This document shows, piece after piece, positions 1-28,285 of a stretch of DNA of 28,285 bases. Each line of letters begins with the position of its first letter. Position 1 is the stretch's first letter. The position numbers and the translations under genes are program-made. The DNA is from a virus, in IMG/VR virus record IMGVR_UViG_3300031379_000016, positions 1 through 28,285 of that record. One strand, given 5' to 3'. A model generated the notes under the pieces. That model saw nothing but the letters and a program-made list of their open reading frames with translations. It ran no database searches and was not told the DNA's origin.

Positions 1-761
1 AGATAGATTGTATAATCTTCACCGGTCGATAAATGCAGTGTATATGACGCGTCGATAGTTAAGTCGCCCACGGTTTTAATTGTTAGAGTAAATATGAGAC
101 TATCCTGCGATTCAATATCGAACGGAGCCGCTGGTACACCAGCCACATCTATACCAGTACCGAGATTGTTGGTAATCGATGTCACTGTGATCTCATTATT
201 TCGATCTGCATTATAGAGATCGCAATTAATAACTTGTTCTGACACAAGATTACCTAACTCTTGAATGACGCGAGGCAGTAAGTGGGCTATCTCATACCAG
301 AAATACTCATGGCCCCTTACTTGTCCAGAGCCTGTGAAGTCGTTGTTATCCATTGGACTTTGGCCGAGGAGCTGTGTGGCCCCAGTGCCCACAAGATCAG
401 GCATCTCAGTTGGTATTGGAGCTGACCAGGGAGTAACGACCGCAGAGCCTTGATCGCAGTTTGTATTTTGTCCTGGACGAATTAGTGTTATGATGTCACC
501 CAGTACATTGCCGAGATTAAAAGCATTAGTGACGGTCGGAGTAGCGACTTCGATTGCACCATCCGCTTCAAGATCTATGCCGATAAGGTCAACGTTAATA
601 TTCATCGCAGCAATATTAATTGAGCCTGTGCCCTGAATGACTTTGTCTACGTCGCCAAATTGTGGTGGATCAGTTTGATCAGCTCCGATATTCTGTCGCC
701 AAAGATCGTTATTGGCGACGTCATCTTGATATGCACCTATGTTTTGTTTATAATCAGCCAT
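1..761 (-). CDS. Virion/tail protein, C-terminal part cut by window edge
   Basis: The reading frame starts at the ATG at 759-761 and stays open for 253 codons to base 1, so the C-terminus lies outside the window. The protein begins MADYKQNIGAYQDD. It is rich in Asn, Asp, Ile, Val and Thr, has no membrane segment, and its last visible 90 residues read as alternating beta-strands (for example LIFTLTIKTVGDLTI), as in Ig-like or beta-sandwich tail proteins. A GTAGG stretch lies upstream of the ATG, and the start overlaps the TAA of the preceding beta-helix gene by one base (TAATG), indicating translational coupling. I do not recognise the family. Its place after tape measure, tail-tip and spike genes suggests a virion appendage or baseplate component; that is inference from context. 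Confidence 0.75.
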   Translation of the reverse strand, partial: MADYKQNIGAYQDDVANNDLWRQNIGADQTDPPQFGDVDKVIQGTGSINIAAMNINVDLIGIDLEADGAIEVATPTVTNAFNLGNVLGDIITLIRPGQNTNCDQGSAVVTPWSAPIPTEMPDLVGTGATQLLGQSPMDNNDFTGSGQVRGHEYFWYEIAHLLPRVIQELGNLVSEQVINCDLYNADRNNEITVTSITNNLGTGIDVAGVPAAPFDIESQDSLIFTLTIKTVGDLTIDASYTLHLSTGEDYTIY

Positions 762-2020
762 TATAATCCTACCGCAGCACCTAATTTAATTCCTATGTTA
801 AAGCACGGACTTCCTGCATCAAGTGTGAAATCGCCGATTGCTGGAGCTGCTAATTTCGGATCGGATGTGATGTTGTTCGGGCCCGCAACAACACCGCCTG
901 TTCGTTCTGTCGTGTTGTTATAGAAACAATTATTATCATCGTATGTGTATTCAGGACTATTGATCCCAGTGGTACACGTGTGTACAATGTTGTTAAAGAA
1001 AGTGTTATATAAGGAGCTGGTGATGATTCCAGTACCGCAATTATAGATTGTGTTCTCTTTCGCCGTAGCCCCATAATAAAACGAAAGACCGTTGATGGTG
1101 ATAGTGTCAATTACACAATTTTCAACTGTGCAGGCATACGAACTCGTTCCAGAATCAACAATACCATAATTGCTGTCATGGATATAAGAAAAGGCAACCA
1201 AACAATTGAAGTCCTCGACACGGATAGCTGTGGCGAGTGGAGCGGTTACTTCACACTGGATAATTTTACAAAATGCTGCGGCTGAACGAATACCGAAAGC
1301 ACTGGTGTGTCCCGCCCTAACAATTTTGCAGTTTCGGAGTATAAAGTTTATGCTTGTAGATGTACTATATATGCAGGCCGTAGAAGCAGTGTTTTGCGAA
1401 TCCATTCTGATATTTGACATCCACTGATGAGCTGCTGTGATGTAAAAATAAGTGGCGTCGGTTCCAAGATCAAAGAAGGGTCGATTGGTTCCTTCTGGGC
1501 AATCACCCCTGGACGTATTGTAGCCCACCATCCGATTATAGTCTGCGTCAAGTCGAATGTAGGTGGCATCCCAGCAACTAACGTATGTGCCAGCCTTAAC
1601 CCACACTGTGTTGTAGCTGCCTTTATTTGGAGATGCGAAGAAGCCGTAAGCATAGGTGTCCGCAAATTTCCAAGCTCCACCAACATTACCTGTTCCACCT
1701 GTTTTATTGGCGACACATGTCCGGTCAATCGTAATGGTGTTTGTGTCTGTGTATCCAGTGATTTGATACCAACCCTGAGTAAAGCCCGTGCCACCAGTAA
1801 TGAATATGACATTACCTTCCATCGCAGCAGTGAACCCACCAGTTGCTGAGGTAATGCCAGTGCCAGCTCCGTCGGATGCAATATCAGTCAAGGCCAATTG
1901 AGCTGCGGCCTGCTGACTATAATCAACAGATGTCCCTGGGTTTCTGTCTGTGAACCCACCGCCGTTCGTAGGAGAGCCATCTGTCCGGATCTCCCAATCC
2001 ATGTTTGCAGGAATACTCAT
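761..2020 (-). CDS. Right-handed parallel beta-helix tail appendage (tailspike-like)
   Basis: This 419-residue protein has a Gly/Thr-rich N-terminal third followed (about residues 190-380) by short repeating strands with Asn/Cys/Ile ladders such as NFILRNCKIV, KIIQCEVT, TVENCVIDTI and KENTIYNCGTGI. Each turn is about 22-25 residues, the hallmark of pectate-lyase-like right-handed beta-helices used by phage tailspikes and polysaccharide-active appendages. No catalytic residues can be assigned by eye. A strong ribosome binding site (GAGGAGAAATT) precedes the ATG, and its stop overlaps the start of the next gene. It lies in the distal tail block, so host-surface binding or glycan processing is the likely role. 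The fold is well supported; the substrate and enzymatic activity are unknown. Confidence 0.72.
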   Translation of the reverse strand: MSIPANMDWEIRTDGSPTNGGGFTDRNPGTSVDYSQQAAAQLALTDIASDGAGTGITSATGGFTAAMEGNVIFITGGTGFTQGWYQITGYTDTNTITIDRTCVANKTGGTGNVGGAWKFADTYAYGFFASPNKGSYNTVWVKAGTYVSCWDATYIRLDADYNRMVGYNTSRGDCPEGTNRPFFDLGTDATYFYITAAHQWMSNIRMDSQNTASTACIYSTSTSINFILRNCKIVRAGHTSAFGIRSAAAFCKIIQCEVTAPLATAIRVEDFNCLVAFSYIHDSNYGIVDSGTSSYACTVENCVIDTITINGLSFYYGATAKENTIYNCGTGIITSSLYNTFFNNIVHTCTTGINSPEYTYDDNNCFYNNTTERTGGVVAGPNNITSDPKLAAPAIGDFTLDAGSPCFNIGIKLGAAVGL

Positions 2021-2029
2021 AATTTCTCC

Positions 2030-2416
2030 TCAGTCAAGTTTGACTTTGAATTCAGTTGCATTAATGATAATCTGCGTTCCTGTGATAACACTGATGTCGT
2101 CCAGGCCCAGCGATGCAAGTGATACGCTGCCCAGGAAGTTGCCGCCAGTTAGTGCGTCATATAGTCCGATGTGCGAACATGTTCCCTGGCTGCCAGTTGC
2201 CCGCGGCCAAGTAATTGCAACATTATTCGAGACATATTGATCGTCACCGGCTACAGATGTCACTGTATATGCACCAAAAGCTACGCGGGCATAGCTACCC
2301 CCAGACAGCTCGGTGAAGGACGACTCACTGTGGGCTGAACCATACGCACAATAAACTGTTTTACTTGAGAATGTGTAAGCCAGCAAATAATTTTCGAGAT
2401 AGTTTGAAAAGCTCAT
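2030..2416 (-). CDS. Phage tail fibre-like protein (SNYLEN family)
   Basis: The 128-residue protein starts MSFSNYLENYLLAYTF and continues with SGGSYARVAFGAYTV, NNVAITWPRATG and HIGLYDALTGGNFLG. This arrangement (N-terminal SNYLEN..LLdh.F, then GGsYARva, then tFP.Atg.wG.ith.giyDA.tGGnlL) is familiar from a family of small tail or tail-fibre proteins common in siphoviruses, which are about 120-140 residues long, so this copy looks complete. In the usual family a short stretch beginning LYVGLST follows the first helix; here it is degenerate (TVYCAYGSAHSE). The stop codon lies inside the Shine-Dalgarno sequence of the next gene. Its exact structural role is not established. Confidence 0.7.
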   Translation of the reverse strand: MSFSNYLENYLLAYTFSSKTVYCAYGSAHSESSFTELSGGSYARVAFGAYTVTSVAGDDQYVSNNVAITWPRATGSQGTCSHIGLYDALTGGNFLGSVSLASLGLDDISVITGTQIIINATEFKVKLD

Positions 2417-2418
2417 AA

Positions 2419-3453
2419 TTATGTCACTTTCTTGTAAATAATACCTGCGTTCCAGCTTTCTTGATTATTACCACCAATATTGGATTTACGTACCATTGGA
2501 AAGGCAATCCACGTATCAGATCCAATAGTAATTTCTTCGGACGCATCGATTCCTTCTAAATGAATATGTCCCACGTTTGGTAATCTACCGAGATAGTATA
2601 TTCCATCATCTCCGTACTGACCATCATAGTAGAATATTTCAATCGGAATAATTGGAATATAGCCATTAGCGAGATCGGGTAAGTATCCGCCGAATTGAGC
2701 AAGAGCAACACCAGCTCTGAACCCACCGGCTATTCTAACTCGTTCATTACCGTCTCGATCATCACCAACATTAATATCAGTTGTAGTTGGATAAACACTG
2801 TGACCCCATTTACCAGCAGCAATTTGTCCTGGAAGACCTTCACAGTGGATTGTTGCACCGCTATTAGTGTTATATGTTCCGTAATAAGATGTTCCAGGAG
2901 TTAAACCACCATCTAATAAAACAGAATGAGCATTACTGTTGGGAACATCGTACATAGCAAAAGTATTGCCTGGGTTCCATAGGTGTCCAGCACACCACGC
3001 TCCGCCTGTCCAGGTGCCTGTCTTATCAATCTTACCGAAGCCAAAGTGTCTGAATAGGCCAGCAGAGAATTCTAAGACGACATGAATCCCGTATGTCGGA
3101 CTTGTGTAGGCGAAGAAGTGATAAGTTGGAAAAGATCCGTTTCCAATAGCAGATATTTGTCGCTCGCGATCTCCGAGAGTGTCTGGGGAAGATGTGCCAT
3201 TACCGCTATCGTTTGCTTGATTCCACGGCTCTTCGTCGTTTGCTACGGAGTATCCCAGTGCTTGATACATTTGGATGTGACTTACTGAGTCCCATGCGAA
3301 TGAAACATAGACATTGTCTGCTGATCGACTCAGTGACAGATGTCGATTCGTTCCATTATAGTAATCTTCCGTGTATCCATTCGCCTGAGCAAACGTAGAA
3401 AGTTTGCTCATTAGATCTGTTTGGTCACTTGCTGATCCTGTTTGATATGCCAT
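2419..3453 (-). CDS. Tail-tip/virion structural protein
   Basis: This 344-residue protein starts at MAYQTGSASDQTDLM, where AAGGAATATTAAT gives a ribosome binding site and the ATG lies one base past the stop of the preceding gene. An upstream in-frame extension (to 3528) overlaps that gene and lacks a ribosome binding site, so I reject it. Residues 1-60 (SDQTDLMSKLSTFAQANGYT) resemble the N-terminal motif of many phage tail proteins that begin with an instruction-like Q..LL..L..FA..nGw segment. The rest is aromatic- and Gly-rich beta structure (FFAYTSPTYGIHVVLEF, HFGFGKID), ending in strand-rich sequence without membrane segments. It resembles phage particle proteins of this size; I infer a tail-tip or fibre-attachment role from position. 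Confidence 0.68.
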   Translation of the reverse strand: MAYQTGSASDQTDLMSKLSTFAQANGYTEDYYNGTNRHLSLSRSADNVYVSFAWDSVSHIQMYQALGYSVANDEEPWNQANDSGNGTSSPDTLGDRERQISAIGNGSFPTYHFFAYTSPTYGIHVVLEFSAGLFRHFGFGKIDKTGTWTGGAWCAGHLWNPGNTFAMYDVPNSNAHSVLLDGGLTPGTSYYGTYNTNSGATIHCEGLPGQIAAGKWGHSVYPTTTDINVGDDRDGNERVRIAGGFRAGVALAQFGGYLPDLANGYIPIIPIEIFYYDGQYGDDGIYYLGRLPNVGHIHLEGIDASEEITIGSDTWIAFPMVRKSNIGGNNQESWNAGIIYKKVT

Positions 3454-3454
3454 A

Positions 3455-5218
3455 TTAATATTCCTTGAGAACAAAGAAGTAATTTCTGTTCGACTTTGAG
3501 CAATTCTGAAATGCTCTATAAGCTTCACCGTTAATCCAAATTCTATCTTCTGCGTTTATTACGCCATTCGGACTAATACAAAATACACCACGCATGTTGC
3601 CGTATTGCTTTCTATCTGCATCTGATGCAACAGTGCAGGGTATGATCACAAATTCACTATTAACACGCTTTAATTCTTTTTGACCAGCGGCGATAGCTAT
3701 AGCTTCTGTGAACATGTCACGCCAATCAATTGTTGTTGAATACCAGTTGTTGGGTGAGGCCGGAGCTGTGTTTGCACAATGACCACATGGAGTGACACCA
3801 AGAGCACCATTATAGTAGTCTGGAGCACCATAGGCGATAGTCCAATTAATTACTTGCTTAAATGATCCGTCCGGACTTCTTAACCAGCCAGGCCCAGGGT
3901 AAGTTGAGCTTGCAGCCGAATACACTCCAGGATTATTCATACCGGCAAAATCCGGCCCACCATAAGTGTATGGTGCTTTTCTGGCAATGCAGCCCATAAT
4001 CAGTTGTGGGTACGCGTATTCAGCAGCAGTTAGATATGGGTCGATTGCTCCGACATACATGTTCGGATAAACCGAAGCCACTTTGAATGCTGCAACCATT
4101 CGCTCATCATGGATTGAGATCCAGTAATAAACTGTTGCAGGTGTTCCACCACCAGACAGCGGCACGTATGATCCTTCATTATTGGCAGAAGCTACAGAGG
4201 CTCCAGGCTGAGTTTCCCAAGGTGTTGATATTGAATTAAATCCAGTGAACCCTACTACTTGAATTACATAAGCTGTTTCTGGAGAAGTTTCTTTAATACA
4301 CTTAAAACCAATATATTGATCACTAACTGTGTTGTGGAGCATAAGATATTTTCGTTCATCTGCACAAAGTGCCCAGGTCATAGTTAATGTAAGTCCAGAG
4401 CCGGTTCCACCAGAGGAAGACGCCGGATTGCTCGGCGTGGTGCTATACTCACCGGCAGAATAAACTGAAACCGCAGTTGGCACACCACCAGAGACAGTGT
4501 CAATATTTACGACAGTTGCATCTGTGAATGTTCCGCCAACAACTGTCACTTTGTCATTAACCGTGTAGCCAGTGCCTGCTACACTAATTACTACAGCAGT
4601 CGCCTCGTATGCAGCATAATCGATCTTTACTGCCCAGGCAGTGTCAGTGTATGTCAGTGTAACCTTTGCACCGGTGCCAGAACCGCTTGATGTATTTTGG
4701 CTTACCGGATTAGATGCTTGAACTGTGTAAACACCGGCGTCACTAATAACTGCATCGGTAATGATACCAGTACCCGCAGCGAATGTCATATTGAGCGTGC
4801 AGCCCGTGCCACTACCATCCGACGTCGTAGCCACTGGGTTTGACGGCTGAGCTGAACAAATACCTGGGTTCTTGATTAACACTGTTAATACAGTTGTGCC
4901 CGAGACAGTTAAAACCTCAAGCACAGGAGCCACGAGATATGTGCCGGTTGCCAACACAAGTGAGTCACCAATAACATAACCGGTGCCGCCAGCACTAACT
5001 GCTGCGACAGTGACATAATCACCGGAGCTGACGCCTCGGACTTCAAGCTCAGGCTCGTGATTTTTTGTTCCGCCTGCAAGTGTGATAGTGTCACTGACAG
5101 CATAGCCGGTGCCGCCATCATAAACTGTCATTGCAGAAATATGATCATCCTGAGCTAAGGTTTTAAGCTCATTCAAAAAATCCTGATAGTCTACTGCTGT
5201 TCCCTTAAACCATGCCAT
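3455..5218 (-). CDS. Tail protein with GGTGY beta-repeats
   Basis: This 587-residue protein has a short N-terminal helix (YQDFLNELKTLAQ), then three copies of a Gly-rich beta motif: GGTGYAVSDTITLAGG near residue 36, GGTGYVIGDSLVLATG near 78 and AGTGYTVNDKVTVVGG near 215. Each is associated with a segment containing a PSNPV or similar element followed by a GSGTG element. Such GGtGY.vgD.l...gG repeats are seen in phage tail and fibre proteins and probably form small beta-sandwich or beta-solenoid units. Residues 290-587 are a different, aromatic domain (KYLMLHNTVSDQYIGFKCI and MRGVFCISPNGV). A GGGAG ribosome binding site precedes the ATG. As the first gene after the tape measure it could sit at the distal tail or tail tip; no enzymatic motif is visible. 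Confidence 0.7.
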   Translation of the reverse strand: MAWFKGTAVDYQDFLNELKTLAQDDHISAMTVYDGGTGYAVSDTITLAGGTKNHEPELEVRGVSSGDYVTVAAVSAGGTGYVIGDSLVLATGTYLVAPVLEVLTVSGTTVLTVLIKNPGICSAQPSNPVATTSDGSGTGCTLNMTFAAGTGIITDAVISDAGVYTVQASNPVSQNTSSGSGTGAKVTLTYTDTAWAVKIDYAAYEATAVVISVAGTGYTVNDKVTVVGGTFTDATVVNIDTVSGGVPTAVSVYSAGEYSTTPSNPASSSGGTGSGLTLTMTWALCADERKYLMLHNTVSDQYIGFKCIKETSPETAYVIQVVGFTGFNSISTPWETQPGASVASANNEGSYVPLSGGGTPATVYYWISIHDERMVAAFKVASVYPNMYVGAIDPYLTAAEYAYPQLIMGCIARKAPYTYGGPDFAGMNNPGVYSAASSTYPGPGWLRSPDGSFKQVINWTIAYGAPDYYNGALGVTPCGHCANTAPASPNNWYSTTIDWRDMFTEAIAIAAGQKELKRVNSEFVIIPCTVASDADRKQYGNMRGVFCISPNGVINAEDRIWINGEAYRAFQNCSKSNRNYFFVLKEY

Positions 5219-5220
5219 AA

Positions 5221-7671
5221 TTATCTCCCACTTTTCGTGGTTCTAATTTCGTTTCTGATTATTCGCTTGCCTTCATGGCTTGCCATCACACGAAGTGCTT
5301 CCTCTTCACTTGATACATTAATAATTAGAACGCCGCCATCCTGGGCCGGTGCTTGAGCTGCCACTGGGGCCGGTGTTATATGCCCAGGTTGGGCCGGTCG
5401 GAAGATCTCAGGTCTGCGTTCGCCAACAACATAATCTTGTCCTGGAGACACTGGGCCACCGAGTGCTCTCCCAGGGACTTGAACACCACTACCACCACTA
5501 CCACCGGCAAGCATTCCGAGGAGTCCACCACCACCAGGGGCCATCATATTGAGCAGACCCATGAGAGCTTGTCTTGCCAGCAAGCGTGTTAGATCTGCGA
5601 GCATTGAATCAACCATACCTTTGAAATCAACTTTACCTGTAGTAACAAAACTAACCAAGGCGTCTTCCATAGAGGAGAACGCATTAGTGATTGTCTTCTG
5701 AGCCAGCTCTGCAAAATTACTTATCTCAAGACCGAGTTCTATAAAGCCTCGTTTGAAGCCTGTAATAACATCAGTGTTGACCTGCATTCCTTTTAATCTT
5801 AACTCAGACATTTTTCGATTAACTTGTTCTAACGTGGCTTGCATACCCTCAGTCCCAGGCTGCTGTGTGCTGATGGCTGTCCACAACTCTTTGAGTGCCA
5901 CCATCTTAGCATTTACTGCACTGACGTCACCAATCATATCTTTCAGTAACTGACTTTGCATCGGCGTTGGCGAAAACATAATTGGCCCTTGAGCCGAGGG
6001 CCCACCAGCAGCGGTTGCGTCACTGAGAGCTTTGGCTCTATCGAATAAATCGGTGACACCAGATTCAATGATAGTCGACATATCAAATCCACGTATGAAT
6101 GCTTCGCCGAGGCTTTCACCAGCTTTTTCTACTTGGAATTTTGCTCCAGTTAATGAATCCTCACGGGTAGCGTCCACCAAATTCTTATTCAAAAGATCGG
6201 AGAAATTACTGAACCCATCTGTGGCTGCGTTCTTAAATGACAATGCCATCTGATCGGCATATTGTTTCGCCAGATCAGCATTACCGGCCAGGGCTTGTCT
6301 TACTGCTCCAGACATTGAGATCATTGCAGTCTTGACATTCAGCCCGAAGATCCGGATCACGTCACCTATGGTTTTGAACATCGACATGATGTAGTCCACA
6401 ATTACCTCAGCTCCGCCGAGTATATCATTCCATGCAGCCTTTGCATCATTCGGAACGATCTCAAAAATACGTTTTATTACCTGACCTGCACCAACAAATA
6501 GTCCAAGGAATTTATCCATGAATTTAGCTGCGTCAGTGACTACACTCTGCAATGTCACTTGAAACTCTTTCTGGATTTTGATGCCACCAGTTAAAGAGAC
6601 TATTCCCTCACGGATTTTTGTATATGCGTACTTAGCATTTGAGCCAAGAATCGTAAACACATCAGCCAAAGTAGCTGACGAATCTTTAGCGATTTTAATT
6701 TTGTCTGAGAAAACAATTGTCGCCGCAGCAATTGCACCGATAGCAATTGCCATTGGATGTAGTGTGAGTACCGACAAACTAAACAACTTCATCTGGGCAA
6801 CAATCATAATCAAATTCTTGAGGAAGATTCCACCGAGTAATATAGCCGCCATCCCCACAAATCTTCCAAGAGTATCCATGTTGTCAGAAGCCCAGAGAAT
6901 CGCTTTTGCCAAACTGCTTGTACCTTGCATGGCCTGATCTAACTTACCGATGAAGCTGGTGATGGAGCTGTTAAGAACGGTTATAGCTTGATCCACAGTC
7001 GGGATACGTTTACCAAATCTTTCAGCCAAATTTTTCTCTGCCGCATTGAACGCGTCAATAATAACTCTGGTAGTGACTCGTCCCTCAAATGCCCACTTTC
7101 TTAATTCTCCTCGACCGATGCCCATGTATCGAGTAAGTGTCTCTGTCACTACCGGCAATTGCTCCATGACGGCTCGAAGCTCATCACCACGCAAAGCACC
7201 CGCAGCCAAACCCTGGGAAAACTGAACCATACCCCACTGAGCTTCACGGGCGGTGACACCTGATAGAATGATAGCATGGTTCAACTGTGTAGCGAACCGC
7301 ACAACATCTTTCATGTTCAAACCCATCGTCTTTGTGTTAAGGGCAATACGAGCGTACATATCAATATTAGCTTCAAGAGCTGTTCTGGTCTCACGACTCA
7401 TCTGGAACACGGCGTCCATCGCAGCGTGTAATTCCCAGGTGCCTGTCGTGACAACCCTGAGTCTGTTAAGCATGTTAGCGTAAGAGTCCGCGAGCATGAT
7501 AGTGTCACGCAGTACCTTCGCGGAGACGACTCCAGCCAACACTGCTTTCAATTTGTCCATTTGACCCGTGGTAGCTGCACCAGCTTTACCAACACTTGCG
7601 ATGTTTCGCTTTACAACGCGAGCACCATCTTCACGAATCTCAATAAGTAGAATTTCTTTTTTATCTGCCAC
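5221..7671 (-). CDS. Tail tape measure protein
   Basis: This 816-residue protein sets tail length and passes through the tail lumen during DNA ejection. Evidence: the tape-measure domain with the hallmark GALRGDELRAVMEQLP at residues 159-173; long helical stretches; a hydrophobic region near residues 270-325 (GMAAILLGGIFLKNLIMIV and IAIGAIAAATIVF); and a lambda-type C-terminal region with FVTTGKVDFKGMVDSMLADL followed by LLARQALMGLL and a Gly-rich tail containing GGPVSPGQDYVVGERRPEIF. Start is a GTG (7669-7671) preceded by AAAGGAAGG about ten bases upstream, inside the end of the previous gene (11-base overlap). By the usual rule of about 0.15 nm per residue the tail would be roughly 120 nm; that is an estimate. 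Confidence 0.95.
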   Translation of the reverse strand: MADKKEILLIEIREDGARVVKRNIASVGKAGAATTGQMDKLKAVLAGVVSAKVLRDTIMLADSYANMLNRLRVVTTGTWELHAAMDAVFQMSRETRTALEANIDMYARIALNTKTMGLNMKDVVRFATQLNHAIILSGVTAREAQWGMVQFSQGLAAGALRGDELRAVMEQLPVVTETLTRYMGIGRGELRKWAFEGRVTTRVIIDAFNAAEKNLAERFGKRIPTVDQAITVLNSSITSFIGKLDQAMQGTSSLAKAILWASDNMDTLGRFVGMAAILLGGIFLKNLIMIVAQMKLFSLSVLTLHPMAIAIGAIAAATIVFSDKIKIAKDSSATLADVFTILGSNAKYAYTKIREGIVSLTGGIKIQKEFQVTLQSVVTDAAKFMDKFLGLFVGAGQVIKRIFEIVPNDAKAAWNDILGGAEVIVDYIMSMFKTIGDVIRIFGLNVKTAMISMSGAVRQALAGNADLAKQYADQMALSFKNAATDGFSNFSDLLNKNLVDATREDSLTGAKFQVEKAGESLGEAFIRGFDMSTIIESGVTDLFDRAKALSDATAAGGPSAQGPIMFSPTPMQSQLLKDMIGDVSAVNAKMVALKELWTAISTQQPGTEGMQATLEQVNRKMSELRLKGMQVNTDVITGFKRGFIELGLEISNFAELAQKTITNAFSSMEDALVSFVTTGKVDFKGMVDSMLADLTRLLARQALMGLLNMMAPGGGGLLGMLAGGSGGSGVQVPGRALGGPVSPGQDYVVGERRPEIFRPAQPGHITPAPVAAQAPAQDGGVLIINVSSEEEALRVMASHEGKRIIRNEIRTTKSGR

Positions 7672-8098
7672 GACGGAGTAACCTTCCTTTTCTCAATTCA
7701 GCACGAGCTGCTGCAATAGCAAATTTAGTCATACCTGCTCGTGCCTGCTGAGATGATCCTCGATCCAGATCTCCTATGTAACTCACTGGATTAAGGATGT
7801 AAATATTACCTTTTCCAACCTTCCATGTTTTCAACACATTTGCTGCGTTTATTAGTGCCTGGGCAGACGCAATTTCTCTATTAGTATTTATATTAGCTGT
7901 GTCGGGTGCTTCAATCAAATTTTTCTTGAGCTTACCAAGGGACACCCGCCAATTAATTCTGGCACGTCCAGTCTTCACTGGCGTATGTAATACAACAGCC
8001 TCAGTAGCTGCCATTCCAGCTCTACGAACAGTCAACGACACGTTGTGCAATAACGTATCTCCAATTGCTTTCATACGACTATTAAAGCTTCGAGCCAT
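7661..8098 (-). CDS. HK97 gp10-like tail completion/neck protein
   Basis: I place the start at ATG 8096-8098 (MARSFNSRM), giving 145 residues; a longer frame back to 8158 begins with a TTG inside the previous gene. The core HTPVKTGRARINWRVSLG at about residues 39-56 is the conserved motif of the HK97 gp10 family (usually HTPVdTGrlraSW), proteins that sit between the head connector and tail tube. An Arg-rich C-terminus (RKGRLLRRGR) follows. No good ribosome binding site is visible before the ATG, so coupling to the chaperone frame ending 31 bases upstream is likely. The location is odd: the family usually sits before the tail terminator gene, but here it lies between the tail chaperones and the tape measure. 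Confidence 0.72.
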   Translation of the reverse strand: MARSFNSRMKAIGDTLLHNVSLTVRRAGMAATEAVVLHTPVKTGRARINWRVSLGKLKKNLIEAPDTANINTNREIASAQALINAANVLKTWKVGKGNIYILNPVSYIGDLDRGSSQQARAGMTKFAIAAARAELRKGRLLRRGR

Positions 8099-8129
8099 GA
8101 ACGTATTATACCCGATAATATCATCGATT

Positions 8130-8465
8130 TCAAGTAGAATCTTTGTTTTTCTCAGCAATATGCTGTAAAAAAGCTTGATCCATCATCCGTATATGATAGT
8201 GCAGATCCTCGGCTTCATCCTCAGTTAACTCCAGGCGGAAGCAATATTCATCAATACTCCATGAGGGAATAGGCCCAGGAGACCAACCAGTCGACCGGCA
8301 TGTATTCAGCTCAATGAACGCATCAAAATGAAGCTCCAAACCCATGAGTAGGTTTGGAGCATTCTGTATACGTTCAGGGAGTGGGCGTTTTCTACGGAAG
8401 CACTCCTGGATCATTCGCTGTTCCATTTTGCCTAACTCCAAATAGTAGAGCAGGCAGGCAATCAG
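8130..8465 (-). CDS. Tail assembly chaperone, -1 frame extension (T-like)
   Basis: This frame is open from upstream of the stop of the first chaperone gene and continues for 111 residues (LIACLLYYLELGKMEQRM..., ending EKNKDST). It reads as genuine protein sequence across the region upstream of its first ATG, which fits expression as a C-terminal extension of the preceding gene after a -1 ribosomal frameshift. The fusion product would be about 255 residues. This is the G/GT arrangement of siphovirus tail assembly chaperones: the short protein and the long fusion bind the tape measure and recruit tail-tube subunits. An internal ATG (the M of GKMEQ) could also start a free product, but no strong ribosome binding site is seen. 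Confidence 0.82.
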   Translation of the reverse strand: MIACLLYYLELGKMEQRMIQECFRRKRPLPERIQNAPNLLMGLELHFDAFIELNTCRSTGWSPGPIPSWSIDEYCFRLELTEDEAEDLHYHIRMMDQAFLQHIAEKNKDST

Positions 8466-8896
8466 TTTCCCGAATCTTGCTCCAAAATCTCAGCTCGGAA
8501 GATCGCAATATTGTCAGCAGTGGCTTGAACATCCTGGAACAAATTCGGCTGTTCGTGAAAAACAGCTTCAACATTTTCCTGGTTGAAATCCAGCTCTGTC
8601 TCTGCATCTGCATCCTCATGGGTGATGAGATCTTTTGTGAAGCCTTTCCAGCTAAGAACAATAGCCTGGGCATAAGCTGTGATGAACATATCTGTTAAGA
8701 TCTTTTCATCGATTGTGTTGGTTTGAATTGCACGACGATGGGGCCGAGAAAGTCTGGTCAATACTTTAGAAAACTTCTTGTTAGCTCCACCAGCTCTGGC
8801 GAGTTTGATTTCGACGCCTGGGGAATACTCGACGACGACACCTTCACGCTCTACGTTTTTGTCAGTCTCATAAATTCTTCGCAACGGATTACTCAT
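8462..8896 (-). CDS. Tail assembly chaperone (G-like)
   Basis: This 144-residue, charged, helical protein (MSNPLRRIYETDKNVEREG..., ending EILEQDSGN) lies directly between the tail tube gene and the tape measure region, the invariant place of tail assembly chaperones in lambda-like phages. A GGAGATAGAGAT ribosome binding site precedes the ATG. The start VEYSPGVEIKLARAGGANKKF is typical of these families, in which an N-terminal beta-hairpin precedes a helical domain. Sequence identity in this family is low, so the call rests on position, size and the slippery heptamer at its last codons, which leads into the downstream -1 frame. It is not present in mature virions in well-studied phages. Confidence 0.85.
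   Translation of the reverse strand: MSNPLRRIYETDKNVEREGVVVEYSPGVEIKLARAGGANKKFSKVLTRLSRPHRRAIQTNTIDEKILTDMFITAYAQAIVLSWKGFTKDLITHEDADAETELDFNQENVEAVFHEQPNLFQDVQATADNIAIFRAEILEQDSGN
8465..8471 (-). promoter_or_regulatory. -1 programmed ribosomal frameshift site GGGAAAC
   Basis: The last codons of the chaperone gene read TCG GGA AAC TGA. G GGA AAC fits the X XXY YYZ slippery heptamer rule; slipping back one base gives GGG AAA CTG and enters the long downstream frame exactly as required. Lambda uses the closely related GGGAAAG for its G-GT shift. The stop codon directly after the heptamer may add a pause. Confidence 0.88.
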
Positions 8897-8925
8897 ATCT
8901 CTATCTCCAAAATAAGATTAAAGTA

Positions 8926-8951
8926 AGAGCCCTGGAACGTTCCTGGGCCCA
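8926..8951 (-). terminator. Intercistronic hairpin after tail tube gene
   Basis: An inverted repeat centred on AACGTT (arms GCCCAGGAA and TTCCAGGGC on the minus strand, one mismatch) lies in the gap between the tail tube stop and the chaperone start. On the minus strand it is followed by TCTTACTTT, a weak U-rich tail. It may be a partial terminator lowering expression of genes after the abundant tail tube protein, or an mRNA-stabilising hairpin. Confidence 0.5.
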
Positions 8952-8961
8952 TTCTTTTTGA

Positions 8962-10491
8962 TTAGGCTTCGGCTGCGTCGGGCAGATAGTCGTAAAACGA
9001 CATCAACAGCGTATGATCGAAACCGGTGATTGCTCCGGTGCCAATCGCTGCTTCCTGTGTCAGCGGAATTCTAATTGCTTCATTTTGTGCTACATCCAAC
9101 CGACCATCACCCAGGGCGAGTAGTGGTATGTCGACTGTGATGCCTGCGTTCTCTTTGACAAGGTGCATGTCGAGAGTGACATCGCTGTTCGCTCGGATCG
9201 CGTTGACCGAGGTCACATCCATAAAGTAAGCTGTCAAACTACCAGTTACCTCAAAGTTACCGTGGGTTGCGTCGAACCCACCAAGTGTGCCGATTGCTTT
9301 GTCGGGAGAAACATTGTTGTTGATGGTTATGCTCATCTCTTCGGCGAATGCGAACAGCGGCGTAGGATTCTCGTCCGTGTCACTAACTATTGCCAGATTG
9401 ATGAGCGGTACGTTGGATGAAGTGTTGAAAGCCGACTCTTCGGTTAAAGACACTCTTGTACCACTCTTTATTCCAACGACGCCGGTACGCTGCTCAACAT
9501 CCATTGCGACGAATGCCATATCCAACATTGCTTTATCAGCAGTCGGGATATTCAAAGTCAACTCACTCGGAACAGCACCAACCAAATACTCAGATTGAAT
9601 CTGTGATGGAGATGCGTCATCAGGAGCACCGAGTTGACGCTCGATGTTATATGTTCGGCGTACAATGCTTGTGCCGGTTTCATTCTTGAGCACGCGACCG
9701 AAGAAGACTCGGATGGTCTTTGCAGCAGCAGTGTCAGCAGCCATGTCGGCCTGACACTTATCGATGACGATTGCATTTGCAGCGATAGAGCGGACACGGG
9801 CAAAACCCATTCCACTTGTATCGAATTGTGTTGCGGCTGCGTCACCACCGATATAGATGAATTCGCCAGGGACAAGACCCAATTCGGTTAGGGTTTTTGC
9901 GGTTGTGGTTAATTGCGGAAGTGATCCACTAACATCTACTTCCAGATCGCCCGTGGCAAACTCAAAGCCTACGGCGACGAGTTTGGCAGTTGCAGGCGGT
10001 GTTTCAGCCACCAATGTTTCAGCTACAGTCAATATGGTAGCTGTTACGGTCGTGACTTCCTTGAGCCCATTGTTTGCGGCATTAGTGAAGCCCGAAGCGT
10101 TGATAAGATCGCCTACTTCATAGACGTCAAGCCCAGAAGCGGCAGTGTATGTGCTGGTAGTGACACCAGTGATCTCACTGGCTCCACCAACTTCTGCTTT
10201 CACCCGCTGATCAGCGAAGAAGAAACCTTGCAAAACATTCTGCAAGCCTGCCTGCACGAGATCGTGATTGAGTGTTCCAGCAGCATCCAGATCAGTAGTC
10301 TGACCTTTGCGAAGCTGACGATCTGTTCGGAACGGATTCCTGGAAACCTTAGAGATCGAACCGCCAAAATCGGTGAAGCTATTTACATCGAGAGGATACC
10401 AGATAGGTGTTCCTGGTAGCGTCTTGATGGATGTTTCCTCAGCGAACGCTGTTTCCACTACATTTGAATTAATTTTGTTTACCGCTACCAT
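8962..10491 (-). CDS. Major tail tube protein
   Basis: This 509-residue protein has an internal duplication: a tail-tube-like motif near the N-terminus (FAEETSIKTLPGTPIWYPLDVNSF, quoted here only as a 24-residue region at about 16-39, key residues F16, E18, G27 and P29) and a second one near residues 320-350 (SGTRVSLTEESAFN). Two-domain tail tube subunits of about 500 residues are known in several siphovirus groups. Middle segments are Ala/Thr/Gly-rich beta structure typical of virion proteins. A strong AAGGAG ribosome binding site precedes the ATG. It lies between the tail terminator and the assembly chaperones, the expected site, and the hairpin after its stop suggests it is made in excess of downstream genes. 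Confidence 0.87.
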   Translation of the reverse strand: MVAVNKINSNVVETAFAEETSIKTLPGTPIWYPLDVNSFTDFGGSISKVSRNPFRTDRQLRKGQTTDLDAAGTLNHDLVQAGLQNVLQGFFFADQRVKAEVGGASEITGVTTSTYTAASGLDVYEVGDLINASGFTNAANNGLKEVTTVTATILTVAETLVAETPPATAKLVAVGFEFATGDLEVDVSGSLPQLTTTAKTLTELGLVPGEFIYIGGDAAATQFDTSGMGFARVRSIAANAIVIDKCQADMAADTAAAKTIRVFFGRVLKNETGTSIVRRTYNIERQLGAPDDASPSQIQSEYLVGAVPSELTLNIPTADKAMLDMAFVAMDVEQRTGVVGIKSGTRVSLTEESAFNTSSNVPLINLAIVSDTDENPTPLFAFAEEMSITINNNVSPDKAIGTLGGFDATHGNFEVTGSLTAYFMDVTSVNAIRANSDVTLDMHLVKENAGITVDIPLLALGDGRLDVAQNEAIRIPLTQEAAIGTGAITGFDHTLLMSFYDYLPDAAEA

Positions 10492-10501
10492 TTTTTACTC
10501 C

Positions 10502-10921
10502 TTACTGTATTAAGTCATACTCAAATTCAGCAATTACGTCTACTCTGAACCAGTTACCGTCTTCACCAACTTCCATTTCTGAAACATCGCCGATCCAAAT
10601 GTCACCGGCTGTTCCAGATCGCAAGCTTTCTGCGAACGCCGCAGAAATAATGTCACTATCTACTAAACCATCTTCGCGTGGAGTATAAATCTCCACAAAA
10701 ATAAAACCGGCCTGAGTGTTCTTACTCTTGCCGTCCATTCGACCGAGTGACGATCTTGAACCTCTTCGATGCCGTACTGCAATGCGAACCCACTTAATAG
10801 ATCCATCAGTTGGCACACTTTTGTTTGTGTCGTCATAGATTGCGTACAATGACTGTGCGTCCGCTACGGCTTTCAGCGGAACCAAAATTCTGTCCCTTGC
10901 GTCTGTACGCGATGCTATCAT
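10502..10921 (-). CDS. Tail terminator protein
   Basis: This 139-residue protein (MIASRTDARDRILVPLKAV) has an alpha-beta pattern with WVRIAVRHRRGSR, AGFIFVEIYTPREDG and NWFRVDVIAEFEY. This layout, a helix followed by strands with an incoming central VeiytP...G segment and a C-terminal strand, matches lambda gpU/HK97-type tail terminators, which cap the tail tube and join it to the head. It directly precedes the tail tube gene, the usual site. The ATG has only a weak ribosome binding site, and the previous stop is nine bases away, so re-initiation is likely. Confidence 0.72.
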   Translation of the reverse strand: MIASRTDARDRILVPLKAVADAQSLYAIYDDTNKSVPTDGSIKWVRIAVRHRRGSRSSLGRMDGKSKNTQAGFIFVEIYTPREDGLVDSDIISAAFAESLRSGTAGDIWIGDVSEMEVGEDGNWFRVDVIAEFEYDLIQ

Positions 10922-10930
10922 AGTTATATT

Positions 10931-11290
10931 TTACTGTCTTATTTGCAAAATGTAAAGCAAAATGTCTGATTTATTTGTTATTTTTTCAACATCAACTACA
11001 TTCCAAGTAGATGTATCAAGTGAATCTACGATTTTGGTGCCTCTTTCAATATTGATTGTCTCACTGGGTATTAACAGCACCTTCTGATCACCACGCTTGA
11101 TATGATCGCCATCGATCTGAGAAGCTTTGTACCGGACAAATACGCCGGTAGCTGCGGTTGGTGTTCCAGCTACATTACCCCGCCACGGCTTATTAGCATC
11201 TGACTCGACTCCAGGAACGGCGATAGTTAATGCTCTGCCTTCCTCATCAATCAGCTCTTCAACCCATGCCCATTCAGTAGGAAGTGCCAT
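10931..11290 (-). CDS. Head closure/neck protein
   Basis: The start is taken at MALPTEWAWVEEL (ATG 11288-11290), with GGGAG upstream and a one-base overlap with the stop of the preceding gene (TAATG). That gives 119 residues, with beta-rich segments GVFVRYKASQI, VLLIPSETINIERG and a C-terminal DILLYILQIRQ. The size, fold pattern and place between the connector and the tail terminator fit the head closure (stopper) protein family, which forms a ring below the connector; sequence motifs are too weak for more certainty. A longer upstream frame is only overlap with the neighbour. Confidence 0.62.
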   Translation of the reverse strand: MALPTEWAWVEELIDEEGRALTIAVPGVESDANKPWRGNVAGTPTAATGVFVRYKASQIDGDHIKRGDQKVLLIPSETINIERGTKIVDSLDTSTWNVVDVEKITNKSDILLYILQIRQ

Positions 11291-11808
11291 TAACTTCTCC
11301 CAAGAGTACACCGAGTGGATGCTAATAGTCGTGTACGTTTCATTTTCCCATCGGCCACGGGGAAAGCCGTCCACGCTGTTCTGCTTGGATTAAAATATTC
11401 AGTTTCTTTCTCAAGCACGTCGGCTTTCTTACGGATCTTCTTTACTGATTTACCAGACGTATCAATATTCGCTGTTGCATATAGAGTACCAGCTATTGAC
11501 GCCATTGCGTATTCAGCACAGGCTTCTTTTAATTCTTCTGGGTAGTCATTCAACAGTAAGCCGTTTGTCTGGTCATAGACACCAGATCGCGGGCACTCAG
11601 TAGATTGATCCGCATCTTTACGAGAGCCCGCGAACGTCCATCTGGTATCTATGTAATCCGTTGCCCTGACAATCGCGTACTCGATCTCCGTATCGCTTGC
11701 GGTGTACACATTATTGCGGTCATCATGGTAGGCTTTGAATTCAACAGCCGTGATGTATCCGTTTGCTGTACTTAGTGGTGCATCGGGAGTTTGTACTATG
11801 AAAGCCAT
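11290..11808 (-). CDS. Head-tail connector (DnaT-like adaptor family)
   Basis: This 172-residue protein starts MAFIVQTPDAPLSTANGYITAVEFKAYHDD and continues with YAIVRATDYIDTRWTF, CPRSGV and PEELKEACAEYAMAS. The series Y.t..ef.aY...R...y...sd.e.e.ai..At.yid.rw.f.G.r......wPR.gv......iP..lk.A..E.A is the signature of helical connector (adaptor) proteins often annotated as putative DnaT-like; despite that name the family acts at the portal-neck interface. The start overlaps the end of the previous gene by 13 bases, with a GAGG ribosome binding site. Length is usual for the family. Confidence 0.8.
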   Translation of the reverse strand: MAFIVQTPDAPLSTANGYITAVEFKAYHDDRNNVYTASDTEIEYAIVRATDYIDTRWTFAGSRKDADQSTECPRSGVYDQTNGLLLNDYPEELKEACAEYAMASIAGTLYATANIDTSGKSVKKIRKKADVLEKETEYFNPSRTAWTAFPVADGKMKRTRLLASTRCTLGRS

Positions 11809-12287
11809 GTCTCGATAACCTCAACGATTTCTTGCTTTGTGACAGTTGGATCTTCCATGATACTCGCAACATCCGCTACTTTCGGATGAGGGTTTGTGTC
11901 CTGCTCAATCCATTCTTCTTTGTTTGTTTTATTTACGGCGGCGATGATTGCTTGCTGCCTGGGGTTCGGTGTTGAGACGTCATCTTCTTTGTCTTCGACT
12001 TCCTGCTTAGACATAACAGCAGAATCATCTACCCTGATTGCCTTGGCCTCTTCTGCTTCTGCCTTCGGATCTTCCTTGACTTCTTCTTTTGCCGCTTCCT
12101 TGGGCTGATTCGTCAGGTTCTCAAACCTAACCTGATAGCTTGTGGTGAAGTATTTTCTCAAACCTACTTCATCATTCGCGGGAATCATTGTCTCACAAAC
12201 GCCGTCAACAAATTGACGTTTACGTAGTACGATTGTTTTGCCTTCAAGGCCACCTGTCAGGGTCATTCGGATTTTTTGAAGTTGCAT
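11796..12287 (-). CDS. Virion-associated linker protein, unknown function
   Basis: This 163-residue protein has a beta-rich first 55 residues (KIRMTLTGGLEGKTIVLRKRQFV, ending with a YQVRFEN segment), a charged low-complexity middle rich in Glu, Lys and Ala (EAAKEEVKEDPKAEAEEAKA), and a helical C-terminus (TKQEIVEVIETWLS). An N-terminal domain of this type, resembling small phage proteins that start mkirmt....., often lies between the capsid and connector genes; its role is unknown. Preceded by a strong CAGGAGA ribosome binding site right after a long hairpin. Confidence 0.65.
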   Translation of the reverse strand: MQLQKIRMTLTGGLEGKTIVLRKRQFVDGVCETMIPANDEVGLRKYFTTSYQVRFENLTNQPKEAAKEEVKEDPKAEAEEAKAIRVDDSAVMSKQEVEDKEDDVSTPNPRQQAIIAAVNKTNKEEWIEQDTNPHPKVADVASIMEDPTVTKQEIVEVIETWLS

Positions 12288-12308
12288 AATTAGTCTCCTG
12301 ATAATAGA

Positions 12309-12340
12309 AGAGTGGCCCAGGAATGTTCCTGGGCCACTCT
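12309..12340 (-). terminator. Perfect 15-bp palindromic hairpin, likely terminator/attenuator
   Basis: Arms AGAGTGGCCCAGGAA and TTCCTGGGCCACTCT pair perfectly around two bases. The hairpin begins 14 bases after the stop of the upstream head protein and on the minus strand is followed by TTCTATTAT, a moderate U-rich tail. It probably reduces read-through into connector and tail genes after highly expressed head genes. Confidence 0.6.
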
Positions 12341-12353
12341 TTATTGGTTTCGG

Positions 12354-12923
12354 TTAGCTTCCTGAGCCAAGCTCATACATCACGGTAGGAGTCACAACAT
12401 CGTTCAGCACGACATTCAGTGCATCAGCCTCAGCACCTTCGTGGGTGATCGTGCCGATAAACGCGGGGAAACTTATCGAAGGATCGTCCCAAGTAACAGG
12501 CGGCAAAAACTCAACTGTAACTGTTTGATCCCCAAGAGCATCCGTAGTCTCAGCAACCTTGAGGTTAGGTGTGGAGTATGCAGCACCTGCGATGGATGAA
12601 GTGAGGTTCAACGCTATGACGGCGAGAGCACCTATGGAATCAAAGTCAGCGACAGTGACGCCGGTGACAGTGACGGACTCAGTGACGGAGTCATCTGTGT
12701 CTGTGATGGTGATCTTCAATCTCCAACCAGCAAGGTCAGCAGGATCAGCAAGCAACACAGGTGTAGATGCTATCCAGGCAGCGTCGCTGGGAAGATGCAG
12801 ATAGGCCCTGGCTGCTAAAATAGCTTCGGCACTTGACTCTGCATTAATGATAAGTGAATCTTTGCCTTCAACTAAGTCACACTTAGCATCTTCGGGCACT
12901 TTAAGGTAATAAAATCCGGCCAT
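12354..12923 (-). CDS. Head decoration/minor head protein, copy 2
   Basis: This 189-residue protein has an N-terminal FYYLKVPEDAKCDLVEG segment, an ESSAEAILAARAYL helix, and a C-terminal beta-domain (WRLKITITDTDDSVTESVTV and QTVTVEFLPPVTW). It shares its layout with the next gene upstream (IYTITLPEGAKSLLHDG, GSSAEALTAVKAI), so the two are tandem paralogues. GAAAGGAAA precedes the ATG. The pair follows the major capsid gene, the common location of head decoration proteins; that role is inference. No signal peptide or membrane segment. Confidence 0.65.
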   Translation of the reverse strand: MAGFYYLKVPEDAKCDLVEGKDSLIINAESSAEAILAARAYLHLPSDAAWIASTPVLLADPADLAGWRLKITITDTDDSVTESVTVTGVTVADFDSIGALAVIALNLTSSIAGAAYSTPNLKVAETTDALGDQTVTVEFLPPVTWDDPSISFPAFIGTITHEGAEADALNVVLNDVVTPTVMYELGSGS

Positions 12924-12982
12924 CTTTCAATTTCCTTTCATTCGACTTCCATCGATTATTAGTTTCAGTTTACCTATACCTC

Positions 12983-13537
12983 TTACTTATACGAACCAAT
13001 GACTCTCGGTGTAGGACAGTCTGCGAGGATGTCCACAGTCAGGTCGGCTGTGGACTCACCGTCATCCACGATGTTGGCGAAGAATTTTGCTGTCAACACT
13101 TCGCCGTTGGGGCCGATAGCTGTAGCTGTGACAACTTTGTCACCAACATCATCGGTGCCACTACCAGTAGCAATCAAAAGTGTTCCTACTTTACCATGTG
13201 TGGCTTCGGGAGTCCAACTTGAAGTATATGTCACTTCACAAAGGACTTCAAGAGCAGTGGCCACATCATCCCAAGTGTCTCCTGCGAGACCGGTGTATGC
13301 AAAGACAGCAGGTGTGCCAGCGGGATCGACCGTGATCGTGAAGACTACGCCTTCAAGATCTTGAACCTTCTCAGTGATAGTCGCCTGATCCCAAACAACA
13401 TTCAGATCCTCAGAGGATATTGCCTTGACAGCAGTTAATGCCTCAGCAGAGGAACCTGCTTCAACTACATGCTGAGTTATGCCATCATGGAGAAGCGATT
13501 TTGCACCTTCGGGTAGAGTTATTGTATAAATCATCAT
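12983..13537 (-). CDS. Head decoration/minor head protein, copy 1
   Basis: This 184-residue protein is a paralogue of the next gene downstream: a short N-terminal strand (IYTITLPEGAK), a helix with GSSAEAL, a WDQATI segment and then a two-part beta domain (VVFTITVDPAG, VGTLLIATGSG). Acidic, no Cys-rich or membrane segments. Two consecutive ATGs (13535-13537 and 13532-13534) follow AAGGG; the second has better spacing, so one residue may be trimmed. It is the first gene after the capsid terminator and hence probably less expressed than the capsid gene. Head decoration is a guess from position. Confidence 0.65.
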   Translation of the reverse strand: MMIYTITLPEGAKSLLHDGITQHVVEAGSSAEALTAVKAISSEDLNVVWDQATITEKVQDLEGVVFTITVDPAGTPAVFAYTGLAGDTWDDVATALEVLCEVTYTSSWTPEATHGKVGTLLIATGSGTDDVGDKVVTATAIGPNGEVLTAKFFANIVDDGESTADLTVDILADCPTPRVIGSYK

Positions 13538-13562
13538 GTTCCCTTTTCAAACAAACAAAGAA

Positions 13563-13584
13563 GAGGGAGTCCTAAGACTCCCTC
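13563..13584 (-). terminator. Rho-independent terminator after capsid gene
   Basis: Arms GAGGGAGTC and GACTCCCTC (9 bp, perfect) with loop TTAG on the minus strand, followed by TTCTTTGTTTGTTT. It lies 17 bases past the capsid stop. With the promoter at 14.65 kb this could frame a capsid transcript; some read-through must feed downstream genes, which have no promoter I can see. Confidence 0.75.
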
Positions 13585-13601
13585 ATTACGTTGCGGTATT
13601 C

Positions 13602-14522
13602 TTAGTTAAGAATGCCTTCGGCTGCGGCCAGTCCCAGCTCAGAGAACAGGGCCAGACCACAATACCACTTGACACGCCAGATGTGCTCGTCTTTCGACTC
13701 AGCTTCACCTACGTCAACCACGTGAAGGCCGTAAGCGTTCGCGGCGGTTAAGCCGAGCAAACCGGTCTTCATTCCGCCGTCATCAAAGACGCCAGCGAAG
13801 ATTGTGGTACAAACGGCACCAGAGGCACCCTTGACCTGATTCGTGGGAATCCAGTCGTTCCTCAGAATCGGAACACCAGAATATGCCGGAACATTCTTGC
13901 CACTGGGTAGCTCGAATACTTCTGTCATCGATACACCACCGAGTGCACGAAGCAGACTCTTGTAACTTCGGATCGTGCGGGCGTGCATAACGAGATAATC
14001 GACTTCGCCATCTTTCGCGGTTACGAGGTCGAGCATCTCATCCAATATGGTGAAGCTCAGGTTCGAGCCATCTGTGGCGGTCGTGGCCTTCTGGCCGGAA
14101 GCACACAGATTGATGAGGCCGTTGAATTCGTCCGAGGCACCGGAACCGTTGATGAGCTGATCCTGATACTCACGGCCAGCACTCTTGGCTTTGGATGCGA
14201 TCTGGACGCCTGCCTGATCATTCTTGGCTGAACGAGTGGCCTGAATCAGACCATCGACTTCTGCATCACCGATTATCTTGGTGAGCGAGCTTGTCACCTG
14301 GGTGAAAGTCGCAGCAGCTTTGGCGTTGATTGTTCCACCGACGCCAATAGCCTCTACGTCACCAAGAGCATTTTCGCGGTTATACGCTAAAGCGTTACCA
14401 TCGATGCCCTCGAACGGAAGCAACTGGTACATGTGATTGACGGTGATGATGCTTTCGATCAAACCAGAGGTCAGTTGATCTTGTGCGAGTTTCGCACTTT
14501 CTGCTAATGTTACACTTGCCAT
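13602..14522 (-). CDS. Major capsid protein (HK97-fold type)
   Basis: This 306-residue protein starts MASVTLAESAKLAQDQLTSG and has LIESIITVNHMYQLLPFEGI, the N-terminal arrangement of small HK97-fold capsid proteins lacking a long delta domain. Further typical segments are YQDQLINGSGASDEFNGL, DYLVMHARTIRSYKSLLRAL, and GVPILRNDWIP followed by TTIFAGVFDDG. There is a strong AAAGGAG ribosome binding site. It follows the scaffold gene, has its own consensus promoter (14,625-14,653) and is closed by a terminator hairpin, as expected for the most abundant virion protein. Confidence 0.92.
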   Translation of the reverse strand: MASVTLAESAKLAQDQLTSGLIESIITVNHMYQLLPFEGIDGNALAYNRENALGDVEAIGVGGTINAKAAATFTQVTSSLTKIIGDAEVDGLIQATRSAKNDQAGVQIASKAKSAGREYQDQLINGSGASDEFNGLINLCASGQKATTATDGSNLSFTILDEMLDLVTAKDGEVDYLVMHARTIRSYKSLLRALGGVSMTEVFELPSGKNVPAYSGVPILRNDWIPTNQVKGASGAVCTTIFAGVFDDGGMKTGLLGLTAANAYGLHVVDVGEAESKDEHIWRVKWYCGLALFSELGLAAAEGILN

Positions 14523-14624
14523 TTTTATTCTCCTTTTCGGTTACGGTTCAATTTTCAATTAGCACATTGAAAACATCGCGTTTCCGGCCAGGGTCGCCCT
14601 TGCCAAGTGCCTCATTCAGTCTGT

Positions 14625-14653
14625 ATTATAATATTATCGGACTCAGAAGTCAA
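14625..14653 (-). promoter_or_regulatory. Consensus promoter for the capsid gene with embedded TTATCGGAC site
   Basis: On the minus strand TTGACT (14,648-14,653) and TATAAT (14,625-14,630) are 17 bases apart. The expected transcript start is near 14,618, giving a leader of about 95 bases to the capsid ATG. The spacer holds AGTCCGATAA, the motif repeated at the right end of the window, and the region is flanked by an inverted repeat (see separate entry). Confidence 0.85.
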
Positions 14654-14679
14654 GGGAAATCTGCTCCTGAGTCCGATTA
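14634..14679. repeat. Inverted repeat spanning the capsid promoter -35
   Basis: TCGGACTCAG (14,637-14,646) pairs with CTGAGTCCGA (14,667-14,676), extending to 12 of 13 matches with TTA/TAA ends. The arms lie on either side of the -35 box. It can be read as an operator, as a long-loop hairpin ending the scaffold transcript, or both. Confidence 0.7.
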
Positions 14680-14691
14680 TTTTGAAAATTT

Positions 14692-15510
14692 CTACTTCTT
14701 TTTAGCAGCACCTAACCCAGCAGAGATCTTCTGGGCCGGTGTTTGATTCTTACTATTACTGTTTCTGCGAACACCTACTTGTGTGTGCTGCGTCTGTGAA
14801 CCACCACCAGATGAAGCTTGCTGTGAGGGGAAGAGCTGCTTGAATTCCGAGGATTCGGACATTTCGGCCAACAATTCATCAGCCTGCATCAATTCGCCGG
14901 CACGATCCGCATTCTTGGAATAGCGAGGCTCGCCAGCCGAATCGACGATAATGACTTGAGGAACCTCATTTACTTCCTGAATCTTCATTTGCTGTTTAGC
15001 AAAAGGTGCAACCAACTTCGCATTTAGTCCCTGGTATCCAGCGGATGCGTGCATGACAGCGGTGTCAAGCATGTAGTTGTGAAGTGTTGACTTTTGAGCA
15101 GTTAGCAAACCATCCTTTTCAGCCAATGCTTTTGTTAATGCTTCGCCGTGCTCTTTCTTGATCGTAGATATTCTCGTCTGAATATCTTGCTGATTTGTTG
15201 ATGCCTGAGCAGTCAACTCTTCGATCTTTGCCTGGACACTCTGATGAATCGCTTCCGGAGTGTCGCCATAATCTGCCAAGAGTGTTAGGTCGATTGTTTT
15301 GGCCTTCTTGGCTGTTTCCACGTCACCGCGTGCCTTCGTCAAAGCTCCATTGAGCCCAGATATGACGGCAATCGCTGCGGTCGTGACTGAGTCGGTCTTG
15401 AGCTGAAAACCTTCGTCTTCGCCCTCAACTTCTTCGTAGAAGGCTTGAAGGTTTTGCGGTACAGCATCAAGTTTCTCGACTTTGCGGTTCTTGGTGAAAT
15501 CAAATTTCAT
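14692..15510 (-). CDS. Scaffolding protein
   Basis: This 272-residue protein is acidic and helix-rich. A coiled-coil stretch covers about residues 60-145 (GALTKARGDVETAKKAK through EHGEALTKALAEKDGLL), and the C-terminus is Gln/Ser-rich and ends basic (AGLGAAKKK). Scaffold proteins of this type bind capsid subunits through a basic C-terminal tail and leave before maturation. Position between portal and capsid genes is canonical. Two ATGs lie behind GAAAGGA (15,514-15,516 and 15,508-15,510); the second has the better spacing, so I chose MKFDFTKN. No protease domain is evident. Confidence 0.82.
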   Translation of the reverse strand: MKFDFTKNRKVEKLDAVPQNLQAFYEEVEGEDEGFQLKTDSVTTAAIAVISGLNGALTKARGDVETAKKAKTIDLTLLADYGDTPEAIHQSVQAKIEELTAQASTNQQDIQTRISTIKKEHGEALTKALAEKDGLLTAQKSTLHNYMLDTAVMHASAGYQGLNAKLVAPFAKQQMKIQEVNEVPQVIIVDSAGEPRYSKNADRAGELMQADELLAEMSESSEFKQLFPSQQASSGGGSQTQHTQVGVRRNSNSKNQTPAQKISAGLGAAKKK

Positions 15511-15551
15511 GTTCATGTTCCTTTCATTAAATAAATATTCAGGGTTCCGGT

Positions 15552-16973
15552 TTACTCATCATTTTCATTATTGTTAGCATCAGGAGTTTTGTCAGACTTT
15601 TTGAAATTAACAAACTCTTCTGATAATATGCCACGACGTTGTAGCTCTTTCAGATATTCTTCTGTGGTTAACCCACCTTCGTTCCAGGTGTTGTATAACG
15701 TTTGTAATTCAACTGCTTCCGGTGATGTGAATTCAGTCGGCACCATCGCCCTACCAGAGTGACTTTTTCTCATCCAATCAGACATCATCCGTAACGCATT
15801 ATTCATCGCATCATTGAAGCGGAAAGTGACATCTTGAAGTGGTGACGTAGCCTCGGTTGAATCAAGATTTCTTGCAGAAGCTGATTCACGATCAGGACGC
15901 TCTTTTGTAAATTCTGCCCCGTATGATTGCATTCGCTTTTCAAGATCTTGAAGATCTTTTCGACCAGCTTCAATCGCAGCACCTTTATGTTCGACATAAT
16001 AAAATCGAGCAGCAGGATCAGGAGTATACAACCATTCTTTAGGCCCAATAACCAATCGGCCTTCCTCATCATCTCCACCTGAACATGCGAGCATTGGAAA
16101 TCGAGCTACAGTAAGGATCGAAATCTGATCAGACATGGACTGCCAGTGACGAATATTCAAGTCAGCAAGATCGTCCAATGGAGACTTACCTACCATGAAG
16201 CCTTGACGATCTGCATAGAATGTCACCAGCGGAATATAATCAATGTCCATCCAGAAAGTTTCTACTACCTGCCAAACTTCTTTTTCGTCTTGCTGATAAA
16301 TATCCACTCGTACTTTCTGAACAAAATTTGGCTCATCATCTGTACCAGCATTATACATATCTACTTCGAGGACTCGAATCTGTGTAGTAACAACTTCTTC
16401 CCACCCGTCAAGTGACACTACATCTTCTTGAATTCTAATATGTGTCAAAACTTCTTTACCATTAACTCTCATTGACAATGCAAAGATAAGTTGTTCTGGC
16501 CTGATGTGCACAAAATATGGCCGGATATTCATTCGATCATCATCAGCCATTGATCGAGGCTGATCAATTTCAACACGAGGAAATTCAACCAGTACATGAC
16601 TAAATGCTTTTGCAACACCATCTTTGAACCAGCTACGAGCAAATACATCGAGATTATTGCCGTTAAGATCAACATCATTTATTAGTGGGTTGAGATGGCT
16701 GGCAAAATCATCTGTGTATTGAATTTGGCATCCAAAGGGTTTACCAACCCACATCCGAATCGTCAAGTCCACCATATTAAATAATACATTACCAGCGATA
16801 CGATCAGCATAGTTTGCCTTTGTCTCATGTTCGTGACGCGGGGCCATATCTTCGCCGGCAACACGCATTGCTTCGGTTCCGGCAAGCAATGTGTCCATCT
16901 TAAACCAGCGATTTTGCATAGCCTGATAAGCTAAACTTGCTGTCGCTACTGTCGCTTCATCTTTTTTTGCCAT
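15552..16973 (-). CDS. Portal protein (DUF4055 type)
   Basis: This 473-residue protein has the order typical of the DUF4055 portal family: an N-terminal helical part with NYADRIAGNVLFNMVDLTIR, a WFKDGVAKAFSHVLVEFP segment, IRPEQLIFALSMRVNGKEVL, PLDDLADLNIRHWQSMSDQ followed by ILTVARFPML, and a C-terminal helix with SARNLDSTEATSPLQ and an Asn/Asp/Glu tail. Twelve copies form the ring through which DNA enters and leaves the head. I start at MAKKDEATV (ATG 16,971-16,973), two bases after the terL stop with AAAGGA upstream; the longer frame to 17,012 lies inside terL. The length is usual. Confidence 0.88.
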   Translation of the reverse strand: MAKKDEATVATASLAYQAMQNRWFKMDTLLAGTEAMRVAGEDMAPRHEHETKANYADRIAGNVLFNMVDLTIRMWVGKPFGCQIQYTDDFASHLNPLINDVDLNGNNLDVFARSWFKDGVAKAFSHVLVEFPRVEIDQPRSMADDDRMNIRPYFVHIRPEQLIFALSMRVNGKEVLTHIRIQEDVVSLDGWEEVVTTQIRVLEVDMYNAGTDDEPNFVQKVRVDIYQQDEKEVWQVVETFWMDIDYIPLVTFYADRQGFMVGKSPLDDLADLNIRHWQSMSDQISILTVARFPMLACSGGDDEEGRLVIGPKEWLYTPDPAARFYYVEHKGAAIEAGRKDLQDLEKRMQSYGAEFTKERPDRESASARNLDSTEATSPLQDVTFRFNDAMNNALRMMSDWMRKSHSGRAMVPTEFTSPEAVELQTLYNTWNEGGLTTEEYLKELQRRGILSEEFVNFKKSDKTPDANNNENDE

Positions 16974-16975
16974 TT

Positions 16976-19900
16976 TTACCAAGTCCTTTGAATAATAGTA
17001 CGTCTTGTCCATCTAAACCGATACCGCCACATGTCACCAGCATGATCCTCAACATCTGAGTTGACATCATCTAAATTTTTATCATCACGTGGCAAACATG
17101 GAACTGTTCGCCGAGAATCTGTACAGCGTTCACATATAAATAAACCTTTATTCTCTCTTACCCCAGCTACTGGAATACTTCCAGATAATAACGTTCTAAT
17201 TTGTTGCCATCCCTGCACACGTGAGCCTTTGGATTTATCTACATCGTCCCAATACACACCTTCTTTTTTCATGTCACCAGCTACGGTCTTCAACCCATCG
17301 TATTTTGAAAAGATCGAAGAATCCGCTGGGCCACGCTTGATTCGTCCACGCAAACCCATTTCTTTTTCTTTTTCTTTGATCTGACGAGCAATAGCCTGGG
17401 CGGTCATGTTGAGACCTTTATTATCCTCGTTAGCACAACCATAATATTCATCGAAAAGAAATATATCACCCTTTACTTGGCCATACTCTTTGTTAAATAA
17501 CGTAATTGGATTGCCATTACTCTCAGCCCACCATCCGACTGAAAATGGTTTTGATAATCCGTGGTCGTAAGCACGATTCATAAACCAACCTGATTTCCTA
17601 AGTAGGATATATGGGATATTTGGAATAACATGGATTTTCTCATTCCAAATATCATCAAACATTCCACCAGACGTAATATCCCAAGAGCCTTCGATCCATG
17701 CAGCCAATTCCGCAGGATTACGGGCGGCAGCTCGTAGAGTATTAACATAACTTGGATCAGCCAGGAGTAAAATCTTATTCTCAGCCAATGAGCTACGAAT
17801 TGCAACTCGCGGCTTGTCAAGCTCATCCGCAGGAACGTCGCGAGTATCTCTAATGACAGTACCGAGAAGCATTCCATCAGCCATCGGTAATTTGAATCTC
17901 TTTTTAACCCAGTTATGCCCAGGGCCGTAAGGATTTGTGGTCGCTCGGACTCGGCAGAGCTTGGCTACTTGTGGGTGTGCAGATCTGCACAACGAAAAAA
18001 GTGGTGTATAACATTCACTATTAGGCCAAGTAGTCAATTCTTCAAATCCTATCCACGGATAAGAGTTGCCTGATACCCATACGGAACCTTGCTGCCGGAT
18101 CACAAACATGTGATGCTTTTCAAGTCCGATGCAATAAACCTTGCCTTTATGGTGTTCGCGTTGGACTTGAATCTTAGCTGACAGCGGTTTACCTCTTTTC
18201 CAACGCACATCAGTGCGTAGCTTTATGTCACGCCGCTTGCTTCCACGACAAGTGATAGTATATGATAGGCCCTCACGACTGTCACGCTGTCTTGAGCTGA
18301 CGTATACCTTATATCCAAGCTTGACTGCTATCTCAGCCATGTCGTCCGCCAATTGTTTTGAGGTCGTGAAGTAATACGCGTTATCTTTCTGCCATGACCC
18401 ATCACCCGCCATTGCTGCGTTGAAGAATAATCTAAGTTGCCTGGCGTTCATGTTCTTAATGATCTCTGGTACAAATTTGTCACGGCACTTGCCGAAAGGT
18501 CTTAGATATGTCCACCAATCTATACTGCTAAAGATAAATCCAGTTTTATTGCTTCCAAACTCAATACCCATCCGCAGCAGAAGGTCGGCAATCCAGGTTC
18601 TATTTTTCTTTTTTTGCTGACCTACTCCTACTTGAAGATTAGAGGTGACAGTTGACCCCTCGGATAAAAACCAGCCCATAAACTCGGCGAAGTCATCACC
18701 GGTGACAGTGAGGGGTTGATTCTTATATTTGGTGGTATATCTTGGATTTCTTAGTGCTTGTGGAATATCTACCTGCTCAACATGTGCTCCACCGCGGTAA
18801 TTTACATTAGCTGCTATTATTACCTCATGGCCCAAGGAATTGTATTTTGTGGGTTTGAGCGTACCATCATCCTGCACGACCGCAACTTTGTGGTTGGGGG
18901 TGAATTCCATAAATGATCCACGGCCTTCGTGAACAACTAAATCACCATCATAATCCTCTTCGGTCTTGGTCGCCACAGGCATAGGTATGAGGTCTCTATT
19001 TTCATCTACAGCGTACACAATGTCACCTACTTTAATGTTCTTGATGTCTCTCCAACCTGTTGGCGTAAGTACATCACCATTTTTGAGACAGTGGCCATGA
19101 TAATTCCAATATTCTGACGGACGCATTATATGACGAAACTTTAATGTTTCGCCTGTAGCCCATGTCCATGTTTTAGCTTGTTTATTATAATCAGCGTTCG
19201 GCCAAATCTTCTTGAACCATTTTAATGACTTACTAATAATGTCATCAAGCTCAGGAAAGGTTCGCCGAAACAAAATTCCCTTCCACTCTTCACCAAAACC
19301 ACGGCCAACATATTGTGCAAAGTCCATCAGCAGTACGTCGGTATTGTGGGTGACAACAAAACCATCAATAACGAAAAGTTTTCTTGGGTGCTTGACTGCA
19401 AAACATGTAGCGTCACCAGTGCCACATGGTTCTATACTCTTAATCGCTCTATATTGATATTTATGGGTAACAGTCATTTTACTCAACTTACGTTTTAGTG
19501 TAAAAGGCTTCAAGACATTTCTGTGGGATATATTTACTCGCCAAATTGGTTTAGACCACTCAGATTTTACTCCAGATAATTTTTTCGATTTATTTTTTAA
19601 TGATCTTGGTGCGGAATAGTGTTTTTGAGCCAGTCCGCCCAAAGAGCGGATGAGGTATACATAGTCATTTGCCATTCTTTCTGAAATAGTGCAAGCAGTG
19701 ATTCTACCCTCTCTATCACATGAGCCGTCTGCATCCATCATTCCTTGAAGAAGTCTCAATCGAGTATGCGGATCAGCTTCAAGCAATTCTTGGGGGACAT
19801 GTTTATCTTCTTTAGAAACTCGGCCAAGAATATCTTTATATTGTGGATCACCGTAAAGGTACATCTGCCACAGCTTAGGTGATTTTTTCTTATACCGATT

Positions 19901-20512
19901 ATCCTTCCATCCAGCAGCCTTCAAATACTCTATAATTTCCGGTTCAGTATTATATATAGTAATGTGATCTCCAGTTAGCGTTCCGTCACCTAATATAAGG
20001 CCAAGTATATAGGGGTCTGGGCCAATCCATTTTTTTCCTGGGACAGGTTTTTCAATAACTGGAATAGACCAAACCTGAGTGCTTTCAACTATCTCTTTAG
20101 TGGTTTTTATCTGATTGGGTTCATCTTTACAGGCTTTTTGTGATCTCACTTCCCAGAGATGTTCGGCGTCCACAATAATCTCTACCCCATCGCAAAAAGT
20201 TAATCTATATAGCTCTTTTTTTCCTTGTGGAAAAATTCCGAGGATTTCCGTAAATGTTCCATCAATAGCCACAAGTTTATCTGCCATAACAACGTCACCT
20301 ACTTGTTTCCAGCCTGAGTCAGATAGAATACGCTCACCATTACTTAAAGCCTTCCCACCCCCTCGGTTGCCTGCCAGTAGAGTTTCAAAGATCGGACATC
20401 GTAAGAATGCTTCCTGACTTCCAGGTTGAGGAAACCAGATCGCCGGAGTACCGTCAATGAATGCGGTTAGCTCACCTGTTTCATTAAGTCGCCATTCAAC
20501 TTTTTGACTCAT
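16976..20512 (-). CDS. terL: Terminase large subunit precursor with two inteins
   Basis: A single 1178-codon frame encodes a TerL of 500 residues once two inteins (336 and 342 residues) are removed. Extein landmarks are: Walker A LLAGNRGGGK at 45-54 with its T at 391 after the first intein; RRTFPELDDII; the region YWNYHGH (468-474) joined to SYPWIGFEEL (817-826), which holds the Walker B acidic pair E824/E825; the coupling motif RATTNPYGPGH; and the RNase H-like nuclease with D983 (AYDHG), D1021 (FLFDEYYG) and the DVEDHAGDMWRY segment at 1153-1164. TerL pumps DNA through the portal and cuts concatemers. Its ATG overlaps the stop of the preceding gene (ATGA). Without splicing neither the P-loop nor the Walker B region would be contiguous, so splicing is required for packaging. 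Confidence 0.95.
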   Translation of the reverse strand: MSQKVEWRLNETGELTAFIDGTPAIWFPQPGSQEAFLRCPIFETLLAGNRGGGKALSNGERILSDSGWKQVGDVVMADKLVAIDGTFTEILGIFPQGKKELYRLTFCDGVEIIVDAEHLWEVRSQKACKDEPNQIKTTKEIVESTQVWSIPVIEKPVPGKKWIGPDPYILGLILGDGTLTGDHITIYNTEPEIIEYLKAAGWKDNRYKKKSPKLWQMYLYGDPQYKDILGRVSKEDKHVPQELLEADPHTRLRLLQGMMDADGSCDREGRITACTISERMANDYVYLIRSLGGLAQKHYSAPRSLKNKSKKLSGVKSEWSKPIWRVNISHRNVLKPFTLKRKLSKMTVTHKYQYRAIKSIEPCGTGDATCFAVKHPRKLFVIDGFVVTHNTDVLLMDFAQYVGRGFGEEWKGILFRRTFPELDDIISKSLKWFKKIWPNADYNKQAKTWTWATGETLKFRHIMRPSEYWNYHGHCLKNGDVLTPTGWRDIKNIKVGDIVYAVDENRDLIPMPVATKTEEDYDGDLVVHEGRGSFMEFTPNHKVAVVQDDGTLKPTKYNSLGHEVIIAANVNYRGGAHVEQVDIPQALRNPRYTTKYKNQPLTVTGDDFAEFMGWFLSEGSTVTSNLQVGVGQQKKKNRTWIADLLLRMGIEFGSNKTGFIFSSIDWWTYLRPFGKCRDKFVPEIIKNMNARQLRLFFNAAMAGDGSWQKDNAYYFTTSKQLADDMAEIAVKLGYKVYVSSRQRDSREGLSYTITCRGSKRRDIKLRTDVRWKRGKPLSAKIQVQREHHKGKVYCIGLEKHHMFVIRQQGSVWVSGNSYPWIGFEELTTWPNSECYTPLFSLCRSAHPQVAKLCRVRATTNPYGPGHNWVKKRFKLPMADGMLLGTVIRDTRDVPADELDKPRVAIRSSLAENKILLLADPSYVNTLRAAARNPAELAAWIEGSWDITSGGMFDDIWNEKIHVIPNIPYILLRKSGWFMNRAYDHGLSKPFSVGWWAESNGNPITLFNKEYGQVKGDIFLFDEYYGCANEDNKGLNMTAQAIARQIKEKEKEMGLRGRIKRGPADSSIFSKYDGLKTVAGDMKKEGVYWDDVDKSKGSRVQGWQQIRTLLSGSIPVAGVRENKGLFICERCTDSRRTVPCLPRDDKNLDDVNSDVEDHAGDMWRYRFRWTRRTIIQRTW
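18065..19090 (-). other. TerL intein 2 with LAGLIDADG endonuclease
   Basis: This covers TerL residues 475-816. It starts at Cys475 (CLKNGDVLTPTGWRDI, block A), has the block B T538-P-N-H541, block F GKVYCIGLEKHHMFVI, and ends SGN816 before Ser817. A class 1 mechanism (Cys1, Asn, +1 Ser) is indicated, but the residue before the terminal Asn is Gly rather than the usual His. Two LAGLIDADG-like motifs (EFMGWFLSEG at 610-619; FFNAAMAGDG at 696-705) with acidic residues E618 and D704 suggest a homing endonuclease. Insertion is a few residues before the Walker B strand. Confidence 0.93.
19343..20350 (-). other. TerL intein 1, class 3 type, in Walker A, with LAGLIDADG endonuclease
   Basis: This covers TerL residues 55-390, inserted between Lys54 and Thr391 of GNRGGGK-T. 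It begins with Ala55 (ALSNGERILSDSGWKQVGD), which cannot act as the usual first nucleophile. Block B reads VDAEHLW with Trp120, block F reads ATCFAV with Cys370, and it ends VVTHN390 followed by Thr391. Trp-Cys-Thr at these sites is the diagnostic WCT set of class 3 inteins, in which the block F Cys starts splicing. LAGLIDADG-like motifs lie at YILGLILGDG (168-177, D176) and LQGMMDADG (255-263, D262), so the homing endonuclease looks intact. Confidence 0.95.
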
Positions 20513-20853
20513 ATAACAAAAGCCTCTAAATGCCGGAACGAATCACATGACTGTACGTCACCGGTGACTGTACTCTTGAGCGTACAAAACTTTGTGCTGG
20601 GCTTGCGGTAGCCACAACAACCACAATTCAATCCCAGTTTTCTATGCTCAATGAATTCTTTCACTACAGCAACGCACATCCTTGGGTCAATATTATCACC
20701 AAACTTTGCATTACAATCTTCGGCCAATGCAGCCGCTGCTAATAACGCAACGTCTTTCTTGAAACCACATTCGGCCATCATTTTACTTTGGGTTTTGACT
20801 TGACTCCGAACATATATCGTCAATCCCTTTTTGGTCAACTCGCATTCCACCAT
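20509..20853 (-). CDS. Small Cys-rich (zinc-finger-like) protein between terS and terL
   Basis: This 114-residue protein has an N-terminal helical part (TIYVRSQVKTQSKMMAECGF, KDVALLAAAALAEDCN) and a Cys-rich C-terminal part, LNCGCCGYRKPSTKFC then a C in VQSCDSF, suggesting one zinc site of the CxxC...C...C kind. Its start (ATG 20,851-20,853) has a strong GGGAGAAAG ribosome binding site and lies 71 bases inside the end of terS; its stop overlaps terL by four bases. The tight packing suggests co-expression with terminase. I do not recognise the family; a DNA-binding helper of packaging is only a guess. Confidence 0.68.
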   Translation of the reverse strand: MVECELTKKGLTIYVRSQVKTQSKMMAECGFKKDVALLAAAALAEDCNAKFGDNIDPRMCVAVVKEFIEHRKLGLNCGCCGYRKPSTKFCTLKSTVTGDVQSCDSFRHLEAFVI

Positions 20854-21307
20854 ATTCTTTCTCCCATTCGTCAGGGTTTAGGGAAGTTTGTACAACGAGA
20901 ACGCCCGCCTTGACGTTCGCGTCAACGGATAAATGATCCCGATACTTCGGGTTATGAGCTTTTGCTAATGCAAGTAAAAGAGTGTCACTATATACCCGCT
21001 CGGTTGCGATTCGTGCACCTTTATAATAAATTCCTTTAGATACGCCATTGATTGCTCGATCATGGACAGCCGCGTCGATCAACTCACAATATCCCTGCAT
21101 CGCAGACATTTCAAGAGCTTTGAGATCATCTTCTTTGCTCATCAAATAGCTCATTCTACCAGGATCTACTCCAGCCATAATTGCAGAGTATCTCTTGCGG
21201 CCAGAAACTTCCAGATAAGCAAGGTACAGCTCGATTTGAGCAGTGCTTATGTCAGGCAACGCTGGCAACTCTACGCTTTCGTCTATTTTTACTGGTAATC
21301 GCGTCAT
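20783..21307 (-). CDS. Terminase small subunit (probable)
   Basis: This 174-residue protein starts MTRLPVKIDESVEL. Helical segments include QIELYLAYLEVSGRKRYSAI (helix-turn-helix-like, with AIMAGVDPGRMSYLMSKED), then LKALEMSAMQGYCELIDAAV, and a C-terminal LAKAHNPKYRDHLSVDANVK. The npkyRd...v motif near the C-terminus is common in small terminases with an N-terminal DNA-binding domain that recognise the packaging start site. It lies upstream of terL as expected. The ATG has no good ribosome binding site and sits about three bases past the predicted transcript start of its promoter. Confidence 0.78.
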   Translation of the reverse strand: MTRLPVKIDESVELPALPDISTAQIELYLAYLEVSGRKRYSAIMAGVDPGRMSYLMSKEDDLKALEMSAMQGYCELIDAAVHDRAINGVSKGIYYKGARIATERVYSDTLLLALAKAHNPKYRDHLSVDANVKAGVLVVQTSLNPDEWEKEYGGMRVDQKGIDDICSESSQNPK

Positions 21308-21316
21308 TCTGCCACA

Positions 21317-21345
21317 ATTATAGGACATTATGTCCTGGAAGTCAA
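21317..21345 (-). promoter_or_regulatory. terS promoter with palindromic operator in the spacer
   Basis: TTGACT (21,340-21,345) and TATAAT (21,317-21,322) are separated by 17 bases. The spacer is largely filled by AGGACATTATGTCCT (21,322-21,336), arms of 7 bp around one base. The predicted start of transcription, near 21,310, is only about three bases before the ATG at 21,307. The palindrome is a likely repressor or activator site. Confidence 0.82.
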
Positions 21346-21353
21346 GCTAAATT

Positions 21354-22052
21354 TTACCATCTACTGCCCCAAGCCCATATTTTATTCATTATTAAAGTAC
21401 GGCTACTGGGCTCACGGCCTTCCGGATTTGGGTAGTCAGTGTCGTTCCACTCACAAGCATCCCAATAAACAGTACATCCTGTAACTCCTTGATTACCGAA
21501 TTGACCCAAATAAATTTTCCTGGGTATTCTTGTTAACCCTGGTGGTGCCAGTTTTGTTATTTGAATAGAAGAAAAATTGTGTATAAATTCATACATGGCA
21601 GTAGTTACACTATAATAAAGTTGAATTAAATTCCACGTTCCTGTAGTAACAACAGATGCTGTGCCTTGCAGCAACACTCCATCCCAATAAAAAGAAGTAA
21701 GATATAAAACACCAGCAACTTGAACAAGATATAGTCTATAAACCAAATTTAAGCTGCTATCCGAAATTTGGTAAAGAACAACATTTTGACCGTTCGCAAG
21801 AGATTCCGCATCAATATAAAGCCAACCAGTAAAAGCCATAGTTGGCTTATCACCAAGATCCTCATATAAAAAAGCCTTGACACTTATAGCGTCAGCAGAT
21901 ATGGTTTTATAGCATTTTGTCGATGCGAGTAATGGATTAACTGCGGGTAAAGCACTATCACCATCACTCGTGCATCCAGCATCTACTGATTCAAAATCCC
22001 AAGAATTATCGAATTCGGATGCTTCAAATGTCTCTTTCCAGATACTTGCCAT
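21354..22052 (-). CDS. Lectin-like (LamG-type fold) virion protein candidate
   Basis: This 232-residue protein starts at MASIWKETFEASEFDNSW (GAGAGGATAG ribosome binding site; an upstream frame to 22,103 is overlap). The order FEasefDnsW....G......p........ckt....., then MAFTGWLYIDAESL, VVLYQISDSSLNLVYRLYL, GTWNLIQLYYSV and YWDACEWNDTDYPNP, is that of jelly-roll (LamG/concanavalin-like) domains: W of the strand, GxW then a final DdvW-like strand. Such domains occur in phage appendages. It lies before terS, away from the other tail genes. No signal peptide. The family assignment is moderate. Confidence 0.68.
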   Translation of the reverse strand: MASIWKETFEASEFDNSWDFESVDAGCTSDGDSALPAVNPLLASTKCYKTISADAISVKAFLYEDLGDKPTMAFTGWLYIDAESLANGQNVVLYQISDSSLNLVYRLYLVQVAGVLYLTSFYWDGVLLQGTASVVTTGTWNLIQLYYSVTTAMYEFIHNFSSIQITKLAPPGLTRIPRKIYLGQFGNQGVTGCTVYWDACEWNDTDYPNPEGREPSSRTLIMNKIWAWGSRW

Positions 22053-22078
22053 TACTATCCTCTCGGTAATAGTTTCAA

Positions 22079-22348
22079 TTAAATTGTCGAAGTATTCCAC
22101 CACTCGGTCGGTAACTTTTCTTCATCGGTGTATAAAGCTAAACAATATGACAAAGGCGTCAAACTAAAAATATGAACGGCGAATTTATAACCATCCGCAG
22201 CAAGTAGTGGATCGACATACTCTTTAGCGAAAGATTCAGCTTGTACAATAGACATGCTTTCAGGTAGATGGCTATTTTGCAAAAGAGCCTTAACCTTACC
22301 TTTAACACCTATCATGTAGAGATTGTCACCAGTCCCAGGCTTAAACAT
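22079..22348 (-). CDS. Small protein, unknown function
   Basis: An 89-residue protein (MFKPGTGDNLYMIGVKGKVKA) with a middle helix (SIVQAESFAKEYVDPLLAADG) and a hydrophobic strand-like FAVHIFSLTPLSYCLALYT. A GGTAGAGAAT ribosome binding site precedes the ATG, five bases after the stop of the previous gene. No family recognised. It is in the same run as two beta-rich proteins and may be a partner of one of them. Confidence 0.68.
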   Translation of the reverse strand: MFKPGTGDNLYMIGVKGKVKALLQNSHLPESMSIVQAESFAKEYVDPLLAADGYKFAVHIFSLTPLSYCLALYTDEEKLPTEWWNTSTI

Positions 22349-22353
22349 ATTCT

Positions 22354-22647
22354 CTACCTACCTCGCCACATTACATATACCAATGCACCGGTGCTGCCGC
22401 TGTTATTAAAGACAGAGATGTCTTTAAGATTGTCAACCGGTATAGGTAAAAGTACACCCGCAGGAAGCAGAAATTTAGTTTGACCTGCTGTACCGTAAAG
22501 AGTGACATATACGGTGGTGCTTGCTGTCCAAATTATACACGATTGTATTTCTTGATCAGCAGATAATTTTTCTTCCGCAGATACCGAAAGAGAGACTTGA
22601 AAAGCATCGCCTTGGGCACTGTTCATGTTTAACGATTTTTCGCTCAT
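22354..22647 (-). CDS. Small beta-rich protein, possible virion component
   Basis: The start is taken at MSEKSLNMNSAQGDAF (ATG 22,645-22,647, AAGGG upstream), giving 97 residues; the longer frame to 22,701 would begin upstream of the promoter's transcript start. Alternating strands (FQVSLSVSAEEKL, CIIWTASTTVYVTLYG, ISVFNNSGSTGALVYVMW) suggest a small beta-sandwich. This is the first gene behind the strong promoter at 22.68 kb and probably heads an operon with the next two genes. The family is not recognised; a decoration or fibre role is a guess. Confidence 0.68.
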   Translation of the reverse strand: MSEKSLNMNSAQGDAFQVSLSVSAEEKLSADQEIQSCIIWTASTTVYVTLYGTAGQTKFLLPAGVLLPIPVDNLKDISVFNNSGSTGALVYVMWRGR

Positions 22648-22680
22648 TCTTAAACCCTTAAAATAGTAATATTTACCTAT

Positions 22681-22709
22681 AGTATACGGGAAATCACTCA
22701 AGAAGTCAA
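22681..22709 (-). promoter_or_regulatory. Promoter for the 22.6 kb operon
   Basis: TTGACT (22,704-22,709) and TATACT (22,681-22,686) with a 17-base spacer on the minus strand. The expected start near 22,674 gives a leader of about 27 bases with a ribosome binding site. The -35 and following bases (TTGACTTC) are shared with the terS and capsid promoters. Confidence 0.82.
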
Positions 22710-22717
22710 GAGAAAAA

Positions 22718-22927
22718 TTACAGTCCGAGAATTTCTACTTTTCCGCGAATTTTTTTGGTCTTGATCCGACCATCTGCGTCTTTTTTATAGTAATAGACGA
22801 CGCCTTCGTCAGTATCGGCGGTGTGGGCGGTCTCAATCTTCTGCCCATCACAGTGAATTTCCAGCTTTTCATTCAGGTGGATCTCTGAATCATATCCAGG
22901 ATCGTCTAATTGTGTTGAGATTCTCAT
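22718..22927 (-). CDS. Small protein, unknown function
   Basis: A 69-residue, charged protein (MRISTQLDDPGYDSEIHLNE) with strands EIHCDGQKIETAHTADTDEG, VVYYYKKDADGRI and KIRGKVEIL. It looks like a single small beta domain. Strong CTGAGGAGAAATT ribosome binding site; the 19 bases around the start are identical to those before the beta-helix gene at 2.0 kb. The family is not recognised. Confidence 0.68.
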   Translation of the reverse strand: MRISTQLDDPGYDSEIHLNEKLEIHCDGQKIETAHTADTDEGVVYYYKKDADGRIKTKKIRGKVEILGL

Positions 22928-22948
22928 AATTTCTCCTCAGTAATTATT

Positions 22949-22973
22949 ACTCCTGGGCTCTGTGCCCAGGAGT
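22949..22973 (-). terminator. Hairpin between accessory genes
   Basis: Arms ACTCCTGGGC and GCCCAGGAGT (10 bp, perfect) with a five-base loop. The minus-strand tail AATAATTACTG has no U-run, so it may be an RNA-processing or stability element rather than a terminator. It shares the GCCCAGGA core with the hairpins at 8.9 and 12.3 kb. Confidence 0.45.
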
Positions 22974-22987
22974 GTCAGGATTGTTTA

Positions 22988-23362
22988 TTACCCGCCTCTG
23001 ATTTCGCGAATAATTGGTGACTCAGCGATCTTGTTCATAATAAGCACTTCGATAAACTGCGATGAGTTTATTACTTCCTGAGCAGAGATCGGGATCTGCT
23101 CAACTTGGCCTTTGTGTGCGATAGTGACAACGAGATTCTCATTCTCGCGGGCGTAGGTGATCCGAAGATCGTCGTTGAACATGACGAGATTTATTATCTC
23201 CATCCATGTTTGATTCACACCCTGTATCCGCTTAGTCAGGCCCAGGATAGTCGCGGGCCAGTTGTTGGCATAGCGAATCTTGATAGAATTCTCCATCCCC
23301 AAATCATCAGGTTGTCCGGCAATCATTTCTTGTTTGCGTGCTTCTTTCTTTTCTCTACTCAT
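22988..23362 (-). CDS. Phage protein, unknown function
   Basis: A 124-residue protein: a charged N-terminus (MSREKKEARKQEMIAGQPDD), then a folded part with ENSIKIRYANNWPATILGLT, TWMEIINLVMFNDDLRITYA and VVTIAHKGQVEQIPISAQEV. The ATG has AAAGG at good spacing and overlaps the end of the previous gene by eight bases. No family recognised. Confidence 0.7.
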   Translation of the reverse strand: MSREKKEARKQEMIAGQPDDLGMENSIKIRYANNWPATILGLTKRIQGVNQTWMEIINLVMFNDDLRITYARENENLVVTIAHKGQVEQIPISAQEVINSSQFIEVLIMNKIAESPIIREIRGG

Positions 23363-23759
23363 TTGTAGCCTTTCGCAATTCGATTAATTTGTCTACCGAC
23401 GCGAGGCCAACGAAAATCGCCATTAGCGTCTTTACACATCTTGTACGAAACTTTTGCAGCTCACCGTCGTAGATCGATTCATCGGCGGCTGCACTAAGTT
23501 TATATAGTTGACCTGTCATACAACCCACGATCTCATGTGGATGCGTAAAGATGCCAGAGCCATAAGCCTCGAAATGACCTGGGATGGCTTTAGTGATCTG
23601 TGCGATCAGGGCATTTGCATCGTCAACAGATATTGGCATACGCATGAAACCTTCGGGCTTCCACCCTGGGTGATCTGTTTTCTTCGCATTCTCTTTGGCA
23701 TAATTATCCAATGTAGTCGGCTTACAGCCAGGACACAAACAACCATCGTGATAGGTCAT
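23355..23759 (-). CDS. Phage protein with N-terminal Cys cluster, unknown function
   Basis: This 134-residue protein begins MTYHDGCLCPGCKPTTLD (C7, C9, C12, possibly metal-binding) and continues with helical sequence: VDDANALIAQITKAIPGHFE, SGIFTHPHEIVGCMTGQLYK and CVKTLMAIFVGLASVDKLIE. The AAAGGAATATAGT ribosome binding site is clear. It belongs to the accessory row and I do not recognise it. Hydrophobicity in the last helix (about residues 111-124) is modest and may be buried, not membrane. Confidence 0.7.
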   Translation of the reverse strand: MTYHDGCLCPGCKPTTLDNYAKENAKKTDHPGWKPEGFMRMPISVDDANALIAQITKAIPGHFEAYGSGIFTHPHEIVGCMTGQLYKLSAAADESIYDGELQKFRTRCVKTLMAIFVGLASVDKLIELRKATNE

Positions 23760-23760
23760 A

Positions 23761-23979
23761 CTATATTCCTTTCATTGATTTAGCCCACATGTCCCAAATG
23801 ATGCTGATTACACAAGTCAGACCAGCAAGTTTAAGTAATACCCAGATACGCTCGACAGCGAATTCTGGTTCTATTGCTTTGGCGTGCAATAACATAGCAC
23901 CAAAGATCACTCCTACTATAAGAAATGCAGTAGCTATGGTGAATAAAATAACCATTGCTTTAATTAGGTAATACATCAT
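23761..23979 (-). CDS. Small membrane protein with two transmembrane segments
   Basis: This 72-residue protein starts MMYYLIKAMVILFTIATAFL, with transmembrane helices at about residues 3-30 and 44-63 (VLLKLAGLTCVISIIWDMWA). I chose ATG 23,977-23,979, behind TCTGGAGAACAAAAG; an upstream ATG at 23,997 (MSGEQK) lacks a ribosome binding site. The start overlaps the end of the upstream gene by 20 bases. A holin-like role cannot be excluded, but no lysin gene is in the window. The function is unknown. Confidence 0.68.
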   Translation of the reverse strand: MMYYLIKAMVILFTIATAFLIVGVIFGAMLLHAKAIEPEFAVERIWVLLKLAGLTCVISIIWDMWAKSMKGI

Positions 23980-24517
23980 CTTTTGTTCTCCAGACATCTA
24001 ATATTTTTTGTTTCTTCACATCCTGCATTAAGCTGATTGCTTTACAAGATGAACGCTTCGCAATTAGTTTTTGCTGCCGCTTACTGTATTTAGTATGCAG
24101 CGGTTTCGCGGACTTAACAATCCGTACATGGCGTAGTGTGTATGGATCGAACCCATCGTTTACGGCTCTAAGGAATGACTCGGTGTTGAATGCAATTATA
24201 CCATATTTGGGGTTCAATTGCTGCACAAGTTGTTTTGCATCTTCGACCAGCTCTTCGGTGACACCAAACATAAACTTGTTCGGATGACACATGTGCCATG
24301 ATACACCAACTGCATAGCTCTGATGTTTACTCTTTTTCTTCAACTCGTTTTTCATTAGATCGTATTTATCCACCTTGACTTCTACTTCTAATATATCTGA
24401 ACCACTATCTGCAATTACATCAGCTCCGTTGTACTCCTCAGTCACTACGCACTGATTGCGGAAGCGATAGTATTCCATGAACGCGAGCTTCAATTCAAAG
24501 GCTGTGACTTTATACAT
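23960..24517 (-). CDS. PD-(D/E)XK nuclease-like protein (candidate)
   Basis: A 185-residue protein. The N-terminal part reads FELKLAFMEYYRFRNQ, then NGADVIADSGSDILEVEVKV with D33 and the E46-V-K48 pair separated by 12 residues, as in restriction-endonuclease-like folds (D...ExK, preceded by a helix with Glu8). The C-terminal half is basic (HTKYSKRQQKLIAKRSSCKA). GGGAG lies at good distance before the ATG. It could act in phage DNA processing or against host or other DNA; the assignment rests on a motif pattern, so confidence in the nuclease function is moderate. Confidence 0.6.
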   Translation of the reverse strand: MYKVTAFELKLAFMEYYRFRNQCVVTEEYNGADVIADSGSDILEVEVKVDKYDLMKNELKKKSKHQSYAVGVSWHMCHPNKFMFGVTEELVEDAKQLVQQLNPKYGIIAFNTESFLRAVNDGFDPYTLRHVRIVKSAKPLHTKYSKRQQKLIAKRSSCKAISLMQDVKKQKILDVWRTKDDVLPN

Positions 24518-24692
24518 TAATTACGCTCCCGAAATAATATTCTCTTGCTGGATGAAATGGTTGATAGATCTCTATCATCTCTTCATAAACCTGTGTCCAA
24601 TATCGCGGAGTTTTCCACGCATCCCTTTTTTCATTTTGTCTTTTACGTGGAATGTCATTGGTTTTAGTAGTATAACATTCTCCTGTATCATC
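24510..24692 (-). other. Coding-looking frame without a standard start codon
   Basis: The stretch between the HD-hydrolase stop and the nuclease-like gene is open for 60 codons in one frame and reads like protein: DIPRKRQNEKRDAWKTP, RYWTQVYEEMIEIYQPF and HPAREYYFGSVINV, ending TAA eight bases into the start region of the next gene. It has no ATG, GTG or TTG before the internal Met of EEMIEIY. A second frame, with an ATGA overlap at 24,688-24,691, encodes 38 residues (MIQENVILLKPMTFHVKDKM). It may be an alternatively started small gene, a +1 extension of the HD protein, or a decayed gene. Confidence 0.4.
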
Positions 24693-25326
24693 CTAAATAC
24701 CCCAGTGTGTTATCAGTGTAGCGTTCGCCAATCCATTTTTGCAGTGATCGGCTGGCAGCGTAATCGGCAAGGTGTGTTGTGTTTACTACGATACGCTCTT
24801 CTTCTGTGTGCAGCGGTGCCAGTTTGTCATAGTCGTGAGTCCACTGTCCCATGTGACGGCGGACAGCTTCGATAATTCTCATTGCTCGTGCTTCGGGAAT
24901 TATTTTCTGCCAATCACAATTATACCACAGATCCGTGATTCTCTTTGCACAGTAGAGGCCGTGACTTCCATTCGCGAGTTTATGATCACCGAATGTCACC
25001 AGCTCGTTTTCAACTTCACCCCGTTTCATAAGATCATGTAGTAACACGGCAGCAATCACTTCGTCGTGAGCTGTCTCTGGCGGATACGGATACATCTCCA
25101 TGAATGAGTGAGCGAATCGCACTGCAAGCTTGACGTGATGTACGAGCCCACCGGTTAACCGGCAAACAGGCGGGTGATGTCCGCGTTGAGAAGCTGGAAT
25201 GAACCAGAAGTAAGACGGACATAGCTCACTAAATACCGTGACCACAAACGTATAGACACCTTGGTCTTGGATCAAGCACAGCTCGCGATCAAATACATTC
25301 TGGGCTGTTGGATAGTTGTTTGTCAT
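24688..25326 (-). CDS. HD-domain phosphohydrolase
   Basis: This 212-residue protein starts MTNNYPTAQN (AGGAGA ribosome binding site, ATGA overlap with the preceding small gene). The HD-fold metal ligands are visible: H63/H64 (GGLVHHVKLA), H97-D98 (AAVLLHDLMKRGE), then H114 and H122, H158 (RRHMGQW) and D188 (HLADYAASR). HD enzymes cleave phosphomonoesters or nucleotides; substrates range from dNTPs to second messengers and cannot be read from this sequence. Next to a cytidine deaminase, a role in nucleotide pools or in counter-defence signalling degradation is plausible but unproven. The family is well supported, the function is not. Confidence 0.82.
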   Translation of the reverse strand: MTNNYPTAQNVFDRELCLIQDQGVYTFVVTVFSELCPSYFWFIPASQRGHHPPVCRLTGGLVHHVKLAVRFAHSFMEMYPYPPETAHDEVIAAVLLHDLMKRGEVENELVTFGDHKLANGSHGLYCAKRITDLWYNCDWQKIIPEARAMRIIEAVRRHMGQWTHDYDKLAPLHTEEERIVVNTTHLADYAASRSLQKWIGERYTDNTLGYLG

Positions 25327-25493
25327 AACCATTCTCCTAACTTTGTGATTACTTGAGTAAGTGTCCATGCTCCGATGAGAGTAAGCATTAGCGACTGGAT
25401 GAATTTACCTTGTTTCCATCGCTGATAGCCTCGACGCATAGACCACAAAACAATGAAGCACATTATCGCGAATGCGAATATTTCACTCTTCAT
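25323..25493 (-). CDS. Small membrane protein
   Basis: A 56-residue protein starting at MKSEIFAFAIMCFIVLW (ATG 25,491-25,493, GGAGAATC upstream; a TTG-started extension is rejected). Two hydrophobic segments at about residues 4-19 and 33-49 flank the basic loop RRGYQRWKQGK, so it is probably a two-helix inner-membrane hairpin. It overlaps the HD gene by ATGA. The role is unknown; the size fits class II holin-like or superinfection-exclusion proteins. Confidence 0.62.
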   Translation of the reverse strand: MKSEIFAFAIMCFIVLWSMRRGYQRWKQGKFIQSLMLTLIGAWTLTQVITKLGEWL

Positions 25494-25494
25494 G

Positions 25495-25983
25495 TCACAG
25501 ATTCTCCGGCCCAAATGAATGTGGTAATAATTGATTGACGGTTAAGCCCAGAGGAGCGATGTCCGGCGAATCGCAGTAGCTCCAGACAGTGACATCCATG
25601 TTCTCTGCGTGCTCGCGAATTAGCTGGCGACAACCACCACAACTTGGCGTCGGTGTTGGAGTCGGTGTCCAGATCGTCATCTCCTGGATCTTCATCTTTG
25701 GGCCGAGTGCTGTGATCGCAGCAGAAATCGCTGACAGCTCTGCGTGACTCATTCCATTAAACATGACATTCTCAACATTGCAACCAGCAAAGATTCGACC
25801 GCTGTCTGTTAGTAATGCAGCACCTACATGAAATGCACTGTAGGGACAGTAGGCATTCAGTGCTGCCATGATTGCTTCATTGAGTTGGGCTTCTCGGAAT
25901 TCATCCGTAGATCTTTCCGACATAGGCAGCAAGCCATTTTTCTTGACTGCCTCGACATATCTTTTTGAATCGATGTATCTCAT
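25495..25983 (-). CDS. Cytidine/deoxycytidine deaminase
   Basis: This 162-residue zinc-dependent deaminase of the CDA family converts (deoxy)cytidine to (deoxy)uridine. Signature: YCPYSAFHVGAALLTDSGRI, then GCNVEN (substrate-binding), the zinc and proton-shuttle motif H80-A-E82 (SHAELSAI), the zinc Cys pair C115-G-G-C118 (PSCGGCRQ) and the C-terminal LLPHSFGPENL (family LLP.aFgp.dL). The His ligand makes it like the E. coli enzyme (HAE) rather than the Cys type (CAE), though it has the length of a single domain. It carries about 33 residues before the usual start, and a (TP)4 run precedes the Cys motif. An AAAGGAGTG ribosome binding site fixes the start. The role is probably salvage for phage DNA synthesis. 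Confidence 0.9.
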   Translation of the reverse strand: MRYIDSKRYVEAVKKNGLLPMSERSTDEFREAQLNEAIMAALNAYCPYSAFHVGAALLTDSGRIFAGCNVENVMFNGMSHAELSAISAAITALGPKMKIQEMTIWTPTPTPTPSCGGCRQLIREHAENMDVTVWSYCDSPDIAPLGLTVNQLLPHSFGPENL

Positions 25984-25984
25984 G

Positions 25985-26512
25985 TCACTCCTTTGGACAA
26001 ATGTGATCTTTACCTTCTACCCCACCGCAATGCTCACAGTGGGCACCAGCTCCAGGTAGATTCTCATAGTGACGCATTGCTGGGCCACCATGACGATCAA
26101 CCATGAGAACAGCAGCCTGACAAATACCACAAGCTTTGATCATGTTAATATCGTATTCCTTAGTGTCACCCTGTATGGCTTTCGAGATGTAATGCCCAAC
26201 ATAGGCGTGCCAGTCGTTCGCGGTGTTCTTGCGATCAAACTCGTCACCCCAGATACGATCCTGGCGAAGTCTCTCAGTCAGTACCGCACCCACTTCTCTT
26301 ACGCTGGCTGCACGCTGGCAGTAGGCGGCTGCAAGGATCATGTGTTTGCGAAACTTGATGATTGAGAATTCCTCTTTGCGTCCGCAGTAAGTAGCGGCTG
26401 CAAGATTCTGACCAATGGCGACATAGAAGCCTGCGTTGCTGTCCGGTATTGCAATTAGTCCGGCTCTATCTACTTCGTCTGCAATTTGCTTGACTTGTAA
26501 TTCACTGTTCAT
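25985..26512 (-). CDS. Zinc-ribbon phage protein, unknown function
   Basis: A 175-residue protein starting MNSELQVKQIADEV with GAGGAGACGAA upstream. Residues 76-141 resemble a conserved phage helical domain: LTERLRQDRIWGDEFDRK, DWHAYVGHYISKAI and MIKACGICQAAVLMVDRHGG. The C-terminus has a putative zinc site, C159-E-H-C162 with H170 and C172. The longer frame to 26,548 is an upstream in-frame extension with no ribosome binding site. It may be a small phage regulatory or nucleotide-binding protein; the function is unknown. Confidence 0.72.
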   Translation of the reverse strand: MNSELQVKQIADEVDRAGLIAIPDSNAGFYVAIGQNLAAATYCGRKEEFSIIKFRKHMILAAAYCQRAASVREVGAVLTERLRQDRIWGDEFDRKNTANDWHAYVGHYISKAIQGDTKEYDINMIKACGICQAAVLMVDRHGGPAMRHYENLPGAGAHCEHCGGVEGKDHICPKE

Positions 26513-26522
26513 TTCGTCTCCT

Positions 26523-26765
26523 CTAATTTTGTAAATCGTCGTGATCACTCTTCGGTTTGATTTCTACACGCTTACTGTCCACGGTCTTACCCTTATCGTT
26601 CATAAAGAAGATGTGGTCGCCGTGATGCAATCGAATCTTTGTTGGGTTGTGGTCTGTCAGGTTTGCGTAGCAGTCCAGGATTGCTCCACCTTCATTGTAT
26701 CTGAAATGAGCTGCTTCGATGAGGTCTTTGTCTTGGAGATTGTCGTCTTGAATCTTTACTATCAT
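26523..26765 (-). CDS. Small beta-rich protein, unknown function
   Basis: An 80-residue protein starting MIVKIQDDNLQD (ATG 26,763-26,765, GAAAGG upstream); a TTG upstream is not used. Strands include EGGAILDCYANLT, TKIRLHHGDHIFFMND and KRVEIKP. It is the first gene behind the promoter at 26.82 kb. The family is not recognised. Confidence 0.7.
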   Translation of the reverse strand: MIVKIQDDNLQDKDLIEAAHFRYNEGGAILDCYANLTDHNPTKIRLHHGDHIFFMNDKGKTVDSKRVEIKPKSDHDDLQN

Positions 26766-26818
26766 GTTTCTGCCTTTCAATCTAACTATCTAATTTATTG
26801 TCGTTCTATCTACTGGGT

Positions 26819-26847
26819 ATTGTAGCAAATTGATTCATCTGTGTCAA
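26819..26847 (-). promoter_or_regulatory. Promoter for the accessory operon
   Basis: TTGACA (26,842-26,847) and TACAAT (26,819-26,824), 17-base spacer, minus strand. The -35 overlaps the end of the small gene at 26,844-27,002. The predicted start near 26,812 gives a leader of about 47 bases to the ATG at 26,765. Confidence 0.85.
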
Positions 26848-27002
26848 GTAGTATCTGGTGGATTAGGTAAATCTTCTATGTAGTCCGATAATGTAGCGTC
26901 TAAGTGATCTTCGCTTAGTGGGTCATCAGCATATTTTCCTTGATCCCAACCAATCTTTTTTACCTGTTCGTCAGTTAATTCGATTGAAGTTAGTATTCTC
27001 AT
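26844..27002 (-). CDS. Small acidic protein, 52 residues
   Basis: ATG (27,000-27,002) with an excellent AGGAGAA ribosome binding site five bases away leads into a 52-residue protein: MRILTSIELTDEQVKKIGWD, then QGKYADDPLSEDHLDATLSD and a proline-rich end. It is acidic and helix-like at the start. It is preceded by a consensus promoter at 27.06 kb. Codons for TLSD carry the sequence AGTCCGATAA on the plus strand, a copy of the motif repeated at the right end. The family is not recognised, and the ORF is too short to rule out other roles. Confidence 0.66.
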   Translation of the reverse strand: MRILTSIELTDEQVKKIGWDQGKYADDPLSEDHLDATLSDYIEDLPNPPDTT

Positions 27003-27057
27003 TGCATTCTCCTACATAGTGACATTGCTTGACTTCTTACTCTCATCCCATATACCT
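27003..27057 (-). other. 5' leader between promoter and 52-residue gene
   Basis: About 50 bases separate the predicted start (near 27,051) from the ATG. The leader ends in the strong ribosome binding site. No hairpin of note. Confidence 0.5.
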
Positions 27058-27086
27058 ATTGTAGCAGATCATTTTTTGATTGTCAA
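27058..27086 (-). promoter_or_regulatory. Strong promoter with A-rich upstream region
   Basis: TTGACA (27,081-27,086) and TACAAT (27,058-27,063), 17-base spacer, minus strand. Upstream on the same strand an A-rich tract (runs of 5 and 7 A) resembles an UP element. It serves the small gene at 27,002 and possibly the rest of the accessory row. Confidence 0.87.
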
Positions 27087-27539
27087 GACTCTTTTTTTAT
27101 TTTTGAATTTTGAAATTTCAGATGCCCATCGATCCGTGACGTGTGCGGGGTAAGGGGGCATTCATTATCAGTGGGGGAAAGGCCCCATGTTATCGGACGT
27201 AGTCATGGCATTGTGTTATCGGACGTAGCTCCGCTGCTCCAGGTTATCGGACGTTCGGATTCTCGTTTCGCGAATGTTCTTGACATGGACGCAGCCGCCA
27301 GTTATCGGACGTTAACTACTACGTCCTATAATAGCAGCGATAACGCTTTATTATTTCGCGGTTTTTATCGGACGTGTCCAATAACATCTACCATACTGAG
27401 CCAGGAGCGTCGATCTTTTCGGACGTGACCAATAATATCAACGTCCGCTTTCGTTCACATAGTCCGATAACGTGACGGTCGATACAAAGAAAGGCGTCCG
27501 ATAATGCGGGCAACATTATCGGACGATGGGATATGAAAA
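27087..27539. other. Long non-coding stretch carrying the motif array
   Basis: No convincing gene on either strand in about 450 bases. The longest frame (27,141-27,428, plus strand) merely reads through the motif repeats. The region holds ten or more of the 11-bp motif copies, in both orientations around 27,461-27,504, plus a run of G-rich and C-rich sequence at 27,145-27,187. Its position before an accessory operon, A-rich promoter and lack of genes fit a replication origin, partition or control region. Confidence 0.6.
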
Positions 27540-27560
27540 TCGCGGCGGGTGAAGCCGCGA
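27528..27560 (-). terminator. Rho-independent terminator of the 164-residue gene
   Basis: Arms TCGCGGC and GCCGCGA (7 bp, 27,540-27,560) with a seven-base loop, followed on the minus strand by TTTTCAT. It begins 17 bases past the stop codon at 27,577. It closes the right-hand transcription unit before the array DNA. Confidence 0.68.
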
Positions 27561-27576
27561 GGTAGGTTATCGGACG

Positions 27577-28071
27577 TTAGCTATATTTCTCCTCATTGAT
27601 TTTCGCGGCAGTTTTGTTATCGGACGTCGTCTTGTCAATTAGTTGTTCGTCGGTCATCTCCAGGTTATCGGACGAATATCCGCACTTCGAGCAAACTTTA
27701 TCGGACGTAATCAGCTCACTTAACTTAATAACTTTATCAGACGTCTGCTCAAATTTGGCGTCTTGTACATAATCAATTCTCATAACGTCGGCCAATTGTA
27801 ATTCGCTGCCAATATACGCGGCATGTTCAAGAGATATATCAAAGCCGGAATTGGGCCAATTTACGCGGCTTATTTTGTGTATATATCGCATAGAATGTTT
27901 TCGGACGTTCTCGGCGGTTCCACAAAACGATTGTATCGGCTCATGTTTACGGCTCATAAAATCAAGCCGGACGGATTCCGTCTTGACGTCCCAGTATATC
28001 AGAACATAAATTCCAGTATCGTCCGGCTTATATTCTGTATTATCGACTCTATTGATTTTCCAATTTTCCAT
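27577..28071 (-). CDS. Protein of unknown function with motif-encoded TSD(K/N) repeats
   Basis: A 164-residue protein (MENWKINRVDNTEYKPDD) with a beta-rich N-terminal domain (IYVLIYWDVKTESVRLDF and VRKHSMRYIHKISRVNW) and a tail from about residue 105 on. The tail contains TSDK (110-113), TSDK (122-125), SSDN (133-136) and TSDN (149-152), each encoded by a copy of the ACGTCCGATAA motif in the same reading frame, plus a CSKCG pair that could bind metal. A strong GGGGGG ribosome binding site lies before the ATG. No known family. The repeated residues look like a by-product of DNA-level motif spread or selection. Confidence 0.7.
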   Translation of the reverse strand: MENWKINRVDNTEYKPDDTGIYVLIYWDVKTESVRLDFMSRKHEPIQSFCGTAENVRKHSMRYIHKISRVNWPNSGFDISLEHAAYIGSELQLADVMRIDYVQDAKFEQTSDKVIKLSELITSDKVCSKCGYSSDNLEMTDEQLIDKTTSDNKTAAKINEEKYS

Positions 28072-28165
28072 TTTACCCCCCTGTAATTGCTATTCTGTTT
28101 TCCGTTTATTAACTGCCTTTTGCCGTCAATCCATAGACGACAATCGGCAAATAATAAACGGGGGT
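28072..28165 (-). other. Short intergenic leader, inverted repeat
   Basis: Ninety-four bases between two genes. AATAAAC and GTTTATT (28,153-28,170) form a 7-bp inverted repeat around GGGG, overlapping the upstream stop codon; it may act as a weak terminator. A TTGACG lies near 28,110 without a good -10, so no promoter can be assigned. Confidence 0.4.
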
Positions 28166-28285
28166 TTATTTCGTTAACAATAAAAGACAATCGACGTCGG
28201 CTTTAGCCGTCGCGACGTCTGGAAAATCGCCGAGAAAGTTATCGGACGCGTCCCATAACTTGACGTTTCCAATTCCGACGTCGAT
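28166..28285 (-). CDS. C-terminal end of a gene cut by the window edge
   Basis: The last 39 codons of a minus-strand frame ending TAA at 28,166-28,168: IDVGIGNVKLWDASDNF, then LGDFPDVATAKADVDC and LLLLTK. The ASDN here is again encoded by the 11-bp motif in the same frame as in the neighbouring gene. Too short to identify; the start lies beyond the window. Coding character is fair: the frame is open and its composition looks like protein. Confidence 0.5.
   Translation of the reverse strand: MDVGIGNVKLWDASDNFLGDFPDVATAKADVDCLLLLTK

Follow-up and report, generated by a model that had tools for sequence, protein, structure and literature searches.

Class 3 inteins are distinguished by a WCT triplet at positions B:12, F:4 and G:5 of their conserved blocks (PMC5050341 and PMC7891396, both in excerpt), and a survey of the nr database counted 1701 of them, 82.5% with endonuclease motifs (PMC7891396, in the same excerpt). 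One of the closest described systems is M. smegmatis DnaBi1, a class 3 mini-intein at the DnaB-b site (structure 6bs8), which carries W67, C118 and T137, the last followed by H138 and N139. In the available portion of its description, the P-loop Ser takes part in Mg coordination and also acts as a splicing residue (PMC6195587). Another is the mycobacteriophage TerL1-a intein, which sits between Lys and Thr of the terminase large subunit, TerL (PMC5050341, in excerpt).

Here we analyzed a stretch of viral DNA of 28,285 nucleotides (IMG/VR record IMGVR_UViG_3300031379_000016; hereafter the window), whose terL gene contains two inteins. Intein 1 resembles DnaBi1, as far as the excerpt describes it, in the WCT set, the P-loop location and the use of a hydroxyl residue at +1, but it differs in its host protein (TerL instead of DnaB), in its +1 residue (Thr instead of Ser) and in its endonuclease, which is absent from DnaBi1. 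With TerL1-a it shares the Lys/Thr site, although that TerL belongs to another family and other hosts, and the excerpt gives no class for TerL1-a. Because the DnaB case and the TerL Lys/Thr site are already in print, a class 3 intein that splits a P-loop is not new, and intein 1 adds another case of a kind already described. In our main reading, to which we assign a probability of roughly 0.93, intein 1 is a class 3 element that carries a LAGLIDADG domain, is mobile and has inserted itself among the Walker A codons of a phage terL.

The minus-strand ORF at 20512-16976 encodes 1178 aa and was identified as TerL (Table 1). Joining its three extein pieces yields a 500-aa TerL, which matches the TerLs of Pseudomonas phage YuA and its relatives at ~51-53%; the best match among TerLs of viral contigs reaches 91% (L044). 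The neighbours of terL match the small terminase family phrog_4044 (20783-21328) and the portal family phrog_145 (15552-17012). G+C content is 39.1% in intein 1, 44.8% in the whole window, 40.9-48.8% in the exteins and 41.5% in the portal gene. Low G+C of intein 1 was dropped as proof of recent arrival, because the exteins and the portal gene vary equally.

Table 1. Features of the intein-containing terL gene, in the order of its reading direction
Feature	Coordinates	Strand	Conservation in aligned inteins
TerL N-extein, residues 1-54, ends in Walker A GNRGGGK	20351..20512	-	
Intein 1, class 3, 336 aa, LAGLIDADG type, flanked by Walker A Lys54 and Thr391	19343..20350	-	
Trp120 codon, block B:12, W of WCT (DAEHLW)	20153..20155	-	Trp 104/109
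Cys370 codon, block F:4, C of WCT, putative initiating nucleophile	19403..19405	-	Cys 108/109
Thr388 codon, block G:5, T of WCT (THN)	19349..19351	-	Thr 109/109
+1 Thr391 codon, first C-extein residue and Walker A Thr	19340..19342	-	
TerL middle extein, residues 391-474, separates both inteins	19091..19342	-	
Intein 2, 342 aa, Cys1, block B TPNH, LAGLIDADG type, C-terminal GN, +1 Ser	18065..19090	-	
TerL C-extein, residues 817-1178 plus stop codon	16976..18064	-	

Intein 1 comprises ORF residues 55-390, and the reading frame is open across the whole ORF. Four intein-free close TerLs (L038, L043, L044 and L049) read GNRGGGKTDVLLMDF, gapless at Lys54/Thr55, which supports both borders of intein 1, and excising exactly 336 residues gives back the TerL family sequence. 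The initial annotation had drawn these borders exactly, and the insertion it had described between the Walker A Lys and Thr, with the +1 Thr serving as the Walker A Thr, is seen at Lys54/Thr391. Seventy-four of 79 TerL loci cover the Walker A site; the insert is absent from 72 of them and present in two (L071 and L092). Over the 48 bases around this site, the window shares 30 to 42 identical bases with twelve close relatives, the intein-free terL of L049 having 42/48. The nearest related inteins, L120-L122, are 44-45% identical to intein 1 (best E value 2e-82, relative to the candidate stretches searched), and we found no relative of intein 1 closer than 45% identity.

Conservation was scored in an alignment of 109 sequences (the window itself, 28 relatives and 80 further loci). 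The relatives were picked by likeness to intein 1 and the set was not dereplicated, so that some duplicate contigs are present (e.g., L002 and L180) and the counts describe the intein 1 lineage, not all inteins. A scan of genome contigs returned only one fragment, L010, which spans residues 7-87 and belongs to a Rickettsiales MAG; it was dropped from the alignment and enters no count. The WCT positions hold Trp in 104, Cys in 108 and Thr in all 109 sequences, and all three together in 104. Block B His and the terminal Asn are invariant (109/109 each), and the penultimate His is found in 108/109. Position 1 is Ala in 61/109 and Cys or Ser in 12/109. A natural Cys1 within a WCT intein is seen in a phage pair: the near-identical class 3 inteins of Salmonella phage SPLA3 (L015) and Escherichia phage EC001 (L017), with only two inner differences over 1067 compared bases, diverge in a short patch at their start (L015:1501-1509 and the corresponding place in L017), Ala-Leu versus Cys-Cys.

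Intein 1 itself has Ala55 at position 1, where a class 3 intein lacks the Cys nucleophile and a class 1 intein has Cys or Ser. Trp120 occupies B:12, Cys370 (Cys316 in intein numbering) occupies F:4, and Thr388, read from VVTHNT at residues 386-391, occupies G:5. With Ala at position 1 and the full WCT set, both class 1 and class 2 were rejected. The initial annotation had placed Ala1, Trp120 and Cys370 correctly, and had called for an alignment with known class 3 inteins, in which another residue at F:4 was to count against it; the conservation of Trp and Cys in our alignment is in its favour. It had erred in naming +1 Thr391 as the T of WCT; this T is Thr388. The class 3 call stands, because Thr388 and Thr391 are both present. 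An alternative is that intein 1 is class 2-like or derives from class 1, so that the +1 Thr itself attacks the N-terminal junction and the block F Cys plays no part. Ala1 by itself would also fit class 2. Moreover, when the N-terminal portion of the splicing domain is compared with solved structures, the closest sequences are those of gp41-1, described as class 1 (PMC7664689): 6riz, a WCT-grafted gp41-1 mutant (E value 2.6e-8), and 6qaz (5.7e-7). Against this alternative stand the complete WCT set, which the lineage keeps, and the near-invariant block F Cys, and we consider it extremely unlikely.

A class 3 assignment also agrees with the predicted fold. The AlphaFold2 model of intein 1 (8-row alignment; mean pLDDT 86.9, pTM 0.87) was compared with solved structures by VIA-align: the whole model matches PI-SceI 1lwt (Z 26.9, 3.5 Å, 320 residues). 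For the splicing domain alone, the match is 6bs8, the class 3 DnaB intein of M. smegmatis (Z 20.3, 1.5 Å, 123 residues). Class 1 mini-inteins score close behind 6bs8 (e.g., Prp8 6mx6, Z 19.4), and therefore the fold by itself is indecisive on class. Judged by sequence and model together, the likeness of intein 1 to other inteins is well beyond chance. The two LAGLIDADG motifs of intein 1, LGLILGDG and LQGMMDADG, contain the acidic residues Asp176 and Asp262. Asp is found at position 176 in 102, Asp at 262 in 108 and Lys at 237 in 106 of the 109 rows; we take these positions to be catalytic, as in LAGLIDADG enzymes, and the earlier statement that the endonuclease motifs look intact holds. Across the full ORF, with its two inteins, Pfam LAGLIDADG_3 matches twice, the better match lying within intein 2, and Pfam Hom_end matches residues 239-319.

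The split P-loop had been offered as remarkable. The arrangement is real, but it is the rule in the intein 1 lineage: the -1 residue is Lys in 107/109, with Gly-Lys at -2/-1 in 101/109, and the 109 residues at +1 are split between Thr (97) and Ser (12). As these Lys and Thr/Ser flanks accompany a WCT set conserved in 104, 108 and 109 rows, a class 3 intein between the P-loop Lys and Thr/Ser is, by sequence, the norm in this lineage. The strict [AG]xxxxGK form accounts for 46/109, and the remaining flank forms include DDMGLGK/T, presumably helicase motif I. The retrieved phage records annotate host genes such as terminase, helicase and PhoH. The WCT set occurs at GK/T or GK/S in the TerLs of mycobacteriophage Rakim (L022) and Klebsiella phage N1M2 (L013) and in the terminase of Gordonia phage Verity (L023). 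The TerL inteins of Rakim, N1M2 and Klebsiella phage YC1 (L019) are like intein 1 in their full WCT set, GK/T site and endonuclease motifs, but they are about 28-32% identical to it and lie in other TerL families. Two further class 3 inteins retain the Lys/Thr pair (-1/+1) although their flanks are atypical as a P-loop: EFK/T in the LittleE TerL (L011:1501-2520, annotated terminase) and, in a mycobacteriophage gene with an HNH endonuclease annotation, ELK/T (L028:1201-2193).

Related inteins occupy the intein 1 site in other TerLs of the same family, on the viral contigs L071, L092 and L120. They share with intein 1 the TerL family, a K/T or K/S site and the class 3 signature, at 35-45% identity, but have Arg at position 1 and, in L092, Ser at +1. 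A quick tree was built from 102 rows, after L014, whose translation contains stops, and six near-duplicates had been removed from the 109; in it, intein 1 groups with L071, L092, L120, L121 and L122 (group of six, SH-aLRT 99). L121 and L122 are at most distant TerLs, because their matches to the TerL query are weak (E values 2e-12 and 8e-16). The four inteins of the window TerL family (window, L071, L092 and L120) do not form one branch; their distribution takes 3 changes, which 15 of 500 shuffles reach. A single origin of these four is still compatible with the sequences.

From known class 3 inteins, we infer how intein 1 may act in chemistry, in-cell splicing and endonuclease activity; its anatomy, borders, conservation, predicted fold and intein-free alleles were observed directly. 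Because intein 1 splits the P-loop, the ATPase of the precursor should be inactive. Cys370 would attack the peptide bond that joins Lys54 to Ala55, the acyl group would pass to the +1 Thr391, and cyclisation of Asn390 would leave GGGK-TDVLL ligated as a working P-loop. Intein 2 would also have to splice before the packaging motor works. The intein 1 endonuclease would cut intein-free terL alleles at the insertion site, and repair would copy the intein in.

On its sequence, intein 1 is probably splicing-competent. We give next to no credence to a decayed intein that has lost splicing: the gene is open end to end, the catalytic positions are all kept, and a tailed phage cannot do without TerL. 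Splicing might instead be conditional, as a redox-gated switch that keeps TerL inactive until conditions permit packaging. Oxidation inhibits DnaBi1, another P-loop intein of class 3, via its catalytic Cys (PMC6195587, in excerpt), and intein 1 has five more Cys besides Cys370. However, none of these five shows strong conservation across the 109 rows, and the Cys in CYEVEF of the M. chimaera DnaB intein, which we infer to correspond to Cys48 of DnaBi1, aligns with a Leu of intein 1. Such a switch is therefore highly improbable, and a mobile class 3 intein remains our preferred reading.

Intein 2 (ORF residues 475-816), absent from the initial annotation, is located directly upstream of WIGFEE, a stretch that we take to be Walker B. 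It begins with Cys475, in keeping with the Cys or Ser of class 1, has its block F Cys in VYCIGL and ends in SGN/S. The penultimate His, which is usual but not strict in class 1, is replaced by Gly in intein 2 and likewise in its relatives; a mycobacteriophage RDF intein works with a penultimate Gly (PMC5050341, in excerpt). Three comparisons of intein 2 gave pS of 0.71-0.75 and dN of 0.148-0.185, with synonymous sites saturated or nearly so, and the single usable ratio, versus L039, is 0.084.

The intein 2 site is occupied in 5 of the 77 TerL loci that cover it (of 79), and one of these five, L035, matches the window at 100% identity across intein 2. A shorter insert of 435 bases with conserved ends lies at the same site in L100 (2809-3230); endonuclease motifs are absent from it in the alignment, and by sequence it looks like a mini-intein. 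A third region, presumably the C-motif, is occupied by inteins in 5/77 TerL loci. In related TerLs (L045, L046, L080, L091 and L092), the NP-x-G-x-GH region contains relatives of intein 2 at several closely spaced positions, which makes it a third hot spot for inteins in the ATPase domain. Because the Walker A site, the intein 2 site and the C-motif region are all occupied within the family, the window TerL family takes inteins at three ATPase motifs. The TerL of L092 is also double, with inteins at Walker A and the C-motif. Two inteins in one gene are described for M. smegmatis DnaB (PMC6195587, in excerpt), and in haloarchaeal MCM two inteins hinder each other's homing (PMC10643990, in excerpt).

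Intein 1 thus places one further TerL on the list of P-loop class 3 inteins. Because a double function of the +1 residue has been published for DnaB, as far as the excerpted source describes it, intein 1 alone opens no long-standing question. The terL family of the window offers a natural series, in which empty and single-intein alleles surround a double one and which is usable for studies of homing and co-homing. We tentatively put forward, as a conjecture we consider somewhat doubtful, that an endonuclease-bearing class 3 lineage may specialise on the Lys/Thr dipeptide, and that one TerL motor may depend on two splicing events of different class. If true, this specialisation would allow such inteins to move between unrelated P-loop ATPases and to K/T sites outside P-loops.

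Follow-up and report, generated by a model that had tools for sequence, protein, structure and literature searches.

Iteron origins carry dense initiator sites next to an AT-rich stretch, and their initiators often repress promoters too. DnaA also regulates promoters. Stoperators comprise 20 to 30 sites that are dispersed over the genome along the direction of transcription (PMC6550527). In cluster A mycobacteriophages, a monomeric repressor reads an asymmetric site (PMC9283540). Here we describe a dense array of a short asymmetric motif in a window of 28,285 nt, the whole stretch of DNA that was analysed, which corresponds to positions 1 to 28,285 of the IMG/VR virus record IMGVR_UViG_3300031379_000016. 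A first-pass annotation had likened this array to stoperators and had proposed replication iterons or partition sites as alternatives. The window encodes the structural half of a siphovirus, with tape measure, tail tube, major head protein, scaffold, portal and terminase. Its portal shares 48% identity with the counterparts in cultured phages of Pseudomonas and Bordetella. One of these, Bordetella phage CN2, is assigned to the Mesyanzhinovviridae. The ORF of the terminase large subunit (16976-20512, minus strand, 1,178 aa) matches the LAGLIDADG_3, Hom_end and Hint domains, which suggests that this ORF may contain one or more inteins; terminases of relatives have about 500 aa.

With up to two mismatches allowed, TTATCGGACGT matched the window 22 times, compared with 5.8 ± 2.5 times in dinucleotide shuffles, and none of 100 shuffles gave 22 matches. 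Eighteen of the 22 matches lie in a single region of about 1 kb, and eight of these eighteen are exact 11-mers. The core TTATCGGAC has 15 exact copies in the window, of which 13 fall within 27,190-28,247; beyond the array it occurs in the 28 kb only at 14,634 (+) and 26,883 (−). The features of this region are as follows.

27190..28258, no strand assigned: dense array of 18 TTATCGGACGT copies (up to two mismatches) and 13 exact copies of the core, reaching the contig end
26883..26891, minus strand: isolated core copy inside the small ORF 26,844-27,002
27577..28071, minus strand: gene of 164 aa with a weak match to PterinBD-DUF4346, holding several array sites

The shuffled controls thus bear out the dense 11-bp array of the first-pass annotation, which was also right about the core copies at 14.63 and 26.88 kb and about the predominance of one orientation. 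Most array copies have TTATCGGAC on the plus strand and hence read GTCCGATAA on the strand that is sense for the leftward genes; the exceptions are at 27,321 (a copy with one mismatch, TTATAGGAC), 27,462, 27,496 and 28,248. A TTATAGGAC copy at 21,318 and an inverted TTATCGGG at 8.1 kb had been overlooked. Comparison of copies inside and outside clusters reduced the conserved core to 9 bp, R-TTATNGGAC, with the consensus R-TTAT(C>A,G)GGAC. The site is asymmetric and not palindromic, and no dyad was found in its core or flanks. The array sites within the 164-aa gene share one frame and are read as Ser-Asp-Asn; the array of a relative (G038) also holds a 164-aa gene with the same weak PterinBD-DUF4346 match, whose sites likewise share one frame and encode Ser-Asp-Asn. 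The contig of the window ends inside the array, and in relatives the array region runs on for several kb and includes a second cluster. A tRNA scan and an Rfam scan of the window gave no matches.

Two single copies of the site and one inverted near-copy are associated with promoters.

14625..14653, minus strand: capsid-gene promoter, TTGACT-17-TATAAT, with GTCCGATAA in the spacer
14634..14642, plus strand: operator-like TTATCGGAC copy in the capsid promoter spacer
21317..21345, minus strand: terminase-operon promoter, TTGACT-17-TATAAT; GTCC abuts the −10, and GTCC plus TATAA makes up the site
8105..8133, minus strand: promoter near the tail tape-measure region, TTGAAA-17-TATAAT, with the inverted near-copy TTATCGGG directly before the −10

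The capsid and terminase promoters are near-consensus sigma-70 promoters. In the capsid promoter, GTCCGATAA lies between the −35 and the −10 in the window and in six aligned relatives, collected via the portal gene; G011 and G020 have the same arrangement. The TTATAGGAC copy at 21,318 overlies the −10 of the terminase promoter, where GTCC is invariant in five distinct genomes and the remaining spacer has diverged. Both sites are kept in all relatives whose records include these promoters, and G011 also has a tape-measure-region promoter with an inverted near-copy beside its −10. The site was absent from the other strong promoters of these genomes, which we take to be early. This overlap is the pattern that a protein blocking RNA polymerase at late promoters would be predicted to give, and a putative control of late promoters via the copies at 14.63 and 21.32 kb is well supported by conservation.

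We scanned viral contigs for two close copies of the word and then counted all copies. This analysis revealed that many IMG/VR phages, with GC contents of 33-65%, have dense and irregularly spaced arrays of the same word. A typical carrier contig has one dense irregular cluster and almost no copies outside it. Three close copies in the same orientation were observed in 63 stretches; with the reversed and a scrambled word as controls, 11 and 4 stretches were obtained, respectively. The carriers include siphoviruses like the window phage, podovirus-like phages, a group of large phages, and others.

G000, G001, G003, G005, G011, G020, G038: the window's family
G007, G012, G016: podovirus-like phages, by their terminase
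G002, G004, G006, G008, G009: large-phage group
G435, G436, G439, G440: later additions, with the array pattern of the large-phage group

As the phages were collected by the motif itself, arrays of three or four copies in single lineages may be due to chance, and the argument is built on records with at least eight sites. The contigs are metagenomic and several genomes are fragments. Orientation within the window's family is mixed, with 22 copies versus 22 in G001 and 13 versus 11 in G003. In the cultured kin PaMx11, CN2 and Pam3, no 9-mer was clustered like the array word in the stretches examined. The search for cultured relatives of the other phage groups gave distant matches only, which did not reveal a host, and the literature matches listed for the motif appear to be primers or otherwise unrelated sequences. 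In another phage group (L017:6115-6204, L064, L066, L083, L085, L087, L092, L033 and L321), a very long ORF is preceded by four conserved copies, a single inverted one and three in direct orientation.

The position of the arrays was compared with cumulative GC skew. Of the 16 phages compared that do not belong to the window's family, 13 have their detrended minimum no more than 1 kb from the array, compared with a chance expectation of 1.24 of 16, and none of 100,000 simulations reached 13; G016 was excluded from this count because it has genes identical to those of G007, and the independent count is slightly lower since G435 seems to be of the same lineage as G002 (60 sites, same arrangement). 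GC skew is indirect evidence for an origin, and divergence of gene strands alone could cause part of the signal. The minimum was not at the array in G012, G437 and G438. In the large genomes G002, G004, G008, G439 and G440, and also in G007, the skew maximum lies 0.43-0.49 genome lengths from the minimum, as expected of bidirectional replication of a circle. The arrays of the large-phage group lie mainly to one side of the minimum, and TTATNGGAC is mostly directed away from it (for instance 22 of 23, 32 of 38 and 27 of 31 copies), an arrangement consistent with directional boxes at an origin. Given this coincidence with the skew minimum, the array is a probable replication origin. In the window's family, where nearly all genes are transcribed in one direction, no skew minimum or switch was found at the array; the case for an origin there thus comes from an AT-rich neighbour and from the parallel with the other groups.

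27056..27116, no strand assigned: AT-rich stretch flanking the array (78% A+T), candidate DNA-unwinding element
L277:17689-17835, L289:9862-9996 and L257:14927-15063: GGTGGGTTG repeats beside the second array cluster

The AT-rich stretch of the window ranked third among 57 bins of 500 bp. The AT-richest 60 bp of the genome adjoin the array in G003, G005 and G038, whereas in G001 and G011 up to about 400 bp separate the two; in the large-phage group an AT-rich neighbour is not clear. Between the AT-rich stretch and the second site cluster, genomes of the window's family carry GGTGGGTTG repeats, in helical steps of 11, 21 and 31 bp in G005 and G011 and with looser spacing in G001 and G003. A conserved gene of this family also contains the GGTGGGTTG repeat at 21-bp intervals, and about 17 copies of another repeat, GGCAGCCGAC, adjoin the array in G011 and G020 (L289:13843-14363). 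The iteron alternative of the first-pass annotation gains from the skew minimum in other lineages and from the AT-rich neighbour in the window's family, and loses from the irregular spacing of the sites and from their mixed orientation in that family.

We think it fairly likely, on balance, that the array forms the part of a phage replication origin to which the initiator binds, and that the same protein represses late promoters until the arrays titrate it. From the arrangement of the sites we infer initiator binding, repression and titration. The many 9-bp asymmetric TTATNGGAC boxes would be bound by an initiator-type protein, and the bound initiator would melt the adjoining AT-rich stretch, so that replication could start. 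In the window's family, the same protein may occupy the single copies in the strong sigma-70 late promoters (terminase, capsid, probably tail) and hold these promoters off. As replication multiplies the arrays, the protein would be drawn away and the late promoters would fire. The number of boxes, up to about 60 over 5 kb, counts against the origin reading; to our knowledge, known origins use fewer.

Searches for the binding protein covered the phage records. No protein family common to all phage groups was found, profile searches included. A DnaA domain (Bac_DnaA_C, domain IV) was found above the cut-off in none of 48 phage records, with three weak matches only. Pfam scans of the uncharacterised proteins of the window's family gave a single Fis-like HTH protein (551 aa), whose blastp homologues were confined to G001 and G038. 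The predicted structure of a conserved origin-side gene (alignment A3) had a pLDDT of 41, too low to be informative. Since the phage groups have no gene family in common, the binding protein is more likely encoded by the host than by the phage, with the incomplete contigs leaving room for a phage protein. It is a tentative idea that several unrelated phage lineages recruit one host initiator via TTATNGGAC and that one lineage ties its terminase and capsid promoters to titration; we know of no studied DnaA that uses this box word.

The word was also sought in bacterial genomes. A host regulon in Planctomycetota was rejected: the count of 79 for GTCCGATAA as opposed to 0 for the reversed word in some genomes is an artefact of a depleted control word, and a seventh-order Markov model removes the enrichment (14 seen versus 8.7 expected in 400 kb of G200). 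Most matches of a first scan of genome contigs were likewise discarded as chance pairs or tandem repeats. The sampled Planctomycetota genomes had no triple cluster but one, on a planctomycete contig (L218:7380-7433), where three GTCCGATAA copies lie just downstream of a tRNA-like sequence and before an ORF; these are perhaps the sites of an integrated or integrating element. The Blastocatellia genome G043 (L223:3760-3877) contains 137 copies of TTATCGGAC versus 15 of the reversed word, many of them paired in inverted orientation at distances of about 40-140 bp, which seems to be a repeat family of its own.

No integrase was found in the records of the window's family, and no repressor common to the phage groups. 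Both results count against a different reading, in which a repressor of phage immunity or of late genes uses the sites as operators and stoperators, and the array serves as a repressor sink or silencer that lies near the origin only incidentally. Overlap with two or three late promoters speaks for such a repressor, and a monomeric repressor on an asymmetric site has its precedent in cluster A mycobacteriophages (PMC9283540). Few sites lie outside the arrays, however, their orientation is mixed in the window's family, and in phages in which no promoter sites were seen, the arrays follow the GC-skew minimum; we consider this reading unlikely. The stoperator analogy itself fails for the array because each genome has its sites concentrated in a single region, not dispersed along transcription, and because their orientation is mixed in the window's family. 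What stands of the earlier comparison is its promoter part, with the conserved, promoter-overlapping copies at 14.63 and 21.32 kb.

A centromere-like partition site near the origin (parS or ParR-type repeats) is considerably less probable still. Centromeres are commonly located close to origins, some of them consist of arrayed short direct repeats, and a tyrosine recombinase is encoded in three records, but ParB_N was detected in only two of 28 records at E 0.01 (one over the cut-off), the site is not palindromic, unlike parS, and maintenance as a plasmid is not expected of podovirus-like and Mesyanzhinovviridae-like phages. The partition sites suggested earlier are thus unlikely. That the array acts as RNA, its repeated GGA motifs soaking up a CsrA-like protein, is hardly credible: UUAUCGGAC includes the GGA core and is mostly on the sense strand of array ORFs in the large-phage group, but both orientations occur in the window's family, the window has no Rfam match, and the promoter copies are fixed relative to the −35 and −10, which is a constraint on DNA.

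Returning to the origin reading, one 9-bp word marks a probable origin in at least three phage groups without a common gene family. The box word may thus help to locate phage origins in sequence data, and it points to an initiator of different DNA specificity. If titration is true, it would explain how late genes with ordinary sigma-70 promoters could be timed to replication.

Among known systems, the stoperators and operators of cluster A phages (L5 Rep) resemble the sites described here in being asymmetric and, in some cases, located within promoters (PMC9283540, PMC6550527). They differ in that they are 13-14 bp long, dispersed and aligned with transcription, whereas the phage boxes are 9 bp long, confined to one region and mixed in orientation in the window's family. 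The array shares with the iteron origins of plasmids and phages the dense sites beside an AT-rich stretch, whereas iterons are usually longer and regular direct repeats; the GGTGGGTTG repeats with their 11, 21 and 31-bp steps resemble true iterons more than the array itself does. Like oriC, the arrays outside the window's family are clustered at the GC-skew minimum, and those within the family have an AT-rich neighbour (G001, G003, G005, G011 and G038); they contain 10-60 boxes compared with about ten in oriC, in phage genomes that encode no DnaA domain above the cut-off. The core is TTATNGGAC and not the DnaA box TTATNCACA. Both are 9-bp asymmetric boxes of the form T-T-A-T-N plus four specific bases, with a tolerant fifth position, a layout that we read as a resemblance and not as proof of kinship. 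The last four bases are GGAC here and CACA in the DnaA box, whereas the first five positions agree.
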